Shown here: piece after piece, positions 1 through 64,000 of the stretch
How positions within the stretch are numbered: position 1 is the first letter of the stretch
How the letters are laid out: the number at the start of each line of letters is the position of its first letter
Source of the DNA: Synechococcus sp. Nb3U1
GTDB lineage: Bacteria > Cyanobacteriota > Cyanobacteriia > Thermostichales > Thermostichaceae
Direction: 5' to 3'
Length of the DNA: 64,000 bases
Assembly (NCBI RefSeq): GCF_021533835.1
Contig: NZ_JAKFYQ010000002.1
Location: forward strand, 310,001 to 374,000
The notes under the pieces: generated by a model
Told to the model about the DNA's origin: nothing
Database searches by the model: none
What the model saw: only the letters and a program-made list of their open reading frames with translations
Program-made: the position numbers and the translations under genes

Positions 1-878
1 TGCTCCATATTGCCATCTACCTGAGTGGTAGCGCGGATGTCTTGCATCAGGTAGACCCCATCTGGGCGCAGAGCGCGACAGATATTTTTTAAAACTTGAT
101 CGGGTCTTGCCTGATCATGAACAGCATCAAAAGTGGTGATAAAATCATAGGAATCAGGTTCATTAAACTGGGTAGTATCCTGGACAAAATAGTGAACATT
201 GGTCACCTGATATCGTTCAGCCTCGGCATTGGCAAACGCAATTGCATCTGAGTTCAAGTCATACCCCTTAAAGCGACTATTAGGGAAAAGACGAGCCATT
301 TTTAATAGGGCTTTGCCACGCCCACACCCTACATCTAACACATCAATACCCTGTTGCAGGGTTGCTTGGACTTCTGGGATCAAAGGCAAGATGTGCTCTT
401 CAAGAGCTTCCACGATATTTAGATTGCTATCTTCGGCCATCACCTGATGAAAACGGCCATATTCTGAGTAGTTGACACCACTCCCTTGATGGAAGCAATT
501 CACGATCTTGTCTTCAACTGAGGCCAAGACAGGAATATATTGGGCATAGGTGGCAAAGTTAGCAGCTCCAGCAGCACGAGTGAGAAACGCAGCATGTTCT
601 GGAGGCAGAAAATAAGTGTGCCCAGAGCTTTCATACTCAATGACTCGAGCCGTCACCAAAGCATTCAACCATTCCCGTACATAACGTTCTTGCAAGTTGG
701 CAGCCTCTGCAATCTGTTGACTGGTGGATTTGGGTAGGGATCCCATAATGTCAAATAGCCGAGTTTGATGGCCAACAGACATCATCAATACTAAAGCTGC
801 GTGATTGAGCGCATTGAGAGTATGTTCCGCAAAGGCTTCTGCTTTCTCTTGAGCAAAAGCAACTTGAGTATCCGACAT
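1..878 (-). CDS. class I SAM-dependent methyltransferase with N-terminal winged-helix-like region (3' end beyond window)
   Basis: The reading frame opens at the ATG at 878 and runs off the left edge without a stop, giving about 292 visible residues. Residues about 20-95 look like the winged-helix dimerisation region of Rv2258c-like methyltransferases. Motif I for SAM binding, VLDVGCGRG, lies near residues 180-188, followed by an acidic motif in GYDLNSD and by FDAVHDQARPDQ, so the Rossmann-type methyltransferase core is intact. The substrate cannot be read from sequence. Upstream, a 20-bp palindrome (1076-1095) and a TetR gene on the other strand suggest TetR control. A second minus-strand frame from 1039 to 791 overlaps the start and could be a leader, but I do not call it. 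Confidence 0.85.
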   Translation of the reverse strand, partial: MSDTQVAFAQEKAEAFAEHTLNALNHAALVLMMSVGHQTRLFDIMGSLPKSTSQQIAEAANLQERYVREWLNALVTARVIEYESSGHTYFLPPEHAAFLTRAAGAANFATYAQYIPVLASVEDKIVNCFHQGSGVNYSEYGRFHQVMAEDSNLNIVEALEEHILPLIPEVQATLQQGIDVLDVGCGRGKALLKMARLFPNSRFKGYDLNSDAIAFANAEAERYQVTNVHYFVQDTTQFNEPDSYDFITTFDAVHDQARPDQVLKNICRALRPDGVYLMQDIRATTQVDGNME

Positions 879-1421
879 ATTGACTCTCCTGTTTGGATGG
901 ATGAAACCGGACTGCGAATTTTCTGAGCCTTGATGCCTGTGAAGGGCATTGAGTTTTCGTGAGGAGCAAAGAGCTTACTCAGAGCTTCGGTAGCACACAA
1001 ACCCATAGCGATACACGCCAGAACGGCCATTGATGGCAATGCGGCGCGGAGCCAAGGGGTGAGCGAGAAGTTTTTTATACAAACTGGTTTGTATAGTATC
1101 TGGATCCCCCCCGTGAGATCAAGGCTTTTTGATGAAGAAATGTAAATCGTGCCTCTTAAACTCTTTCCAGAAAGGGTTTTGGATATGGATGACCTTGTCG
1201 GGCAGAAGACTCACCTTGAACAGACTAGATGGTTTTCATGGTAGAGTAAGTTCTAGGGGATCCCTGTTGGGCCTAGGAGCGCTCCCGGCCTGAGGGGGCG
1301 AGTTGTGCGTTCCATCCGGATCCAGCACCCCAAGCTCTAGATTGCAGGTGTGAGATTGTCAATCAGTGGCTGATCTTTCAAAAAATATTGATTGGCGAAC
1401 TCAAAAGTGAGAAATTGACCC
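879..1421. other. intergenic region between methyltransferase and tetR
   Basis: This 543-base gap holds the TetR-type palindrome at 1076-1095 and otherwise no gene I can support. It contains three GGATCC motifs, the genome-wide repeat. The minus-strand frame starting at 1039 begins with a short hydrophobic stretch but matches nothing I recognise and runs into the methyltransferase in another frame. Confidence 0.6.
1076..1095. promoter_or_regulatory. TetR-type operator palindrome
   Basis: The sequence TATACAAACTGGTTTGTATA is a perfect inverted repeat of 9 bp arms around a TG centre. Its size and its ACAAAC/GTTTGT arms fit operators of TetR-family repressors. It lies about 200 bp before the minus-strand methyltransferase start and 326 bp before the tetR start, so it could control both. 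Assignment to the neighbouring TetR is inference from proximity. Confidence 0.7.
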
Positions 1422-2081
1422 ATGGCAAAAAATGGCGCTCAAACCAAAAACAGCATCTTGGATGCAGCTCATCAGTTGGTGCTGGGGTATGGACTGGCAG
1501 GTACTTCCATAGACATGGTTTTGGAAAAAGCTGGGATTACCAAAGGAGCTTTTTTTTATCACTTTAAGAGCAAGGCGGAACTGGCAAAAGCCTTAGTGGA
1601 GCGCTACGCTAGCCAGGATGCCGCACATTTGGATACTCAACTGGATCGGGCAGAAAAGCTCAGCCGGGATCCCTTGGAACAGGTGCTAATTTTGGTGGGA
1701 CTGTTTATTGAAGAAGCCGAACAGATTTCTGAGCCGGGGGCAGGATGTCTGTATGCCTCTTACGTCTATGAGTTTGAGGGTTTGGATACTGAAATCCGCG
1801 CACTCTCAGCTCACGCACTGCTGCGTTGGCGAGAAAAATTGGGTCGAAAATTTGAGGAGGTCATGGCGCTTTATCCCCCTCAGCTGCCCGTCAAGGCTCA
1901 AGATCTGGCTGATGCGTTGGTGTCTGTTTTTGAAGGATCTTTCATTATGATCCGGGTTTTGCAGGAGCCTCAGCAAATGAAGCATCAACTCACCCATTAT
2001 CGCAATTATATTGAGTTGTTGTTTCGTCCCACGCTGAGAGAAATTGCCGTAAACCCCGACGGATTTACCCGTGGGATATGA
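1422..2081 (+). CDS. TetR/AcrR family transcriptional regulator
   Basis: A 219-residue protein of typical TetR length. The N-terminal helix-turn-helix lies near residues 10-55, with the family signature TSIDMVLEKAGITKGAFFYHF and the usual KSKAEL continuation. The C-terminal ligand domain (about 75-200) is divergent, so the inducer is unknown. The gene is divergent from the methyltransferase, with a perfect palindrome between them, a standard arrangement for a local repressor. It converges with the esterase gene, the stops lying 22 bases apart. The ATG at 1422 has no strong ribosome binding site, but the HTH position supports it. Confidence 0.9.
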   Translation: MAKNGAQTKNSILDAAHQLVLGYGLAGTSIDMVLEKAGITKGAFFYHFKSKAELAKALVERYASQDAAHLDTQLDRAEKLSRDPLEQVLILVGLFIEEAEQISEPGAGCLYASYVYEFEGLDTEIRALSAHALLRWREKLGRKFEEVMALYPPQLPVKAQDLADALVSVFEGSFIMIRVLQEPQQMKHQLTHYRNYIELLFRPTLREIAVNPDGFTRGI

Positions 2082-2103
2082 GATGGTGAGCGACAGCGAG
2101 CAA

Positions 2104-3312
2104 TTAGCTTGGTTCTTGGGCAGGAACCTTCAAGGTAGACGCCAAAAATCGCTCCGTAGCGTAGAGAGCCATTTGGCTGCTCAAGCCCCGGGGTACCGCA
2201 TCAAAGGCGTGATCGGCCCACGGGATCCGGATCAAAAGGGCCTTGTTCTCCATCTGTTGCAAGCGCTCGGCCAAAAGTTGCCCATACTTGGGCTGCACCA
2301 CATGATCCCGCCCACCATAGATAAGCAGCGTTGGCGGAAGCTGCGGACGCACCTGGTGAATGGGAGAAGCCTGGCGGTACAGATCCGGTCGGGTTGCCGG
2401 GGATCCCCCCAAAAACGCCTCCAGCACCGCACGGGTATTGATAGGGTCAGGTCGAGGCGGATCCGCATAGCCTGCCGCCAAGTCCACCGGCCCATACAAG
2501 ACGATCACCGCTCGCAAAGGAGTCGGTTGGGGTTCAGCACGGTAGGCCAACATCAAGGCCAACTGCCCCCCGGCAGAACGTCCCATCACCGCCATCCGTT
2601 CCGGATCCACTCCCCATTCCTGGGCGTGTTCCTGCACAAAGCGCACCCCAGCTCGCACATCTTCTAGTTGTGTAGGAAAGCGGTATCGGGGGGCATGGCG
2701 ATAGTCAAGGGCAATCACCGTGTAGCCTTGGGCCGCCAAAGCGTGGTTAAACAGGGCGTTATCCTCCGGGGATCCCCGTTGCCAAGCCCCCCCATAAATC
2801 ACCAACACCCCAGGGTAAAGGCCCTGGGGCATATCGTGGCGGTAGTGCACCGGAGGCATGTAGATCCTTAGTTTGAGGGGGATCCCATCCGGTTGGGCAA
2901 ACACCTGTTCTTGCGGTTCCCGAATCGGATCGAGTGGGATCCCAGCCAAACTGTCCCACAATTGAATTGGCTGTCTGGGCGGGGCAGTAGGGGCAGCCGA
3001 GACAAAAGGCTGTAGGGTCTGCTCCACCTGTCGCACCGTCATAGGAACCTGCAGCAGCGGCACCGAAAATAATCCTAGTGCCAGGAGTCCGAGTAGCAAT
3101 GGCCCCGCCGATAAACCCGCCAGGATCCCGAGCATCGCCAAAACCAACACCACCCCATTCAACAGCCACAAGCCAGGGCTCAGTTCCGGCACCCCAATCG
3201 ACAGGGGCAACAGAGCAAAGGTCGGAGCAGGGACTACAACCCACAAACTCAAAAACAGCAGGGATCCGCTGCTCAGCCACAACCCCACCTCCGCCAATCG
3301 GCTTAGACTCAT
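2104..3312 (-). CDS. membrane-anchored alpha/beta-hydrolase (esterase/lipase)
   Basis: A 402-residue protein. Residues about 8-90 form three hydrophobic segments, so the protein is anchored in a membrane. The hydrolase domain follows from about residue 125. The nucleophile elbow GRSAGG places the catalytic Ser at 246, Asp336 is in GGRDHVV and His368 is in WADHAFDA. The oxyanion motif HGGG of hormone-sensitive-lipase-like esterases is replaced by YGGAW (about 173-177), as in some BD-FAE/carboxylesterase members. The substrate is unknown; a carboxyl ester or lipid is likely. The gene stands alone and converges with tetR. Confidence 0.85.
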   Translation of the reverse strand: MSLSRLAEVGLWLSSGSLLFLSLWVVVPAPTFALLPLSIGVPELSPGLWLLNGVVLVLAMLGILAGLSAGPLLLGLLALGLFSVPLLQVPMTVRQVEQTLQPFVSAAPTAPPRQPIQLWDSLAGIPLDPIREPQEQVFAQPDGIPLKLRIYMPPVHYRHDMPQGLYPGVLVIYGGAWQRGSPEDNALFNHALAAQGYTVIALDYRHAPRYRFPTQLEDVRAGVRFVQEHAQEWGVDPERMAVMGRSAGGQLALMLAYRAEPQPTPLRAVIVLYGPVDLAAGYADPPRPDPINTRAVLEAFLGGSPATRPDLYRQASPIHQVRPQLPPTLLIYGGRDHVVQPKYGQLLAERLQQMENKALLIRIPWADHAFDAVPRGLSSQMALYATERFLASTLKVPAQEPS

Positions 3313-3625
3313 CCGGTTTCCTTTCGGGTTTCCCGCAGGTGTTTTGATCAGGACTCAATAGGCTGCCCTGAGCCTAGCTTGAAAGCGGAGCCCATCTCCC
3401 TCTACCCAGTACAGGGGTTGTGTAGATGTGAATCCCCACAAGCAGCCGCTGCAAATCCCATCCCTTTCGGTAAGATAGAGACGAAGTCAGTAGCACTTTT
3501 CTTCCTTCCTCCTCCAGGCTCCAATTAGCACGTTTGGCTGCTGCTTCTCTCTCCAAGGGGATCCCCTTGGGCGTACCTGATCATCATGATCATGGTTGAT
3601 CATTTTTTGTGGGTGAGGAGGAAGA
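3313..3625. other. intergenic region before murA
   Basis: This 313-base divergent gap should contain promoters for the esterase gene and murA, but I see no clear -35/-10 pair. It contains an 18-bp perfect palindrome CCAAGGGGATCCCCTTGG at 3553-3570, an extended form of the GGATCC repeat, and TGATCA-TCA-TGATCA at 3578-3592. Confidence 0.5.
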
Positions 3626-4993
3626 TTGAAAGACATCATGGAAGGGTTTGTCCCGTCGCCAACCCTGGCTGGAACCGGATCCCTGCCCGAAACTGCTGGC
3701 CCCGTTTTGCACATCACTGGCAAGCACCCTTTACAAGGCCATATTCCTGTTGGCGGAGCAAAAAACTCAGCTCTGGCACTCATGGCGGGATCCCTTTTGG
3801 CCCCCGGTGCCTGTCGCATTCAGAATGTGCCGCGCCTGTTGGATATTGAGCGCATGGGGCAGATCCTGACCACACTGGGGGTTAAGGTTTCCCATGTTGG
3901 TCATACCCTCGACCTGGATGCTAGCTCCCTTAAAACCTCCCAAGCTCCCTACGAATTGGTCAGCCAGTTGCGGGCTAGCTTCTTCATCACTGGGCCGTTG
4001 TTAGCCCGTTTGGGGGTGGCGCGAGTGCCTTTACCAGGTGGTTGTGCCATCGGATCCCGTCCAGTGGATCTGCATGTGCGTGGGTTACAGGCGTTGGGAG
4101 CAACCGTCCAAATCGAACATGGGGTGGTTCATGCCTGTGCCCGTAAGTTGGTGGGAACCCGCATCTACCTCGACTATCCCAGCGTCGGTGCCACCGAAAC
4201 CCTGATGATGGCGGCAACTCTGGCGGAAGGGGAAACGGTGATCGAAAATGCCGCCCAAGAACCGGAAGTGGCAGACTTGGCCCATTTTTGTCAGGCGATG
4301 GGAGCCCGCATTCGCGGCGTGGGCACCAATACTCTGGTAGTAGTGGGGGTACCCCGTCTGCACGGCGCGGAATACACCGTCATTCCCGATCGCATCGAGG
4401 CCAGTACCTATCTCATCGCCGGGGCCATTACCCGTTCTCACCTGACCATTGGCCCTGTCATTCCCGACCATCTGCGGGCGGTGATCGCCAAATTGCAAGT
4501 GATGGGGCTGCGGGTGGAAGAAGAAGGCCCGAACCGCCTGCGCATTGCCCCGGCCCAATTGGAATCCGGTTGGCTCTGCCAGGCTACAGATATACAAACG
4601 CTGCCCTATCCGGGTTTTCCGACCGATGTACAAGCGCCGATCATGGCTTTGGCGGCCCTCAGTGAAGGCAGTTGCACCATCGAGGAAACGGTATTTGAAA
4701 ACCGTATGCACCACATCCCCGAACTGAACCGCATGGGAGCAGATATTCGCCTGAAAAACCGTGTGGCCTTGATCCGGGGGGTGCCCTCGTTTTCTGCTGC
4801 ACCGGTAGTGGCTACCGATTTGCGGGCGGGCGCGGCCCTAGTATTGGCCGGGTTGGCCGCCGAGGGATCCTCCACCATTCATGGATTGCACTACATCGAT
4901 CGCGGTTACGAAGCCATCGATGAGAAGCTGCGCAATGTCGGGGCAAAGGTGTACCGGGGGGAAAGCCCGGCGCGGATCCCGGTTACAGCTTGA
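3626..4993 (+). CDS. murA: UDP-N-acetylglucosamine 1-carboxyvinyltransferase
   Basis: MurA transfers enolpyruvate from PEP to UDP-GlcNAc, the first committed step of peptidoglycan synthesis in the cytosol. The 455-residue product carries the conserved GGAKNSAL near residue 43, LRASFF near 115, and the catalytic loop [14 protein letters not shown] with the active Cys at about 140; this residue is also the fosfomycin target. The C-terminal motif [13 protein letters not shown] and the ending YIDRGYE are typical of the EPSP-synthase fold. The frame starts at the ATG at 3626; an ATG four codons later (3638) is an alternative. The length agrees with cyanobacterial MurA. No other murein genes are nearby. 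Confidence 0.96.
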
Positions 4994-5234
4994 GGGGGTA
5001 TAGCCCGATTCTTGGTTGTACTGATGTGGGTCAAACGCAGCACCGCCTGTTCTGCCCCGGAAGGGATATGGCCGCGGAGGGAGCTGCCCAGTGACCCTGC
5101 CCTATCACTTGTCCCAATTTACTGACCCACAGAATAGTTGCCACAAGCCTGACCGGGATCACAGGCTGACCGATATCACTGCCCCACCCCACTCCCATCG
5201 AGTCCAATAGAGACAGTTGAGTTCCACCACTGCC

Positions 5235-5429
5235 ATGTCTATCCGCCAGATTGTCGAATCTGCTCTACAGCGAGCTTACTTGACCCGTGAGCAAGAATCC
5301 CAAATCAACCACCTGCTCTGGCAGCAGCTCTACAGCCAAACCGATCTGGATGCTATCGATCAACTGACCCTCGCCTTGCTCAGAGGGCAGGTACAGGCTG
5401 AACCGCGCATGGCATCCTACGCTGCCTAA
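5235..5429 (+). CDS. small conserved cyanobacterial-type protein, paralogue A
   Basis: A predicted 64-residue protein starting at the ATG at 5235; a TTG at 5217 would add six residues. It aligns without gaps with the next small gene (5564-5770): both show a hydrophobic helix (RQIVESAL / QAIIDEAF), LT, a Gln-rich stretch, LL..Q.YS.T and an L..AL..G.V ending. A third relative is at 27212. The pattern predicts a compact helical protein with no cysteines, signal peptide or membrane segment. I do not recognise a function; this looks like a short cyanobacterial family kept in several copies. Confidence 0.65.
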   Translation: MSIRQIVESALQRAYLTREQESQINHLLWQQLYSQTDLDAIDQLTLALLRGQVQAEPRMASYAA

Positions 5430-5563
5430 GGGTTTCTACGTCATTTCATGGGGGCAGTTGCAGAAAAATACGCCAAATCGCTTAGATCAATATCCGTACA
5501 ACCGCCAAGGCTAGAGGATACCCCAAATTCCATACTGAAAGTACAGTTGGGGCGGATCTCCAC

Positions 5564-5770
5564 ATGGACAGTATGCAGGCTATTATCGACGAAGCCTTTC
5601 AAACACGGGTGCTGACTCATCGGCAGCAGCGGCATCTGGATGTACTGTTAATGCGCCAGCAATATAGCAGTACGGAGTTGCAGGGGCTACGACAATTGCG
5701 CCAAGCCCTAGCAGAAGGCCATGTGGTCTCTGGCTCCGATAGCTTGGTTTTGATGAGCGAATCTACTTAA
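5564..5770 (+). CDS. small conserved cyanobacterial-type protein, paralogue B
   Basis: A 68-residue protein starting at the ATG at 5564, 134 bases after paralogue A and in the same orientation. It keeps the paralogue pattern: an N-terminal amphipathic helix, LTHRQQ, LLMRQQYSSTEL and LRQALAEGHV. Two adjacent copies point to tandem duplication followed by strong divergence, since identity is mostly at helix-core positions. It is soluble and has no recognised catalytic motif; the function is unknown. Confidence 0.65.
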   Translation: MDSMQAIIDEAFQTRVLTHRQQRHLDVLLMRQQYSSTELQGLRQLRQALAEGHVVSGSDSLVLMSEST

Positions 5771-5788
5771 ATCAAGTTCATCCAGCCT

Positions 5789-5895
5789 TACAGCCTTTTC
5801 CAGCTTTATCTGATACAGCAGATTCACGTCAATCCCTTGCTCCATCAAGTTTTTTGTCTAGCTCAAGAGCCTGTATGAAGTCGGAAAAGGCTGTA
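5789..5895. repeat. dispersed inverted-repeat element, copy A
   Basis: TACAGCCTTTTCC at 5789-5801 pairs perfectly with GGAAAAGGCTGTA at 5883-5895, enclosing an 81-base loop between two genes. The right arm region (5861-5895, read in reverse) matches 55780-55814 in 32 of 35 positions, and a shorter part matches 59380-59404. This fits a small non-coding mobile repeat or a structured intergenic element. Confidence 0.55.
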
Positions 5896-6005
5896 TATTT
5901 ACATCTAATGACAGTCAAAACTGTCGGATCCAACCGCGGAAAGGGCAGGGAAGTGCTGTACAACTGAGGCAGTGGCGCTGCTGCTCTCTTCTATTGGCTC
6001 AACCC

Positions 6006-6788
6006 ATGAAACCCTTTGCTCTGCCGGATCCCTGGGGCATCTATTCTGTTTGGCGTCGCCATGCGGAGGTGTATCGCAAAACCTGGCTGGTGAACTTTTT
6101 GCCCCCAGTCACCGAGCCTTTGGTTTATCTGCTGGCATTTGGTTTTGGCCTCACCCCTTTGGTGGGGGAGCTGGTGTACTTGGGGCAGCCCGCCACCTAT
6201 CTGCAATTTATTGCACCAGGGATGATCGCGGTGGCCATCCTTTTCCAGGCTTTTTTTGAAGGAGCCTACGGCAGCTTTATTCGCCTTAACTATCAGCGCA
6301 CCTGGCATGCTCTTCTCACCGCTCCTCTCAGCTACACCCAGGTGTTTTTGGGAGATTGGCTTTGGGCGGCTACCCGTGGCTTTATTTCCGGGATAGTCAC
6401 CGGGTTGGTGACGGTGGTGGTTGGCCTTTATCCCCTGCAGGGGTTGCTGGGATCCCTGCCGATTTTGGCCTTGGGAAGCTTGGTGTTCGCTGCCATGGGA
6501 TTGCTGACAGCAGGGCTAGTGGTGACGGTGGATCAGGTGAACGTGCCGATCTTCACCTTGGTGGTGCCGATGTTCGTGTTGTGTGGCACCTATTTCCCGC
6601 GAGATAACCTGCCGGTTGCCCTGAACTGGGTAGCCAGCTTTTTGCCCCTGTCCAGTTTGGTGGATTTGGTGCGTTGGCCGCTGGGGTTGCCCAACCTATG
6701 GCTGCTGGAATTGGCTTGGATGATCCTGTTGGTAGTGGGGGTGGGGGCTTTAGCCCACTGGCAGTTGGCCCGTAGGTTGTTCAGCTAG
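6006..6788 (+). CDS. ABC-2 type transporter permease (NodJ/DrrB-like)
   Basis: A protein of about 260 residues with six predicted membrane spans: WLVNFLPPVTEPLVYLLAFG, the segment around FIAPGMIAVAILFQ, the GIVTGLVTVVVG region, LALGSLVFAAMGLLTAGL, FTLVVPMFVLCGTYFP and a C-terminal LAWMILLVVGVGAL. The GTYFP motif before the last helices is typical of ABC-2 exporters of polysaccharide, lipooligosaccharide or drugs. No ATPase gene adjoins it, so the partner must lie elsewhere. The ATG at 6006 is preferred; a TTG at 5994 would add four residues. The cargo cannot be deduced. Confidence 0.85.
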   Translation: MKPFALPDPWGIYSVWRRHAEVYRKTWLVNFLPPVTEPLVYLLAFGFGLTPLVGELVYLGQPATYLQFIAPGMIAVAILFQAFFEGAYGSFIRLNYQRTWHALLTAPLSYTQVFLGDWLWAATRGFISGIVTGLVTVVVGLYPLQGLLGSLPILALGSLVFAAMGLLTAGLVVTVDQVNVPIFTLVVPMFVLCGTYFPRDNLPVALNWVASFLPLSSLVDLVRWPLGLPNLWLLELAWMILLVVGVGALAHWQLARRLFS

Positions 6789-6902
6789 CTGTTTTAGCTT
6801 TTTCGATAAGAGGGGTAGTGAGGGAGTATCCGCTCACACAGCTTTGGGGCCAGCCCTCTTTTAGGGTAGGAGCTGTTCTGAGTAACTGCCTCTGTGTCGG
6901 CC

Positions 6903-7952
6903 ATGTCTCCAATCCCTTCCCTTCAGCCTCTTCTCCCTCAACAGAGCGGGATCCCGTGCTTGGACATCACCCCTTTTCGGGAAGGGACAGATCCGCTGGG
7001 ACTAGCCAAGGCGTTCGGGGCCGCCCTGGAGCAGGTGGGGTTTGTGATCATTACAGGCCACGGGATCCCAGAGGAGATAATCCAAACCGCTTACGACAAG
7101 GTGCTGGCCTTCTACGATCTGCCCCTAGACCAGAAGATGCTGGTGGCCATTCCAGATCGGGTGAAAAATCGGGGGTATCTACCGATTGGTATCGAAAGTG
7201 TGGCTGCTACCCGTGGAGCAGAAATTCCCTACGGTGACCCTCCGGGTCGTGCGGAGCACGATCTCTGTGAAGCCCTGGTATTTAACGACCTGTTTCGGGA
7301 AGATCTGCAACGGCCTCAGGCAGGATGGGATCCCGACTCTGGTAACCTTTGGCCCACCTATCCAGCGGGATTGCGGGCAGCCCTGCTCACCTACGATGCA
7401 GCCTTGCTGGGGCTCACTGAAACCTTAATGCGCATCAGCGCCCTGGCATTAGACTTACCAGAAACCTATTTTCTGCCCTTTATGGAGGGGAAAGGGGGAG
7501 TGCTGCGGGCGGTGCATTATCCCGAACAAGAGGTGGAACCGAGACCAGGGCAATTGCGCTACGGCGCTCACTCCGACTACGGCGGCTTTACCCTTCTGCG
7601 GCAAGATGGGGCACCGGGGGGACTACAGATATACTCCAAGTCAGCGGAGTGGATCGATGTGCAGGCCGTTCCCAACTCCTTTGTCATCAACATTGGCGAT
7701 TTGCTGGCCCGTTGGACAAATGACCGTTGGCGCTCTACAGTGCACCGGGTGGTGAACCCCCCCAGAGAGGCTTTCGGCGCGAGCCGCCGTCTATCCTTAG
7801 TTTATTTTACGGCCCCCCGCGATGATGCTTGGATCGAATGCTTGCCCACTTGCCAGGATGCAGGCAATCCCCCTCGCTATGCCCCTGTACGGGCCGGGGA
7901 ATATATCCGCTCTAAGTTGGATATCTCGATGATTGGGGAGAGAAGGCACTAA
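6903..7952 (+). CDS. 2-oxoglutarate/Fe(II)-dependent oxygenase, isopenicillin N synthase family
   Basis: About 349 residues with the family's two domains: an N-terminal DIOX_N-like part (VGFVIITGHGIP, YDLPLDQK) and a C-terminal jelly roll. Counting from the upstream GTG at 6894, the iron triad is His226 and Asp228 in AHSDYGG plus His284 in STVHRVV; Arg299 and Ser301 in RRLSL bind the 2-oxoglutarate carboxylate. All catalytic residues are present, so it should be active. The substrate is unknown. A second member lies at 47614-48585. The stop overlaps the convergent cyclase-like gene by four bases. Confidence 0.9.
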   Translation: MSPIPSLQPLLPQQSGIPCLDITPFREGTDPLGLAKAFGAALEQVGFVIITGHGIPEEIIQTAYDKVLAFYDLPLDQKMLVAIPDRVKNRGYLPIGIESVAATRGAEIPYGDPPGRAEHDLCEALVFNDLFREDLQRPQAGWDPDSGNLWPTYPAGLRAALLTYDAALLGLTETLMRISALALDLPETYFLPFMEGKGGVLRAVHYPEQEVEPRPGQLRYGAHSDYGGFTLLRQDGAPGGLQIYSKSAEWIDVQAVPNSFVINIGDLLARWTNDRWRSTVHRVVNPPREAFGASRRLSLVYFTAPRDDAWIECLPTCQDAGNPPRYAPVRAGEYIRSKLDISMIGERRH

Positions 7953-8959
7953 AAACGAGACCAAGCCCGCAGCCATTCCCGTAGCGTTTCCAACCATCCA
8001 GTCGGCTGTGTGGCTGCCCAAGGGGATCCCGTGGCCGAGTCTTCATGTGGGAGAAAATTGGTCTGTCCGGGAGGTACTGCATAAACCCGAATGGGCTTGG
8101 CGTTGGGAGAGGGTTTCACTGGGTGCGCCTGCACGTGTGAGAGTTGTTCCCTCACCGCTTGATACACAGGTGTGGATAGCAGCAACTGGGAACTGAGCTC
8201 CACATTGGCTGACTCCAACCAGGTGGCAAAATTCACCGACTTGCCAAAGGCGGAAACCCGCTGTGGGTCTTGAGGATCGATATTGAGCAAAATCGTGGGC
8301 CCGTAGTGGATCCCGAGGGTGAGGTTGACCTCTGGGTAAGAGAGTTCCCGCAGAGTGGTGTTCAGATCCGCCACCGACTCTAGAAGGGCCAGCCCGGTTT
8401 GCAGGGCTTGTTGTACTGCTGTCTGAGGATGCTTGAGGCCAAAAAGAGCCAGGCTTTTGAAGCCGTTGTGGCTGGTCAATACCCCCTGATACTGCTTTAC
8501 AAGCGCACCCATTTGGGTGAAATAGCGGCCCAAGGTATAGACAATATCGTAGGGAAAGTGTTCTTCGTCGAAGGTGGCCATTCCCCGTAGGGAGGCGCTG
8601 AGGATGGCGGCTGGGACTCGGCTACCGATGGAATGAGCCCGCAATTGATGTTGGGCCACCTCTACATCTTCACTGTCGATCACCAACCGCTGTAGGGTAA
8701 CATCCCCGGTAATGCGAGTTTGACAGGCTAGCCGGATGTGCACAGGCAGATCCAGCCGTTCCGCCAATTTTTTCTCGGCAGGGGTCATGATGCGGCAATG
8801 TTCACTGCCTTCTAGGATCATGATGCGACAGGTGGAGCAGGCTGCATTTCCTCCACAGGCATGGGCATGGCGTACCCCCGCATCGAGCAAGTTCTCTAAG
8901 ACGCTGCGTAGGGGGTCGGCCTCAAATACGAGGTTGTCAGGGCGACAGGTAATCTGCAT
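7949..8959 (-). CDS. [2Fe-2S] ferredoxin domain fused to degenerate class III nucleotidyl cyclase domain
   Basis: Residue numbers count from a possible TTG start at 8974; the ATG at 8959 is five codons later and preferred. Residues 6-95 are a plant-type ferredoxin domain with cluster ligands Cys40, Cys46, Cys49 and Cys84. Residues about 115-300 match the class III adenylate/guanylate cyclase fold, with GIHYGPTILLNI and AFGKSVNFATWLE aligning to conserved strands. Both metal-binding Asp positions are lost (SASLRG instead of F.D..G; NGFKSLA instead of GD) and the transition-state Arg is Trp in FATWLE. It is probably a redox-sensing pseudocyclase rather than an active enzyme; that role is inference. 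Confidence 0.8.
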   Translation of the reverse strand: MQITCRPDNLVFEADPLRSVLENLLDAGVRHAHACGGNAACSTCRIMILEGSEHCRIMTPAEKKLAERLDLPVHIRLACQTRITGDVTLQRLVIDSEDVEVAQHQLRAHSIGSRVPAAILSASLRGMATFDEEHFPYDIVYTLGRYFTQMGALVKQYQGVLTSHNGFKSLALFGLKHPQTAVQQALQTGLALLESVADLNTTLRELSYPEVNLTLGIHYGPTILLNIDPQDPQRVSAFGKSVNFATWLESANVELSSQLLLSTPVYQAVREQLSHVQAHPVKPSPNAKPIRVYAVPPGQTNFLPHEDSATGSPWAATQPTGWLETLREWLRAWSRF

Positions 8960-9096
8960 AGTTGGAGCTAGCAAAAGATACTTTCAAGAACACCTAATAA
9001 CGAGTACGGAGCTGCCTCCGGTTTGGATACGTTTTTCCTCAACTGGCCGCCACAACTCAGATGATAGAGTACAGAAAAGTCTGCGCGAGCCCTTTC

Positions 9097-9939
9097 ATGC
9101 CTCAGTCCAAACCCGAAGAATCACCGATCCGCAAAATATTTAAAACCCTGGTGTTGGTGATTGGCCCGCTGATCTTGCTCAGTTTCTCCTTTGGCCCGCT
9201 GTTGCAGGCCTTTGGGCCCTCCAGTTCGGCAGATACCAGCTTGATCACCGAGCAACTGCAAACGGAGGCCGATGGCTATCGAGCCGTGCTGGAACGGGAG
9301 CCGGATAACCGTATTGCCTTGGAGGGCTTGATCAACACCCAACTGCAACTGAACGAGCCACAGGGGGCGATCGAGCCGCTGCTTAAGTTGGTGGAGCTAG
9401 AGCCTGAAGATCGAGGCCTGCGGGGCTTTTTGGCGCAAATCCAGCAGGAAACCGGCGACTTTGAAGGGGCGCTAGAGCAGCTTCAGATCCTCTACGAAGA
9501 GGATCCCCGCAACAGCCAGGTTCTGGAGGAGCTCGCCAATACTCAGATGATTTTGGGCCGCAACTCAGAGGCTATCGCCCTGTTGGAAAATCACCTCAAG
9601 GAGGTGCCGGAAGACAATGATGCCCGTCTACGATTGGCCTTTGTCTATGCCCGTGACAACCAGACTGACCAGGCGATCGCCCTTTATGACGAGATGATCG
9701 CGGTGGATCCCAGCGATTTTACGCCTGTGTTAGGCAAAGCCATGGCCCTCAGTTCTGCGGCAGATGAAGACCTACGGGCACAAGCGCCAGAGCTATTTGA
9801 TCAGGCCGCCCGCTTGGCCCCACCCCAAATTCGGGAGCAGATCGAGCAGCAGGCCGCGCTCTATGCCCAGTCGAACCAACCTCAACCTGTCGAGAGTTCT
9901 GTGGATAGTGAAGACCCTGAGCTTACTCCCGCCCCATGA
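9097..9939 (+). CDS. membrane-anchored tetratricopeptide-repeat protein
   Basis: The ATG at 9097 gives 280 residues. A single membrane helix near residues 15-40 (FKTLVLVIGPLILLSFSFGPLL) is followed by about five TPR-like units between residues 60 and 245, with recurring patterns such as GAIEPLLKLVELEPED, GALEQLQILYEEDPRN and QAIALYDEMIAVDPSD. The tail is acidic and Pro-rich. TPR proteins scaffold complexes, and this one probably faces the cytosol or thylakoid/periplasmic lumen from one anchor. The next gene overlaps the stop by four bases (ATGA), so the two are cotranscribed and translationally coupled. An in-frame ATG at 9061 would add 12 residues. Confidence 0.8.
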   Translation: MPQSKPEESPIRKIFKTLVLVIGPLILLSFSFGPLLQAFGPSSSADTSLITEQLQTEADGYRAVLEREPDNRIALEGLINTQLQLNEPQGAIEPLLKLVELEPEDRGLRGFLAQIQQETGDFEGALEQLQILYEEDPRNSQVLEELANTQMILGRNSEAIALLENHLKEVPEDNDARLRLAFVYARDNQTDQAIALYDEMIAVDPSDFTPVLGKAMALSSAADEDLRAQAPELFDQAARLAPPQIREQIEQQAALYAQSNQPQPVESSVDSEDPELTPAP

Positions 9940-10379
9940 ATGACCTTTCCAGACCTTCCTGCTTAGGGATAGGGATCCCGCAACAGCTCTACCTATCGCT
10001 GGGTTTGTTGATGCTCCTGTTGCCCGGTTGTCGAGACTCGGCAGAATACACGCCGATTGACCCGCAAGTCTTTCAGGAGCAGTACGACCTCTCTGACGCA
10101 TCCGAACCGGCCCAGATAGGGATCCAGTTGTTGCAGCGCTACCGACAAGAACCCGAAGGTCGCCAAGGGGAGTCTCTGCACATTCGCTATTTACCTGACC
10201 AGAATGCTGAGATGCTGATAACCCTTGAGGGTTTGGCTGATGACTCGGTGCAGGGGAAGCGCTATCGCCTAGAAATGGCCTGGACGGAAGCAGGTTGGCA
10301 GGTGGAAACCGTGGGATCCCAGCAGCGCTGTTGGCCGGGTCGGGGGCAACAAAACTGGTCGCCTCAACCCTGTGTTTGA
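9936..10379 (+). CDS. putative small lipoprotein, coupled to TPR gene
   Basis: A 147-residue protein whose hydrophobic segment (about 17-30) ends in LLLPGC with Cys32, an acceptable though not ideal lipobox, so it is probably a lipoprotein. The mature part is polar and mixed alpha/beta, with two further cysteines near the C terminus (RCW and PCV) that could form a disulfide. I recognise no family. The ATGA overlap with the TPR gene suggests the two act together, perhaps in an envelope complex; that is inference. Confidence 0.7.
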   Translation: MNDLSRPSCLGIGIPQQLYLSLGLLMLLLPGCRDSAEYTPIDPQVFQEQYDLSDASEPAQIGIQLLQRYRQEPEGRQGESLHIRYLPDQNAEMLITLEGLADDSVQGKRYRLEMAWTEAGWQVETVGSQQRCWPGRGQQNWSPQPCV

Positions 10380-10397
10380 GGGGGTGCAAAGCCCCCT
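10379..10397 (+). terminator. stem-loop at end of TPR/lipoprotein operon
   Basis: AGGGGG pairs with CCCCCT across a 7-base loop, beginning at the last base of the stop codon. No T-tract follows, so it may be a weak terminator or an mRNA 3'-end structure. Confidence 0.4.
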
Positions 10398-10486
10398 GTT
10401 GGGGATGTATTCGTTACAGAGACTGCAAAAATAGGGATCCTCTCTGCCTTAGAATCCACGAGCACTCACGTTAATGTTGCAAAGCA

Positions 10487-11191
10487 ATGGCATCCATGAA
10501 AACAGTACTGGTCACTGGGGCAAGCCGCGGGCTGGGGTTGGAATACGTCAAGCAACTGCTGGCCAAGAGCTATCGGGTTTTTGCGGCTTCCCGCCAGGCG
10601 GTGGAGGCTCTGAGCAAGCTGGCCTTTGACTTCCCTGACCAAGTGGAGTGGGTGCCGTTGGATGTCACGGATGAAGCTTCCATTCAAGCTGCTGTGGCGG
10701 TCGTAGGAGCCAAAACCCCCCAGTTGGATATCTTGATCAACTGTGCCGGGCTAGGGGAATGGCTCACCTTCGGCCAAACCCAGAAAGAGTCTTTCATGAG
10801 CATCCTGGAAACCAATACCGTTGCGCCGGTTATGGTCACCCAGGCGTTTTACCCCTTGCTCAAGGCAGCAGGCACCAGTATTGTCGCCAACATGAGTTCC
10901 TTACTCGGCTCAATTGCCCACAAGCCCATTTTGGTCAAGGGAGGCTACGCCTATTCCGCCAGCAAAGCCGCGCTGAACATGCTCACCAAGTACATGTCGA
11001 TTGAGCTGGCCCCGGATGGGATCATTTTGGCCGCCCTCAGCCCCGGCTGGGTGAAAACGGATATGGGTGGGCCGGATGCCCCGCTCACTGCGTCAGAATC
11101 GATCTCGGGGTTGATTCAGGTGATTGAAAAACTCACCCCCGAGTTGACGGGGCGCTATTGGCACTACGATGGCTCCGAATTGCCTTGGTAG
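10487..11191 (+). CDS. short-chain dehydrogenase/reductase (C-factor/sniffer-like)
   Basis: A 234-residue classical SDR. The cofactor motif TGASRGLG is at residues 10-17, NCAG at 85-88, and the catalytic set includes Ser138, Tyr156 and Lys160 (YSASK). Arg14 after the Gly-rich motif and Ser/Arg at 35-36 favour NADP(H). The length and the ending with SPGWVKTDMGG match the C-factor/sniffer group of carbonyl reductases. It oxidises or reduces a small alcohol or ketone in the cytosol; the substrate is unknown. It is monocistronic. The ATG at 10487 is followed by another three codons later. Confidence 0.9.
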   Translation: MASMKTVLVTGASRGLGLEYVKQLLAKSYRVFAASRQAVEALSKLAFDFPDQVEWVPLDVTDEASIQAAVAVVGAKTPQLDILINCAGLGEWLTFGQTQKESFMSILETNTVAPVMVTQAFYPLLKAAGTSIVANMSSLLGSIAHKPILVKGGYAYSASKAALNMLTKYMSIELAPDGIILAALSPGWVKTDMGGPDAPLTASESISGLIQVIEKLTPELTGRYWHYDGSELPW

Positions 11192-11271
11192 GGATCCCTG
11201 CCTGAAGAGGTGATCAGGAGCCTGAACGACAGTACGCCTCATCCAGTCGTTTCTACACTTTTTATATCCGC

Positions 11272-12183
11272 TTATAGGGGAAAAGATGGATCAACCAGTT
11301 GTTCAAAGGCCTGGGCGGCACGTGAGAGGTAGCGCTGTCGATGTTTGAGCAGCAAAAAGGGACGTTGCAAAGCATCAGATCCAGTGGCTAGGGACACCTC
11401 CTGCAAATCTCCCAGGCGGGCTTCATTGCGGATCATCATTTCCGAGATCGCGCCAGCAGCGGATCCCTGGCTCACCAGAGCTTTCACCATTTCCCCACTT
11501 TGCAGTCGCAAGATTACCGATAGAGACTCCGGTGGGATCCCCCATTGCGTTAGAGCGGCTTCAAAGTGCTGTTGAGTGCCGGATCCCGGTTCCCGTATGA
11601 TCCAGTCGGTTGTCGTCAGCTGGGCAATCGAAACCTCCCGCCGATGGAACCAAGGATGTCCTGGCCCGACGATGATGCAAAGGCGATCCCACCCAATGAT
11701 TCGCTGCTCCAGTTGGGTTTGATCTTCTGATCGCACCACCCCTTCCACCAAACCCAAATCAAAATCTCCCCGTAGAACTCCTTCGCAAATGGCTTCGGTA
11801 TTGGCCAGGGTGCAATGAACTCGAATGCCCGGATAGCGCTGCTTGTAGGTACTAATGCGGTAGGGCAGCCAGTAGTTGCCAATGGTGAGGCTAGACCCCA
11901 GGTGCAGATCTCCCACTTGTAAATGATTGAGCTCCCGCAACCCCTGTTCAAGTTGTTGTACTTGGTCAAGGATTTGTTGGGCGTGGTTCTGGAGCCAACG
12001 TCCTGCTTCAGTTAATTCCACCCGACGACCCAGGCGGTGAAACAACGGGATCCCGTGGCTGCGTTCCAGGGCTTGGATGGCGGCACTGACGGCAGGCTGC
12101 GTGATGTAGAGAGCAGCGGCGGCCCGGGTGAAATGCAGATGTTCGGCTACGGCCAAAAAGATACGTAATTGTTCCAAAGTCAT
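11272..12183 (-). CDS. LysR-family transcriptional regulator
   Basis: A 303-residue regulator of normal LysR length. The N-terminal HTH spans about residues 1-60 (FTRAAAALYITQPAVSAAIQALE), followed by a linker helix and a periplasmic-binding-like effector domain with GSSLTIGNYWLP and the DLGLVEG segment. It is transcribed away from a TauE/SafE-family permease gene with 111 bp between the start codons, the usual layout for a LysR regulator and its target. Related regulators (CysL/CbbR-like) respond to sulfur or carbon metabolites. Here the neighbour suggests a sulfonate/sulfite-type or other organic-anion signal, by inference. Confidence 0.9.
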   Translation of the reverse strand: MTLEQLRIFLAVAEHLHFTRAAAALYITQPAVSAAIQALERSHGIPLFHRLGRRVELTEAGRWLQNHAQQILDQVQQLEQGLRELNHLQVGDLHLGSSLTIGNYWLPYRISTYKQRYPGIRVHCTLANTEAICEGVLRGDFDLGLVEGVVRSEDQTQLEQRIIGWDRLCIIVGPGHPWFHRREVSIAQLTTTDWIIREPGSGTQQHFEAALTQWGIPPESLSVILRLQSGEMVKALVSQGSAAGAISEMMIRNEARLGDLQEVSLATGSDALQRPFLLLKHRQRYLSRAAQAFEQLVDPSFPL

Positions 12184-12294
12184 CGGTGTCGCCCAGCTTC
12201 ATCACCTCAATTTATCGTTTTTAGAAAAAAAACTATTTGCTCTTATGAATTAACCCCTTTACCGTCAAAGCAGAGCTGTGCGATTGGTGGCGTT

Positions 12295-13047
12295 GTGACC
12301 TGGTGGTTAACCTTTTTAGTGGGCTGTGGGATCGGCTTCTGCGCCGGCTTGTTTGGGTTGGGGGGTAGCTCTTTAGGCACACCCCTGTTGCGTCTGCTGG
12401 GAATGCCTGCCCTTTTGGCCTTGGCGAGTCCTTTGCCTCTAACGCTGCCTAGCGCGTTGGGAGGGGTGGTCACGTTTCAAAAGCAAGGCTTGATCCACTG
12501 GCAGGTAGTGGGTCGGACAGTGGCTTGGGGGATCCCGGCGGTGGCCTTGGGAGCCTGGACGACGAAGTTCGTGCCGGGGGTGGTGCTGATGCTGCTGACG
12601 GCAGTATTTATCTTGGGGATTGGGGTGTATGGCTTAAGCGGTTTACGGGGTTTGCTACCCACCGCAGGAGAGAAGCAGCTGCACCTAGAGCGGATCCCGG
12701 TGGGTTCCCTGTTGTTGAATTTTTTGAATGGTGTGCTCGCCAATGGCGGCGGCCTGGTGTTGGTGCCCTTTTACCAGCTAGCCGTAGGGCTGGATTTGCG
12801 CGGCGCTTTGGCCAGTTCTTTGGCTTCGGTGGCGATGTTGGCCATTCCAGAAATTGGGGTGCATAGCAGCCTTGGGCATATCGATTGGGGCACCACCTTC
12901 TGGCTGGGGCTGGGGGTGTTCCCCTTCACAGTGTTAGGGGGCAAATTGGCGCTGCGCCTGTCTACACCCCTGTTGACACGCCTGTACGGCGGGTTTTTGG
13001 TGCTGCTGGCCCTCTACTTCGGCATCCGGGAGATCTTGAGACTTTAA
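12295..13047 (+). CDS. TauE/SafE-family anion permease
   Basis: Starting from the GTG at 12295 the product has 250 residues, the normal size for this family; the frame is open further upstream, but that would overlap the lysR start. Seven to eight membrane helices are visible. The two inverted repeats carry the hallmarks GCGIGFCAGLFGLGGSSLGTP near the N terminus and GVLANGGGLVLVP in the second half. Family members export sulfite, sulfoacetate or similar anions across the cytoplasmic membrane. Control by the divergent LysR protein is likely. Confidence 0.88.
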   Translation: MTWWLTFLVGCGIGFCAGLFGLGGSSLGTPLLRLLGMPALLALASPLPLTLPSALGGVVTFQKQGLIHWQVVGRTVAWGIPAVALGAWTTKFVPGVVLMLLTAVFILGIGVYGLSGLRGLLPTAGEKQLHLERIPVGSLLLNFLNGVLANGGGLVLVPFYQLAVGLDLRGALASSLASVAMLAIPEIGVHSSLGHIDWGTTFWLGLGVFPFTVLGGKLALRLSTPLLTRLYGGFLVLLALYFGIREILRL

Positions 13048-13177
13048 GGTTCGGCAGACCCCTTGACCCGCAGGCTTTCCAAGAAGCACAGCATTTCTCC
13101 TGATCGATTGGATCCCATCCCGTGGTATGACTGTAAAGCTTCTTTAAGTTCCGTTCTGGATACACGGATCCGAATTC

Positions 13178-14221
13178 ATGACCTTATCTTTGCCCCCGCT
13201 TTTTCTGGCGCAGCACGATACTCAACCCCCCCCGGACAACCTCAGCACCATTCTCAAGACATTACCCCGCCAGTGCTTTGAAAAAAATCGTCGTCAAGCC
13301 TGGATCTCAGTCCTAGTCAGTGTGTTCTCAGTGGCTTTGGGCTATGCTGCCATCACCTTTTTGCCCAGCTTCCTACTGCCCTTCTCGTGGATCTGGACGG
13401 GTACGGCGTTAACCGGGCTGTTTGTGCTGGCCCACGACTGCGGACATCGCTCTTTTGCCAAACGCCGCTGGGTCAATGATTGGGTGGGGCATCTGCTTAT
13501 GTTGCCCCTGATTTATCCCTTTCATCCCTGGCGCATTTTGCACAACCGCCATCATCGCTTTACCAATCAATTAAAGCAAGACAATGCCTGGGAACCCTGG
13601 ACGGAGGATGCTTTCTTGGCCAGTGTGCCGGCGATACGGGCGCTGTATCGGGGATTGCGAGGCTACTTCTGGTGGACGGGATCCATCATTCATTGGCTAA
13701 CCCTGCACTTTGACTTACGCCAGTTTTCCCAGCCAGAACGCCCCAAGGCCCGATTGTCCATCGTTGTGTGTTTGGGGTTTGCCTTGGTCTTTTTCCCGCT
13801 GCTCTTCTATTGGACAGGATGGTGGGGTGTGATCAAGTTTTGGTTGCTGCCCTGGCTGGTTTATCACTTTTGGATGAGCACTTTCACCCTGGTTCACCAC
13901 ACCGATGCCGGGATCCCGTTCCAACCCGCCGAGCGCTGGAATGCCGCTACAGCACAACTGACGGGCACCGTTCATTGTGATTATCCCGGCTGGGTGGAGT
14001 TTCTCTGCCACGACATCAATGTACACATTCCCCACCATATTTCAGTGGCTATTCCCTCCTACCATTTGCGATTGGCACAACAGAGTCTGGAAGAAAATTG
14101 GGGATCCCATCTGCAAAAACGGCGCTTTTCCTGGGCTTTGATGCGAGATATCGTGCAACAGTGTCACCTCTACCATCCCCAAAAGGCTTATCAGTCTTTT
14201 ACGGATTTAGAACCGTTGTGA
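13178..14221 (+). CDS. desA: acyl-lipid fatty acid desaturase, DesA (delta-12) type
   Basis: A 347-residue membrane di-iron enzyme. The three histidine boxes are HDCGH at 86-90, HNRHH at 122-126 and HIPHH at 283-287, separated by the expected hydrophobic pairs (about 42-84 and 190-235). The first box context [17 protein letters not shown] and the following [10 protein letters not shown] resemble cyanobacterial DesA, which introduces a delta-12 double bond in membrane glycerolipids using reduced ferredoxin. DesB-type omega-3 enzymes usually have Gly after the first box, so DesA is favoured. It has its own promoter region and no partner genes nearby. Confidence 0.82.
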
Positions 14222-14228
14222 GCTCCTG

Positions 14229-15422
14229 CTAGTCCCGACATAGGGATCCGATGCGCCCCTGACAGGTGGCGATTTCCTCGGGGCTAAGGGCATCCCAATT
14301 CACATCTCGACGCAGCACCAAGCCGTTATGTCCGGTGATGAAACGGGGCAGTTCCGCCTGCTGGATCACGCTTAGATCCCGCATGTGATAGGTGGTGTAG
14401 TAGGTGATGTCCGGGGTGGCAAAATCCACATCTACTAGGGTGATGGTCTTGCGGGGGGGTAGGGGGCTATCCAGGAGGGGGCGGGGGCCAGAGCCAAGAA
14501 TGCCGCAATGGAGCAGTTGCAGTTGCCCCTTGTGGCCGGGGTAGTAGCCGTGGTGGTGGCCGCTGATGTAGGTGTGAACGCGATACTTCTCCAGCAGGGC
14601 TCGCTTGGCATCGGCCTCAAGCAGCACTTCTCCGGGATCGTTGCGTCCGACGGTGATGGCGTAGAGGGGCAGGTGCCCAATGACGATGCGCAGTTTGGCC
14701 GCTTGAGCCCGTTCGCTGGCCAATGCCGCCTCAGCCCATTCCATCTGTTCGGGAGGGATGAAGTTACAAGTGGCATCCCACGTTAGGTAAAACACATCCT
14801 CTTTTTCAAAGGTGTAGTAGAAGGGAAAATCGCCGCGATCCACAAAGGTTAGGCCCGGATCATGGGCCGGGTCGTTCCAAAATTCGCGGGCTAGATCCCG
14901 TTCTTGCTGAAAGAGAAACCCTCCCCGTGTGGAACGGGCACAAGAGGCATCGTGATTGCCCAGGGTAAAGCCATAGGGAAGTTTTGCCTCTCGAATTGGG
15001 CCTGCCACATGTCGGTCAAAGGCCGCCCACATGGCCCGGATGCGCTCTTCCGAAAGGCGGGGATCCTGTCCCGCCACCATATCCCCTCCCCCCAAGACAA
15101 TATCCGGCTGAAAATGGGGGATGAGGCCAATGCCTCGCTCCACTTCTGGGTCATATTCCACCGAGCCGTAGGCTGCATTCATATCGCTGATCACCAACAG
15201 GCGCAGATCCCGTCGGGGAGGAATAAACAGACCATTGGGGGCAGCAGGGTGGGCAACTACGATGGCGGTGGGGACGGGGGTGGGTGGGGGCGGAGCCGGG
15301 GATCCCGTCACTTGGGCCAACGGTACAGGCGAAGACTGCTGCCGACTGGCCAGATAGATCCCTGCCAATCCACTGCTGCTGGCTAACCCCAACATACCCA
15401 GCATCAATTTGCGCCGTTGCAT
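14229..15422 (-). CDS. exported calcineurin-like metallophosphoesterase
   Basis: 397 residues. The N terminus (MQRRKLMLGMLGLASSSGLAG) has a twin-arginine-like motif and a hydrophobic core, followed by a Pro-rich linker (about 40-52), so export by Tat or a membrane anchor is likely. The metal-binding motifs are in canonical order: SDMN (Asp80), GGGD (Asp114), GNHD (155-158), GHLP and GHHHG. The classical D-x-H of motif I reads D-M-N, one ligand unlike the consensus. It should hydrolyse a phosphoester outside the cytosol. It converges closely with desA, the stops lying 7 bases apart. Confidence 0.83.
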   Translation of the reverse strand: MQRRKLMLGMLGLASSSGLAGIYLASRQQSSPVPLAQVTGSPAPPPPTPVPTAIVVAHPAAPNGLFIPPRRDLRLLVISDMNAAYGSVEYDPEVERGIGLIPHFQPDIVLGGGDMVAGQDPRLSEERIRAMWAAFDRHVAGPIREAKLPYGFTLGNHDASCARSTRGGFLFQQERDLAREFWNDPAHDPGLTFVDRGDFPFYYTFEKEDVFYLTWDATCNFIPPEQMEWAEAALASERAQAAKLRIVIGHLPLYAITVGRNDPGEVLLEADAKRALLEKYRVHTYISGHHHGYYPGHKGQLQLLHCGILGSGPRPLLDSPLPPRKTITLVDVDFATPDITYYTTYHMRDLSVIQQAELPRFITGHNGLVLRRDVNWDALSPEEIATCQGRIGSLCRD

Positions 15423-15678
15423 TGGCCTGATTGCCCCAACTCTCCAGGGGTATTGTAGAAAATGAATCTCGACCTGGCGAATCGAACAGCGGTGGTAGGC
15501 AAGTTTGGACTGGGTAAAGAACTTCGTCCCGCCACAGGAGGTGCGGGAAAAAGCTGTGTTGATAGGTGTCAGAATCGTTTCTCTCTGAGAAACTCAACGC
15601 CTAAGAGAATCCGGAGCCAGCAGGTTTCGACATATTAAGGTATGTTTATCTCTGAGTTTCAATGCTAGCTTAGAACTA

Positions 15679-15694
15679 ATAGGTAATTTCCTAT
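15679..15694. promoter_or_regulatory. near-palindromic AT-rich site before fur-family gene (possible Fur/PerR box)
   Basis: ATAGGTAATTTCCTAT is an inverted repeat with one mismatched pair, ending 30 bases before the start of the Fur-family gene. Fur and PerR regulators commonly bind such AT-rich palindromes and repress themselves. It lies in an otherwise empty 302-base divergent gap (15423-15724) in which I see nothing else. Confidence 0.5.
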
Positions 15695-15724
15695 CTCAGA
15701 CTTAGTATGATTTGAGGTTAACCC

Positions 15725-16153
15725 ATGCCTCGCCCACTGGATTCTCTAGAAGCTGCTCTGGATCGTTGTCGCGAATGTAATTTGCGTCTGAGCCGACAGC
15801 GTCGGTACATTCTGGAGCTGTTGTGGCAATGTGGTGAGCACCTCTCTGCCCGTGAAATTTATGATCGCCTCAATCAGCAGGGCAAACCGATCGGCCACAC
15901 TTCTGTTTATCAAAACCTGGAAGCTCTGGCTAGCCATAACGTTGTCGAGTGTTTAGATCGAGCGGAAGGACGCCGCTACGGCAACCGTACCCATCCCCAC
16001 AGCCATGTCAATTGCCTAGATAGCGACCGCATTTTGGATGTGGATGTCCATTTGCCCCCCGAGTTATTGGCCCAGGTGGAGCAACAAACCGGCACCCAAA
16101 TCCAGAGCTACCGCATTGAGTTTTTCGGGGTAGAGGGATCCCTGAACACCTGA
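15725..16153 (+). CDS. Fur-family metalloregulator lacking the usual zinc CxxC pairs
   Basis: 142 residues with the Fur winged helix: LRLSRQRRYILELLW, SAREIYDRL and the recognition helix GHTSVYQNLEAL. The dimerisation domain begins with RRYGNRTHPHSHVNC. In typical Fur proteins a CxxC follows the HHH-type stretch; here only the first Cys remains (NCLDS), and there is no C-terminal CxxC. A CREC motif instead lies near residues 15-18. It is therefore probably a PerR- or FurC-like cyanobacterial paralogue rather than canonical Fur or Zur; which metal it senses is open. The stop is directly abutted by the convergent stop of the DUF255 gene. Confidence 0.85.
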   Translation: MPRPLDSLEAALDRCRECNLRLSRQRRYILELLWQCGEHLSAREIYDRLNQQGKPIGHTSVYQNLEALASHNVVECLDRAEGRRYGNRTHPHSHVNCLDSDRILDVDVHLPPELLAQVEQQTGTQIQSYRIEFFGVEGSLNT

Positions 16154-18268
16154 TCAAGCTCGGTTTTGGCCTTTGCTGAGCTGCGATTGTACCTGCTCCG
16201 GGGAATGGGCGGGAGCCAGGCACTTGGTGCCCCAACATACCAACCCCACAGCCCCATCGGGCAGAGGATCGGCTTCCGTGGGTAGAGTAAAGGCAGTAGT
16301 GGGCCAAGACTGCCGCTGAAACGTGGGAATATGCTCCGCTGCCAGAGTTACTTTGATCCAATTGACATACCAATCCAACCCCGTAAACAGGCTGGGACAA
16401 GAGCGGGGTTGGGTGCTCATCATGTGGCCAAAGGTTTTCAAGCTTGCTTCAGCGCGCTCCAGATAATCGGGATCCCCCGTCACAGCACTGAGGCGGGCCA
16501 GATTGGCGATGGCGATCCCATTGGCGGCAGGGGTAGCGTTGTCCTGAAATTCTTTTTCTCGCACCAAGAGTTCGGGGGCACTCTGGGGATCGCTGACAAA
16601 ATAGCCCCCCGCCACGGTATCCCACAGTTGGCTGTCCATTTCCCGTTGCAGATTGATGGCAGCTTCTAACCAGTACTCCGCAGAGGGATCCCCCACCAGC
16701 GGCAGGCAGGCTTGATGAAGATCCAGCAGCGCCTTGATCAGCAGCGCATAATCTTCCGACTTGGCCGGAACCTCGGCTGTGCCGTCGTAGTTCACCCGTA
16801 GCAGGGATCCCGTTTCCGGGTGCCGTTGCTGCTTGAGGATAAATTGAGCCGCTCGCAGTGCCAATTGCAAATACTCCTCCCGGCCAAACACCTGAGAGGC
16901 CCGTGCCAAGCCCGAAATCATCAGGCCATTCCAAGACACGATCATCTTCGTATCGGTCACTGGCGGGATCCGCCCCGGCCAGGGGTGTAGGCGAGCCGAT
17001 TGGGCATCCACAGCCGGCGGAAAAGGAGACCAGTGGCCCTCCTCTTGTGGGCCGTAACGAGCTTGAAACAGCCGGGTTCGCAAAGCCGTTTCCACCGCCT
17101 CCGGCAGTTCTCCTCCTTCCTTGCGCTGCAAAACGATATAGCCCGGTCGATCCCGGAAGTTCCCCCCTGGCGACAGATCAAAAGCCTGTTGCAGAGCCCG
17201 GAAGCCCTCATCCCCCAGCAGATCCTGCAACTCCTGCCACCGCCAAACGTAAAATTCCCCTTCTTCCGGCTCCTGATCTTCAGGTTTGACAAAGCTATCC
17301 GCATCCTGGGCGGCGTAGAAATAACCGGCGGGGGCTGTCATCTCCCGTGCCAACCAATCGATTGTCAGCTGCACCGCCCGTTGAATGGCCGCATCTTGGA
17401 TCCCTTGCGCCCACAAATCCGAGAGAAATTCCACGATCTGCCCATTGTCGTAGAGCATCTTTTCGAAGTGGGGCACAGTCCAGTTGGCATCGACAGTATA
17501 GCGGTGAAATCCACCTGCCACGTGATCAAAAATTCCTCCTAAGACCAGGGCCATCCCCCGTTCTCTGGTCCGCTCCAGAGCAGTTGTTGAACCCGGGATC
17601 CCCTCGGACGGATCAAATCGTGCCGAGCGCAACACCAGCTGAGCATAGGGCATCATCGGGAACTGTTGCACAGCCCCAGCATTCGACACCAAAGGCTGAA
17701 TTTTTTGGATCCCGGAGCGCAGCAAATCTGTAGGAACAGTCTCTTCAGGTACCAACTCGCTGATGGTGGTGAGAGCCGCCAAAATTTGGCCCTTCATGTC
17801 TTCAATCTTGTCTTTTTCCTGCCGGTAAAACTGCTGGATTCGTTGTAGCAAGGCCAGGAACCCCGGACGGCCAAAGCGCGGCTCCACCGGGAAATAGGTA
17901 CCTGCATAAAAGGGCACCAAGTCGGTTGGAGTGAGAAACACATTCAGGGGCCACCCCCCTTGCCCAGTCATCAATTGCAACGTTTGCATGTAGATGCTGT
18001 CGAGGTCAGGGCGTTCCTCCCGATCCACTTTGATGGGCAAAAAATGGGCATTCAAATAGGCGGCAATGTCGGGGTTGGAGAAAGCCTCCCCCTCCATGAC
18101 GGTGCACCAATGGCAACTGGAATACCCAATCGACAGAAAGATCGGCTTATCTTCAGCGCGAGCTGTTTCCAAAGCCTCCGGGATCCAAGGCCACCAATCC
18201 ACCGGGTTCTCGGCGTGCTTGCGCAAATAGAGGCTGGGGCTCGTGGCGAGGCGATTGGTCATAGACAT
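16154..18268 (-). CDS. thioredoxin-like DUF255 protein (YyaL/SSP411 family)
   Basis: 704 residues from the ATG at 18268; a TTG at 18286 would add six. The N-terminal 160 residues are a thioredoxin-like DUF255 domain with the redox pair CHWC at about 52-55 and the family marks NPVDWWPW and GGWPLNVFLTP. The remainder is an (alpha/alpha)6 barrel like glycosidases or epimerases, with HFEKMLYDN and NGLMISGLA. Orthologues occur from bacteria to humans (spermatogenesis-associated protein 20), but the biochemical role is not established. The gene is monocistronic. Its stop codon directly follows that of fur on the other strand, together reading TGATCA. Confidence 0.92.
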   Translation of the reverse strand: MSMTNRLATSPSLYLRKHAENPVDWWPWIPEALETARAEDKPIFLSIGYSSCHWCTVMEGEAFSNPDIAAYLNAHFLPIKVDREERPDLDSIYMQTLQLMTGQGGWPLNVFLTPTDLVPFYAGTYFPVEPRFGRPGFLALLQRIQQFYRQEKDKIEDMKGQILAALTTISELVPEETVPTDLLRSGIQKIQPLVSNAGAVQQFPMMPYAQLVLRSARFDPSEGIPGSTTALERTRERGMALVLGGIFDHVAGGFHRYTVDANWTVPHFEKMLYDNGQIVEFLSDLWAQGIQDAAIQRAVQLTIDWLAREMTAPAGYFYAAQDADSFVKPEDQEPEEGEFYVWRWQELQDLLGDEGFRALQQAFDLSPGGNFRDRPGYIVLQRKEGGELPEAVETALRTRLFQARYGPQEEGHWSPFPPAVDAQSARLHPWPGRIPPVTDTKMIVSWNGLMISGLARASQVFGREEYLQLALRAAQFILKQQRHPETGSLLRVNYDGTAEVPAKSEDYALLIKALLDLHQACLPLVGDPSAEYWLEAAINLQREMDSQLWDTVAGGYFVSDPQSAPELLVREKEFQDNATPAANGIAIANLARLSAVTGDPDYLERAEASLKTFGHMMSTQPRSCPSLFTGLDWYVNWIKVTLAAEHIPTFQRQSWPTTAFTLPTEADPLPDGAVGLVCWGTKCLAPAHSPEQVQSQLSKGQNRA

Positions 18269-18381
18269 ACCGATCCTTGCTTTCAAGCTAGCGCGTCCTC
18301 CGCTTGAGGCCGAACCAACTGTTGTTCAAGATACACTTTTTGCCGTCAACCCATGTTCTAGCCCGCAGAGATCCCTGGGGT

Positions 18382-18885
18382 TCAGGCCTGCTGTTCTTCG
18401 GTGGCTGGAGTTAGAAACTCTAGGGAGCGTCCGTGCAGAACCAGCGTGGTGCTGGTATTTTCCACAAAGCCAATCCGTTCGTAAAAGCCCTGTTGGTGGG
18501 TAGTGAACAGGTAAACCCGTTCCACCGATTGCAGGTGTGGGTGGCTGATCAAAGTTTCCACCAACTTACGCCCAATCCCTTGGCGACGGTAATCGTGATC
18601 GACGACGATATCCCAGATCACGGCCCGGTAAACCCCGTCGGAAGTGGCTCGCCCAAAGCCGATCAAGCGTTCTCCATCCCAAACGCTCACCACCGGATGG
18701 CTGTGGGCAATAGCTTGCTCCATCTGTTGCCGCTGCCGATTTTGCGCCCAAAAGGCATTACGGTTAAACAGCGGGATCAACTGCTCCAAATCCAGTTCGG
18801 CCCGATCCAGAGAAAAGCGAATATTACGGTTATCCACCGGCTGATGGGGGATAGCCGCCATAGGCTCAAGCGAGGGATCCAACAT
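18382..18885 (-). CDS. GNAT-family N-acetyltransferase, Ycf52/plastid-NSI-like
   Basis: 167 residues. The acetyl-CoA motif A reads WDIVVDHDYRRQGIGRKLVE near residues 90-110, with the R-R-x-x-G-x-G phosphate loop. FYERIGF near 132-138 is motif B. The preceding GRATSDGVYRAVIWDIVV is characteristic of cyanobacterial and red-algal plastid Ycf52 proteins and of plant plastid GNATs. Those plant enzymes acetylate plastid protein N termini or lysines, or serotonin; the acceptor here is unknown. It stands alone, 49 bases from the SRPBCC gene start side. Confidence 0.85.
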   Translation of the reverse strand: MLDPSLEPMAAIPHQPVDNRNIRFSLDRAELDLEQLIPLFNRNAFWAQNRQRQQMEQAIAHSHPVVSVWDGERLIGFGRATSDGVYRAVIWDIVVDHDYRRQGIGRKLVETLISHPHLQSVERVYLFTTHQQGFYERIGFVENTSTTLVLHGRSLEFLTPATEEQQA

Positions 18886-18934
18886 GAGACAAGCCTCGGG
18901 GGTCAGAGAAAAGTAGGGTTAGGGAAAAAGGGGA

Positions 18935-19402
18935 TCAACTGGCCGAGGCATTCTCGGCGGTAGGCTCCGAATGCTCTAGGGCATAGGCTTTGAAGCGTTC
19001 CAGATCCGCCTGAATTGTGCTCTCCACCACTTTGCCCACAAACAACCCATCCAAGATTTTGCCAATAATCCCCGGAATCATGTAAGAGACCGACAGCTTG
19101 ACGATGGTGCTGCCCTTGCGATCATAAAACCGCAGGGCGCCGCGATTGGGTAAGCCTTCCACCGAGTTCCAGCCGATGTGCTGGTGTTTCACCACCGTAT
19201 GGGTACAGGAGATCCAACTGAAGGTGAGGCCGCGCGTGTCCAGCGTCCAACGGGACAGCTCCTCATCCAACAGTTCCACAGAACGGATCCACTTCATCCA
19301 ACGAGGCATGAGGGAGAGATCGGCCCACAAATCCCAAACCCGCTCGATTGAAACAGGTACCTCCACCTGACAGGTATGCTCTAACCAATCGGATTCAGAC
19401 AT
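18935..19402 (-). CDS. SRPBCC (polyketide cyclase/dehydrase-like) protein
   Basis: 155 residues with the START/SRPBCC pattern: an N-terminal strand EHTCQVEVPVSIERVWDLW, LSLMPRWMKWIRSVELLD, a beta-rich centre and a long C-terminal helix (VESTIQADLERFKAYAL). The fold forms a hydrophobic cavity for lipids or quinone-like ligands. Proteins of this type are common in cyanobacteria, with no settled role. It is upstream of and codirectional with the GNAT gene, 49 bases apart, so the two may be cotranscribed. Confidence 0.8.
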   Translation of the reverse strand: MSESDWLEHTCQVEVPVSIERVWDLWADLSLMPRWMKWIRSVELLDEELSRWTLDTRGLTFSWISCTHTVVKHQHIGWNSVEGLPNRGALRFYDRKGSTIVKLSVSYMIPGIIGKILDGLFVGKVVESTIQADLERFKAYALEHSEPTAENASAS

Positions 19403-19687
19403 AGGGCCTCGCGCAGCATCCAGCAGAAATCTATCTGTTTGGCAGACAGAGCCTCCAGGCGGGATCCCTGTCTTTACAAAATTTTATATCGACCTAAGAT
19501 AACATTATTGGCCTTGGGGAAGTTTTGGAACCTGTACTTTTCAGCAGCTCCACTTTTCCACAGGCAAGTTGCGGCTTATACGCATGAGGGCAGAGGCAGA
19601 AGCCGGATATCATGGTTGCCATCTGCAAGCCTCACTTGCACCGCTTCGCTGTATCTTCCCTACTTGACTCACCGGAACAACCTCACC

Positions 19688-20464
19688 ATGGTTTCACACT
19701 GGAAGCAGCATCTCAAAAACTATTTTGTGGCAGGGTTGCTGGTGGTGATCCCGTTGGCGACCACAATTTGGCTGACGGTGGAGGTAGCCACCTGGAGTAT
19801 TGGCTTTCTCACCAGCATTCCCAAGCAATTTAACCCGATCCAGGGACTGCACCCGATTTTGATCAACTTGATCGATCTGGGGGTGGGCTTGTTTACCCCG
19901 ATCCTGTTCATCCTGTTGATCGGGTTTATGGCCCGCAACATCGTCGGCCAGTGGCTGCTGAGTCTTAGCGAACAACTGCTGCACGCCATCCCGGTCGCGG
20001 GCCTGGTGTATAAAACTCTGAAGCAGCTCCTGAGTGTTCTATTTGCCCCCAACAATCAGCGCTTCCGACGAGTGGTGCTAGTGGAATATCCCCGCCCCGG
20101 CATTTGGGTTTTGGCTTTTGTTACCGGTGTGGTACAGACTCCCATTCGTCCCGATGGACCGCAGCGCTGCCTTAGTCTTTTTGTGCCCACCACACCTAAC
20201 CCCACCACGGGCTGGTATGCCATCGTGCCGGAGGAACAAACGGTCGAGGTGTTCATGCCGGTGGAGGATGCCTTCAAGATGCTCATTTCCGGCGGTATTG
20301 TCACACCTGAAAGCTTTGAAGCTGGCTTACAGCGACGAGATGGGGCCCTGGCCGTCACACTCCCCAATTTGCGGGAGTTGGTGGAACAGGAGCGGGCGGT
20401 GGGCCCCCACATGGCTGACTCAACGGCTTCAGAGGTAGCTTTTGAGGCGGATCGGCCTGTCTAG
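19688..20464 (+). CDS. DUF502 family membrane protein
   Basis: 258 residues from the ATG at 19688; the frame is open further upstream, but the family starts here. Two membrane regions (about 10-40 and 62-87) follow an N-terminal NYFVAGLLVVIPLATTIWL, the DUF502 signature. IPVAGLVYKTLKQL and the motif FVPTTPNPTTGW in the soluble part are also typical. The family is widespread in cyanobacteria, proteobacteria and plants (LIKE-COV), with an unclear role in envelope or membrane traffic. The leader contains one isolated exact DnaA box TTTTCCACA (19554-19562), perhaps coincidental. Confidence 0.9.
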   Translation: MVSHWKQHLKNYFVAGLLVVIPLATTIWLTVEVATWSIGFLTSIPKQFNPIQGLHPILINLIDLGVGLFTPILFILLIGFMARNIVGQWLLSLSEQLLHAIPVAGLVYKTLKQLLSVLFAPNNQRFRRVVLVEYPRPGIWVLAFVTGVVQTPIRPDGPQRCLSLFVPTTPNPTTGWYAIVPEEQTVEVFMPVEDAFKMLISGGIVTPESFEAGLQRRDGALAVTLPNLRELVEQERAVGPHMADSTASEVAFEADRPV

Positions 20465-20544
20465 TTTGAGCATCTTTGCGGATTTTGAGTGGGGGAACGT
20501 ATCCTGACACTGCTCTGGGATGAGTGCCTCCCCAAGACACACTC

Positions 20545-20832
20545 TCATGCCCACAGCTGATACTCCTTAGCCTGCTCTAGGCGGAGATAGAACGGCTGCA
20601 TGGATCGATCCAAGGCCTCAACCTTTTCGGGGGGGAAGGCCTTCCAATCGGCACGGCTTGCCCAGTGGATGATGATGTGGATTAGCTCGGGATCCTCCCC
20701 GTCTAACCAAGTTTCCTTACGCAAAAAACCGGGGTGATTGCGGAGAGGGGATCCCCAAATCTGCTCATCCTGCCTGAGAAATTCCCCTTGGCCACCAGGG
20801 GGGACGCGAAAGCAGAGGTGTTCGATGGTAAT
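20545..20832 (-). CDS. TIGR03792-like cyanobacterial protein (ABM-like fold), start unusual
   Basis: The conserved part is about 95 residues: ITIEHLCFRVPPGGQGEFLRQ at its start, HPGFLRKETW, then HIIIHWASRADWKAFP. This resembles the cyanobacterial TIGR03792 family, a small ferredoxin-like fold related to antibiotic-biosynthesis monooxygenases. No ATG, GTG or TTG lies in frame near this start; the frame stays open back to 20958 inside the preceding udg gene. An ATT at 20832 would give exactly the conserved length, so a rare start or coupling to udg termination (20868) is possible. Function unknown. Confidence 0.6.
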   Translation of the reverse strand: MTIEHLCFRVPPGGQGEFLRQDEQIWGSPLRNHPGFLRKETWLDGEDPELIHIIIHWASRADWKAFPPEKVEALDRSMQPFYLRLEQAKEYQLWA

Positions 20833-20867
20833 TGGGCCGGGCTGGGGGCAAGCATGGAGGGGATCCC

Positions 20868-21614
20868 TTAAAACTCTAGTTCCTCTTCTGAGCCAGTTGC
20901 GCCGGTCAGTTCCACATATTTTTGTTTGACAGCTTGAATATCCTGCCACATCAACCACTTGGGGCTACCAGGGGTACGAGCTTGATTGCGCAACAGATAG
21001 GCCGGGTGAAAAATCGGCATACACCAACGCCCCTGCCACCGCACCCATTCCCCCCGAATCTTGGTAATGCCGCGTTTATCCCCCAAAATCGAACGGACGG
21101 AGGTTGCCCCGGTCAGCAAAATAATGGCAGGATCCACCAGCCGAATTTGTTCTAGCAGGTAGGGCCGACAGGCCTCCATTTCCTCGGCAGTGGGCACACG
21201 GTTGTTGGGGGGGCGACACTTCACCGCATTGCAGATGTAGGTGTCGCGCTCGGGATCCAACCCGACAGAAGCGAGGATTTTATCCAGCAATTGTCCCGAT
21301 TTGCCCACAAAGGGTAGCCCTTGCAGGTCTTCGTTTTCCCCTGGTCCTTCCCCAATGATCAGGATCTTGGCTTGTGGGTTACCCCGCTGCACCACCACAT
21401 GGGTGCGACCCGCAGCCAACTCACAGCGCTGACAGACCAAACAATGTTGTTTAAGTTGCTCCAGATGGGTGTAGGTACCGGGCGGGATCGGCACTTGGCC
21501 CGACAACGGGATCTGCTCCGGTTGGGGAACCGTGTTTTCGACAGGGATAAGCGGTTCGGGCTCATCCCCAAATAGGCTGGGTTGAATCTCCGAGGGTGTC
21601 TTTTTGGCAGCCAT
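20868..21614 (-). CDS. uracil-DNA glycosylase, family 4 (iron-sulfur)
   Basis: 248 residues from the ATG at 21614 (MAAKKTPSEI); an open frame upstream is ignored because the family begins here. After a variable linker comes the 4Fe-4S ligand set: CLVCQRC near residues 60-65 with CNAVKC further on. The catalytic motif GEGPGENEDLQGLPFVG and the C-terminal HPAYLLRN are diagnostic of family 4 (UDGa). The enzyme removes uracil from DNA, which matters at high temperature where cytosine deaminates quickly. A TIGR03792-like gene follows 35 bases downstream on the same strand. Confidence 0.93.
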   Translation of the reverse strand: MAAKKTPSEIQPSLFGDEPEPLIPVENTVPQPEQIPLSGQVPIPPGTYTHLEQLKQHCLVCQRCELAAGRTHVVVQRGNPQAKILIIGEGPGENEDLQGLPFVGKSGQLLDKILASVGLDPERDTYICNAVKCRPPNNRVPTAEEMEACRPYLLEQIRLVDPAIILLTGATSVRSILGDKRGITKIRGEWVRWQGRWCMPIFHPAYLLRNQARTPGSPKWLMWQDIQAVKQKYVELTGATGSEEELEF

Positions 21615-21809
21615 TGCAAGTTTTGGTTCCCTTGTGCAGCGATCTTCGGTTGCCCCCCTACGCTTGTCAAGTCGCAAGGCCAATCCCTTGCTCGGGGGTG
21701 AACCTTTACATCTTGTTAAACTGGTGAACACAAGGGATCCCGTTTTTCCCGTGCTGGCCACTAACCAGCCTGCCTCGTATCCTTGCCCTCTTCCTCCCTT
21801 AGGCTTGCC

Positions 21810-23270
21810 ATGCTGTTATTGTCTAGAGAACTGCCTTCCCTGAATTACCGCCCTACCGCGCAGCGCTTCGATCAGGACTGGCGGGATCCCCTTTCGACGC
21901 TGTTGGGTTGGGGGCGAGCCGCCGGAGCAGATTTGGTGGAGATTTTTCTGGAGCGGGGCAACTACATCAGTTGTTTGGCTGAAGATGATGCCATCACTAG
22001 CATTACCCCGCGGTTGTCGACCGGAGCAGGGGTACGGGTGTTTCGGGGCCAAGCGGATTGCTACGTCAGCACCAATGATCTTTCTTTTGCGGGGTTAAAA
22101 GCCGCCCTAGAGAAAGGTCTACTGCTGATGGGCCTCACTCCCCCTGGTCCGACAGCGTTGGTCTCTGCGGTCAACTTGCAGATGTTGCAGGACTACGCCG
22201 AACACCGCCAGAAAGAAACCTGGCTCAGCGACTGTAGCTCCATCGCGGAAATGGGAGAGATTTTACTTGGGGCCAACGACCACCTCCGCCGACAGGCCCA
22301 ACACGTGCAGTCTCGCCGCTCCACCTACTTCCGCGATTGGCAAGAGATGATGGTGGCCTGCAGCGATGGCACCTTTGTGCGGGATGTGCGCCTCACCCAA
22401 TCAGTGGGATCAACTTTGCTCTGTGCGGATGGATCCCATCGCGCTTCGATTAGCAAGCGCTCCGGTAGCACCGGGGATCCCGCCTTTTTGCGCCTTTGGA
22501 ATGCCCAGGCCGAAAGTGAAGAGCTAGCAGAAGCAGCTGGGCAGATGCTCTATGCCGACTATGTGGAATCGGGTACCTACCCGATTGTGATGGCCAGCGC
22601 TTTTGGTGGGGTGATCTTCCACGAAGCCTGTGGCCATCTGCTGGAAACCACCCAGATCGAACGCAAAACCACTCCCTTTGCCGATAAAAAAGGTCAGAAG
22701 ATTGCCCACAAAAACCTAACCGCCTGGGATGAGGGCATGTCCGGAAGTGCCTTTGGCAGCTTGGATGTGGACGACGAAGGCATGCCGGTGCAACGAACGC
22801 TGTTGATCGAGAAGGGCATTTTGAAAAATTTCCTCTCGGATCGGGCCGGGTCAATGCGCACCGGCCATCCGCGCACCGGCAGTGGTCGCCGCCAGAACTA
22901 CACCTTCGCTCCAGCCAGTCGCATGCGCAATACCTACATCGCCCCTGGAGATGCGGAGCTAGAGGATCTGTTTGCCTCCATCGACAAAGGCATTTACTGC
23001 AAGCGTATGGGTGGCGGCAGTGTGGGGCCGACTGGACAATTTAACTTCGGGGTAGAAGAGGCATACCTCATCGAAAACGGCAAAGTCACCAAGCCCCTCA
23101 AGGGAGCCACCCTGATTGGTGAAGCCAAAGACATCATGACCAAAATTTCCATGTGTTCCAAAGACCTCAGTTTGGCAGCCGGGTTTTGTGGCTCTGTCAG
23201 TGGCAACATCTACGTCACCGTCGGGCAGCCCCACATCAAGGTAGATTCGATCACTGTCGGTGGACGTTAA
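21810..23270 (+). CDS. tldD: TldD/PmbA-family metalloprotease, TldD type
   Basis: 486 residues from the ATG at 21810. The zinc site HEACGH (H-E-x-x-x-H) sits near residue 271, within [17 protein letters not shown], and the family ending [24 protein letters not shown] is present. TldD pairs with TldE/PmbA to degrade unfolded or modified peptides and to mature some RiPPs in bacteria. The partner gene is not in this window. Intact and monocistronic. Confidence 0.93.
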
Positions 23271-23278
23271 CCTTGGAC

Positions 23279-23545
23279 ATGGCCTACGACAATGTCTGCC
23301 AGTATCTGGCCGAACCCTTCCCAGAGCAATTTGTGCAGGTTCTCAGCATTTTGTCTCACGTTCGATATGGGACACACACGGGCAAGAAAGATCCCTCAGT
23401 GCGGGTACATCAATGTCCAGAGTGCGGACATGAGACAAATCGAAATGCAGCAGTTCCAGTCGTGTTGCACAGAGGGATCCATTCAAGAGCTGGACAAGTC
23501 CTGGTGAACTCTTGGGGGGGCAAACGACATGAGTCATCCCTGTGA
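23279..23545 (+). pseudogene. mosaic relic: Rpn/DUF4351-like N terminus joined to TnpB-like zinc ribbon
   Basis: One 88-codon frame begins MAYDNVCQYLAEPFPEQF, which matches the start of cyanobacterial Rpn-family (PD-D/ExK, DUF4351-type) nucleases. After about 45 residues it continues VHQCPECGHETNRNAAV and VVLHRGI, which resembles the C-terminal zinc ribbon and end of IS605/IS1341-type TnpB (CxxCG...R...AA...L.RG). Neither protein is complete. The simplest reading is an old insertion into an rpn gene followed by deletion. It overlaps the start of folC by 17 bases. The family assignments are from memory of motifs. Confidence 0.5.
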
Positions 23546-24932
23546 AACAAAAAATCCTAGCCCTGAAGAGCAGGGAGGATCTCAACTGCCGCTGATCCGC
23601 ATTCTCGCACCGACCCAGAGTGGGATCCCTGCAAGTGCTGAGGCTGGCAGGCCGGATTGGGATTGGCCGAGTTTTCTAGAGTCACTCGGCCACTTTGGAG
23701 TGGATCTCAGCCTGGAGCGGATGCAGGTTTTGTTGCAACGCTTGGGACAACCCCAGGCCGGGATCCCAGCCATCCATGTGGCCGGAACCAATGGCAAGGG
23801 ATCCGTCTGTGCCTGGGTTAGCCATGTCCTCTGGGCAGCGGGCTATCGGGTGGGGCGCTACATCTCCCCCCATTTAGTGGACTGGCGGGAGCGCATTTGG
23901 CTGAGCGGGGAGTATATCTCGGCCAGCAATTGGAGCCAGGTGTTGGCCCAGGTGCGAGACACATTACAGACCTATCTCCCCGACGAGCCTTCCCCAACTC
24001 AGTTTGAGGTGGTCACAGCAGCGGCCTGGTTGTACTTTCGCCAGCAAGCAGTAGAGGTTGTGGTGCTGGAGGTAGGGCTGGGGGGACGGCTGGATGCCAC
24101 CAACGCCGGGATCGACCCGGTGATGACGGCGATTACCTCCATCGGCTGGGATCATTGGCAACGCTTGGGCAACAGCCTGCCCCAAATTGCCTCTGAAAAG
24201 GCGGGCATTCTCAAGCCAGGGATCCCGTTGGTGTGTGCGCCGCAAACCCCAGAGGTGATGGCCGTGATCCAAGCTAGGGCTGAGCAGCTGCAGATCCCTG
24301 TTCATGTGGTGGAGCCTTTATGCTGGTCGGGATCCCAGACGGTGAGCTGGCAAGGGCTCTCTCTCTACCTGCCCTTGACAGGAGATGTGCAACTGACCAA
24401 TGGGTCGGTGGCGTTGGGCATTTTGCAGAACTTGCGCCAGCAGGGCTGGTCGATCCCCGATGCCGCGATAGAAAAAGGCTTTGCCCTCACCCGTTGGCCG
24501 GGGCGGTTACAGGCTGTCCAGATCGGATCCCAGAGGTTGCTGATGGATGGGGCTCACAACCTGCCTGCTGCCCAAGCTCTGCGCCGCTTCTTGGATGAGC
24601 ACTACCCTGGCCCCCTCACCTGGTATATCGGCATTTTGAGCACCAAGGATATCTCCGGCATTTTAAGTACCTTGCTCCGAGCGGGGGATCGCCTGTTTAC
24701 CCTGCCGATTGCCTCCCACTCTGGGATGGATCCCGAGCAACTGGCCCAACTGGCCCAAGACCTACAACCCCACCTCAGCCAGGTGCAAGCCCTACCCAAT
24801 CTGGCGGCCTTCTGGTCACAACTTTCACAAGCCCAGAGCTCAGACAACCAACTTCCGGCGGTGCTGTGTGGATCCCTGTACCTCTTGGGACAGGTGATGC
24901 AGGAATGCTTGGGATGGGAGCTAGCCCAGTAG
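23529..24932 (+). CDS. folC: folylpolyglutamate synthase / dihydrofolate synthase
   Basis: 467 residues. It adds glutamate to folates, or to dihydropteroate, with ATP in the cytosol. The P-loop GTNGKGS is at residues 86-92. The family motifs YISPHLVDWRERI, EVGLGGRLDATN and TSIGWDHWQRLG follow, and the C-terminal Rossmann-like ligase domain has LLMDGAHNLPAA. The first 40 residues are poorly conserved and overlap the relic upstream, so the true start could be downstream of the ATG at 23529. The coding sequence is dense with GGATCC sites, often read as Gly-Ile-Pro. Confidence 0.93.
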   Translation: MSHPCETKNPSPEEQGGSQLPLIRILAPTQSGIPASAEAGRPDWDWPSFLESLGHFGVDLSLERMQVLLQRLGQPQAGIPAIHVAGTNGKGSVCAWVSHVLWAAGYRVGRYISPHLVDWRERIWLSGEYISASNWSQVLAQVRDTLQTYLPDEPSPTQFEVVTAAAWLYFRQQAVEVVVLEVGLGGRLDATNAGIDPVMTAITSIGWDHWQRLGNSLPQIASEKAGILKPGIPLVCAPQTPEVMAVIQARAEQLQIPVHVVEPLCWSGSQTVSWQGLSLYLPLTGDVQLTNGSVALGILQNLRQQGWSIPDAAIEKGFALTRWPGRLQAVQIGSQRLLMDGAHNLPAAQALRRFLDEHYPGPLTWYIGILSTKDISGILSTLLRAGDRLFTLPIASHSGMDPEQLAQLAQDLQPHLSQVQALPNLAAFWSQLSQAQSSDNQLPAVLCGSLYLLGQVMQECLGWELAQ

Positions 24933-25032
24933 CGCTCGACGAAACTGGCAACCGTAAAGGAATTAAAGAACTTGGGCAGGCGCTGACGTACCCCTAACTG
25001 AGTTCGAGAACATCTTGTGATCGGGCTTGTGA

Positions 25033-25106
25033 TCGGGATGACAGGATTTGAACCTGCGGCCCTCTGCTCCCAAAGCAGATGCGCTACCAAGCTGCGCTAC
25101 ATCCCG
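25033..25106 (-). tRNA. tRNA-Pro (anticodon TGG)
   Basis: The minus strand folds as a full cloverleaf of 74 bases: acceptor CGGGATG pairs with CATCCCG, the anticodon arm is TCTGC-TTTGGGA-GCAGA with anticodon TGG, and the T arm carries GGTTCAAATCC. No CCA is encoded. The flanks 24933-25032 and 25107-25236 contain no gene I can support. Confidence 0.97.
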
Positions 25107-25236
25107 GCTTGACTCTTGCGATTGCGATTATGACAGATTCCCGCCGTTGATGCACACCTAGGCCGAGGGATCCCACTTGGGCAGGGGGGAGTGAGGGAGA
25201 ATCTTTCACCTAGAGGGATCCCCGCCGATGAGCTGG

Positions 25237-26142
25237 TTAACGCACCTGTAGAGGCAGCTGATCCTGAACCCCGTTGAGGTTGAACCCAAGGGATCCCGAT
25301 CCCACAGCATTGGGAATGGTGAAGGTAATTTCGCCTGTTTGCGTACTGTTGCCTTGCACCACCTCATTCAAGACATTGCTTGGAGTCAGGGTATTGCCGC
25401 CCCAACTCAGTCGAAAGGAATCATTCCAAAAATTAACCGGAAAAGATTTGCCATTGTTGATGCGCACGGTGAGTTTCAACAAAGCTTGATTGGGAGAAAT
25501 TTGCTCCACCTGACTTTGCAAAACCTCATAGCCCACCCGATCCCCCGCCGCATCCACCAGCGTGATCTGACCTCCTTGGGGCAAGGTGGCACGAAGTCCA
25601 GAAGGGGGAGAGACAACAACCGTTGGGGCAGGTGTTGCTTGCAAAACAGAAGAGGAACCCAGATTGATGGACAATTGGTCTTCTGTATCGTTGGCGATAA
25701 ACACCAGGAATCCAGTGACGGGGCGATTGGGAAGCCTGAATTCAACCGTTCCCACCTGTGTACTGTTGCCCTCTACCACTTCATTCAGGAAATTACTGGG
25801 GGCCAAGGTATCAGTTCCCAAACGCAGCCGAAAGGAATCATTCCAAAAATTAACCGGAAAAGATTTGCCATTGTTGATGCGCACGGTGAGTTTCAACAAA
25901 GCTTGATTGGGAGAAATTTGCTCCACCTGACTTTGCAAAACCTCATAGCCCACCCGATCCCCCGCCGCATCCACCAAAGTCATTTGAGTTCCTTGGGGCC
26001 AAGTAATACTAGTGCCCGTGGACTGAGAAACCTGTTGTACAGGATCCCCAGTAAACTGAGCGAATCCCGGTTGGGCGGCAATAGTCAAAAACAGACCACC
26101 CATGAGGGCAGAAGCAAAGCCTTCAAGCAGAGAGAATGTCAT
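25237..26142 (-). CDS. secreted protein with two tandem homologous domains
   Basis: 301 residues with a Sec-type signal peptide (hydrophobic core about 5-24, probable cleavage near GFA-QF at 28). The mature part has two copies of a roughly 110-residue beta-rich domain (about 46-165 and 186-301), each with TLVDAAGDRVGYEVLQ, LLKLTVRINNGKSFPVNFW and L.P.N.LNEVV.GNSTQ.G. The fold resembles small immunoglobulin-like or DUF4352-type modules; I do not assign a family. Part of the two copies is identical at the DNA level over 148 bp, showing recent duplication or conversion. A terminator for the upstream nfeD-like gene precedes it. Confidence 0.8.
   Translation of the reverse strand: MTFSLLEGFASALMGGLFLTIAAQPGFAQFTGDPVQQVSQSTGTSITWPQGTQMTLVDAAGDRVGYEVLQSQVEQISPNQALLKLTVRINNGKSFPVNFWNDSFRLRLGTDTLAPSNFLNEVVEGNSTQVGTVEFRLPNRPVTGFLVFIANDTEDQLSINLGSSSVLQATPAPTVVVSPPSGLRATLPQGGQITLVDAAGDRVGYEVLQSQVEQISPNQALLKLTVRINNGKSFPVNFWNDSFRLSWGGNTLTPSNVLNEVVQGNSTQTGEITFTIPNAVGSGSLGFNLNGVQDQLPLQVR
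25412..25559. repeat. perfect 148-bp direct repeat, copy 1
   Basis: This segment is identical, base for base, to 25829-25976, while the sequence on either side diverges. It encodes the core of the second domain of the secreted protein. Confidence 0.9.
25829..25976. repeat. perfect 148-bp direct repeat, copy 2
   Basis: Identical to 25412-25559, offset by 417 bases (139 codons), so the reading frame is kept. It encodes the core of the first domain of the secreted protein. Confidence 0.9.
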
Positions 26143-26194
26143 CAGTTTGCTCAGGATTGATTGAGGGAAAGTTTCCGATTGGGGTCAGGCTTTC

Positions 26195-26234
26195 TAAAAA
26201 ACAAGATGAACCTCTAGAAAGCCATAGGTTCATC
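26195..26234 (-). terminator. rho-independent terminator after nfeD-like gene
   Basis: On the minus strand GATGAACCT pairs perfectly with AGGTTCATC across a 12-base loop and is followed by TTGTTTTTT. It lies between the stop of the nfeD-like gene (26342) and the start of the secreted-protein gene (26142), so it should end nfeD transcription. Confidence 0.75.
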
Positions 26235-26341
26235 CTAAGCAGGCAGCAAATGAGTCGTTGTGAGGAGTATCAACCCTAGCTTGTGATCTGAAATTGATCT
26301 GAAATACCTCTCCTTAAAGTTCTTAAAGCCAGGCTGGAACT

Positions 26342-26755
26342 TCAAGAATTTAGCATCTTCGCGGGCATCACGATCAAGGTATTGCCCTGCCGCTCCACCA
26401 CGTACAGATCTTGGCCGGGTTGAATTTCTAGGGTAGGGATGCTGCATTTGGCATTCCAGGTGGATCCTAGGTAAGATACCCGGCCCCGCTCGCCAGCAGG
26501 AATAGCCGTTACCGCCCGCGCTTCCCGAGATTCCTCTAGCTGGGCCGACCCATGGGGTACCAAGCGGCGGCTGAGGATGACAAACACAATCGACATGCCA
26601 ATCCAGGCGGAAAACTGTACCCAGATCGGTAAGCCCAGATAAGCCAAAAGCCCTGCCAGGAGAGCTGCCAAGCCCACAGACCCAGCCACCAACTCCGGCA
26701 AAAACAATTCAGCTGCAATTAAAACCAATCCAACGATGATCCAGGGCAGAACCAT
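26342..26755 (-). CDS. NfeD-like membrane protein
   Basis: 137 residues from the ATG at 26755; a GTG at 26827 would add 24. Two to three N-terminal membrane helices (VLPWIIVGLVLIAAELFLPELVAG and the next 35 residues) are followed by a soluble OB-fold domain with the NfeD pattern GERGRVSYLGSTWNAKC and GQDLYVVERQGNTLIVMP. Short NfeD proteins work with SPFH/flotillin-like proteins or membrane proteases in other bacteria. No SPFH gene is adjacent here. A clear terminator follows. Confidence 0.82.
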   Translation of the reverse strand: MVLPWIIVGLVLIAAELFLPELVAGSVGLAALLAGLLAYLGLPIWVQFSAWIGMSIVFVILSRRLVPHGSAQLEESREARAVTAIPAGERGRVSYLGSTWNAKCSIPTLEIQPGQDLYVVERQGNTLIVMPAKMLNS

Positions 26756-26850
26756 AGCATCCAGGGATCCCACTGCATCCAGTATGGCCCAAAACCCCTT
26801 GGTTCTTGGCTGGGATCCCTGTGCCACGGGTGATGGGATCCCATTCAGGC

Positions 26851-27093
26851 TTAGGAGCCGGGGAAATAGTTATCCAAAACCTTGAGGGGATCCGATTCTT
26901 CTGGGGGTAAGTTTTTGGCTTCGGCAATATTCATCAACGTATCCCAGTCGGTGCTCATGACAAAGGCCACCGCCTGACGAGCCGCCTCCCGGTGGGGACA
27001 AGCCTCACCCAGGACACACCCATCTCTGCAAAGAGTGGCACAGTCGTGCTCCGCCGGAGCGGCCTCGATACTACTGGGATCCGGGCCAGCCAT
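26851..27093 (-). CDS. small cysteine-motif protein of unknown function
   Basis: 80 residues from the ATG at 27093; the frame extends back to 27150. A compact set of four cysteines, C-x3-C-x3-C-x5-C (ATLCRDGCVLGEACPHRE), lies near residues 18-32 and could bind zinc or an iron-sulfur cluster. The C-terminal half is helical and well conserved in style (AVAFVMSTDWDTLMNIAEAKNLPPEE). I recognise no named family. It is divergent from the small paralogue gene at 27212. Confidence 0.65.
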   Translation of the reverse strand: MAGPDPSSIEAAPAEHDCATLCRDGCVLGEACPHREAARQAVAFVMSTDWDTLMNIAEAKNLPPEESDPLKVLDNYFPGS

Positions 27094-27211
27094 AATGTCC
27101 TCTCTCGAACTTCCTCTCTCTTTTAAGAATACCTGAAGAGAATCTTGCACTTGAGCCGGATCCTGGCCGGGGCGTTTAGCCTAAGTGAAGTCACAGAGGA
27201 GCAGCCGCAAG

Positions 27212-27406
27212 ATGGAGTTCCCGCAACTGCAAGAGCTGGTGGATCGAGCTTTGGAAGATAAAAAGCTCACCCGTATGGAAATGGATCAAATCGTGACGGC
27301 GATCCGAGCCGATGGCAAAGTCTCTCCCGAAGAGGCACAGCTACTCGATTCCATTCGCCAGATGGTGCTTCGCCGCGAGATTCAGGTGGTGGAAACTGCC
27401 GATTAA
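27212..27406 (+). CDS. small conserved protein, distant paralogue C of the 5.2-kb pair
   Basis: 64 residues from the ATG at 27212, preceded by GAGGAG about ten bases upstream; a GTG at 27185 would add nine. It has the same layout as the two small proteins at 5235 and 5564: a leading hydrophobic-acidic helix (LQELVDRALEDKKLT), then RMEMDQI, an acidic helix with LLDSIRQMV and a short charged tail. Predicted all-alpha and cytosolic. The DGKVSPEEAQLL segment recalls an EF-hand-like loop, but only partly. Function unknown. Confidence 0.65.
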   Translation: MEFPQLQELVDRALEDKKLTRMEMDQIVTAIRADGKVSPEEAQLLDSIRQMVLRREIQVVETAD

Positions 27407-27462
27407 GGATTAAGAGGGGGGGGAATCCGTAGTGGGGATCCCTAGAGCTGTGGAGGTGCGTG

Positions 27463-28518
27463 TCAGTCTGCTTTTTGCAGAGGTTGCAAATATAAAGTCA
27501 CCTCGCTGCGGTTGTGAAAGAGTTGTCGGGCTTTCACGACGGGGAAAGTGCCCTGCAGAATGCTGAGGGTTTGTTGGAGAACCTGTAGGCGGCGGTGACC
27601 TGGTAGCTTCAGGGTCATCACCCCAGCGCCCGCAGGTTCCAGGTGGGGGGCAAACCCTGTCATCAAGCGAGCGGAATCGCGGCCATCCATGCGCATATCG
27701 TTGAGGATTAGGTGAAACTGGCCGGGGCGACTGGCTAGGTAAGCTTGGGCGCTGAGGCGACGATGATGAATCCCCGGATCCTGGGCTAAGCGTCCATCCA
27801 ACTCCGCCGGATCCACCGCCGTAACCTCTTGGCCATGCTGCCGCAATACCTGCGTCCATCCTCCTGGGGCCGCCCCCAGATCCAAAGCTCGACCCCCCGG
27901 TTGTAGGGGCACCTGAAACACCTGAATCGCCTCCAGCAGCTTAAACTCTGCCCGGCTAATCTGCCCCGGATCCCGCCGAAAACGATGGATCCCACCCGCC
28001 CAATTGGAGAGGTTTTGTAAAGCTCTAGAGAGCCCTAGGTACACCCGGATCCCATCTGCCAAAGCCAGGATCACCACCGAGAGAATCTGCTGGGGATCCT
28101 TAACCTCTAGGGGAGCACCGGTAGCTGAGATCACCTGTTCCGCTAGAGCTTGGTTTACCTGAAAAGGCTTGAAATTCAGCTCCCCGAACAGGCGGGTTTG
28201 TACCGAAAAGCTCAGGCCTGGGTCGATCCCCCCCAAAATATCTGGGCTGAGGCTCAATTTCCCCAGGGATCCCCCTGACAGCAGCCACTCTTGGTGAATG
28301 GGGCAGATGTGGCGCAGGAAAATGGGAGGTACAACCTGCCAATCCTGGGCGAGGGCGGCAAAAGAGCGCTGACTGCACACCCACAAGAGCCCCGGTGCTT
28401 CTACAAGCCTCTGAACCGCAGCCTCGGGATCGGCGGCCTCCACTTCTGCAATGGCCAGATCCAGGAACTCGGGGTCAGCGGTGCCCAGCCAAGTATGGGT
28501 ATCGGCTACGGTTTTCAA
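27463..28518 (-). CDS. RlmM/FtsJ-like rRNA 2'-O-ribose methyltransferase
   Basis: 351 residues. Residues about 80-180 resemble a THUMP-type RNA-binding region, followed by a Rossmann methyltransferase with the SAM motif LDLGAAPGGWTQVL near 213-226. The FtsJ/RrmJ catalytic tetrad can be traced: Lys in EFKLLEA, Asp in NDMRMDG, Lys in TLKLPGH and Glu in RSEVTLYL. This matches RlmM, which methylates the ribose of C2498 in 23S rRNA. The exact nucleotide is inference. It starts 6 bases after the leuD stop, so it is in an operon with leuD and probably the phasin-like gene. Confidence 0.82.
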   Translation of the reverse strand: MKTVADTHTWLGTADPEFLDLAIAEVEAADPEAAVQRLVEAPGLLWVCSQRSFAALAQDWQVVPPIFLRHICPIHQEWLLSGGSLGKLSLSPDILGGIDPGLSFSVQTRLFGELNFKPFQVNQALAEQVISATGAPLEVKDPQQILSVVILALADGIRVYLGLSRALQNLSNWAGGIHRFRRDPGQISRAEFKLLEAIQVFQVPLQPGGRALDLGAAPGGWTQVLRQHGQEVTAVDPAELDGRLAQDPGIHHRRLSAQAYLASRPGQFHLILNDMRMDGRDSARLMTGFAPHLEPAGAGVMTLKLPGHRRLQVLQQTLSILQGTFPVVKARQLFHNRSEVTLYLQPLQKAD

Positions 28519-28524
28519 GGGCTA

Positions 28525-29127
28525 TCAACTGGCTTGCTGCCAACGCACATAGGGTAAAGAGGCCGCCACCTGCTGAATTTGCGCCTGGGCCGCCAGCAAT
28601 TGCCCTGTGGCATCCCAAGTGCCCTGCACCAGCATCTGCCAGGCTCCCTCCGGGATTTCCACCACAGCCCTGCTGCCCTCCCAGCACACCTGCTTGTTGG
28701 GCAGATCAAGGCTGATCTGAAGCTGTGGGTTGGCGGCGATCGCCCCTTGCAGGGTTTGGGCCACCTCCGGGCTGACAGTCATACAAGGGATCCCCATCGC
28801 CAGACAGTTGCCAAAGAAAATCTCGGCAAAACTTTCTCCGATGAGGGCGCGGATCCCCCATTTTGCGATCGCCTGTGGCGCGTGTTCCCGGCTGGAACCA
28901 CAGCCAAAGTTGGCATTCACCACCAAAATCTCGGCCCCTTGATACTGAGCTTGATCGAAGGGGTGCTGCCCTTGCCGTTGGGCGCGGTCGTCCTCGAATA
29001 CGTGCTGGCCCAAGCCATCAAAGGTGACGCATTTCAAAAAGCGGGCTGGAATAATTCGATCCGTATCGATGTCGTTGCCCAACAAGGGGATCCCTCGGCC
29101 AGTGAGGGTTAAAACTTCGCTTGGCAT
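28525..29127 (-). CDS. leuD: 3-isopropylmalate dehydratase small subunit
   Basis: 200 residues from the ATG at 29127. With LeuC it isomerises 2- to 3-isopropylmalate in leucine synthesis. The swivel domain shows GNDIDTDRIIPARFLK near residues 17-32 and the substrate-contact motif NANFGCGSSREHAPQAI. It lacks cysteines for the cluster, as expected, since the 4Fe-4S is in LeuC. leuC is not in this window, so the subunits are unlinked, as is common in cyanobacteria. Upstream is the phasin-like gene; downstream, 6 bases away, is the rlmM-like gene. Confidence 0.94.
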   Translation of the reverse strand: MPSEVLTLTGRGIPLLGNDIDTDRIIPARFLKCVTFDGLGQHVFEDDRAQRQGQHPFDQAQYQGAEILVVNANFGCGSSREHAPQAIAKWGIRALIGESFAEIFFGNCLAMGIPCMTVSPEVAQTLQGAIAANPQLQISLDLPNKQVCWEGSRAVVEIPEGAWQMLVQGTWDATGQLLAAQAQIQQVAASLPYVRWQQAS

Positions 29128-29159
29128 GTGGATGAACCTCAACCTTGAACCCGGAAGGC

Positions 29160-29486
29160 TCATTTACGGTAAACCTGATTTTCCAAATTGCGCACCTGCC
29201 GCTCCAGCCGATCCAACCGCCCCCGCAGCTCGTCCATTTCCGATTGGCGGGGTACCCCCAAATCTTGCAGGACGTTTCGCACCTGCCGTTGAATGTAAGA
29301 TTCCATGTTGCCCTGTTCCGACTTCACCTGGTTGAGCAGGCTGTTGATCACATTGGATGCCTCCTCCGGGTTGAGCTGCCCCTTCTGCACCAGATCGTCA
29401 GCGGCCTTCTTCAGCTGCTCTGCCACCAGGGTGGTTGTGCCCACACCCATCAGCAAGAGCTGACGTAAGATACTGTTGTTATCCAA
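29160..29486 (-). CDS. phasin-like coiled-coil protein
   Basis: 108 residues from a TTG at 29486 (LDNNSILRQLLLMGVG); a longer version would overlap the divergent gene at 29514. The first 25 residues are hydrophobic, then come charged amphipathic helices with a heptad pattern (QSEMDELRGRLDRLERQVRNLENQV), which should form a coiled coil. Cyanobacterial and proteobacterial proteins of this build are annotated phasin or poly(hydroxyalkanoate) granule-associated. No PHA genes are near, so the role may be general scaffolding. Likely first gene of a phasin-leuD-rlmM operon. Confidence 0.72.
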   Translation of the reverse strand: MDNNSILRQLLLMGVGTTTLVAEQLKKAADDLVQKGQLNPEEASNVINSLLNQVKSEQGNMESYIQRQVRNVLQDLGVPRQSEMDELRGRLDRLERQVRNLENQVYRK

Positions 29487-29513
29487 TGCTGCCCTCCCGT
29501 TGCACGGGCCTCC

Positions 29514-29858
29514 ATGACTACTCATTCTCCTCAGTTTGTCCTCAACTTCGCAACTGGGTCAGCCAGCTTTTCTCTTTCCCCTAAGGCTTCCTTGGAGTTG
29601 CAGGAGGCACTACAGACTATTTTAGAGCGCCTCAAGATCAATTCAGGAAATACTCAGCGACAGCCACAACCCCCCGTGGAGTTTTGCCATCGTGCCGAAG
29701 ATCTGAACTTGGAGGTGTTCTGCAACCCGAACATCTGGTCTAGCCCCCATGCCGCCAAAGTATTGGTGACTTTGAAAACCCCATTACTACGCCTGTCTAC
29801 GGAGGTGGAACTGTCTCGTCTGCGGGAAGACCTCAGCCAATATCTGGAGGCCCTTTGA
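29514..29858 (+). CDS. conserved hypothetical protein upstream of ureE-like gene
   Basis: 114 residues, soluble, no signal peptide. The sequence is mixed alpha/beta with two notable stretches, VEFCHRAEDLNLEVFCNPN and LVTLKTPLLRLSTEVELSRLREDL. I do not recognise a family. The stop overlaps the start of the next gene (TGATG), so the two are translationally coupled and probably act together, which links this protein by inference to nickel handling. Confidence 0.6.
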   Translation: MTTHSPQFVLNFATGSASFSLSPKASLELQEALQTILERLKINSGNTQRQPQPPVEFCHRAEDLNLEVFCNPNIWSSPHAAKVLVTLKTPLLRLSTEVELSRLREDLSQYLEAL

Positions 29859-30343
29859 TGGCGGAAGATCCCCACCCCCCCGCAACCGAAGCCGAGGCTC
29901 CCTCGGTCATCACGGTGTTGCAACTGCTGGATGAGACTTCGGGAGGGATCCCGCTCAGCCTTGAGGTGGTTACCCTCACTTGGCAGGATCGGCAGCGCTC
30001 GCGGCAACGACTGGTGAGCAATTGGGGTACGGAAATTCAGTTGATGCTGCCCCGTGGTACCCACCTCCAGGATGGGGATCTGCTCTATGCCGATGCGCAG
30101 CGGCAAATTCGCGTCAAGGCTCAAGCGGAGCTCGTACTTTTGATTCAGCCTGAGAATGTGATGCAAATGGGCCAGGTTCTCCATCAACTGGGCAACTGGC
30201 ATCGCCCGGCGCAAATTTCTCCGGAAGGACAGGTGCTGGCATTGGCCGATGACCCGCTGCGGGATTGGTTGACCCATATGGGGATCCCGTTTCAAGAAGT
30301 TTCAAAGCCTTTCCACCCCAACTTGCTGGCTCACAGCCACTAG
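29858..30343 (+). CDS. ureE: UreE-like nickel metallochaperone
   Basis: 161 residues from the ATG at 29858. The N-terminal domain has LTWQDRQRSRQRLVSNWGTEI and LPRGTHLQDGDLLYAD, the C-terminal domain LIQPENVMQMGQVLHQLGNWHRP and a DDPLRDWLTHMG segment, all typical of UreE. UreE delivers nickel to urease. The usual LGNRH is LGNWH, keeping the metal His. The tail ends HSH, a weak metal site. No urease structural or other accessory genes are in the window, so either urease is elsewhere on the chromosome or this is an isolated relic or repurposed chaperone. Confidence 0.8.
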   Translation: MAEDPHPPATEAEAPSVITVLQLLDETSGGIPLSLEVVTLTWQDRQRSRQRLVSNWGTEIQLMLPRGTHLQDGDLLYADAQRQIRVKAQAELVLLIQPENVMQMGQVLHQLGNWHRPAQISPEGQVLALADDPLRDWLTHMGIPFQEVSKPFHPNLLAHSH

Positions 30344-30387
30344 CTGGTTGATGGAGATTGGATAGAGATCCTGACCGGCTCACGATA

Positions 30388-32637
30388 TCAGGGGATGAGC
30401 ACAACCGGGGATCGCTTAAACGCGGGAATATCCGACTGGGGATCCTCGCAGGGGCGGATCAGGTGGTTGGCCTCAGGGTAGAACATCAGCACCGAGCCGG
30501 GTTTGATCGGGCCAAGAAGGATCTCGATGTTTTCCAGATACCCCGCGACTCCTCGGACGGTGACCCGTTGGTGCGCCTGGAGGCCAGTTCTAGCTACATC
30601 TTCGGGGTTCATCATCACGCAGTGGCGGTGGGGCATACCTCGATAGGGATCCGCCTCTTTGTAAACGACGGTGTTGTGCTGGCCATAGGCACGGGCGGTG
30701 ATCAGGATGAAGGGATACCCCCCTTGGCTGGGATCCAACCCGACCGCCGCATGGGTTGGCGGATCCAACTGTGGTAGAGGCACAGGAAACATCTGGGCTT
30801 TGCCACTGGAGGTGGGCCAGGTGGCATTGTGGACAATACGGCCCTGAATGGTGAAGTCTTGCCGAGTTTGAGCGATGGTGGCAATGGCTCCATAGCCAGG
30901 AATGACGCGGGCGATCACCTGGCGAAGGTAGTCGGGATCCCCCATGCGGCTCCAGGGAACGGGGCTTTCTCCCAACAGCTGTTGGGCCAGGGTGCAGATG
31001 AATTGGAACTCGCTCACCACCTTGCTGCGATCCAAATGGGTTTTGCCCGGTTGGTTCAGGCGGACGAAATTGTTCCCTGACTCGACAGTGGTGGCAAAGG
31101 ATTCTTCCCCTCGCGCCAGCACCGGCAGAAGCAGCGTTTGACGGGCTGCTAACCCCTGAAAGTGGCCGATATTGGGTTTGGTGGCTAGGTAGACGATCGT
31201 ATCCACCTGTGCAAGGGCCTGTCGGGAGGCTTGCAAATCAGGGTTGGCCCCGTAGAAATTCCCCCCCAAGCACAGCAGGGTGTGAATCTGGCCAGCCCCA
31301 CAGGCGCGCATCAGGTGACGGGCACTATAGCCCACCATCCGCTCCAGAGGTCGACCCACCAAGCTTTCTAAACCAATACGTATGGCTTCTCGCAGATGGC
31401 TAGATACCCCCATCGAGCCAAAACCCTGCACATTGCTGTGGCCTCGAATCGGCATCACACCACAGCCTGGTTTCCCGGCACTGCCGGTCATCAAAGCAGT
31501 ATTGGCGATGGCAAAGACGTTCTCCACGCCATTGGCTTGCTGGGTGATCCCCATGGCCCAAGCGAAAATAGTACGTCCAGCATGGTCGGCAATGGCTTGC
31601 GCGGCGGCGGCAATCTCGGCGTAGGTGAGGCCACAGGCGCTGAGGATCCCTTCCCACGCGGTCTGTTGAACCGCCTCCAGAACCGCCTCATGATCAAGAG
31701 TATGGGTAGCCAAGAAGGCGCGATCCACCCGGTCTTGCTCGATCAGCCACTTCTGTATGCCCAGAAAAACGGCTGCATCCGATCCGGGATGAGGTTGTAG
31801 ATACAACGAGGCGATCTCGGAACCCAACAACAGGGATCCCACCTGAGCCGGGGTGGCAAAGCGCAGCAACCCCACTTCCTGAACCGGGTTGAGGACGATC
31901 ACCACCCCACCCCGCTGCCGCAAGGCAATCAGCTCGTTCATCAGGCGGGGGTGATTGGCTGCCGCATGGGATCCGGCCAAGACAAAGCACTGACAATGCT
32001 TCAGATCCGCCAGTTCCACCTGGCTGGTACCGGTGCCGAACATCCGCCCCAATCCGCGGGTAGAAGGCACATGACAGAGATCGGAACAATCGGCCAAATG
32101 GGGGGATCCCCATTGGCGCATGAACAGTTGCAGGGCAAAAGCGGCCTCGTTGCTACCCCGACCGGAGCTGTAGGATCCCGCCTGTTCCGGGGGATGAGCG
32201 GCCAGAGAGCTTGTGATCAGGTCATACACCTCTGCCCAAGAGAGCGGCTCGTAGTGCTGGCTGCCCTGACGATGGATCAGTGGTTGGCTGAGGCGGCCCA
32301 ACCGTTCGGCTTGGTAGGAGGTGAGCTGGGCCAGCTCCACCAGAGTGTGTTCTCGAAAAAAGTCTTGGTGGATCCCGGCTTGTAGGTCACCCCGTTCTGC
32401 CTCTACTCCCTTGGCGCAGCGTTGCAGCGGGTGGCCCAACTCATCCCGAAAGCCTTTTGTTCCCCAGGCACAGGATTTGCAGGCGTGCTCATGAAAAAGC
32501 TTTTCGGCCAGCGGGATCCCTTGGGGTGACAGGAGGCTCTCCACCCAGTAGCCCACCACTGGCCAGCCGCCCCCCTGCTCGGGCACAGAGGAGGAAGAGA
32601 ATAGCGTTTTGGGAGGGAAAGTGGATTGGTCACTCAT
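30388..32637 (-). CDS. molybdopterin oxidoreductase, FdhF/YdeP family
   Basis: 749 residues, the size of E. coli YdeP. The N terminus has HACKSCAWGT with Cys53 and Cys56, then the molybdenum-bis-MGD domains: GRGSNEAAFALQLF, CSDLCHVPS with Cys184 and Cys188, GSHAAANHPRLMNEL, and the C-terminal MGD-binding QHNTVVYKEADPYRG. YdeP proteins resemble formate dehydrogenase H but usually lack a complete 4Fe-4S ligand set; here I see CxxC with one further Cys (74). The substrate is unknown; formate oxidation or acid-resistance roles have been proposed for relatives. Monocistronic, between ureE-like and S9 peptidase genes. Confidence 0.85.
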   Translation of the reverse strand: MSDQSTFPPKTLFSSSSVPEQGGGWPVVGYWVESLLSPQGIPLAEKLFHEHACKSCAWGTKGFRDELGHPLQRCAKGVEAERGDLQAGIHQDFFREHTLVELAQLTSYQAERLGRLSQPLIHRQGSQHYEPLSWAEVYDLITSSLAAHPPEQAGSYSSGRGSNEAAFALQLFMRQWGSPHLADCSDLCHVPSTRGLGRMFGTGTSQVELADLKHCQCFVLAGSHAAANHPRLMNELIALRQRGGVVIVLNPVQEVGLLRFATPAQVGSLLLGSEIASLYLQPHPGSDAAVFLGIQKWLIEQDRVDRAFLATHTLDHEAVLEAVQQTAWEGILSACGLTYAEIAAAAQAIADHAGRTIFAWAMGITQQANGVENVFAIANTALMTGSAGKPGCGVMPIRGHSNVQGFGSMGVSSHLREAIRIGLESLVGRPLERMVGYSARHLMRACGAGQIHTLLCLGGNFYGANPDLQASRQALAQVDTIVYLATKPNIGHFQGLAARQTLLLPVLARGEESFATTVESGNNFVRLNQPGKTHLDRSKVVSEFQFICTLAQQLLGESPVPWSRMGDPDYLRQVIARVIPGYGAIATIAQTRQDFTIQGRIVHNATWPTSSGKAQMFPVPLPQLDPPTHAAVGLDPSQGGYPFILITARAYGQHNTVVYKEADPYRGMPHRHCVMMNPEDVARTGLQAHQRVTVRGVAGYLENIEILLGPIKPGSVLMFYPEANHLIRPCEDPQSDIPAFKRSPVVLIP

Positions 32638-32677
32638 GGGGTGGGATCCCTTATTTGATATTTGATTGGATAGGTGA

Positions 32678-34627
32678 TCAAACCGAGGTGCTCAAGTTGT
32701 GGATCAAGACTGGCTCGATAGCGTCTGCTAGCAGAAACCCGAACACTTGGGCATAGAAGTAAAGCTCTGCTTCCAGGGCTCGTTTGATATTGGCCGCCTG
32801 CCGGAAACCATGTTGCTCTCCCTCAAAAGGGACATAGGCCACCGGCAGTCCCTTAGTTTTGAGGGCGGCGACCATAGCTTCTGCTTGGTTGGGGGGCACA
32901 ATGGCATCTTCCAGCCCCTGAAAGAAAATCACCGGGCAACAGAGACGCTCCAAATGATGAATGGGAGAACGGGCTTGATAAAGATCCCGTCGCTCCGGGT
33001 AGGGGCCGATCAAGTTATCCAAATAGCGAGATTCAAACTTGTGGGTATCTTGGGCCAAAGCTTCTAGGTCGCTGACGCCATAATAGCTAGCACCCGCCTT
33101 GAAGACTTCATGAAAAGTCAGAGCAGCCAGCGTTGTGTAGCCCCCGGCGCTGCCACCGCTGATCATCAGCCGTTCCCCATCCACTTGGCCCTGATCCGCC
33201 AAGAATTTTGCCCCACAGATGCAATCCTCCACATCCACGAGGCCCCATTTTCCTTTCAGCGCATCCCGATAAGCCCGTCCATAGCCTGTACTGCCTCGAT
33301 AATTTACATCCAAAACGGCTATGCCCCGGCTTGTCCAGTATTGGATCCCTAGGTTCAGCACCGCCGAGGTAGCCCCCGTCGGCCCCCCATGACTTTTCAC
33401 CAGGAGGGGCGGTTTTTCCCCAGCCGGAGCGACAAAATCCTGATTCTTGGGGGGGTAGAAGAACCCATAGGCCACCTGCTCTGCCCCGGTGGGAAAGGTG
33501 ATTGCCTGTGGGATGGACACATAGCCGGGATCCACCTCCAATCTGTTGGAGCGGGCCAGCACCTGTAACTGTCCAGAATCCAACTCTAAACAGACCAATG
33601 CTACCGATTCTGTCGGGGATCCGGCCAGGAACACCGCTTGCTCCCCACTCACCTGCAAACCCCTGATCTGGGTATAGGGTGGGCGCCCACAAGGGATCCC
33701 TTCCAACCGCCCAGAATCGGGATCCAGATAAGCCAGGTGAGATATCCCCTCCCGCTCGTAGCAGGCTAGGATCCGCCCATCCCCACAAAACCCGTAGGTG
33801 CTCAGGCCAAATACCCACTGGGGTTCGCCAAACTCCGCTTCCAGGGGGTAAAGGGCTTGAATCGGATCCGCAAGGGCGGGATCCCAGCGGTAGAAATTCC
33901 ACCAACCGGAGCGATCCGAAATAAAGTGAAGCATGCCCTCCGGTGACCATTGGGGTTGAAAAATCGATTCCGTGGGGCCACCAGCTATTTTTTGGGGATC
34001 CCTTAATCTCCCATCTGGGGCCACTTCTGCCTGCCAAAGTTCTGTCCCATCCCAGGGCATCTGCGGATGCTCCCAAGTCAGCCACACCAGAACCTGACCG
34101 TCTGGGCTAAGGCGAGGGTTGGCGTAAAAGTCATGTCCCGCCGCCAAAATCTGCTGGGATCCACTCGACAAATCAATGCTCACCAGACAATTGACCGGCT
34201 CTCCCCCTGAACTGTGATCCTCCCGCACACAGAGGATACGTCTGCGCACCCGATCCACTACTCCATCTGCGTAGCGGTAGGGGGCTGCTTCTGTCAGCGG
34301 TAGGGGCTCCGAACCTGGGATCAATCGGTAGAGCCGCTGGTCGGCAAAGTGGCAAAAATAAACAATTCCCTCCGACACCCAATAGGCTCCACCCCCATAC
34401 TCATGCACACGGGTGCGCACGTTCCAGGGATCCGGGGTAAGTTCGGTTTGGAGCCCGTCCCTAGAACGCCGGATCAGCACATTGGGCCCTTTTTCTTGGG
34501 GGCGGCCCTCCGTCCAGTAGAGATCCCCTTGATCCCAGCAGGCCTGGCCCAAACGCAGGGATTCCGCCACAATCCAATCGGGCGTAATCGGGGATCGCCA
34601 GGATCCATACCTTGCTTGCTCGACCAT
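32678..34627 (-). CDS. S9 prolyl-oligopeptidase-family peptidase
   Basis: 649 residues. The first 380 or so form a WD/PD40-like beta-propeller (repeated [27 protein letters not shown]). The C-terminal alpha/beta-hydrolase carries the triad Ser493 in [10 protein letters not shown], Asp574 in GLEDAIVPP and His606 in GEQHGF. SHGGPTG near 412 provides the oxyanion region. No signal peptide, so it is probably a cytosolic oligopeptidase or acylaminoacyl peptidase. It lies downstream of the importer ATPase on the same strand (56 bases), so it could use imported peptides if that transporter carries them. Confidence 0.9.
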
Positions 34628-34683
34628 GAGGGGCCACTCCTGCTACTAAGGCAATCCTAAGGGATCCCTTTGCAGGGCTCCAC

Positions 34684-35685
34684 TCAGCGGATCCCTGTCA
34701 GCACCGCCGGATCCTTAGCCCGAATACAATTCACCATCCGCCCTTCCGACACCATCGGAGGTGGCAAGGGTTGCTTGCAGACTTCTGTGGCAAAGCTACA
34801 ACGGGGGGCAAAAGCACATTCTCGAATTGGGCGATACAGCCTGGGCGGGGATCCGGGAATGGCCAGCAACCGTTCCTGCCGATCCATGCCTGGATAGACC
34901 GTGGCCGAGAGTAACCCTTGCGTATAGGGATGCCAGGGATCCGCCAATACTTCATCAATCGGGCCTTGTTCGATAATACGCCCGCTGTACATCACCGCCG
35001 TTTTATTGGCCACTTCAATGGCTACTCCTACATCGTGAGTGACGAAGACGATGCTCATGCCCAATTCTTTTTGCAATTCCTTCAGCAGCAGCAACACTTG
35101 AATTTGCACCGTGGCATCCAAAGCTGTGGTCGGTTCATCCGCCAGCAACACCTTGGGTCGGCAGGAGAGGGCTAGCGCGATCATGGCCCGTTGCCGCATA
35201 CCCCCACTCATTTCGTGGGAATAGGCATCCAACCGTTTGCGAGCCGAAGGGATTCGAACCCGTTCCATCATTTCCAAAGCCTGTTGCCGAGCCGCCCCGT
35301 AGCTACACCCCTCATGGCGGATCACCGCTTCGGCAATCTGATCCCCGATCGTAAACACCGGATCAAAAGCCAGCATCGGCTCCTGAAACACCATCGACAC
35401 CAGCTTGCCCCGCATCTGTGCCAAGGCCGCCCCATCCATGGACAGCACCTCCTGCCCCGCCACCCATACCTGCCCGGTAAGGGTAGTTTTGTGAGCCGGA
35501 TGCAGACGCATCAAGGATTTGAGGGTGACGCTTTTGCCACTGCCGGACTCCCCCAACAAAGCCAGGGTTTCCCCTTCCGCCAGATCAAAACTCACCCCGG
35601 TCACGGCGTAGATCGAGCCTTCCTCCCCCTTGAAGGTGACGTTTAGATCCCACACCTCTATAACATTCTTAGCAACACGGGTCAT
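34684..35685 (-). CDS. family-5 ABC importer ATPase, DppD/OppD type
   Basis: 333 residues from the ATG at 35685, which overlaps the stop of the preceding ATPase gene (ATGA). Walker A is GESGSGKS, the signature MSGGMRQR, and Walker B VLLADEPTTALD. The C-terminal oligopeptide-type domain has PRLYRPIRECAFAPRCSFATEVC with the cysteine set that binds a 4Fe-4S cluster in DppD. It energises import through the two permeases upstream in the same operon. The open frame extends back to 35838 but overlaps the other gene and is ignored. Confidence 0.93.
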   Translation of the reverse strand: MTRVAKNVIEVWDLNVTFKGEEGSIYAVTGVSFDLAEGETLALLGESGSGKSVTLKSLMRLHPAHKTTLTGQVWVAGQEVLSMDGAALAQMRGKLVSMVFQEPMLAFDPVFTIGDQIAEAVIRHEGCSYGAARQQALEMMERVRIPSARKRLDAYSHEMSGGMRQRAMIALALSCRPKVLLADEPTTALDATVQIQVLLLLKELQKELGMSIVFVTHDVGVAIEVANKTAVMYSGRIIEQGPIDEVLADPWHPYTQGLLSATVYPGMDRQERLLAIPGSPPRLYRPIRECAFAPRCSFATEVCKQPLPPPMVSEGRMVNCIRAKDPAVLTGIR

Positions 35686-36689
35686 ACCGTCACCTCCAGA
35701 GGCTGCACATTGGAATAGCCGGATCCCGGGATCCGCATATGACACGCCACAAATCGCCCGGATCCCACATCCGAGAGGGGGGGGTCCACCTGAGCACACA
35801 CCGCTTCTGCCACCGGACAACGGGGGTGAAACCGGCAACCTGAGGGAGGCGAGATCGGGTTGGGGGGATCCCCTTGCAGAACGATATGGGTTTTCCGTTC
35901 GCTTGGGCGTTGGGCGGGCAAAGCCGACAACAAAGCACGGGTGTAGGGGTGAGCGGGGTAGGCGTAGAGCTTCTCCACTGGGCCAGATTCCACCACCTGT
36001 CCCAAGTACATGACCAGCACCTCATCGCTGACGTACTGCACCACATTTAGGTCATGGGAGATGAACAGGTAGGTGAGGTGAAATTCCGCCTTCAAATCCG
36101 CCAACAAATTCAACACCTGAGCCTGCACCGATTTGTCCAACGCCGAGACCGCCTCATCCAAAATCACGATCTCCGGCTCAATTGCTAAGGCGCGGGCAAT
36201 GTTTACCCGTTGCCGTTGTCCACCCGACAGTTCGTGGGGGTAGCGGCGAATGAAGTTATCCGGATCCAACCCGACACGAGCCAAAAGATCGCGGGCTTTG
36301 CGACGGGACTGATCTTCGCTGGCCCTATTGATACGCGGGCCAAAGGCAATGCTGTCTTCAATGGTTAAGCGCGGGTTCAAGGAGGCGTAGGAGTCTTGAA
36401 AGACCATCTGCATCCGCCGCCGCAACTCGTTCACAGGCCGCTGCCCCTCGCCAAATTCTTGACCGTCAATAGCAATCCGTCCAGAATCCGGTTGGATCAG
36501 GTGCATCAACAACCGGGCCGTGGTGGATTTGCCGCAACCCGACTCCCCTACAATGCCCAGGGTTTTGCCACGCTCCACTGCAAAGCTGACATTTTCTACC
36601 GCCTTGACCACCTGGGTTGGCTTGCCCCGCAGGGTTTTACCCACCGGATAATATTTTTTTAAGCCTTCAATTTCCAACAGAGCTGTCAT
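35682..36689 (-). CDS. family-5 ABC importer ATPase, DppF/OppF type
   Basis: 335 residues. Walker A is GESGCGKS, the signature LSGGQRQR and Walker B IVILDEAVSALD; the ALDKSVQAQVLNLL stretch is typical of DppF/OppF. The C-terminal domain ends in SGCRFHPRCPVAEAVC, again the cluster-binding cysteine pattern. It starts 11 bases after the DppC-type permease and overlaps the next ATPase gene by four bases. With that gene it forms the heterodimeric motor of the importer. Confidence 0.93.
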   Translation of the reverse strand: MTALLEIEGLKKYYPVGKTLRGKPTQVVKAVENVSFAVERGKTLGIVGESGCGKSTTARLLMHLIQPDSGRIAIDGQEFGEGQRPVNELRRRMQMVFQDSYASLNPRLTIEDSIAFGPRINRASEDQSRRKARDLLARVGLDPDNFIRRYPHELSGGQRQRVNIARALAIEPEIVILDEAVSALDKSVQAQVLNLLADLKAEFHLTYLFISHDLNVVQYVSDEVLVMYLGQVVESGPVEKLYAYPAHPYTRALLSALPAQRPSERKTHIVLQGDPPNPISPPSGCRFHPRCPVAEAVCAQVDPPLSDVGSGRFVACHMRIPGSGYSNVQPLEVTV

Positions 36690-36700
36690 CGCTTTACTCC

Positions 36701-37606
36701 TTACCGCTTCAGATCCATTGCGCCGCGCAAGCCATCGGAGAGCAAATTAAAACAGAGAGAGGTGGTGAAGATCATCACCCCCGGTAAGACCGTCACCCAG
36801 GGCTGGATGTAAATGGACTGGCGCAAGGTGTTGAGCATTAAGCCCCATTCGGCGGTGGGAGGTCGTACCCCCATGCCCAAGAAGCTCAAGCCGGCTGAGA
36901 GAATCATGCACACTGACACCAAGCTAGTGGCATAGATAAACACCACCCCCAAGACATTGCCCAGTACATGAACCCGAATGATGGTCAGGGCATCGGCCCC
37001 AGAAGCTCGCGCCGCATCGACAAAATCCAGATGGCGCACACGGGTCGTGGCACTTTCTGCCACCCGGGTAATCGGCGGGATAAACACCAACGTCAGAGCG
37101 ATCAGGGCATTCACCGGGCCAGTGCCCAATGCCCCAGAGATGGCGATGGCCAGCAACACCGCCGGAAAAGCAAAAAACACATCGGTGGTGCGCATAATCA
37201 AGCTGTTGATGAAGCCCCCAAAAAAGCCAGCCACCATACCCAAGCTAGTGCCGATGATAAAAGCCAGCAGCACCGGCGTCAGGCCCATGACCAAGCTGAC
37301 CCGCCCCCCATACATGAGGCGGCTGAGAATATCCCGCCCCAGCTCATCGGTGCCCAGCAGGTGCCCATCTGCGCCAATTGGGGCAAGGCGAATCGTCATG
37401 GATCCCTGGGCGGGGTCGTAGGGGGCGAGCAGGGGGGCAAATACCGCCATCAAGATCAAAAAAGCCAGGGTGAGTGCACAAACCACCGAGAGGGGATCCC
37501 GCCGCAGGCGCATCCAGACGGTGGCCCAGTAGCCGCGGGACTTAGCGGAAAGGGATCCCGCCTCGGCTGCCGCGGTAGATACCGCAGAGGTTGTTGCTTC
37601 GCTCAT
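36701..37606 (-). CDS. family-5 ABC importer permease, DppC type
   Basis: 301 residues with an N-terminal helix after a soluble lead (SVVCALTLAFLILMAVFAPLLAPYDP), then five further helices. The EAA loop reads VDAARASGADALTIIRVHVLGN. GTDELGRDILSRLMYGGRVSL is the DppC/OppC hallmark. The start lies three bases after the DppB-type stop, showing tight operon structure. It forms half of the inner-membrane channel. Confidence 0.93.
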   Translation of the reverse strand: MSEATTSAVSTAAAEAGSLSAKSRGYWATVWMRLRRDPLSVVCALTLAFLILMAVFAPLLAPYDPAQGSMTIRLAPIGADGHLLGTDELGRDILSRLMYGGRVSLVMGLTPVLLAFIIGTSLGMVAGFFGGFINSLIMRTTDVFFAFPAVLLAIAISGALGTGPVNALIALTLVFIPPITRVAESATTRVRHLDFVDAARASGADALTIIRVHVLGNVLGVVFIYATSLVSVCMILSAGLSFLGMGVRPPTAEWGLMLNTLRQSIYIQPWVTVLPGVMIFTTSLCFNLLSDGLRGAMDLKR

Positions 37607-37609
37607 GGG

Positions 37610-38545
37610 TTAACCTCGCTTAATGCGTGGATCCAACAGGGTTTGCAGCACATCCACCGCTAGGTTGAGCACCACAAAAAACATCGCCAGGGTGAGAATA
37701 ATGCCCTGCAACAAAGGAATATCCCGCTGAAAGATGGCGGTATTCAGGAGATAACCCGTTCCTGGCCAGGAAAAGACCGTTTCCACCAAAATTGAGCCCC
37801 CTAGCAAATAGCCAAACTGTAGGCCCATCACCGCCAACACCGTCGGAGCAGCATTTTTGGCCACATGCTTGGCAATTAAGAGGCCCCGTAGCCCGCGTGC
37901 CTGTAGAGCCGTGACGAACTCGGATCCTAAAATCTCACCCACGGTGGATCGCACCGTGCGGGTGATGATCCCCATCGGGATGAAGCTCATGGTGATGGCA
38001 GGCAAAACCAGGTGGCGCAGCCTGGTGCCGAGATCGCCGGATCCAGCCCCCAGCGAGGGCAGCCAATCCATCTGCACCGAGAAAATCACCACCAGCAGCA
38101 GCCCCAGCCAGTAGTGGGGCACCGATACCCCGATCACCGCCAAGGCGGTGGAGAGCTTATCCATCCAACGCCCCTGAAAAAAAGCCGCCAAGGTACCAAA
38201 CAGCGTGCCGAAGAAGAAACCGAGAAAGGCCCCCGCCAACGCCAGCACAAAGGTATTACCCAAGGCCAGGCCAATCTCGGAGGTGACAGAACGACCATTG
38301 GAGACAGAAATGCCTAGATCCCCGCGAATCGCCCGCCCAATCCAGCTCAGAAACTGCAGAATTAAGGGCCGATCCATGCCATAGGCGCGGGTGATCGCCT
38401 CCACCACCTCCGCCGGGGCATCGGCAGGGATAATCGCCGACAAGGGATCCCCGGGAGCCAAATGCACCAACGAGAAACAAACTGCCGCCACCGCCAGGGC
38501 AATCGGAATGGTATAGACCACTCGTCTGAGAATAAAAGAAACCAC
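37610..38545 (-). CDS. family-5 ABC importer permease, DppB type
   Basis: 311 residues with six membrane helices. It begins MVSFILRRVVYTIPIALAVAAV, followed by HLAPGDPLSAI, the DppB/NikB signature. The EAA loop is FVTALQARGLRGLLIAKHVAKNA. A 93-base gap separates it from the binding-protein gene upstream, room for an mRNA structure that lets the binding protein be made in excess. It forms the channel with the DppC-type subunit. Confidence 0.93.
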   Translation of the reverse strand: MVSFILRRVVYTIPIALAVAAVCFSLVHLAPGDPLSAIIPADAPAEVVEAITRAYGMDRPLILQFLSWIGRAIRGDLGISVSNGRSVTSEIGLALGNTFVLALAGAFLGFFFGTLFGTLAAFFQGRWMDKLSTALAVIGVSVPHYWLGLLLVVIFSVQMDWLPSLGAGSGDLGTRLRHLVLPAITMSFIPMGIITRTVRSTVGEILGSEFVTALQARGLRGLLIAKHVAKNAAPTVLAVMGLQFGYLLGGSILVETVFSWPGTGYLLNTAIFQRDIPLLQGIILTLAMFFVVLNLAVDVLQTLLDPRIKRG

Positions 38546-38638
38546 CGGGATCCCTCCTGATGAGTTGGCCTAACCCTCTAGCACAGAGAATCCATACCAA
38601 AGAGTTGGGATTGAACATTTTTGAGATATCTTGAGCCT

Positions 38639-40288
38639 CTAGTTACTCAGAGAAACGGGGGTGAGATCCTGGAACCAGCTCTTGGCCTGAGCAAAGCCCT
38701 GCACCTCCTTGCGCATGGCCCGTGGCCCAACATCATGACCGACAAACAGGAAAGGAGCATCCTCCACCAAGGTTTCGTGCAGTTGTCGGTAGACTGCTAG
38801 GTTCTCTTGCGCATCGAAAGTGGTTTGCAGCTTTTCGATTAGGGCATCCACTTCTGGATTGCTGTAGTGGCCCCAGTTCAAAGAAGCGGGAGGCTTGCTG
38901 CTGGTGGCCACAAACCGCACCATCGCCGCAAAGGGGTCATGGGTGGCAAAGGTAATATTGGTGGCATGGGCTCCCAACGAGGCCGGATCCGCCGCCCCTT
39001 GTCGCCAGTTGTTGAACAGGGTTTCCCAGATCAGCACCTCGTACTCCACCTGGATCCCGACTGCCGCCAACTGCTGCTGGATTAACTCATTCATGGTCAG
39101 GGGCTGCATCTGCCCAGAGCCCGAAGCAGAGATCAACACCTTGGCCTTCACGGGGTTGTCAGGGCCAAAGCCCGCTTCGGCCAGCAGGGCTTTGGCGGCT
39201 TCTGGGTCGTAACGCACCTCAAAAGCCGGGGATCCAAAGGCAGGGTCATCGGGCAGGAGAATGCCACGGGCAGGCACCATGTTGCCTCCCAACAGGGCCT
39301 GGATGGCTTCGCGGTCGATCGCCAAGTTGGCCGCCTGCCGCACCCGCACATCCAACCACGGGGATCCCTCTAAAAAGCTGAATTGCCAGGGCCAGAGATG
39401 CGGATAGCCATTGCTGGTAACCGTAAAGCCCCGGTTTTGCAACATGGGCAGCGTATCGGCGGGGGGAGCCTCGATCCAGTCCACCTGACCCGAAAGCAAG
39501 GCATTGGAGCGGGTGGTGCCCTCCGGAATGGGGATCAACACAATGCGTTCCGCCTGGGCACGACGATTTTCGTCCCAGTAGTTGGGGTTGGGGATCAATT
39601 CTGCCCGTTCACGAGGCACCAATTTGTCCAGCATAAAGGGGCCAGTCCCCGAGGGATCCGCCTCAAAAGCAGCCCAATCTTTCCCCAGGGCTTCCCAGTG
39701 GGCGGGGCTGGAGAAGAACATGAAGGGCAACTGGTAGATCAGTAGCGAGTTGGGGGTTTTGGTGGTGATTTCAACGGTGTAATCGTCGATTTTGCGAATG
39801 CTTTCGAAAGCTGGGATCCGAGCCACCACTTGTGCCGCCTGACGAGCATCGTAATGGGGGGCAGATTCGTCAAAAATCTTCTCGAAATTAAACACCACTG
39901 CATCGGCATTGAAATCAGAGCCGTCGTGAAACTTCACCCCCTGCCGCAGATTAAAGATCCAAACCCGGGGATTTTCCGGATCCACCGACCAAGAGGTGGC
40001 CAAGTGGGGTACCAACGGCGCGGGCTTGTCCGTTACCGACAGATCCCAGGTCACCAAAGCATCGTAGAGGGTCATGCCTGTAAAGCGCACCCCTTCAAAC
40101 CCAGAGTTGGGAGCACCAGAAGTGATGGGAATATCCGAGGCCGTCATACCAATGCGAATCGTGCCACCGGAGGGGTTGGCATAGGAAAAGGGAGTTGCCA
40201 TCACCGCCAACACAGCTCCCATCCCAGTGGCCATTTGCAACAAGGGACGACGACCCAACTTCAGTCGAGAGTTTTTCAAAGCTTTCAT
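38639..40288 (-). CDS. family-5 extracellular solute-binding protein
   Basis: 549 residues from the ATG at 40288; the frame extends upstream, but the signal peptide starts here. The N terminus KLGRRPLLQMATGMGAVLAVMATPFSYA has a twin-arginine-like motif and an AxA-type cleavage site, with no lipobox, so the protein is free or tethered in the periplasm. The SBP_bac_5 pattern follows: LYDALVTWD, PHLATSWSV, WIFNLRQGVKFHDG, TGPFMLDKLVPRE. Family members bind di/oligopeptides, nickel, or ureide-like compounds. The nearby puuE and hyuC-like genes make a ureide ligand plausible. A 19-bp palindrome precedes the gene. Confidence 0.92.
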   Translation of the reverse strand: MKALKNSRLKLGRRPLLQMATGMGAVLAVMATPFSYANPSGGTIRIGMTASDIPITSGAPNSGFEGVRFTGMTLYDALVTWDLSVTDKPAPLVPHLATSWSVDPENPRVWIFNLRQGVKFHDGSDFNADAVVFNFEKIFDESAPHYDARQAAQVVARIPAFESIRKIDDYTVEITTKTPNSLLIYQLPFMFFSSPAHWEALGKDWAAFEADPSGTGPFMLDKLVPRERAELIPNPNYWDENRRAQAERIVLIPIPEGTTRSNALLSGQVDWIEAPPADTLPMLQNRGFTVTSNGYPHLWPWQFSFLEGSPWLDVRVRQAANLAIDREAIQALLGGNMVPARGILLPDDPAFGSPAFEVRYDPEAAKALLAEAGFGPDNPVKAKVLISASGSGQMQPLTMNELIQQQLAAVGIQVEYEVLIWETLFNNWRQGAADPASLGAHATNITFATHDPFAAMVRFVATSSKPPASLNWGHYSNPEVDALIEKLQTTFDAQENLAVYRQLHETLVEDAPFLFVGHDVGPRAMRKEVQGFAQAKSWFQDLTPVSLSN

Positions 40289-40373
40289 GGAACACTCCAG
40301 TAGATGAGCAAAAGGTAAACTGGGGCAAAATGCTGAACCGAAACGCCCGAGCAGGATGCGCTTCCAAAAACTT

Positions 40374-40392
40374 ATTGTATGCAGCATACAAT
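40374..40392. promoter_or_regulatory. GntR/FCD-type operator before importer operon
   Basis: ATTGTATGCAGCATACAAT is a perfect 9-1-9 palindrome 85 bases before the binding-protein start. FadR/FCD GntR regulators typically bind short palindromes of the TTGTAT...ATACAA form. The 8-mer CAGCATAC recurs in the hyuC/gntR divergent promoter (45688-45695, reverse strand). Confidence 0.68.
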
Positions 40393-40530
40393 TCTGTCAT
40401 CAGACTTCTGTAGTGAGAGATACGGTTTTCAAAATTGCGGGTCAGATCTGATCCCACCCATGCTGAGGAGGCTGCCCCTAGGGCTTTCAAATCCGGTAGA
40501 TCACAGCTTCTGAAGAACCAACAGGGATCC

Positions 40531-40974
40531 CTAAACCCGATCAGAACCGACAACCTCAGGATGGGATCCCAGCTTTTCTCGCATCCATTGAAAGCCCACC
40601 CAATTAAGACCCAATCCGAACAGGAACAACATCAGCATCAGGGCAATTTGGGACCAAACCACCGGAACGACCATCAGATCCGCCAGCAGATGGAAAAAAT
40701 TGAGCACAGAATACAGCACAGTCATCGCAAAATGGGTTCTGCGGAATGGGAGTGAATCATTAAAGGCTGTGAACACCATCAGCCACAATGGCAAGGCGAA
40801 GAAGGCCAACATCAGCCAAAAGATTAACCCCACATCAGCCGTTGCCTGATGGGGATCCGAATGGGCCACATTCAACCCATGAAAAAGCGGCATCAAGCCC
40901 AAGTCGGTGTGAAAAAGTAACCCCAGCAAAAAGACATTCCACAAAACCAGGATTTTGATCTGAAAATGGCTCAT
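40531..40974 (-). CDS. four-helix membrane protein of unknown function
   Basis: 147 residues from the ATG at 40974 (MSHFQIKILVLWNVFLLG); an upstream start at 41025 is possible. Four hydrophobic helices are visible, roughly at 7-22, 48-68, 83-107 and 110-128 (ALMLMLFLFGLGLNWVGF). Between the first two is a His-bearing loop (LFHGLNVAHSDPHQAT), which could face the outside and bind metal or haem. I do not recognise the family. It lies between the importer and puuE on the same strand, with gaps of 84 bases to puuE, so a link to either is unproven. Confidence 0.65.
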   Translation of the reverse strand: MSHFQIKILVLWNVFLLGLLFHTDLGLMPLFHGLNVAHSDPHQATADVGLIFWLMLAFFALPLWLMVFTAFNDSLPFRRTHFAMTVLYSVLNFFHLLADLMVVPVVWSQIALMLMLFLFGLGLNWVGFQWMREKLGSHPEVVGSDRV

Positions 40975-41058
40975 AACCCATGCCCTCCTGTGCCTCAGCA
41001 CTCCAGCGGAACTCAAGGTAGTCAAAGCCGAAAAAGGAGGTCGTTACTTCTAGTGTAC

Positions 41059-41973
41059 TCAGAGGGATCCCTGCCCAGTGATCTTCCGCCAGTGGTGGGC
41101 AATATCCACTCGCCGACAGAGCCAAACCTGCTTATGGGCTTGGACATAATCCAAAAACTTAGCCAAGGCCAAAGCCCGACCGGGACGCCCCACCAACCGA
41201 CAGTGCAAGCCCACACTCATCATTTTCGGTGCAGTTTCCCCCTCCTGGTAGAGCATGTCAAACGTATCCCGCAAATGGGCATAGAACTGATCCCCAGCAT
41301 TGAATCCTTGTGCTGTAGCAAAACGCATATCGTTGACATCGAGAGTGTATGGGATCACCAAATGGGGTTGTCCGGATTCGGTGACCCAATAAGGCAAATC
41401 ATCGGCATAGCTGTCGGCATCGTAGAGAAATCCTCCCGCTTCCACCACAAGGCGGCGGGTGTTGGGGCTAGTACGCCCCTGATAAAACCCCAACGGCCGG
41501 GAGCCTGTGGCTTGAGTGTGTAGTTCAATTGCCCTGTGAATGTGTTCTCGCTCCACCTCAATGGCTACATATTGATAGTCAATCCACCGATAACCATGGC
41601 TGGCTATTTCCCAATCAGCCTCTTGCATAGCGGCCACTGCTTCGGGGTTACGCGCCAACGCCATGGCCACCCCAAACACCGTTACCGGGATCCCACGCTG
41701 AGTAAACAACCGATGCAGCCGCCAAAACCCGGCCCGACTACCGTACTCATACAGCGATTCCATATTCATGTGGCGCACCCCCGACAACGGCACCGCCCCG
41801 ACAATCTCCGATAAAAACGCCTCAGAAGCCGGATCCCCGTGCAGAATACAGTTCTCACCGCCCTCTTCGTAGTTGACCACAAATTGCACAGCGACCCGCG
41901 CCTGATGGGGCCAATGGGGGTGAGGCGGAGTACGGCCATAGCCAACCAGATCGCGCGGATAAGGCTCAGACAT
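41059..41973 (-). CDS. puuE: PuuE-type allantoinase (polysaccharide-deacetylase fold)
   Basis: 304 residues. The N terminus YPRDLVGYGRTPPHPHWP and VQFVVNYEEGGENCILHGD, then FLSEIVG and NMESLYEYGSRAGFWRL, are diagnostic of PuuE, the cofactor-independent allantoinase first described in Pseudomonas. SHGYRWIDYQ carries the family's polysaccharide-deacetylase-like motif, and GLHCRLVGRPGRA is near the end. It opens the hydantoin ring of allantoin to give allantoate in the cytosol. Such genes are uncommon in cyanobacteria. The neighbours (family-5 importer and the allantoate-amidohydrolase-like gene at 44347) fit ureide catabolism. Intact. Confidence 0.92.
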   Translation of the reverse strand: MSEPYPRDLVGYGRTPPHPHWPHQARVAVQFVVNYEEGGENCILHGDPASEAFLSEIVGAVPLSGVRHMNMESLYEYGSRAGFWRLHRLFTQRGIPVTVFGVAMALARNPEAVAAMQEADWEIASHGYRWIDYQYVAIEVEREHIHRAIELHTQATGSRPLGFYQGRTSPNTRRLVVEAGGFLYDADSYADDLPYWVTESGQPHLVIPYTLDVNDMRFATAQGFNAGDQFYAHLRDTFDMLYQEGETAPKMMSVGLHCRLVGRPGRALALAKFLDYVQAHKQVWLCRRVDIAHHWRKITGQGSL

Positions 41974-42055
41974 GGAGAGATCAACTCAGTGGGCGGGATT
42001 CAGAAAACCACCACATCATAAACCTGAACCGAGCTGATGCAGTCCGTGGACGGGC

Positions 42056-42090
42056 GGATCCCTGGTTATTCCCTGTCTTGTCAGGGATCC
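42056..42090. terminator. stem-loop built from two GGATCC-type sites
   Basis: GGATCCCTG (42056-42064) pairs perfectly with CAGGGATCC (42082-42090) across 17 bases. It lies after the stop of the Uma2 gene on the minus strand and before puuE, so it could end Uma2 transcription. There is no T-tract, and it may simply be two chance copies of the repeat. Confidence 0.35.
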
Positions 42091-42129
42091 CATCCCAAAA
42101 ACAGCTCTTACCAAACCCTTAACAACTCC

Positions 42130-42735
42130 TCAAGATGACCAGATTTTTTGAATCGGCAAGATGAATCCGGGCAATACCTCCTCTCCCGAGAGCGTCTGCG
42201 GATCCTCGAGCAGCTTTGGCGCTTGGCCAGCACAGTAGATCATGGCTCGCTTCGCCTTCGGATCCAACAACCACCCCAACCGACAGCCATTGTCCATATA
42301 CTCCTGCATCTTGGCCTGAGTTTGGATCCAAGAATCCGTCGGTGACAAAATTTCCAAAACAAAATCGGGACATAGGGGTAAAAATCCCTGCCGCACATTT
42401 GGGTTCAAAGCCTCCCACTTTTCAATCGGGATCCAGGCCAAATCGGGAGAGCGGTCGCTGCCAAGAGGTAGGGAAAACCCTGTGGATGAATCAAAACTCT
42501 TGCCAAGGCCAGTCTGCCGGTTCCAAACATAGAGTTCCCCGCTGATTTCAAAATTTAGGTTGCCAGTTTCACCTCCAGTTGGGGCCATGATGATCAACTC
42601 TCCTTGGGCAGTGCGTTCTAGCTTCAGCTCAGGATTGGCTCCACAGAGCCGGATGAAATCCTCCCGCGTCAGGGTCATCAATGGGGTTAAATCAAGCGTT
42701 AAGGCTGTCATGGCAAGCGGATTGGACGGGTTCAT
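42130..42735 (-). CDS. Uma2-family (DUF820) PD-(D/E)xK nuclease-like protein
   Basis: 201 residues. The Uma2 pattern is clear: LTREDFIRLCGANPELKLERTAQGELIIMAPTGG, then SPDLAWIPIEKWEAL, PDFVLEILSPTDSWIQTQAKMQEYMDNGCRLGWLLDPKAK. The catalytic set would be Asp in SPDLAW, Glu in VLEILS and the following Lys. The family is hugely expanded in cyanobacteria, with uncertain function; a link to mobile elements or restriction is often suggested. It is monocistronic and unlikely to belong to the ureide pathway. Confidence 0.9.
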   Translation of the reverse strand: MNPSNPLAMTALTLDLTPLMTLTREDFIRLCGANPELKLERTAQGELIIMAPTGGETGNLNFEISGELYVWNRQTGLGKSFDSSTGFSLPLGSDRSPDLAWIPIEKWEALNPNVRQGFLPLCPDFVLEILSPTDSWIQTQAKMQEYMDNGCRLGWLLDPKAKRAMIYCAGQAPKLLEDPQTLSGEEVLPGFILPIQKIWSS

Positions 42736-43479
42736 AAGGCCAGTCTACTCAGGCCCCAGGATTCACCCGCAAGGTATCTTCACCAAGAAGTCCATATTCT
42801 AAAGTTTTGGTACTCACTAAGCCGGGATCCCAGCCGACTCACACCAAAGGGCAGACTGCAACAGAGACTCATTCATCCTCCCCCAACCGACCCAAAAGCT
42901 GAGTTCCCAAGGGTAAGCCAGCTTCAGGCTTAAAAATTCTGGCTGGCGCAGCTTTAACTGTGAGGGCTGTAGAGTTAGCAAAGGAAAATCCACCATTAAT
43001 TTCACAACGGAGATGTTGCTTAAATTAAGCAAATTTTGTATTCTAGCCTCGGGATAAATTCTCCCGCACTACTGCCAGACATTAGCAGGATTGAGACAAG
43101 CCCAATAGATTGCCCAAACTGGATTTCAGAATTTTTCTTCTGAATCAAATATCTTAAGATTAGCAATCATATCTTCACAAGAGTTTATGTTCTCGATCTT
43201 TGAAACTAGTCTTAAGAGAATCCTTAGAATCTAGCAAAGTCTGATGATGTCTACTCTTCAGAAATAGTGTTCATGGTGACCCATTTAATCAGGGACACAG
43301 TTTCTGGAAGTCAAGCTAGATTGGATTTTAGTGAACACTTAGTGAACACTTTAGAGATTGAGCTAGATCTAAACTCCAATCCAACCTCAGAACAGCCCAG
43401 GAGTCTTTAAGAGCTTTTTAGGACTAGGTCTTAGATTCTAGTGCAGATCTCACTACAGCTTGTCACAGGAGATTTTCCC
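42736..43479. other. AT-rich intergenic region upstream of PTOX
   Basis: This 744-base gap is more AT-rich than its surroundings and has no GGATCC after about 42832. A minus-strand frame of 71 codons (43032-42817) is not convincing. Near the right end is a tandem 11-bp repeat (43328-43349) with an inverted partial copy at 43266-43273; otherwise I see nothing. Confidence 0.5.
43328..43349. repeat. tandem 11-bp direct repeat in PTOX promoter region
   Basis: TTAGTGAACAC occurs twice with no spacer, about 130 bases before the PTOX start. AGTGTTCA at 43266-43273 is the reverse complement of its core. The 11-base period puts sites on one helix face, as for a cooperatively binding regulator. Confidence 0.6.
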
Positions 43480-44136
43480 ATGATTCGTTTGCTAGTGGCC
43501 ATCCTTGCCTTCGTGATTAACGTTCTCTATCGTAATCGTCCCTATCCCAGGTTTTATGTGCTAGAGACGGTAGCTCGGGTTCCTTATTTTTCCTATCTTT
43601 CGGTCTTACACCTCTACGAAACTTTGGGCTGGTGGCGCAAAGCAGACTGGCTCAAGGTACATTTTGCCGAGTCTTGGAATGAACTGCATCACCTGTTGAT
43701 CATGGAAGAGTTGGGAGGTAACAACGTTTGGTTCGACCGGTTTCTCTCCCGTCATGCGGCCTTGGTCTATTACTGGATCATCACCCTCATTTACTTAGTT
43801 CATCCTCGCGCTGCCTATCACTTTATGGAATTGGTGGAACAACACGCCTACAAGAGCTACGATGCTTTTCTCAATAGCCACGAAGCTGAGCTAAAAGCCC
43901 AACCGGCAACCGACGTGGCCATTCGCTATTACCAGGATGGCGATCTGTATATGTTCGACGAGTTTCAAACAGCTCAGGTACCGGCAGAGCGTCGCCCCCA
44001 GATGAATACTCTGTATGATGTTTTTGTGGCCATCCGGGATGATGAAATGGAGCATGTAAAAACCATGCAAGCCTGCCAAAAACCCGAAGCCAGAGAAACT
44101 TTCAAAAGCCCCCACACCGTTGCTCAGACCAGTTGA
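43480..44136 (+). CDS. plastid terminal oxidase-type (PTOX/alternative oxidase) protein
   Basis: 218 residues from the ATG at 43480, with AGGAGA eight bases upstream; this fixes the start over a GTG at 43441. The protein is a membrane-bound di-iron quinol oxidase that passes electrons from plastoquinol to oxygen. Iron ligands can be traced: Glu29 in VLETVARVP, Glu68 and His71 in NELHHLL, Glu120 in LVEQHAY, Glu189 and His192 in DDEMEHV. MEELGGNNVWFDRFLSRHAA marks PTOX (IMMUTANS) rather than mitochondrial AOX. The gene lies in DNA lacking the local GGATCC motif, suggesting transfer. Confidence 0.93.
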   Translation: MIRLLVAILAFVINVLYRNRPYPRFYVLETVARVPYFSYLSVLHLYETLGWWRKADWLKVHFAESWNELHHLLIMEELGGNNVWFDRFLSRHAALVYYWIITLIYLVHPRAAYHFMELVEQHAYKSYDAFLNSHEAELKAQPATDVAIRYYQDGDLYMFDEFQTAQVPAERRPQMNTLYDVFVAIRDDEMEHVKTMQACQKPEARETFKSPHTVAQTS

Positions 44137-44184
44137 TCAGAAGAATCCTATCCTCTCTCTTCTCATCTTCATCTGTTGATTGCT

Positions 44185-44210
44185 AAGCGTCAGCTTCTGG
44201 CGCTTTTCTC
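44185..44210 (+). terminator. terminator-like hairpin after PTOX
   Basis: AAGCGTCAG pairs with CTGGCGCTT (one T-G pair) across a 3-base loop, followed by TTCTCG. It lies 49 bases after the PTOX stop. Confidence 0.6.
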
Positions 44211-44346
44211 GTGTCAGGCAATCTCAGGAAGCCCGCCCCATTCCGGGGTGGTCATGCCAGTTGGTATGTGGCATGTGCTGGATCAACGGATGGATCAATG
44301 GATCGATCCTTTCAATATCCTGAGCATTATCCTGAATTTCTCCTAC

Positions 44347-45627
44347 TCACTCGCTCAGCTCATCCACCAGAGCGGCCAATAGCTGCCAACCCAAGGCAAA
44401 ATCCGCTATATCCATCGCCTCATCGGCATTGTGACTGCCATTTTCATTGCGCACAAACACCATTGCCGTCGGGATCCCTTGGTTGGCAAACACGGCACAA
44501 TCATGTCCCGCCCCACTGGCCATGGCCAAGGTCGGGATCCCTTGCTGTTGGGCCAAGGTTTTCAATCTCTGGCGCAGGTTGACATCCATCAATCCTGGCA
44601 GAGCATGGGTACATTCCCCCAAGTCGATCGTGCCCCCCCGGCGCTGGCCAATGTCGGCGGCAATCTCTCTCAAGTAAACGTCTGTTGCCAACAAAGCTGG
44701 GTGATCTTCGCTGCGAATATCCATCGTGAACTGGACTTCACCGGGTACTTTTGTCAGAGTATGGTGCTCTGGATTGGTGCTAAATTCTCCCACCGTGGCC
44801 ACAAAATCGATCCCATCTGCTTCCCGCTGTAGCCAGTGTTGCTCTAGTGCCTGGACAAACTCTACCCCCGCCAACACCGCATCCTGACGCAGATGACGAG
44901 GCACTGCCCCCGCGTGGGCGTAGCGGCCCTGAATCCGACAGTGACGGTAGCGCAAGCTGCCTCGGATCCCGGTCACGATCCCCACCGGGATCCCGGCATC
45001 CACCAGTGCTGGCCCTTGCTCGATGTGCAATTCCAGATAGCAGTGGATGTGCTCAGGACGCAGATAGACTTCCCCCTGCCGCAGGCGCTCCGGCTGAAAA
45101 CCGGACGTCGCCATGTGTTCGGCCAAGCTCAGGCCCGTATCCGCACGCTTCAAGCCATCTAGCAAAGCTGGAGGAAGCAAGCCAAAAGCAGCTCGACTGC
45201 CGATGTAAGGAGCCGGGAACCAGCACAATTCTTCCGCCCGACACCCCATCACCGTGACACTGCGCTGTGGGATCCGACCCAACCGTTTTAGGCGCGCTAA
45301 CACCATCAAACCCGCCACCACACCGGCAGCCCCATCGTAATTGCCTCCATGGGGTACCGAGTCCAAATGGGATCCCATTATAATCTGGGGGGCTGAGGGA
45401 TCCCGTCCAGGCAAGGTCATGTAGAGGTTTCCAGCCGCATCGGCTGTCACCTCGAGGCCCAAGTCGCGGGCGGTTGCAGCCATCAGATCATGGGCCACGT
45501 TTTCCCCCGCGCCATAGGTATCGCGGGTAATGCCGGGAACATCTGTAGTGTGGTGGCGAAGGCTAGCAAACAACTGCTCTGCCTGCTCCATTTCCAGAAC
45601 AGCAAGGGACGTTAGGGTGGGCATCAT
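44347..45627 (-). CDS. M20-family amidohydrolase, allantoate amidohydrolase / N-carbamoyl-amino-acid hydrolase type
   Basis: 426 residues. Zinc ligands of the AllC/HyuC/beta-ureidopropionase group are visible: His87 in GSHLDSVPHGGNYDG, Asp98, Glu132/133 in CRAEELCWF, His201 in LELHIEQGP and a final His in NGSHNADEAM. A MGxRxEE-like context and TYGAGENVAHDLM also fit. These enzymes hydrolyse N-carbamoyl or ureido groups; next to puuE, allantoate to ureidoglycolate (or ureidoglycine) is the natural guess, but N-carbamoyl-amino acids are possible. It is divergent from the gntR gene. Confidence 0.87.
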   Translation of the reverse strand: MMPTLTSLAVLEMEQAEQLFASLRHHTTDVPGITRDTYGAGENVAHDLMAATARDLGLEVTADAAGNLYMTLPGRDPSAPQIIMGSHLDSVPHGGNYDGAAGVVAGLMVLARLKRLGRIPQRSVTVMGCRAEELCWFPAPYIGSRAAFGLLPPALLDGLKRADTGLSLAEHMATSGFQPERLRQGEVYLRPEHIHCYLELHIEQGPALVDAGIPVGIVTGIRGSLRYRHCRIQGRYAHAGAVPRHLRQDAVLAGVEFVQALEQHWLQREADGIDFVATVGEFSTNPEHHTLTKVPGEVQFTMDIRSEDHPALLATDVYLREIAADIGQRRGGTIDLGECTHALPGLMDVNLRQRLKTLAQQQGIPTLAMASGAGHDCAVFANQGIPTAMVFVRNENGSHNADEAMDIADFALGWQLLAALVDELSE

Positions 45628-45681
45628 GGAAAAACCCGTTCAGAATAGGCCAAGGCGAAGGATCCCATCGGCTGTTCTTAG

Positions 45682-45695
45682 TGTATACCGTATGC
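45682..45695. promoter_or_regulatory. candidate GntR site in hyuC/gntR divergent promoter
   Basis: TGTATACCGTATGC contains an imperfect inverted repeat (GTATAC-C-GTATGC). Its reverse strand carries GCATAC, and extended by two bases CAGCATAC, shared with the palindrome at 40374-40392. It sits between the two divergent start codons (45627 and 45749). Confidence 0.45.
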
Positions 45696-45748
45696 TGATT
45701 GGTGATAAGCTAATAACTACCGCCCGTTTTAATTGATGAGAGGTTCCC

Positions 45749-46444
45749 TTGAGTGCTGCCTTGCGTTCTCTGCCCCGCAAAGAGTCTCTCTACGAGCAAA
45801 CCTATCAAGCATTACGGGAAGCAGTTCTTTCCGGTCGTTTAGCGCCAGGAGAACGGCTGGTGGAGACCGTTTTGGCGGAGCAACTGCAGGTGAGCCGCAC
45901 CCCGATTCGGGAAGCCCTACGCCAACTGCAACGGGAGGAGCTGCTCATCCTCGGCCCCAGTGGGGGCTTGCATGTGCCCATCTTTTCCGAGCAAGATGCT
46001 GCTCAGCTATACGACTGCCGTTTGGCCCTAGAGCACCTTTCGGTGATGGGATCCTGCCAACAGGCCAGTTCCAGCCAACTGAAAAAAATGCAGGAGCTGG
46101 TGCAGCAGGCGGAGCAGCTTACGAGCATCCCCCTAGCAGAGCAGGATCCGCAGGCGCTCTTGGATGTGGACTACCGCTTTCATCACCTATTGGCGGAGAG
46201 TTCCGGCAACCGCTGGTTGGTCTCTCTGCTGGATCAGGTGTTCGACAAGATGGTGCTCCTACGTCTACAAACCACCTACCACAATCCGGGCGTGCTGGAG
46301 GTGCGGGTGGAGCATCGGCGCATCTATGAGGCGATTGCGCAACGGGATCCGATTCTGGCCACCCAGTCCATGAGCGAACATCTCGTCGCCAGCAAAGCCA
46401 GGGTGATTCGGGAAGTTCAGCATATGCGGGGCACACGGGTCTAA
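45749..46444 (+). CDS. GntR-family regulator, FadR/FCD subfamily
   Basis: 231 residues starting at a TTG (45749). The winged helix covers about residues 10-75 with LREAVLSGRLAPGERLVETVLAEQLQVSRTPIREALRQL, a textbook GntR motif. The C-terminal FCD helical domain carries the metal-ligand pattern Asp..His..His (LLDVDYRFHHLL and VEHRRIYEAI). FCD regulators usually respond to organic acids or ureides and control adjacent catabolic genes. It probably represses or activates the hyuC-like gene, the importer and the downstream GGCT-like gene. Confidence 0.9.
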   Translation: MSAALRSLPRKESLYEQTYQALREAVLSGRLAPGERLVETVLAEQLQVSRTPIREALRQLQREELLILGPSGGLHVPIFSEQDAAQLYDCRLALEHLSVMGSCQQASSSQLKKMQELVQQAEQLTSIPLAEQDPQALLDVDYRFHHLLAESSGNRWLVSLLDQVFDKMVLLRLQTTYHNPGVLEVRVEHRRIYEAIAQRDPILATQSMSEHLVASKARVIREVQHMRGTRV

Positions 46445-46556
46445 CCTGCCTAGAGGAGGAAAGGTTGATTTGATGATTTAATCTGAACATCCTTGCCCAA
46501 TCTGAGCCGTTTCAGCGTCTACCCAGTTTTTGTTTTTTGATTTTGAGGAGTGCACT

Positions 46557-46952
46557 ATGCAGCGCATCTTTATCTGTGGCTCTGCCCTCACCGGCCAGCC
46601 GGATCATGCCAATGTGGAAAGTGCCCGTTTCGTCGGCCCAGTGCGTACCCAACCCCGCTACCGTATGCATGCGGTGGAATCCGGTTGGCATCCTGGCGTA
46701 TATGAGGTGGAATCAGGGGGTGTAGCTCTGGCGGGAGAACTCTACGAAATGACCTCCGAGCAGTACGAAGCGCTGTTGGCCTCTGAACCTCCCCATCTTT
46801 ATCCGGGCCAAGTTCACTTAGAAGACGGTAGCTTGGCTATCGCCATGATTTACCCCAAATCTTTGGTGGAAAAGCACCAGTGGCCGGATATTTCTCACTT
46901 CGGCGGTTGGGCAGCCTACAAAGCTGGTCAACTGTCTCTGGCCTCGGCTTAG
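46557..46952 (+). CDS. allophanate-hydrolase C-domain / gamma-glutamylcyclotransferase-like protein
   Basis: 131 residues from the ATG at 46557, with an ideal GAGGAG six bases before. RIFICGSALTG near the start, a central RYRMHAVESGWHPGVYEV and VALAGELYEM, and the C-terminal PDISHFGGWAAY match the stand-alone version of the C-terminal domain of allophanate hydrolase, which has the GGCT fold. In allophanate hydrolase that domain decarboxylates the intermediate. Together with the hyuC-like and puuE genes it supports a ureide or cyclic-amide pathway. Cotranscribed downstream of gntR (112-base gap). Confidence 0.78.
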   Translation: MQRIFICGSALTGQPDHANVESARFVGPVRTQPRYRMHAVESGWHPGVYEVESGGVALAGELYEMTSEQYEALLASEPPHLYPGQVHLEDGSLAIAMIYPKSLVEKHQWPDISHFGGWAAYKAGQLSLASA

Positions 46953-46956
46953 TCTA

Positions 46957-47059
46957 ATGCGCCTGCTGATTATCAACTCCAACACCTCGGACAACGTCAC
47001 GCGTGCTGTTGAGACGGCAGCTCGTCACTATGACCACCCAGAGACGATCCGCTGCCGCT
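46957..47059 (+). pseudogene. 5' fragment of Asp/Glu/hydantoin racemase-like gene
   Basis: Four bases after the GGCT-like stop, a frame begins MRLLIINSNTSDNVTRAVE, the N-terminal beta-alpha unit of the Asp/Glu/hydantoin (allantoin) racemase family. The match ends after about 35 residues, where the sequence runs into a gene remnant on the other strand. The remaining roughly 200 residues, including both catalytic cysteines, are absent. The racemase would have interconverted allantoin or hydantoin enantiomers for the amidohydrolases, so the pathway has lost this step locally. Confidence 0.7.
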
Positions 47060-47074
47060 TGGATCCCGATGTCC

Positions 47075-47547
47075 CTACTCTTGGCGCAGACGGGCCATCA
47101 TCGACACATCCACATACTCCCCTTGCCGAAAAGCCAAGCCTTGCAAACGTCCTTCGCTCACAAAGCCAAACTTCTCGTAAAGGGCAATGGCTGCCGAATT
47201 ATCGGAATAAACCATCAATTCCAAACGGCGTCCATTCAACCACTGATCTGCCAATTCTAGAGCTGCTCGCATCCGGGCAGAACCGGCCCCTTTACCTTGT
47301 TCAGCAGGATGAACCGCAATGGATCCCAATTTGGCCACATGCCGCATGCGAGGCAGTGTTTATGCCGTCAAGGACAAAGTGCCAATCAGCCTCGGGCCAT
47401 CACACGCCACAAGGAGATAGTTGGAATCACAAGATTGGGCAATGCGCTGCTGAACAGAGGCCAAACTAGCAAAGGGCATTTCACAGGCTCAGTAAAGAGA
47501 GCTTGTAGTGCCTCAACATCTCCCAATTCCGCACGGCGAATGGTCAG
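47075..47547 (-). pseudogene. GNAT acetyltransferase pseudogene (frameshift plus internal stop)
   Basis: Reading the minus strand from 47547, one frame gives LTIRRAELGDVEALQALFTEPV, the start of a common GNAT subfamily. Homology then moves to another frame (MPFASLASVQQRIAQ, YLLVACDGPRLIGTLSLTA), meets a TAA, and continues in that same frame as MRHVAKLGSIAVHPAEQGKGAGSARM through ALYEKFGFVSEGR to a normal end at 47075. So at least one frameshift or small deletion and one nonsense codon break the gene. It faces the truncated racemase gene, and the join between the two looks like a deletion or insertion boundary. Confidence 0.75.
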
Positions 47548-47613
47548 AGTAGGCCGACTTAGGGGCGAAGGGGCGCTGTGCAGAGTGACTAGGGAAAGGG
47601 TTGTAATCCGAAA

Positions 47614-48585
47614 TTAATAAGTCGCTTGCAGGCGGCCCAGCACATAGTCTTGGGTGAGAATCGGCGGATAAAGGGGATCCCGGTGATGACGACCGACACA
47701 GGTAATTTCGGCATCAAAATTGGGGTAGACCACAAAGGCTGTGGAGTAGCGGGAATACTGAGCTTGTGGCCCCGTCGGCAGGACAACACGGTGGGGGGTA
47801 GAACAAAATTCATGGTTGGTCCAGCGCTGCATCAAATCGCCGGTATTCACCAAAATTGCCCCTGGGATCCAAGGAGCCGGGATCCATTCTCCCTGTTGGT
47901 TGCAGACTTCTAAACCACCAACCGAGTCTTGAAACAGCAGGGTAATACTGCCGTAATCAGTGTGGGCTGCGGCACGGGTTTGCCCCGTTTGTAGGTGTTC
48001 TGGCAAGGGTGGGTAGTGCAACAGGCGCAGAATAAAATGCTGTCGATCATGACGACGGGCAAAGTAATCTATCGGCAACTGCAAAGCTAAGGCAAAAGCC
48101 CGCAAAATATGCTGGGCTGCTGTACTGGCAGCTTCAAAGAAAGATAATACCCTCTCCCGGAAGAGCTCCGCTTCTGGGGGCCAGAGGTTAGGGTGGTCGT
48201 AGGCGGTAGCAGGGTGTACAATCGGGCCTTCTTTGCCAACATTGAAGCCCTCTTTAAGATCGCCGGGCAAGCTCGGATCCAACCGCTCACTTTCCAAAGG
48301 AGAGTAACCTCGATTGCTGCCATGATCTTTCCAGGAAAGGCTATTTTTTACGTCTAGGGGTAGAGCAAAAAACCAGCGCGCCTGTTCAAAGAATCTATCG
48401 ATTTCACTTTGTTCAATACCAAATTTGGTGAGATACAAAAAACCAATTTTATGACAGGCTTGATAAATCTGTTGGGCCACTTGTTCCTGTTGGCTGAGAT
48501 CCCCGTGAATAAAAGGATGCATATCCACCATCGGGATCTTTTCGGTAACGGTAACAACTTGATTTTGCACAGTGGCGGAACTCAT
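47614..48585 (-). CDS. 2-oxoglutarate/Fe(II)-dependent oxygenase, IPNS family, second copy
   Basis: 323 residues from the ATG at 48585. The DIOX_N part has IPMVDMHPFI and KIGFLYLTKFGI. The catalytic triad is His208 and Asp210 in AAHTDYGS and His265 in CSTPHRVV; RYSTAF provides the Arg/Ser pair for 2-oxoglutarate. All residues are intact. It follows the Rieske oxygenase gene by 41 bases on the same strand, so the two oxygenases form an operon. It is only moderately similar to the enzyme at 6903. The substrate is unknown; context suggests a nitrogen heterocycle or related compound. Confidence 0.9.
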   Translation of the reverse strand: MSSATVQNQVVTVTEKIPMVDMHPFIHGDLSQQEQVAQQIYQACHKIGFLYLTKFGIEQSEIDRFFEQARWFFALPLDVKNSLSWKDHGSNRGYSPLESERLDPSLPGDLKEGFNVGKEGPIVHPATAYDHPNLWPPEAELFRERVLSFFEAASTAAQHILRAFALALQLPIDYFARRHDRQHFILRLLHYPPLPEHLQTGQTRAAAHTDYGSITLLFQDSVGGLEVCNQQGEWIPAPWIPGAILVNTGDLMQRWTNHEFCSTPHRVVLPTGPQAQYSRYSTAFVVYPNFDAEITCVGRHHRDPLYPPILTQDYVLGRLQATY

Positions 48586-48626
48586 GACGGGGATCTCCAG
48601 ACTAGAAAAGATTAGAAAAGGGGTCA

Positions 48627-49610
48627 TTAGGAGCCAGAAAACAATTGAGCCAGTTGTCGACGCATCAGGATCCCGGGTTTATCGGAGGCCATGTGTTGCT
48701 CTTGGGCCAAATCCAGCGGTGTGTCGTAGTCGGTGGTTTCTAAAATGCCGCGATCCTCGGCAGCGATGGCCCGTTCCCAGGCGGTGATATCGGCTTCTGG
48801 CACCTCTGCTTCTGTGTCGTTGCTGAGGCAGAACTGGATCACCTGTGAGGTGGCATCGTCGATGGGAGTGGCAAAGGTGCAGATGATACGGACAACGCCA
48901 TTGCAATAGGTGAGGGTGAGCTTACGACCAAAGGGTATATACCACACCATGTCGTTGTTTTGGATCGTCTTAGGGTCGGCCATTTGCAAATTTTGCTGCT
49001 GCTCGGGCGGGTTGACGACGGGCACCCAAGTACGCACCTGCAAGCCATACTCGAATACTTCCGTTTCCAGACGGGGAGGAATGGGTTGCTCGGCATCCCC
49101 AAAGCTGCTGCTGTGCACAAAGGCCAAGTGGGCCATATCAAAGGAGTTTTCCATCAGGCGCAAGCCGCTACAGCGCCACGGCTCACACAGTTGGTGCATC
49201 AGACGAAACGCTGGATCAAAGGCTTCGGCAATGGTTGGGATCCCGATCAGAGGCTCCTCTAAGGCTACCCACACGTAGCCATAAGCTACCTGAGCAGCAT
49301 AGGCAGGTACCCGATAGGATTCCGGGATCCCTCCTCCGATCTGGGGTACCCTCACACAACGGCCCCTACCATCAAATCGCCAACCGTGATAGGGGCACCG
49401 AAGGGATCCCTCGATAACCCGTCCCTGGGACAAACGAGCCGTGCGATGACAGCAGCGATCCGCCAGGGCAAACACACCCCCCAAGCCATCCGACCAGAGC
49501 ACCAGCGGGGATCCCAGCAAAACAAAGCGCAATGGCCCTGCCTCCAGCTCCCCAATCCGACAGATGGGATACCAAAAGTGCTGCAGTTGAGGCTGTTGAG
49601 TGACCAGCAT
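48627..49610 (-). CDS. Rieske non-haem iron oxygenase, alpha-subunit type
   Basis: 327 residues. The Rieske centre ligands are Cys53 and His55 (CCHRTARLSQG) and Cys72 and His75 (CPYHGWRFDG). The mononuclear iron site is in NSFDMAHLAFVH with His161 and His166. The size and single-component look match PAO/VanA-like or HpxD-like oxygenases. It needs a reductase or ferredoxin, none of which is adjacent, so photosynthetic ferredoxin may serve. It is followed by the 2OG oxygenase gene. A role like HpxD (purine hydroxylation) is an attractive but unproven idea. Confidence 0.88.
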   Translation of the reverse strand: MLVTQQPQLQHFWYPICRIGELEAGPLRFVLLGSPLVLWSDGLGGVFALADRCCHRTARLSQGRVIEGSLRCPYHGWRFDGRGRCVRVPQIGGGIPESYRVPAYAAQVAYGYVWVALEEPLIGIPTIAEAFDPAFRLMHQLCEPWRCSGLRLMENSFDMAHLAFVHSSSFGDAEQPIPPRLETEVFEYGLQVRTWVPVVNPPEQQQNLQMADPKTIQNNDMVWYIPFGRKLTLTYCNGVVRIICTFATPIDDATSQVIQFCLSNDTEAEVPEADITAWERAIAAEDRGILETTDYDTPLDLAQEQHMASDKPGILMRRQLAQLFSGS

Positions 49611-49738
49611 CAGTTAATCATGCAATGGATCTCTTCTCACGCTAATTGGGACGGGATCCGAAAATCGGTAGCCTAGAGTACGGGATCCCGAAGCAGGAGT
49701 TCCCCAGCACCTCCTGAAAGAACCAGAGAACCAATGCC

Positions 49739-52700
49739 CTAACCGGCGTGAGGGGTTGGGTTCGTCAAACCAATCACTTGGGTATGAGCACCACGAGCCT
49801 GGGTCACGCCAATGGTGCGCTCTGCCTTTTCGATCATGGGGCGACGCAAACTTACCACCAAAAACTGCGCCTGACGGGATTGCTGCCAAATCATGCTGGC
49901 CAACTTTTCCACATTGGCCCCATCCAAAAACATATCCACCTCATCAAAGGCATAAAAACTGGAGGGCCGGAACCGCTGCAGAGCAAAAATGAAGCTGAGA
50001 GCCGTCAGGGATTTTTCCCCTCCCGACATGGAGCTAAGACGACGCACCGGCTTGCCTTTCGGGTGGGCCACTAGGGTCAGACCACCCGCCAAGGGATCCT
50101 CTGGATTTTCCAATTCCAAATGGCCATCACCATCCGAAAGCTGGGCAAAAATGGTCTGAAAATGACCATCAACAGCGTTAAAGGCATCCAGAAAGGCTTG
50201 GCGACGTAGAGTGGCAAAATTTTCGATGCGCAACAACAATTCTGTGCGTTCTTGGTTTAGGGTCTCCAACTTAGCACTCAAATCCGTGAGGCGTACCTGG
50301 GTTTCTTCATACTCAGTGATCGCCAGCATATTGACAGGTTCAAGGGAGCGCAGTTTGTCTTCGGTTTTGCGTTTTTGCCGTTGTAGCTCATCCAAAGTCC
50401 AGTTAGTAGGTAAATCAGGAAGCGAGTCGGGCAGATCTTGGGCAGCCGCTTGCAATTGTGTTTGCAGTTGAGCCAGCAGGGCTTCTTTTTCCTGTTGTTG
50501 GGTGAGGGCGTTGTAGCGTTCCCAATCGAGGCGTTGGATCTGCTGTTGTTGGGCCCGCACTTGAAATTCCTGTTGATCCCGTTCTTGGCGCAGGTGGGCA
50601 AGGCGGGCTTCGATCTCACTCATGTGTTGCCGTTGGTTGGCGATGTGCTCTTGGGTTTGGCGAATACTTTCTTGCTGTTGAGCCATCTGCGCCTGGAGGT
50701 GGGCTTGACGCTGCTCGCTCTCCTGTAGGCGCTCCTGTTGCTGCTGCACCTTGGCCCGATTCAGTTGTTGCTGGGTGGAGTTTTCCTGCCGTTGCCGCTC
50801 CAGTTGGGTCAGCTGCTGCTGAAGTTCTGCTAGGTGACTTTCCTGCTGTTGAACCTTCTGCTGAGTTTGCTGCCAATGCTGGTTCACCGGGGATCCCTCC
50901 AGTTGGCTGAGTTTGAGGGTGAGATCCGCCAGGCGCTGTTCGAGAGGAACAAGGTAAAGCTGAATCTGGTCGAGCCGCTGCTGAACCTGCTGGCTTTCGG
51001 TGTGCAATTGCGCCAGGGATCCCTGCAGTTGCTTAAGGCGGGCCTGCTGGTTTTGGCAATCGGATTGGTGGCGTTCTAAGTATTGCTGGGCTTGCAGGGT
51101 GTCTTGGCGGGCAGACAGCAGGGCTTGGGTCAGTTGTTTCTCGCGGGCTTGGCCAGCTTGCAAACGTGGGATAAGGGCTTTGAGTAATTCTTCAATATCT
51201 TCTAGGCGGACGCGCAATTCGTCCACTTCCGAGTGTTCGCTGGCCGAAAAGTGGATCCCTTGTCGGTGCTGGCTGGTGCCACCGGTGATCGCCCCGGAGG
51301 TTTCTAGAAGCTCTCCTTCTAGGGTGACGATGCGGTGCTTGCCGATGTGGGGCTGAGCCAGTTCTAGGCTCTCAAACACCAGGGTAGAGCCGAGCACAAA
51401 TCCAAACACATCTCGGTAACGATCTTCAAAACGCACTAGGCGAATGGCATAATCAATCAGGCCATTCAATTTCAAGGGGTTGGGAGGGCGGGTAGTTTGT
51501 AGTTTATTCAAGGGTAAAAAGGTAGCCCGCCCTGCTTTTTCTCGTTTCAAAAAGTTCACAGCACTGACGGCAACGGTATCATCTTCTACCACCACAAACT
51601 GCAACCGACTGCCGGCAGCGATCTCCAGAGCCAGTTGATACTGCGGATCCACCTGCCCCAACTGGGCCACCAACCCCAATACCCCCGGCAGGCGAGCACC
51701 CAACACTGCTTGGGTGGCACGGGATCCCTGGGATTCTTGCAGCACTTGACGGCGGGTTTCCAATTTGTCCAGTTGCCGCTGTTTGCTGTGTAGCTCGGCG
51801 GTGAGGCGTTCGTGGGTGGCTCGATCCAATTCCAAACTGGCCTGCAGCTGCGATAACTCTTGCGCCAGGGTTTGCACCTGAGCTTCCGACTGGCGGCAAG
51901 ACTGTTCCAAGCCAGCGGTGAGAGCGAGATGGGATCCCAGCCAGTTCTCAATCTGGGCGATCTCTGTTTGGGTGTCTTGGCCCTGCCGTTCCAGTTGTCG
52001 TTGCCGTTCTTGCAAGCGAATTTGCTCCTGCTGTAGAGGTTCCTGTTCGGCGCGGATCTCCTCCACATGGCGGGTGAGATAGCGCTGTTGTTTCACCCAA
52101 GCATCCGAGGATTGGGCCAAGGCTCGCAGTTGTTCTCGGCTTTGCTCGAGGTTGGCTTGGGCTTTCTGATGCTGGGTTTGCAGGGATCCCTGGGCTTGGG
52201 TGAGTTGCTCCTGTTCGGTTTGTAGGTGTTCCAGTTCCGCATCCAAACGGAGCAGATGCTCTTGGCAGTGCTGTCGCAGGCGCTGCTCCTGCTCGATCTC
52301 CTGCTGCCAAGTTTCAATCTGTTGGCTGGCCTGCTGCAGTTGTGCCTCAGCAGTGGCGATCTGGGCTTGCAGGTGCAGGTATTCTTCTTCCCCTAGGGCG
52401 TGGATGCGGCTTTGCAACTTCGTCAGGGTGGCTTCTGCTTGTTGCAAATGCTCGTTCAAAGTCTCTAGCTCAGTAGTGGCCCGCGCCTGGGCGCTGAGAA
52501 GCTGCTGAATGGAGTCCTGAGTTTGCTCCACTTGGGTTTGCAAATGCCGCCAAAGCAGCACCTGTTGTTGCTGTTCCAGGGTTTCTAGGTGCAGCCGCAG
52601 TTGCTGGTATTGTTGGGCCTTTTCACTTTCTTTGAGCAACCGCTCTCCTTGAGCTTGCAGTTCCTGCTCGATCAACCGGAACCGCTCAATTTGCTCTCGT

Positions 52701-53323
52701 ACCGCCTCCAACTTGTTGTTGGCCTGGGCAATTTTGCGATCAAAGGTGGCTACCCCCGCCAATTCGTCGATGATCTGCCGCCGCTCTTTGGCGTTCATAG
52801 AAATAATGCTGGTGACATCCCCCTGCAAAACGACGTTGTAGCCGTTCGGGTAAATGTGCATCGCCTCCAGTTGTTCGTGCAGCTCGCTCAGGGTACAGGG
52901 CACATCGTTGATATAAAAGGTGCTGGTGTAGGCAGGGGAATCGGGATCCTCTCCCCGGCCAGGGCTGACCCGCAGGCGACGGCTCACTTTCCATTCCGTG
53001 GGATGGGCTGCTCCATTTCCAGCTCCATGGGTATCTCCATACCCAATAGGAGGGGATCCCTGACCCAGATCAAAGGTCACCGAAACATGGGTCTCTACTC
53101 GGCGATGACTGTTGAGACTGCCCGAATGTACCAGATCCAGCAGCTTTTCCGCCCGCATCCCCCGCGAGGAAGACAGCCCCAGCGCAAACAAGATCGCATC
53201 AAGAATATTGGATTTGCCAGAGCCATTAGGGCCAGAAATGACGGTAAACCCTGGCAACAACGGCATCGAGGTCGTGCTACCAAAAGACTTGAATCGGGTC
53301 AACTCGATCTGCTTGACGTACAT
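49739..53323 (-). CDS. smc: chromosome segregation protein SMC
   Basis: 1194 residues from the ATG at 53323 (MYVKQIELTRFKSFG). Walker A is GPNGSGKSNI near residue 31. A long Gln/Glu-rich coiled coil follows, with the hinge at about 510-680 (PGVLGLVAQLGQVDPQ, VTLEGELLETSGAITGG), a returning coil, then the signature SSMSGGEKSLTAL and Walker B YAFDEVDMFLDGANVE. SMC compacts and segregates chromosomes, usually loaded near the origin, which here is about 3 kb away. ScpA and ScpB are not in the window. A cluster of GGATCC sites breaks the Gln-rich code. Confidence 0.96.
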   Translation of the reverse strand: MYVKQIELTRFKSFGSTTSMPLLPGFTVISGPNGSGKSNILDAILFALGLSSSRGMRAEKLLDLVHSGSLNSHRRVETHVSVTFDLGQGSPPIGYGDTHGAGNGAAHPTEWKVSRRLRVSPGRGEDPDSPAYTSTFYINDVPCTLSELHEQLEAMHIYPNGYNVVLQGDVTSIISMNAKERRQIIDELAGVATFDRKIAQANNKLEAVREQIERFRLIEQELQAQGERLLKESEKAQQYQQLRLHLETLEQQQQVLLWRHLQTQVEQTQDSIQQLLSAQARATTELETLNEHLQQAEATLTKLQSRIHALGEEEYLHLQAQIATAEAQLQQASQQIETWQQEIEQEQRLRQHCQEHLLRLDAELEHLQTEQEQLTQAQGSLQTQHQKAQANLEQSREQLRALAQSSDAWVKQQRYLTRHVEEIRAEQEPLQQEQIRLQERQRQLERQGQDTQTEIAQIENWLGSHLALTAGLEQSCRQSEAQVQTLAQELSQLQASLELDRATHERLTAELHSKQRQLDKLETRRQVLQESQGSRATQAVLGARLPGVLGLVAQLGQVDPQYQLALEIAAGSRLQFVVVEDDTVAVSAVNFLKREKAGRATFLPLNKLQTTRPPNPLKLNGLIDYAIRLVRFEDRYRDVFGFVLGSTLVFESLELAQPHIGKHRIVTLEGELLETSGAITGGTSQHRQGIHFSASEHSEVDELRVRLEDIEELLKALIPRLQAGQAREKQLTQALLSARQDTLQAQQYLERHQSDCQNQQARLKQLQGSLAQLHTESQQVQQRLDQIQLYLVPLEQRLADLTLKLSQLEGSPVNQHWQQTQQKVQQQESHLAELQQQLTQLERQRQENSTQQQLNRAKVQQQQERLQESEQRQAHLQAQMAQQQESIRQTQEHIANQRQHMSEIEARLAHLRQERDQQEFQVRAQQQQIQRLDWERYNALTQQQEKEALLAQLQTQLQAAAQDLPDSLPDLPTNWTLDELQRQKRKTEDKLRSLEPVNMLAITEYEETQVRLTDLSAKLETLNQERTELLLRIENFATLRRQAFLDAFNAVDGHFQTIFAQLSDGDGHLELENPEDPLAGGLTLVAHPKGKPVRRLSSMSGGEKSLTALSFIFALQRFRPSSFYAFDEVDMFLDGANVEKLASMIWQQSRQAQFLVVSLRRPMIEKAERTIGVTQARGAHTQVIGLTNPTPHAG

Positions 53324-53424
53324 GACACCGCACATCTAGTGTGGCCACCACCAGATGATGGCAACAGGCTAGCATGGGTAGCAAAACTTGCGTAGCTAAC
53401 CTGCAAACCCAATTCCACGCAGCC

Positions 53425-53793
53425 TCACTCGGGATCCCTGGGCTGCACCTCCAGTAAATCCGCCTTTTGCAACAGCCGCTGGACTTCTGCCCGCAACTGC
53501 TTCCAACTACAGCTCAACAAACTGGCTTTGGGAATCAACAGCAGCCGGTATCCGGGTTTCAGGTTTGGGCACAGAGACCGTAAGATTTCCCGCAACTGGC
53601 GACGCAACCGATTTCGACGTACTGCCGATTGGCTCACTTTTTTGCTGATCACCAACCCCACCTGGCTGGGGAGCCCTGACTCTACTGGGCGAAACAGTAC
53701 CGTTAGACCCCCACTGGAGCGGCGCTGCCCCTCCTGATACAAAGCTTGAAAGGCTCGACGATCGCGCAATCGATGACGAGCAGGCAACATCAA
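53425..53793 (-). CDS. rnpA: ribonuclease P protein component
   Basis: 122 residues, basic. The RNR motif KKVSQSAVRRNRLRRQLRE near residues 50-68, the N-terminal LPARHRLRDRRAFQALYQEG and GLVISKKV are diagnostic. RnpA binds RNase P RNA and helps position pre-tRNA leaders. It follows rpmH by 79 bases on the same strand, the conserved bacterial rpmH-rnpA order beside dnaA. A second ATG one codon later (53790) could be used. Confidence 0.96.
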   Translation of the reverse strand: MMLPARHRLRDRRAFQALYQEGQRRSSGGLTVLFRPVESGLPSQVGLVISKKVSQSAVRRNRLRRQLREILRSLCPNLKPGYRLLLIPKASLLSCSWKQLRAEVQRLLQKADLLEVQPRDPE

Positions 53794-53872
53794 CAGGCAA
53801 AGACTAGGAAAAACAGTTCAGCAGAATGGGATCGCTGCTTAGGATTTAAACTTGGCAAACTTGACCCACACA

Positions 53873-54013
53873 CTAAGAAGCAGCCAGACGATGCCGCCCT
53901 TTGGCTCGCCGCCGCCGCAAAACTTGCCGCCCAGTTGCGGTTTGCATTCTGGCGCGGAACCCAGAGACTCGGATGCGTCTGCGATTGGTGCCGCGAAGGG
54001 TACGCTTGGTCAT
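53873..54013 (-). CDS. rpmH: 50S ribosomal protein L34
   Basis: 46 residues starting [20 protein letters not shown] and ending [13 protein letters not shown], an L34 of usual length and charge. L34 is a small, very basic protein of the large ribosomal subunit. The gene opens the rpmH-rnpA unit and is divergent from dnaA. Its 5' leader holds an 11-bp tandem repeat (54028-54071). Confidence 0.97.
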
Positions 54014-54027
54014 GGTGAGGAATCCGT

Positions 54028-54071
54028 GAGGTCAATATGAGGTCAATATGAGGTCAATATGAGGTCAAAAC
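54028..54071. repeat. 11-bp tandem repeats between rpmH and dnaA
   Basis: GAGGTCAATAT is repeated three times exactly and followed by a fourth variant copy (GAGGTCAAAAC), beginning 15 bases from the rpmH start codon. The rest of the roughly 300-base gap up to dnaA contains no DnaA box or other feature I can name. The 11-base period places the copies on one helix face. Confidence 0.75.
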
Positions 54072-54314
54072 AATGTTGGTTGAATCTGTTGCATCCGTGT
54101 TGACGATGCTGACGAGACTAAAGCTCACCAACGCAAGCCAAAGTCCAGTCCACTTGCAGCTAGTCACGGATTTAGGATCGTAGCAGACTCACTTAGAAAT
54201 TGCTAGATTGGCCACCCTGCGCGAAGCAGCTAAATTGGGATATCCTGAGTCCCTGCCGAGGGATCCCAGTAGCGGATCCGCTGGGTCATTGACTTATCGC
54301 GTTGGGTGTGTTGC

Positions 54315-55742
54315 GTGGATATCTCCCTGGATCAACTCTGGGATGAGGCTTTGGGGCACTTGCAGGTGCAACTGAGCCGTCCAACCTTCGAGGCCTGGAT
54401 CAAAACGGCTCGGGCCGAATCTTTGGTGGATAACCGCCTCACCATCTGTACCCCCAGCGAATGGGCACGGGGCTGGCTGCAGAAACACTATGCCCCCACC
54501 ATCACCGAAGTGGTGCAACGGGTAGCAGGGATCCCGTTGCAGGTGGAGTTTTCCGTTTCTCCCCATGCCCTAGCCGCAGAAGAACCCCACTCAGCTGCCC
54601 TTTATGGGCCAGGTTCTGGCTCACTTTCCCCAACATCCCGCGATGGCAGCAGTTTGCCTGCTTCCGCCACCCTCGGACTGGAAGTGAATGGCGGCCTGCC
54701 AATGCGCGCGCCGGATCTCAACCCCAAGTACTCCTTTTCCCGCTTTGTGGTCGGCTCCAACAATCGCATGGCCCATGCCGCGGCCCTGGCGGTGGCGGAT
54801 AAGCCCGGGCGCGCCTACAACCCTCTTTTTCTCTGTGGTGGGGTCGGGCTGGGCAAAACCCACCTGATGCAGGCGATTGGCCACTACCAACTGGAGGCGG
54901 ATCGGCGGGCCAAAATTTTTTACGTGTCTACCGAGCGCTTCACCAACGATTTGATTGATGCGATCCGGCGGGACGGTATGCAATCATTTCGGGAGCATTA
55001 CCGGGATGTGGATGTCTTATTGGTAGATGATATCCAGTTCATCGAAGGTAAAGAATACACCCAGGAAGAGTTTTTTCATACTTTCAATACCCTGCATGAA
55101 TCCGGCAAACAAATCATCCTGGCCGCCGATCGCTCCCCCCATCTGATCCCCCGTCTTCAGGAACGGTTGTGTTCCCGCTTTTCCATGGGCTTGATCGCCG
55201 AGATTCAATCACCGGATATCGAAACCCGCATGGCTATTCTCAAGAAAAAAGCCGAGTACGAGGGGATGAACCTACCCGCCGGGGTGATCGAGTACATCGC
55301 CACCACCTACACCAACAACATTCGGGAGTTAGAAGGAGCTTTGATTCGAGCTGTGGCCTATGTCTCCATCTCCGGCCTGCCGATGAGTGTGGACACCATT
55401 CAGCCGATCCTCAACCCCCCCACCGAACCGAAAGAGATCACCGCCGACATTGTCATTGGCGTGGTTTGTGAAGAATTCGGCATCGACCGCGACAGTCTTC
55501 TCGGCTCCTCCCGCAAACGGGATATCAGCCAAGCACGGCAAGTAGCAATGTTTTTGATGCGCCACCACACCAACCTCAGTCTGCCCAAAATCGGGGATTA
55601 TTTTGGAGGAAAAGATCACACCACGGTTATCTATAGCTGCGAAAAGGTCACTCAGTTACAGCGGGAAAATCTGCAATTTGAGCGACAACTGCAAAACCTG
55701 GCGGAGCGACTACGGGTCACCGCCAACAACCGAGACACCTAA
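54315..55742 (+). CDS. dnaA: chromosomal replication initiator protein DnaA
   Basis: 475 residues from the GTG at 54315 ([13 protein letters not shown]); a GTG at 54306 would add three. Domain I covers about 1-80, and a variable Ser/Gly-rich linker about 85-130. The AAA+ domain has Walker [10 protein letters not shown] near 175-183 and Walker [13 protein letters not shown]. Domain IV ends with the DNA-binding signature [16 protein letters not shown] after [17 protein letters not shown]. DnaA-ATP opens oriC; the array of its binding sites lies just downstream at 56087-56433. Confidence 0.97.
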
Positions 55743-55765
55743 AGGGAAGCCAATCCCTATTTCAG

Positions 55766-56029
55766 TCAGCAAAGCTCTTTACAGCCTTTTCCCACTTCAC
55801 ACAGGCCCTTGAGCGCGGTAGCTAGTTTCCACAAACAAGTCGGAAATGTAGGCAGAGTCTCCACGGGGATCATTGGGAACAGGTCATCCACTGCCATCAC
55901 TTGTCCCGATAACAGATGGGGATCGAACGCCCGTTCGTGATCCTGGAGTTGAGCAATGGCTTCTAGGAGCGCTCCACGATGAAGACTCTCCTCGTACTCA
56001 ACCACCCGAATGGCTATCTCTTTGACCAA
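55766..56029 (-). CDS. doubtful hypothetical ORF between dnaA and oriC
   Basis: An 87-codon frame starting at a TTG (56029) with no clear ribosome binding site. The N-terminal part is helical and acidic (VVEYEESLHRGALLEAIAQLQDHE), which looks protein-like. The C-terminal 20 codons are the dispersed repeat also found at 5861-5895. I do not recognise a family, and it may be non-coding. Confidence 0.25.
   Translation of the reverse strand: MVKEIAIRVVEYEESLHRGALLEAIAQLQDHERAFDPHLLSGQVMAVDDLFPMIPVETLPTFPTCLWKLATALKGLCEVGKGCKELC
55780..55814. repeat. dispersed repeat, copy B
   Basis: This 35-base segment matches the reverse complement of 5861-5895 at 32 positions, starting TACAGCCTTTTCC. It lies 37 bases after the dnaA stop. 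A shorter relative is at 59380-59404. Confidence 0.6.
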
Positions 56030-56086
56030 GGGATCCCTTCAACCCAGCAATGGAAAAAAGGGCAGCGAAAGCTTCCTTTCACAGCC

Positions 56087-56480
56087 TGTGGAAAAACTGT
56101 GGAAAACCGCCATGGCCCGCCCAAGCCACGATGGAATGCCCAACCACATCTAGAGGGAGGATTCACCACATTAAGGGATCTCACACTGACTGTGTGTTAA
56201 GTTTTGTAACTTTGTCAGGAAATAGCAACATTTCTGCCCCATCAGCCTGTGGAAAACCTGTGGAAAACTCTAAAAACCTGTGGAAAACCTGTGGAAAAAC
56301 CCCCCAAGTTATTAACAGGTATAAATACTCTGTGGAAAACTTGGCTAGTTTTCCACATTTTTTCCACAGGTGGGGAATAGGGTCAAAAGGTTGTGGTACA
56401 AGGTGTTGGGGATCACTTTCCACAGTTTCCACAGCCCCTACTACTACTAGATCAAAATATTAGATAAAGCAGGGATCGAG
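56087..56480. other. chromosomal replication origin (oriC)
   Basis: Nine exact DnaA boxes TTTTCCACA lie between dnaA and dnaN. Seven are in TGTGGAAAA orientation at 56087, 56098, 56248, 56259, 56279, 56290 and 56331; two are in the opposite orientation at 56349 and 56360. Two one-mismatch boxes follow at 56416 and 56425. Most come in pairs exactly 11 bp apart. After the last box is GCCCC, then TACTACTACTA and an AT-rich run. This box-GC-trio order is the basal unwinding layout known from Bacillus subtilis. Location and composition make the origin call very strong. Confidence 0.93.
56439..56450. promoter_or_regulatory. DnaA-trio element beside the unwinding region
   Basis: TACTACTACTAG (three GAT trinucleotides when the lower strand is read 3'-5') follows the last DnaA box and a GCCCC spacer and is followed by ATCAAAATATTAGATAAAG, an AT-rich candidate unwinding element. 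In B. subtilis such trios guide DnaA onto single-stranded DNA. Confidence 0.7.
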
Positions 56481-56708
56481 ATCTTAAACTTCTCGCACGC
56501 AAGATCTGCGTTTTGGCAAAGTTGCTGCAAGGGGCAGGGATCCAACTCGGGCAGTCAGTGTAGGATGTGCGTGTTCAGCCCTCAAGTGCCCCTCATGGTG
56601 CAAGCCCAAAGTCCCACCGACAACGCGGAGCGTCAACGTGTCAACGAGACGGAGTCCTGGTCTCAGAGCCGCTTTGGCAGAGGTTCAGAAGGGGATCCCT
56701 CCCCCTCC

Positions 56709-57935
56709 ATGGCCCTGAACCTGACCTGCGAGCAAGCGGATCTCAGTCATCACCTCGCGTCAGTCGGTCGAGCCGTAGCCAGTCGTCCCACCCTGCCGAT
56801 TTTGGCCAATGTGTTGCTGGAGGCAGACGCGGAAACTCAACGGGTTGCCCTCACCGCCTTTGACCTGAACCTGGGTATTCGCAGCGAGTTTGACGCCCAG
56901 GTGGAGCATTCTGCCCGGACAACCTTGCCCGCCAAGCTCTTCAGCGATATTGTCAGTCGCCTACCCAGTGGCAAGATCACCTTGAGCCAGCCGCAAGAAG
57001 GTGCTCCCGTGACCCTGACTTCTGCTGCGGGTCAGTACCAGGTGCGAGGCTTATCGGCTGAGGACTACCCCACCTTGCCGGAAGTGGGCGCCGGTGATGG
57101 AGGTGAAGCGGCACAAGCTTTGGAACTGCACATTGAGAGCCTGCTGCAGGGGATCGGTCACACCCTCTTTGCTGCTTCTGGAGATGAAACCAAACAGGTG
57201 TTGACGGGGGTGCATGTCAAGCTGCTGGCTGGGGAGGGGGATCCGCCGTTGTTAGAGTTTGCCGCCACCGATGGGCATCGTCTGGCGACCGTGCAGACTG
57301 AGCTGATAACCTTCCCGGTTGTGCGCGGCACGAGCAGTGCCGGGATCCCGAGTGAATTGGCGGGGCAGGATCTGGGGGGAGTTAGGCTGGATTTCACCAT
57401 TCCTGCCCGCACCCTGCGGGAGTTGGAGCGGATTCTGAGTAACCAAGCTGCCGATACGGTGCAGTTGCGTTTTGATCGGGCACAGGTGCAATTCGGCCTC
57501 GAGCGCCATTTGATCACCAGCCGCCTTTTGGATGGCCAATACCCCGACTACAACCGTCTGATTCCCACCCAATTTGAGCGGCAAGTGACCCTAGAGCGGC
57601 GGCCTTTAATCGAATCCCTGGAGCGGGTTGGGGTGTTTGCCGCTCAAAAGAACGACATCATCAAGTTCAATCTTTCCTCAGCAACCCAAACCCTACAGAT
57701 CAGCACCGAAGCTCCCGATGTGGGCAGCGGCCAAGAATCTCTGCCGGTACAGATGTCTGGGCCGGATTTGGAGTTGGCCTTTAATGTGCGCTACTTGCTC
57801 GATGCCCTCAAGGTGTTTCATACCCAGCAGGTGAGCCTAGACCTTAACGGTGCCACACAACCCGCCATCTGGAAGCCCATCGGGGCAATGCGCTTGTGCT
57901 ATCTGGTCATGCCGGTGCAATTGCGAGCCACCTAG
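56709..57935 (+). CDS. dnaN: DNA polymerase III sliding clamp (beta subunit)
   Basis: 408 residues if started at the ATG at 56709 (MALNLTCEQADL), where the family homology begins. The frame stays open 48 codons further, to 56565, without recognisable sequence. Three clamp domains are present: ASRPTLPILANVLLEA near residue 25, FAATDGHRLATVQTE in the middle and PIGAMRLCYLVMPVQL at the end, the classical C terminus. DnaN is the processivity ring for replication. The end overlaps the convergent HD-like gene by four bases. Confidence 0.95.
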   Translation: MALNLTCEQADLSHHLASVGRAVASRPTLPILANVLLEADAETQRVALTAFDLNLGIRSEFDAQVEHSARTTLPAKLFSDIVSRLPSGKITLSQPQEGAPVTLTSAAGQYQVRGLSAEDYPTLPEVGAGDGGEAAQALELHIESLLQGIGHTLFAASGDETKQVLTGVHVKLLAGEGDPPLLEFAATDGHRLATVQTELITFPVVRGTSSAGIPSELAGQDLGGVRLDFTIPARTLRELERILSNQAADTVQLRFDRAQVQFGLERHLITSRLLDGQYPDYNRLIPTQFERQVTLERRPLIESLERVGVFAAQKNDIIKFNLSSATQTLQISTEAPDVGSGQESLPVQMSGPDLELAFNVRYLLDALKVFHTQQVSLDLNGATQPAIWKPIGAMRLCYLVMPVQLRAT

Positions 57936-59326
57936 AGCTTGAGATAAGTGGCCAAGCTGGCGCGGCGAGTGGGGGCAAATCGGGCGCAGGTGTATAAAAT
58001 CGGCTCCAAGGCTTGGGCATGACTTTTCTGAAACTGCCGCAACAGGGTTTCGGGATCCAAGTGATGGGCAAACATTCGGTGAACGGTTCTATGCCAGGTT
58101 CGGGTTGCTTCGGTGCCTAGGTGATGGTAAAGGAAAGCCGCTAGAGGAGAGCGGGTTAAGTCGTGGCTGGTGGTGCTGGGTCGGCCCTTGTGCAGCAGTT
58201 CCAAAACCACGGGGTCGTGGGGTAGTCTTGGGCAGATTGTTTCCGTCATCTGCTGCTCCCAAAAGGTTTGATGGGGATCCTCACCGCTTTCGCTGGAGGT
58301 GCGGTAGCCCAAAAATAAAGAGATGGGGCCATCTCCACCACTGCTGAGGGCCACCGCCTCTAATAAGCCAATCGCCACCAGTTTCACCCCGATGTACTCT
58401 TTCCCAATGCGGATATTCTGGGTAGCCTGCTCGGTCATAGCCTGCCAGGTTTCTGAGTTAGGGTAGCCGCGGTGATAACGGAACACCAGCTGCGGATCCA
58501 AATTGAGAAAAAACTGCTCCATCCGCTGCAACACCCGGCGATACTCCACCACCGAGTAGAGATTAAACTCCAGCAGGCGTGGGTTCATTTCCGGCAGCAG
58601 CGCCCAGGTGTGATCCAAAAAGGCCCCGGCATCGGCAAAGGCGAAATTTTCTACATCGCGGTTGGCTAGCTCCACTGCATCCCGCAACATTTGCCCAATT
58701 TGTTCAGGGCTCAGCCCCAACTGCAGCTCGTGGTTGAGTTGTTCAATCCGACGTTCCAACTGCTCCAGGCTGGAACAGCCCTCGGCATCGCGGGGACGAA
58801 AGGGAATGGTGGATTCGATGCTGGCCACGATCGCCACTTGATCTTGAAGGGAGAGCCACGGCCCCACTTGGTCCAAGGCCATACAAGCGCTTAAAAATTC
58901 ATTGATGCCATCGGCATGGCTGTAGTGCTGCCCTGGCTGAAAGTTAAACAGACGCAAACAGATTTGCAACGGCAGAGAAGGCTGAATTGCGGCAATGCGG
59001 ATCCCGCTGGGGGTGGGAATGATGGCACCCTCCAGATGCTGTACCAGCCTTTTAGGAAACCCGTAGGGGCCGGAATCGGGGGCGTGTTGATCCAGTTGTA
59101 GGTAGATAATGTCGTGAAACAGGCCCGCCAAAATCTGAATCGGAGAGTGAGCTCTGCTAACTTTTAGGGTGTGGTGGGTGGTGTGAAAACGGCGGGATCC
59201 CCGTTCCATGCGGGTAAAGATGAGCACCGCCATCCGCTCTATTTCCAGAGGAGGAACCTTTATCCTGAGTTGTCTAAAGGCTTGCTCCAGCAGGTCGATA
59301 ACTTGGATCAGCGGCGATTCCTGCAT
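57932..59326 (-). CDS. HD-domain-like putative phosphohydrolase
   Basis: 464 residues, mainly alpha-helical. The HD metal motif can be traced: His48 and His51/52 in RRFHTTHHTL, His71-Asp72 in GLFHDIIY, and a later Asp in ANRDVENFAF. The C-terminal half is helical, with TWHRTVHRMFAHHLDPE. No signal peptide or membrane segment. The HD fold hydrolyses phosphoesters of nucleotides or second messengers, but I recognise no specific family; it looks like a cyanobacterial conserved hypothetical. Its stop overlaps that of dnaN tail to tail. Confidence 0.65.
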   Translation of the reverse strand: MQESPLIQVIDLLEQAFRQLRIKVPPLEIERMAVLIFTRMERGSRRFHTTHHTLKVSRAHSPIQILAGLFHDIIYLQLDQHAPDSGPYGFPKRLVQHLEGAIIPTPSGIRIAAIQPSLPLQICLRLFNFQPGQHYSHADGINEFLSACMALDQVGPWLSLQDQVAIVASIESTIPFRPRDAEGCSSLEQLERRIEQLNHELQLGLSPEQIGQMLRDAVELANRDVENFAFADAGAFLDHTWALLPEMNPRLLEFNLYSVVEYRRVLQRMEQFFLNLDPQLVFRYHRGYPNSETWQAMTEQATQNIRIGKEYIGVKLVAIGLLEAVALSSGGDGPISLFLGYRTSSESGEDPHQTFWEQQMTETICPRLPHDPVVLELLHKGRPSTTSHDLTRSPLAAFLYHHLGTEATRTWHRTVHRMFAHHLDPETLLRQFQKSHAQALEPILYTCARFAPTRRASLATYLKL

Positions 59327-59379
59327 CTCAATCTCGAATTCTGCTCCGGGGTTCTAGCGGATGGCCGGATGCACAGACG

Positions 59380-59487
59380 ACAGCTTTTTCCGACTTCATA
59401 GAGGATGACGACTGGGAATCGTTGTCAGACAAGGCATGAGCCCTGTAGTGGGTACCCTTGGGAAAAGCTGTAATTTCAGCTTTTCCC
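59380..59487. repeat. dispersed repeat copy C and strong hairpin
   Basis: ACAGCTTTTTCCGACTTCATA at 59380-59400 is related to copies A and B. ACAGCTTTT also pairs with AAAAGCTGT at 59463-59471, like copy A. Right behind, GGGAAAAGCTG (59460-59470) and CAGCTTTTCCC (59477-59487) form a perfect 11-bp hairpin with a TAATTT loop, which could terminate transcription arriving from the AAA+ operon. Confidence 0.5.
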
Positions 59488-59593
59488 ATGCCCAGGGAGC
59501 AGGTCGTTAAAAACAGTTGCAAGGGGTTGTGAATTGGGAGTTGTCTCTAGGCTAGAAAAATCAGCCTTGTAGACTTGTGATTGAAATCACAGC

Positions 59594-60442
59594 CTAAACG
59601 TAGCAATGGGTGAATTCCTGTATCAAATCTACCCGTCCTTTGCGCAACACCGCTGGATCTAGGCGTTCGGTGGTATTGCAGGTCATCAACACTACTAGCT
59701 TCTGTTCGTAGTGGGGGTGTTCTTCATCCAGCACACTCTGATGCAGCGTGCCATCTAAGAGGCTGAGGATGCGCTCAGTTTTGCTGTTCTGTTGGGCCAC
59801 TTCGCTGGCGCGGTCTTGGGCGAGGTTGTCGGCTTCATTGACGATCAGACAGACCCGTTCCAGATAGGGAGGGGGAATAAATTCTTGTATCGCTTCGTGG
59901 TCCAAAATAAACACCACATAACCCAGCGGCATCAGCAGTTCCTGGGCCACTGCTTGCGTCCAAGCGGTTTTGCCAGTACCCGGGATCCCGTGCACCAAGA
60001 CCGCCAATCGCTCCTGCTGCAAAATCCGCTGTTGCACCTGATCCGTGAAGGTTTGAATCTCAGCCGGAAAAGAACTGATCGGATAGGGGCTTTGGATTTG
60101 CCCGATCCGACTTTGGTAACCACTCAGCATTACCGCCAGATTGTAGGTGACCTTACGAATCAAGGGTTTGAGGTCGATACCCATTAAAGTGTAACGGCGG
60201 CGAGATTGATAGGTGGTTTCTATTTGCAGCCAGATTTGATGCTCTGGCCAAAAGGCATAGACAGTGCCCAGACTGCGGATCTGCTCCCAACTGCTAAAGC
60301 GTTCGATTGGGTAGTAGAAGTAGCGATCCATGAACACTTGTACGATCTGGGCTGGCCGTTCCAGATGTGCCAAGATTTTCAAAACGGTGACCTCTTGGAG
60401 GCGGGTCAGAACATAATCGATAGGAATTTGATCTCGGCTCAC
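59594..60442 (-). CDS. AAA+ ATPase of unknown role
   Basis: 282 residues. An N-terminal 120-residue domain of unknown type precedes the AAA+ core: Walker A GIPGTGKT at 152-159, a Walker B-like CLIVNEADN at 198-206 where the usual Asp-Glu is Asn-Glu, sensor-1 VLMTCNTTERLDPAVLRKGRVD with a likely Arg finger. The layout resembles BCS1/proteasome-like or CbbX-like single-ring ATPases, but I cannot place it. It overlaps the upstream small gene by four bases (ATGA), so they form one unit. Confidence 0.72.
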   Translation of the reverse strand: MSRDQIPIDYVLTRLQEVTVLKILAHLERPAQIVQVFMDRYFYYPIERFSSWEQIRSLGTVYAFWPEHQIWLQIETTYQSRRRYTLMGIDLKPLIRKVTYNLAVMLSGYQSRIGQIQSPYPISSFPAEIQTFTDQVQQRILQQERLAVLVHGIPGTGKTAWTQAVAQELLMPLGYVVFILDHEAIQEFIPPPYLERVCLIVNEADNLAQDRASEVAQQNSKTERILSLLDGTLHQSVLDEEHPHYEQKLVVLMTCNTTERLDPAVLRKGRVDLIQEFTHCYV

Positions 60443-60777
60443 CTGTTGCTGAATTGGGGTTTCGGTGGAAAGCGAGTTTTGAAAGGTGTAGTCGGGGGTG
60501 GGGTGACGCTGTTCCAGAATTCGTCGATTTCGTAACGGGTGTTTTCCGAGAAAAGATTGAGCAAATTGGCCAGCGGGCTAAATTCATTGCATCCGACAGC
60601 ATTGGCGATATCGCTGCACACATCCAGGGCTTTTTGGGCCAGAGCCCAGGGATCCTGCATCGCCAGTTGCCAGAAATACTGCGCGTCAAAATGCCGATGC
60701 AGCGGTCTCCACCCATATCCCAAAAGGTTCTGGCGGTCAGGCTGTTGGTAGCTGGAGTAATAGTTGTCGTAATCCAT
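60439..60777 (-). CDS. small partner protein of the AAA+ ATPase
   Basis: 112 residues. It begins MDYDNYYSSYQQPDRQNLLGYG, a Tyr/Gln-rich probably disordered head, then a helical part (YFWQLAMQDPWALAQKALDVCSDIANAVG and FSPLANLLNLFSENTRYEIDEFW), and ends in a Pro-rich basic tail. No family is recognised. The stop codon overlaps the ATG of the AAA+ gene, implying translational coupling and likely physical partnership, perhaps as adaptor or substrate. Confidence 0.62.
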   Translation of the reverse strand: MDYDNYYSSYQQPDRQNLLGYGWRPLHRHFDAQYFWQLAMQDPWALAQKALDVCSDIANAVGCNEFSPLANLLNLFSENTRYEIDEFWNSVTPPPTTPFKTRFPPKPQFSNR

Positions 60778-61056
60778 GTAAGAGCGGGGGCTGAGCTGAA
60801 AGAGGGAAATAAAAGATGGTGAAAGTGTATGTTAGCTCGAACTAACCCAGCCGTGGCACGGACAGAACAGCAACAGGCATGGGTCGGGTGGGGATCCCAA
60901 GGGTTATATGGTCTGCACCCAGCCTGAAGCAGTGCTTCTAATTGCTTCTAGGTGATGTTTTTATCAAAGTCTTTTTGAGTTAATTTGAATTAAAATTAAA
61001 ACTTTTCTGATCTTTGTTTGAAATAAATTAATCTTGAGATTTCCCACTAAAATATC

Positions 61057-61650
61057 TTACCACAGCACATTAGCATTTACCTGATAACTATTCAAGATCT
61101 GATTGATACTGGGCTTCAGTTCTTGAAATTGGTCGCTGGGCACCACGATGTAGATTAAAGACAGATAGCCGTCATTCTGCTGAATGAAGCTGTTCCCCTG
61201 CATAACGACTGTGCCCTCATCGTACTGAAAGCTAACTCTGACACTATTATCATTTTGTAAAGTCGGCTCTAGATCCATGATAAAGTTAGGGCGATCTCTG
61301 AAAACATTTTTTAAATCTTTTTGTAACCGAAAGCCCAGCTCCTGAGCCGATAAGGGGGCTTCGTCGCTCTTGAAAATGGCGATCCCTATCCAACTCGGCC
61401 CATCCGGATCAACAAAGAACGCCCGCGAAACCTGGTCATCTCCCAAATTTTCCTGTTCCCAAGTGCGCGGAACTTCTACAGTAAAAAGACCGCCAGCGTG
61501 GCTGTAGGTAACCCGTTCTCCGAGATCGGGAGCGGTTGCTTCTCTCTGAGCGATCCAGATACGATCCGGAGTTTGGGCAATGGCCTGCGGACTCAGCCAC
61601 ACCTGAGCAGTTATCAAGAGGGCAACCAAAGCGATCCCATCGCTCTTCAT
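61057..61650 (-). CDS. secreted protein, PsbP/DUF1795-like
   Basis: 197 residues from the ATG at 61650. The signal peptide has a core of LVALLITAQVWL and a probable cleavage at AIA-QT near residue 26. The mature part is beta-rich with GLFTVEVPRTWEQENL, SWIGIAIFKSDEAPLSAQELG, FQYDEGTVVMQGNSF and YLSLIYIVVPSDQFQELKPSINQILNSY, a pattern like PsbP or DUF1795 lumenal proteins that share the Mog1 fold. A thylakoid lumen or periplasm location is likely. The upstream gap 60778-61056 is AT-rich and includes GTTAG-CTCGAA-CTAAC (60831-60846). Confidence 0.65.
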   Translation of the reverse strand: MKSDGIALVALLITAQVWLSPQAIAQTPDRIWIAQREATAPDLGERVTYSHAGGLFTVEVPRTWEQENLGDDQVSRAFFVDPDGPSWIGIAIFKSDEAPLSAQELGFRLQKDLKNVFRDRPNFIMDLEPTLQNDNSVRVSFQYDEGTVVMQGNSFIQQNDGYLSLIYIVVPSDQFQELKPSINQILNSYQVNANVLW

Positions 61651-61762
61651 AACCCACCTACTTTGGGGAATACCGAAGGCAACTGCTGGCAAAGATCGAG
61701 CCATCCAACTGGAGTAATCGGATCATAACGCAAATTCAAAAATCTTCCTCCGTGTTTTGATC

Positions 61763-62746
61763 TCAGGGCTTTTCAGAACATTCTAAACCCTGTGCTCCAG
61801 AATTTGAAACACTCTGTAGAGCTGCCTGGGCATTGCGTCGCAGCCGTTTGGCTTTCAGTCTGCGTAGGGTTGAGGCGGGAAATTTTTGGTGGAATTCCCT
61901 ATCGCTAATCTGGGCCAAATCCTGGAGGTTGGGGGCTACATTCCAGGCATAAGGTTGAAAATCCGGGATCCCGCTCGGTTGGGCAAAGCGTTGGTTCCAG
62001 GGGCAAACATCTTGGCAAATGTCGCATCCGGCAACCCAATTGTTGAGGTTCTGGGCGATTTCAGATGGGATCCCTTCCGCGTGGCTTTCTAGGGTGTGGT
62101 AAGCAATACAAAGACGGGAATCGACAACGCCCGGGCTGACAATTGCTTGGGTGGGACAGGCTACTAAGCAACGGGTACAGGTGCCGCAGTGGAAAGGATG
62201 CGGGCGATCCGGCATTAACTTCAAGGTGGTGAGTAGCACCCCCAAGAAGATCCAGGAGCCATACTCGCGGGTGAGCAAGAGGCCATTTTTGCCAATCCAT
62301 CCCAAGCCCGCCTGCATAGCCCACGGTTTTTCCGCGATCGGGCCGGTATCCACGTAGAAGCGGTTTTGGCAGTCGGGGAATGCTGTCTGCATCCACAGGT
62401 GCAGCTGCTTCAGCCGTCGCCCCAGCACCCGGTGATAGTCGCGGCCCCAAGCATACCGAGAGATTTTGCCCTGGCTCGGATCGCAGCTGTGCTGAATAGG
62501 GGTGTAATAATTAAGGGCCACACACACCACCGATTGGGTTCCTGGCAGAACCAACCCCACATCCCCTCGACGGGGATCCCTCATCCAGTCCATATCCGCA
62601 GCCATGCCCTGCGCCAGCCAAGTGCGCCAGCCCTGTAAATCTGGGGGATCCGCCACGCTAGCAATGCCGACTTTATCGAAGCCAAGGGCCAGCGCCTGTT
62701 GCTTAATCTGCTCTGTGGCTCTGGCGCGATCTGCTTCCTCCAACAC
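61763..62746 (-). CDS. queG: epoxyqueuosine reductase
   Basis: 327 residues from a GTG at 62746. QueG reduces epoxyqueuosine to queuosine in tRNA with cobalamin and two 4Fe-4S clusters. Cluster ligands are CGTCTRCLVACP, then CIAYHTLES and CDICQDVCPWN. The substrate and cobalamin region has KISRYAWGRDYHRVL and the catalytic Asp in YVDTGPIAEKPWA. Intact. The downstream part carries an extra basic tail (LRRLKAKRLRRNAQAAL), common in the family. It lies 27 bases after the amidohydrolase gene on the same strand. Confidence 0.95.
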   Translation of the reverse strand: MLEEADRARATEQIKQQALALGFDKVGIASVADPPDLQGWRTWLAQGMAADMDWMRDPRRGDVGLVLPGTQSVVCVALNYYTPIQHSCDPSQGKISRYAWGRDYHRVLGRRLKQLHLWMQTAFPDCQNRFYVDTGPIAEKPWAMQAGLGWIGKNGLLLTREYGSWIFLGVLLTTLKLMPDRPHPFHCGTCTRCLVACPTQAIVSPGVVDSRLCIAYHTLESHAEGIPSEIAQNLNNWVAGCDICQDVCPWNQRFAQPSGIPDFQPYAWNVAPNLQDLAQISDREFHQKFPASTLRRLKAKRLRRNAQAALQSVSNSGAQGLECSEKP

Positions 62747-62773
62747 GGGATCCCAACGGCAACGCTGCTAAGG

Positions 62774-64000
62774 CTATTCTGGCAACCCCATGACACGGCG
62801 GTAGCGGGCCTCCAGTTGTTCCGCCTGCGCCGACTTACGGAAGGGATCCCAGTTGCTGTGGGCAAACAGATCCTGTCGTAGCTTCTCTACATTCAGGGTG
62901 GTTACGGTTCCCGCTGACACCACCTGCTTCCCTTTCACCCAGACACTATCCACCACTTGCGTGGGGCGGCCCAAAATCAAAAGTCCAATCGGGTCGGTGC
63001 GGGGCAGAATTGACAGTTGGGTTAGGTCGTAGAGCACCAAATCCGCTTGCATCCCCACCGCCAGGGATCCGAACTGATCCGCCATGCCTAGGCCAGTAGC
63101 CCCACCCCGTGCTGCTATTTCCACACTTTCGCGGGGGGTAATCCAGTGGCGGTAGTCGAAATCGGTGACATTGTGCAGGATGCTGCCGATCTTGATGGCT
63201 TCCAACAGATCCTGGGAATCGTTGCTGGCAGATCCATCGCAGCCAAAAGAAACATTCACCCCTGCCTGCCGATATTTCAGCATGGGGGCAATACCGCTGC
63301 CCAGGCGCAGGTTGCTCAAGGGGTTGTGGACGACTGTGGATCCTGTCTGAGCCAGGATCTCGATATCCGCATCTGTCAGCCAAACGCAGTGGGCCAAAGA
63401 AGTTTTCTGGTCCAGATAACCAATCCGTTGCAAATGTTCGACGGCGCTGCAGCCATATTTTTCTTGGGCCAACATTTGCTGGGCGCGGGTTTCCAGCAGA
63501 TGGGCATGACGGGGCAGGTTGTACTTTTGGCTCAGCTCCACGCAGCCCTTAAAGAGATCATCCGAACACAGTTGGATCCCGGTCGGGGCCACCATCAAAG
63601 TTACCCCTTCTTCCGGTCGATGGAATTGCCGCACGGCTTCTTCCACAATCCCTAGCACTTCGGCGGTGGTGAGGGGGTAAGCCTCGTGCTCCAAATCGGT
63701 GAATTCCCCGGTTGGTAACCCTGTTGACAGGGCTTGATCCTGGATCAGGGGGCCAATAAAGGCGCGGATCCCGCTTTGTCGGTAGGCTTGTACGGCTGCT
63801 TCAATGGTGGCTAGCTCTTGCCCGGGGATCAGTACCAAGTGATCCACCACCGAGGTACCCCCCGTGAGCAGGGTTTCCACGGCAGTGCCCAAAGCACTCA
63901 GATAGATTTTCTCGGAATCCAGTGGCGCATACTCGTGCAGTTGCGCAATCCACAGCTCCAGCGGGTAGGGAGGAATGATCCCCCGTTGCCACATTTCAGA
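62774..64000 (-). CDS. amidohydrolase-superfamily deaminase, MtaD/TrzA/SsnA-like (5' end beyond window)
   Basis: The frame is open through the right edge, so the N terminus with the first metal HxH is missing; 408 residues are visible. Remaining hallmarks are LPRHAHLLET (metal His and the following Glu), LAHCVWLTD (metal His) and FGCDGSASNDSQDLL (metal Asp). The C-terminal beta sandwich has GMQADLVLYDL and VVDSVWVKGKQVVSAG. The set fits zinc-dependent aminohydrolases acting on methylthioadenosine/S-adenosylhomocysteine, guanine or triazines. A purine deaminase is possible, but the visible part does not decide it. Confidence 0.85.
   Translation of the reverse strand, partial: SEMWQRGIIPPYPLELWIAQLHEYAPLDSEKIYLSALGTAVETLLTGGTSVVDHLVLIPGQELATIEAAVQAYRQSGIRAFIGPLIQDQALSTGLPTGEFTDLEHEAYPLTTAEVLGIVEEAVRQFHRPEEGVTLMVAPTGIQLCSDDLFKGCVELSQKYNLPRHAHLLETRAQQMLAQEKYGCSAVEHLQRIGYLDQKTSLAHCVWLTDADIEILAQTGSTVVHNPLSNLRLGSGIAPMLKYRQAGVNVSFGCDGSASNDSQDLLEAIKIGSILHNVTDFDYRHWITPRESVEIAARGGATGLGMADQFGSLAVGMQADLVLYDLTQLSILPRTDPIGLLILGRPTQVVDSVWVKGKQVVSAGTVTTLNVEKLRQDLFAHSNWDPFRKSAQAEQLEARYRRVMGLPE

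What the first reader, a model, noticed from the sequence alone, without database searches (positions are those of the whole stretch)
7949..8959. Ferredoxin domain fused to a cyclase domain that has lost its catalytic residues
A plant-type [2Fe-2S] domain with all four cysteines precedes a class III cyclase fold whose two metal Asp positions and the transition-state Arg are replaced. Such a protein cannot be an ordinary cyclase. A redox-gated nucleotide sensor or a partner for an active cyclase is plausible.
Basis: partly seen in the sequence, partly recalled or inferred. Interest (0 to 1): 0.55.

Follow-up and report, generated by a model that had tools for sequence, protein, structure and literature searches.

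The report
Ferredoxin fused to a dead cyclase
This cyanobacterial gene makes an iron-sulfur (redox) domain joined to a cyclase domain that has lost its catalytic residues, and it belongs to a conserved family found across many cyanobacteria, so it is probably a redox-linked pseudoenzyme rather than a decaying gene.

Summary
The minus-strand ORF (conserved ATG at 8959, possible TTG at 8974, stop at 7949) has a four-cysteine [2Fe-2S] domain and a class III cyclase fold (best Z 24). Both metal Asp positions (Ser128, Phe172) and the catalytic Arg (Trp252) are replaced; the Asn (N248) remains. One detail is wrong: the cysteine spacing and best matches are ISC/adrenodoxin-like, not plant-type.

It is not an oddity of one genome. 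Of 54 full-length relatives collected from 388 genomes of the class, 29 lack both metal Asps and 25 keep them. The 29 form one side of a branch (100/99), also on the ferredoxin domain alone (95/85). They share a new Asp (29/29 versus 0/25) and Cys10 (26/29 versus 0/25). The gene is under purifying selection (dN/dS 0.06-0.19); its cyclase part is less constrained than in the intact sisters.

The best reading is a redox-linked pseudo-cyclase, derived from a ferredoxin-gated cyclase, whose folded cyclase domain now acts by binding a protein. Catalytic pairing with an active cyclase, and nucleotide sensing, are less likely: Asn plus Arg survive in only 12 of 29, and other nucleotide-contact positions drifted. 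Partner and function are untested. I found no paper describing it.

The parts
7949..8974 (-). whole ORF, ferredoxin-pseudocyclase (341 aa from TTG 8974; 336 aa from the conserved ATG 8959)
   Evidence: homologues begin at or near the ATG
8708..8941 (-). [2Fe-2S] ferredoxin domain (Fer2), aa 12-89, ISC/adrenodoxin-like spacing C40-x5-C46-x2-C49-x34-C84
   Evidence: Pfam 39.1 bits; TIGR02007 40.5 bits, below cut-off; E. coli Fdx 1i7h E 9.8e-8
8609..8674 (-). linker helix region aa 101-122 between the two domains
   Evidence: helix in the model; D103 conserved in both subfamilies; aligned
8135..8608 (-). class III cyclase-fold domain, aa 123-280, catalytic residues lost
   Evidence: Pfam 38.4 bits; fold search Z up to 24.1
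8591..8593 (-). S128, at the position of metal-binding Asp a
   Evidence: D in 25 of 25 intact sisters, 0 of 29 in this clade
8459..8461 (-). F172, at the position of metal-binding Asp b
   Evidence: D in 25 of 25 intact sisters, 0 of 29 in this clade
8219..8221 (-). W252, at the position of the transition-state Arg
   Evidence: R in 25 of 25 intact; in this clade R 19, W 6, other 4
8231..8233 (-). N248, retained catalytic Asn position
   Evidence: N in 18 of 29 of this clade, 25 of 25 intact
8567..8569 (-). D136, clade-specific invariant Asp in the loop after the first metal position (motif FDExNFPYD)
   Evidence: 29 of 29 versus 0 of 25
8945..8947 (-). C10, extra cysteine typical of the dead clade
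   Evidence: 26 of 29 versus 0 of 25
8795..8797 (-). C60, fifth cysteine of the ferredoxin domain, invariant in both subfamilies
   Evidence: 54 of 54

Best explanation
A redox-linked pseudo-cyclase. The ancestor was most likely a soluble ferredoxin-gated class III cyclase of the kind still present as the intact sister group. In this clade the cyclase domain lost catalysis once (inferred from one branch) but stayed folded. The proposed working mode is that the [2Fe-2S] domain takes up or gives electrons according to the cell's redox state; its change of state passes through the conserved linker to the cyclase-fold domain; and that domain, probably as a dimer, acts by binding a protein partner instead of making cAMP or cGMP. 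Shown here: domains, fold, loss of metal Asps and Arg, clade, purifying selection, clade-specific fixed residues. Inferred: cluster assembly, dimerisation, redox coupling, protein-binding output.
For: Fold kept despite the losses. One-branch clade of 29, recovered with the ferredoxin domain alone. Purifying selection: whole-gene dN/dS 0.059-0.187 in 10 of 10 dead-clade pairs; cyclase part 0.042-0.217 in the 9 of 10 pairs not saturated. New fixed positions in the cyclase part (D136, F140, Y213) and in the ferredoxin part (C10, P77, H79) point to changed function rather than decay. Cluster cysteines and C60 invariant in 54 of 54. Linker aligned in both groups.
Against: No partner identified: no conserved gene neighbourhood beyond the genus level. 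The cyclase domain is less conserved than in the intact sisters (mean identity 0.42 versus 0.64 on thinned sets of 19 and 22), which a passive tail would also give. The gene is absent from 2 of 8 genomes of the window's family, one of them a single-contig genome, and one Synechocystis record keeps only the ferredoxin part. Redox activity and dimerisation were not testable.
Confidence: 0.4

Rival explanations
1. Half-site partner or regulator of an active class III cyclase: it forms a heterodimer, for example with the FHA-domain cyclase found in every genome of the window's family, and makes that enzyme redox-sensitive. In its strict form it supplies Asn and Arg as the C2 half of mammalian adenylyl cyclase does; in its loose form it only competes for or modulates dimers.
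For: The metal Asps are lost while Asn is kept in 18 and Arg in 19 of 29, a C2-like pattern. FHA-cyclase (FHA + Guanylate_cyc) in 8 of 8 family genomes and 28 of 29 genomes with the dead gene (listing, counted by eye; the 29th, G014, has a 653-aa class III cyclase ORF). In G057 the FHA-cyclase is the only PF00211 match found apart from the dead gene itself.
Against: Asn and Arg are both kept in only 12 of 29, 8 of these being close Pseudanabaena copies; the window protein has lost Arg. The FHA-cyclase is also in genomes without the gene (G068, G101), in 251 of 388 overall, and in 23 of 25 genomes with the intact ferredoxin-cyclase, so the co-occurrence is not specific.
Confidence: 0.22
2. A ferredoxin electron carrier with a folded but functionally vestigial cyclase tail; the tail only stabilises or dimerises the ferredoxin.
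For: Ferredoxin domain equally conserved in dead and intact clades (0.58 versus 0.60) while the cyclase domain is relaxed (0.42 versus 0.64). One Synechocystis record keeps only an 88-aa ferredoxin ORF. In Pseudanabaena (L063-L069, L095) the gene lies in a same-strand cluster; in L063 this includes a GMC oxidoreductase and a glyoxalase-family gene.
Against: The cyclase part is still under purifying selection (0.042-0.217) and carries clade-wide fixed new residues; a useless tail should not.
Confidence: 0.22
3. A redox-gated nucleotide or cyclic-nucleotide sensor: the old active-site cleft binds a nucleotide without turning it over.
For: Fold and G244 region kept; base-contact Thr present in 14 of 29, Asn in 18 of 29.
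Against: Both metal sites gone in 29 of 29; the Lys near the C terminus that is constant in the thinned intact set is mostly lost; an acidic residue (D136) is fixed in the loop where the triphosphate would lie by analogy with active cyclases (recalled); base-site positions vary.
Confidence: 0.12
4. Pseudogene or annotation artefact.
For: Cyclase catalytic residues lost; gene missing in 2 of 8 family genomes.
Against: Open frame in 29 genomes of 8 families as labels them, low dN/dS, clade-specific conservation.
Confidence: 0.03

Closest known systems
Intact soluble ferredoxin-cyclases of cyanobacteria (25 members here) and three Roseivirga proteins
   Same: Fer2 + Guanylate_cyc order, about 305-390 aa ORFs; in the 25 cyanobacterial members also the same cysteines incl. 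C60
   Different: They keep both metal Asps, Asn and Arg (25 of 25; Roseivirga sequences read); the 25 lack D136 and C10; they have N, V or I instead of Lys at the position 4 before metal Asp b
Proteobacterial class IIIb adenylate cyclases with a 6TM cytochrome-b-like anchor and a ferredoxin domain (PMC4821796; passages read)
   Same: Ferredoxin joined to a class III cyclase
   Different: Those have a membrane anchor and are treated there as cyclases; here the ferredoxin starts at residue 12, there is no anchor, and the catalytic residues are gone
C2-type catalytic halves of heterodimeric class III cyclases (mammalian adenylyl cyclase C2; recalled)
   Same: Metal Asps missing, Asn and Arg kept in part of the clade
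   Different: Both Asn and Arg kept in only 12 of 29, and Arg lost in the window protein; no dimer evidence
ISC/adrenodoxin-type ferredoxins (E. coli Fdx 1i7h; TIGR02007)
   Same: Cysteine pattern and domain similarity
   Different: Score far below the TIGR02007 cut-off (40.5 versus 132.1); fused domain; fifth cysteine at position 60

Membership tests
Class III nucleotidyl cyclase fold (PF00211) | Profile match over the curated cut-off and the cyclase fold | tested here: met
   38.4 bits versus 21.9; Z 24.1/23.3/22.5 to CyaB/CyaC/Cya2
Active class III cyclase | Two metal-binding Asp residues | tested here: not met
   S128 and F172; 0 of 29 in the clade versus 25 of 25 sisters
Active class III cyclase | Transition-state Arg and catalytic Asn | tested here: not met
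   N248 kept, Arg replaced by W252
Active class III cyclase | Cyclase activity | not testable with these tools
   needs purified protein
[2Fe-2S] ferredoxin (Fer2, PF00111) | Profile match and four cluster cysteines | tested here: met
   39.1 bits versus 21; C40, C46, C49, C84 in 54 of 54
ISC ferredoxin equivalog TIGR02007 | Score over the curated cut-off | tested here: not met
   40.5 versus 132.1 bits
6TM-ferredoxin class IIIb cyclases (PMC4821796) | Six-helix membrane anchor before the ferredoxin | tested here: not met
   Fer2 begins at residue 12; no room for an anchor
C2-like heterodimer half | Asn and Arg both retained | tested here: not met
   window protein N yes, R no; both in 12 of 29 of the clade
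C2-like heterodimer half | Forms a heterodimer with an active cyclase | not testable with these tools
   no complex prediction or binding assay available

The most novel reading that the evidence does not exclude
Cyanobacteria carry a conserved family of ferredoxin-pseudocyclases in which a redox-to-cyclic-nucleotide switch was rebuilt into a redox-to-protein-binding switch: the dead cyclase dimer reports ferredoxin-level redox state to a partner, perhaps through a second thiol switch of C10 and C60.
Probability: 0.3. Interest if true: 0.65.

Novelty: new variant of a known kind. Interest (0 to 1): 0.45.

Why it matters
Ferredoxin-cyclase fusions are known, but a clade-wide loss of catalysis with retained fold and selection gives a natural pseudoenzyme pair, dead and intact, sometimes in the same genome (G191, G318). 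That makes two questions testable: whether a ferredoxin domain gates a cyclase, and what a cyclase fold does once it stops making cyclic nucleotide. Annotation that calls these proteins cyclases on domain content would overcount cyclase capacity in cyanobacterial genomes.

Tried and rejected
Plant-type ferredoxin: rejected on spacing and matches. Pseudogene: rejected on selection and conservation. Conserved operon partner: a neighbourhood comparison of 31 dead-clade stretches (30 with a hit; L069 and L094 are the same place, L098 holds only the ferredoxin fragment) and 18 intact stretches found families of neighbours shared next to the gene only within genera: a divergent TPR gene in the window's genus (W, L059, L060, L086) and a same-strand cluster in Pseudanabaena. 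Specific link to the FHA-cyclase: 28 of 29 versus 23 of 25 for the intact form, so not specific; the Fisher values ignore kinship. A single-sequence related-loci scan found nothing. A second structure job (Roseivirga, single sequence) gave pLDDT 33.7 and was not used. Distances between C10 and C60 could not be measured because the model's coordinates are not given.

Literature. Searches. No paper on a ferredoxin-pseudocyclase was found in this open-access library. The single hit, PMC4284462 (outline and passages read), is a false lead: the 'inactive adenylate cyclase domains' are two-hybrid reporter halves. Two cyanobacterial second-messenger reviews (PMC10117731, PMC4284465; passages only) and a 2026 redox review (PMC13421787; passages only) do not mention such a protein in the passages searched. 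That Synechocystis sll1161, called adenylate cyclase in PMC3899235 (passage), belongs to this clade is my recollection-based guess and was not tested.

Limits and dropped rows. The 388-genome search scored at most 5 candidates per genome and used a dead-clade query, so intact members may be undercounted. It gave 62 matching genomes: 52 with the 54 full-length members, G258 with a ferredoxin fragment (dropped from counts), and 9 matching in the cyclase domain only (dropped). L002 is the same gene as L004 and was dropped. A second search of 386 genomes of the phylum with L013 as query showed 17 matching genomes, four of which (G495, G502, G594, G607) were new; these were not added to the counts. 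Sorting into dead and intact was by the metal Asps themselves; D136, C10 and the ferredoxin-only tree are the independent checks. The trees are unrooted. Conservation figures use 19 and 22 thinned members. The FHA counts were read by eye from the listing. L145 fell out of the FHA-cyclase alignment (7 of 8 aligned). The catalytic roles of individual class III residues are recalled knowledge.

Full report
What is there. The finding lies in a minus-strand ORF, 7949-8974 from a TTG or 7949-8959 from the ATG that most relatives share. Residue numbers here count from the TTG. Pfam places Fer2 at aa 12-89 and Guanylate_cyc at aa 123-280, both over their cut-offs. The window lies in a 3.49 Mb genome with three class III cyclase-domain genes: this one, a 655-aa ORF (L001) and an FHA-domain cyclase (L003). 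Named full-length relatives are cyanobacteria, apart from three Roseivirga.

Catalytic residues. Aligned with its intact sisters and with Synechocystis Cya2, the two metal Asps are Ser128 and Phe172 and the transition-state Arg is Trp252; Asn248 is kept. The motifs around these positions align without gaps, so the residues are not displaced nearby. The predicted structure (20-sequence alignment, pLDDT 82.9, pTM 0.75) is a class III cyclase fold: Z 24.1 to CyaB, 23.3 to CyaC, 22.5 to Cya2, and Foldseek agrees. The ferredoxin's cysteine spacing and matches are ISC/adrenodoxin-like, not plant-type. The model's residues 36-40 (around the cluster) are of low confidence.

It is a family. A search of 388 genomes of the class gave 54 full-length relatives in 52 genomes. 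They fall into two sets: 29 with neither metal Asp and 25 with both. On a maximum-likelihood tree of 57 rows (the 54 and three Roseivirga) the 29 are one side of one branch, support 100/99. The tree from the ferredoxin domain alone, which does not contain the sites used for sorting, gives the same split at 95/85, and 95/77 without the C10 column. Positions not used for sorting separate the sets: D136 in 29 of 29 versus 0 of 25, C10 in 26 of 29 versus 0 of 25. C60, a fifth cysteine, is in 54 of 54. G191 and G318 carry one of each kind, so the two can coexist.

It is kept, but with a changed task. Whole-gene dN/dS is 0.059-0.187 in ten dead-clade pairs; the cyclase part is 0.042-0.217 in the nine pairs that are not saturated; the C-terminal tail is looser in most. 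On thinned sets the ferredoxin domain is equally conserved in both (0.58 and 0.60), the cyclase domain less so in the dead clade (0.42 versus 0.64). Some positions became fixed or nearly so in the dead clade only (D136, F140, Y213, P77, H79). This fits a folded domain with a different, looser constraint, not a decaying one.

What it is not likely to be. For catalytic help in a heterodimer it would need Asn and Arg; both survive in 12 of 29, eight of them close Pseudanabaena copies, and the window's own family has Trp for Arg in 6 of 6. For nucleotide binding, metal sites are gone, the Lys near the C terminus and the base-contact positions vary, and an Asp is fixed in the loop after the first metal position. 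Another class III cyclase is present in every genome that has the gene (28 of 29 an FHA-cyclase, the other a 653-aa ORF), but FHA-cyclases are common (251 of 388) and accompany the intact form about as often (23 of 25), so this does not single out a partner. Gene neighbours are conserved only within genera. In the window's family 6 of 8 genomes have the gene.

Mechanism. My best reading (0.4) is a redox-linked pseudo-cyclase: [2Fe-2S] state, passed through the linker, changes what the cyclase-fold domain binds. Shown: anatomy, fold, losses, clade, selection. Inferred: cluster, dimer, coupling, output. Rivals: non-catalytic or catalytic partner of an active cyclase (0.22), ferredoxin with a vestigial folded tail (0.22), nucleotide sensor (0.12), pseudogene (0.03).

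What is known. Ferredoxin-cyclase fusions are in print as proteobacterial 6TM-ferredoxin class IIIb cyclases (PMC4821796, passages). Ten searches of the open-access library found no paper on the dead form; most subscription papers are not covered. I therefore call it a new variant of a known kind. A side result is that the intact sisters have Asn, Val or Ile where the window genome's other cyclases have Lys, the base-selecting position of adenylyl cyclases (role recalled), so their product is also open.

Noticed in passing
L028-L045, L047-L050, L052, L054, L055 (intact sisters): At the position 4 before metal Asp b, where the window genome's other two cyclases have Lys, the 25 intact ferredoxin-cyclases have N (14), V (10) or I (1), with Thr at the partner position; their substrate is uncertain.
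   Followed up: partly
   Followed up: partly
L075, L076, L077 (Roseivirga): Bacteroidota carry intact ferredoxin-cyclases on a long branch among the cyanobacterial intact ones, possibly a transfer.
   Followed up: no
L063 7973-13051 and other Pseudanabaena loci: The gene sits in a same-strand cluster with a glyoxalase-family gene, a GMC oxidoreductase and unassigned genes.
   Followed up: partly
window 9061-9939 (+): A TPR protein is transcribed away from the gene across an 86-base gap (8975-9060); the pairing is kept in L059, L060 and L086.
   Followed up: partly
L060 8452-10281 (-): In relatives G029, G004 and G057 (L060, L086, L085) the convergent downstream neighbour is one family, a nitrite/sulfite reductase by Pfam on L060, where the window has a 2OG-Fe(II) oxygenase overlapping the stop by four bases.
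   Followed up: no
intact members, between query aa 112 and 113: Most intact members have a few extra linker residues that the dead clade and intact L029 and L034 lack.
   Followed up: no
window 25033-25106 (-): The only tRNA (Pro, TGG) and only Rfam match in the window.
   Followed up: no

Follow-up and report, generated by a model that had tools for sequence, protein, structure and literature searches.

A conserved DnaA-trio block at the probable chromosome origin of a Thermostichus-like cyanobacterium

Introduction

Strand opening at DnaA-trios has been described for a cyanobacterium in Synechococcus elongatus: Pelliciari et al. 2021 reported that purified S. elongatus DnaA separates the strands of a scaffold carrying its own oriC in vitro, and that unwinding depends on DnaA boxes, trios, and the single-strand-binding residue of the protein (PMC8287927). 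In Bacillus subtilis, the boxes distal to the basal unwinding system (BUS) serve as a DnaA delivery region (PMC6669920). DoriC annotates trios (PMC6323995), and Ori-Finder predicted in 2008 a dnaN-linked oriC with TTTTCCACA-type boxes for Synechococcus JA-3-3Ab (PMC2275245). Dependence on DnaA varies within the cyanobacteria: the protein is dispensable in Synechocystis 6803, Nostoc 7120, and PCC 7002, several relatives have lost dnaA, and DnaA independence has several origins (PMC7198777).

Here we analyse the interval between dnaA and dnaN in a 64-kb stretch of DNA (hereafter, the window) from one member of this phylum. Judged from its sequence, the interval is very probably the oriC at which a Thermostichus-like cyanobacterium begins to copy its chromosome, with a BUS of the B. 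subtilis type as its opening device. The initial annotation had expected a clear cyanobacterial trio to extend that mechanism, a view outdated by the demonstration of the S. elongatus BUS in vitro in 2021 (PMC8287927); the window origin exemplifies, cleanly and with strong conservation, an already known device.

A dense cluster of phased DnaA boxes separates dnaA from dnaN

The window encodes a 478-aa DnaA initiator (54306–55742, plus strand; phmmer match to B. subtilis DnaA 8btg, E 1.7e-127) and, further right on the same strand, the beta clamp gene dnaN (56709–57935; start fixed by homologues, with the ORF open from 56565). Divergent from dnaA on its left lie rpmH, encoding ribosomal protein L34 (53873–54013, minus strand, called as a reading frame), and rnpA, encoding the RNase P protein (53425–53793, minus strand), so that the classical, ancestral order rnpA-rpmH-dnaA-oriC-dnaN is present. 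An oriC is expected to place its DnaA boxes beside dnaA, dnaN, or both, and the window cluster lies between the two.

Nine exact TTTTCCACA boxes, arranged as four 11-bp pairs and one single box, occupy this interval, all at the positions first assigned to them. Seven are on the minus strand: the pairs 56087–56106 (boxes at 56087 and 56098), 56248–56267 (56248 and 56259), and 56279–56298 (56279 and 56290), and the single box 56331–56339, which forms the left arm of an 11-bp inverted repeat. The remaining pair, 56349–56368 (56349 and 56360), is on the plus strand and faces dnaN, and the orientation switch originally placed at 56340 thus holds, the flip falling between 56339 and 56349. Outside this interval, the 3.49-Mb genome contains 51 exact copies, which corresponds to approximately 0.004 expected per 290 bp, and the chance of finding at least nine in 290 bp is P ~1e-27. 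The idea of an additional unwinding module to the left was rejected, as inspection by eye revealed no trios after the leftward-facing pairs at 56087 and 56248 or the single box at 56331. No Rfam family scored above threshold for a structured RNA in the region.

Elsewhere in the genome, some five DnaA boxes form another cluster at L020:1209-1305 (G000:C1:2150708-2150804), just downstream of a gene for a RibD-like reductase. Four of these boxes lie on the same strand, phased at 11 or 22 bp, trios are lacking, and the cluster is conserved in four or more of the genus genomes (congener loci L026, L027, and L025); it is a candidate DnaA-titration or reactivation site of the datA/DARS kind.

Tandem boxes lead into a genome-unique run of four DnaA-trios

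To the right of the exact boxes, two further boxes stand in tandem on the plus strand, 9 bp apart (56416–56433; class-wide consensus TTTTCCACAtTTTCCACAG): CTTTCCACA at 56416–56424 and GTTTCCACA at 56425–56433, each with one mismatch. They are followed by a 4-bp G+C-rich spacer, GCCC (56434–56437; the same length prevails among matches across the class), and by four DnaA-trios (56438–56449) that read CTACTACTACTA on the plus strand and 3'-GATGATGATGAT-5' on the minus strand. This 12-mer occurs once in the 3.49-Mb genome, and its reversed pattern has 0 and 2 occurrences. An AT-rich stretch of the predicted unwinding element (56450–56468) falls within the least stable 30-mer of the segment 54001–58500, namely 56439–56468, at -29.7 kcal/mol (segment mean -42.5, SD 3.1), consistent with the low duplex stability expected of an oriC.

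This anatomy agrees with every sequence feature that Pelliciari et al. 2021 set out for a BUS (PMC8287927). One or two boxes are expected no more than 16 bp from the first trio, and here the boxes at 56416 and 56425 precede it, the second by only 4 bp; at least three consecutive 3'-NAN-5' trios are expected, with GAT preferred beside the box, and here there are four of the form 3'-GAT-5'. The boxes should point toward the trios, which in turn should lie on whichever strand has 3'-5' polarity leading away from the boxes: both boxes read TTTCCACA on the plus strand, with the CTA trios of that strand directly 3' to them. The cognate DnaA, aligned to that of B. subtilis, carries the single-strand-binding (ISM) residue (Ile217, aligned with I190) and the arginine finger (Arg291, aligned with R264). 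The initial annotation had likened the order box, GC, trio, AT to that of the B. subtilis BUS, and the order and the AT run are real. Two of its details required correction: the boxes leading into the trios are the one-mismatch pair at 56416 and 56425 and not members of the exact nine, and the trio array is CTACTACTACTA at 56438–56449, with four full trios.

The mechanism predicted from this arrangement, from protein binding and the direction of oligomer growth to unwinding and origin activity, would proceed as follows. DnaA-ATP would fill the 11-bp-phased distal boxes, which would concentrate and deliver the protein; the tandem boxes at 56416–56433 would position DnaA, and the oligomer would extend rightward onto the minus-strand trios. 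By stretching that strand, it would melt 56438–56468 and allow helicase loading.

The unwinding block is invariant within the genus

To follow the locus among close relatives, we compared six genomes of the genus, including the window's own (G000). Five origins could be aligned, and they retain the pattern of boxes in neighbouring sequence that is variable. Both boxes of the 56248 and 56279 pairs are present in all five; the position of the 56087 pair is kept, with its second box often ATTTCCACA, and the first box of the 56349 pair is TTATCCACA in three congeners. The block ATCA(C/A)TTTCCACAGTTTCCACAGCCCCTACTACTACTAGAT is identical in the aligned origins apart from the bracketed base, and the sixth genome (G005, contig C76) has the same block, such that the string box-box-GCCC-CTACTACTACTA-GAT is identical in 6/6. 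Loss of the trio in close relatives, which the initial annotation had named as an outcome that would refute its proposal, is thus not what we find. Beyond the genus, the same block is present in a relative from the same family (G300) and in one from the same order (G269).

The setting of the block is more fluid than the block itself. Its left neighbour is dnaA in two genomes (G000 and G004), a RelA/SpoT-like gene in two (G002 and G003), and a Dus-like gene in one (G001); in the last three, dnaA is at a contig start or on another contig, apart from oriC-dnaN, which in two complete genomes among them sits at about 1.62–1.65 Mb. The unwinding block and dnaN therefore travel together, with linkage to dnaA dispensable. 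The three types of left neighbour within one genus mark the left edge of the origin as a rearrangement breakpoint.

Class-wide recurrence of the block and its near-constant spacer

At the scale of the class, the strict pattern TCCACAN{2,6}CTACTACTA is found in 157 of 388 genomes, compared with approximately 29 for the reversed control (counted by hand). Although five spacer lengths were allowed, the spacer is exactly 4 nt in approximately 137 of the 150 matches listed (hand count). When we instead scored the sequence upstream of dnaN for a BUS, 21 of 100 genomes passed on the coding strand, whereas the reverse strand gave no pass; inspection confirmed real trios in 19 of these and dismissed the other two, both from family f7. 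The consensus of 40 distinct trio-block instances is TTTTCCACAtTTTCCACAGcCcCTACTACTACTA. In 24 of these 40 (L021-L295), a GATC falls within approximately 20 nt past the first three trios, compared with 1.8 from shuffles, a figure to be read in light of the mutual relatedness of the instances and the GATC-rich window genome.

Within family f20, small genomes of Prochlorococcus size retain CTACTACTACTA even with degenerate boxes. Larger, marine-type f20 genomes (L110, L113, L115, L121, and L125) carry drifted arrays upstream of dnaN (CTACTACGACTG, CTACGACGACGG, and CTACGACTACGG), possibly deviant trios in which C replaces the middle A that is otherwise conserved on the trio strand. Drift of the boxes in G+C-rich cyanobacteria has been noted by DoriC (PMC6323995); we found no published description of trio drift.

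Trio loss may accompany independence from DnaA

A cluster of boxes alone is no proof of use, since some cyanobacteria with boxes at dnaN belong to DnaA-independent groups (PMC7198777). Where a genome carries four or more exact boxes upstream of dnaN, the canonical block is present in 14/16 cases outside families f6, f7, f11, and f28, and in 0/19 inside them (with the two f7 scores again set aside); f6 includes Microcystis, Synechocystis, Snowella, and the Epithemia/Rhopalodia endosymbionts, and f7 includes Dolichospermum and Anabaena. Canonical trios are thus absent from the sampled Nostocaceae, Microcystaceae, and allied families, including genomes that still have DnaA boxes, and we found no published account of this absence in those families. 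Model species of these groups can replicate independently of DnaA. The gene dnaA itself is absent from 8 of 80 genomes, none of which has the block. Across 79 named loci, for which the reverse-strand control score reached at most 7, there are eight trio positives, including Gloeocapsopsis, Trichocoleus, Microcoleus, Rhizonema, and Mastigocoleus, and the negatives include Nostoc, Anabaena, Calothrix, Fischerella, Microcystis, Crocosphaera, and Synechocystis. A blanket absence from the Nostocales was rejected, as Rhizonema (L258) and Mastigocoleus (L275) have a trio. In passing, two nearly complete f7 genomes of genus g15 (G051 and G231) give no DnaN match at E <= 0.001, whereas several others of that family carry two or three DnaN-like genes.

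Trio loss thus appears to match DnaA independence across lineages, a suggestive correspondence, and the comparison of approximately 390 genomes suggests that lineages able to live without DnaA lose the strand-opening signal and not only the protein. We tentatively propose, with slightly less than even confidence, that the trio may be a fingerprint of DnaA-oriC dependence, under near-absolute constraint where DnaA starts replication and eroded before the boxes where it does not. This is put forward as a hypothesis because the genomes are mutually related, with counts that ignore kinship, and because a few Nostocales retain a trio. Under this hypothesis, the present genus would be among the lineages in which the trio is constrained, even where dnaA has moved away.

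Alternative readings of the locus

An improbable alternative is that the origin is vestigial or optional, its boxes and trio merely inherited, with replication starting elsewhere or free of DnaA as in Synechocystis 6803 and Nostoc 7120. The repeated emergence of DnaA independence among cyanobacteria (PMC7198777) makes such a history conceivable, and the lack of a skew signal would fit it: in twenty 20-kb samples of the complete congener G002 we found no two-arm GC-skew pattern (permutation p = 0.42), and on the window contig (G000:C2) no skew change at the site (p = 0.49). As an origin locator, GC skew, a check proposed in the initial annotation, speaks neither for nor against the site, and JA-3-3Ab likewise has none according to the Ori-Finder authors (PMC2275245). 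Weighing against a vestigial origin, the block is invariant across the six genus genomes while its flanks diverge, and where DnaA independence is known or expected the trio is eroded or gone, as an unused origin should look, whereas here it is intact.

DnaA boxes upstream of dnaA or dnaN can regulate transcription, and the dnaN start follows the block at a distance of 260 bp; still, the idea that the boxes are a DnaA-responsive control of either gene, with the CTA repeat serving dnaN transcription rather than strand opening, is the least credible reading, given that one genome (G032) has the block 480 bp after dnaA with dnaN 3.08 Mb off, that family f19 has the strict pattern in 16 of 20 genomes (hand count) yet a trio upstream of dnaN in 0 of the 3 read, and that trio phase and a 4-nt spacer suit a BUS and not a promoter.

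An oriC opened by a BUS thus remains by far the most probable reading, because the trio block is identical in congeners and recurs class-wide with a near-fixed 4-nt spacer. The initial identification of the region as oriC is likewise favoured by a box cluster far above chance, a unique trio, and a block invariant among congeners.

A methylation switch formed by GATC sites next to the trio was also considered; six occur within 150 bp, but the whole window is GATC-rich (10 per kb), and the idea was set aside. The 64-kb window holds 638 GATC, 227 GGATCC, and only 3 GCGATCGC. A highly iterated palindrome of the GGGATCCC type is known genome-wide in Synechococcus JA-3-3Ab and JA-2-3B (PMC4390886).

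Comparison with known origins

Of the described systems, the B. subtilis BUS shares with the window its tandem boxes (the DnaA-box #6/#7 pair being the counterpart of 56416–56433), a short G+C-rich spacer, a run of 3'-GAT-5' trios, and AT-rich DNA; further boxes upstream, with dnaA before and dnaN after, are also common to both origins. The window differs in its box consensus (TTTTCCACA versus TTATCCACA), its four perfect trios, and its distal boxes, which are paired at 11 bp and switch orientation. With S. elongatus the window shares phylum, box consensus, and a position upstream of dnaN. Two f10 genomes (G041 and G263), which we take as S. elongatus-like, read TTTTCCACATTTTCCACAGCCC-CTATTACTACTG and CTACTACTACTG; in contrast, the window has four perfect CTA trios, and its dnaA adjoins oriC, whereas in the f10 genomes dnaA is not adjacent to dnaN. 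The predicted oriC of JA-3-3Ab is of the same genus type, being dnaN-linked, with TTTTCCACA boxes and no GC skew, and the GGGATCCC-rich genome style is common to the window and JA-3-3Ab-type strains (PMC4390886); dnaA is far from oriC in the JA-3-3Ab lineage and its neighbour in the window. A clean, conserved BUS in a deep-branching, thermophilic (hot-spring-type) cyanobacterial genus lends support to an ancestral origin of the trio mechanism.
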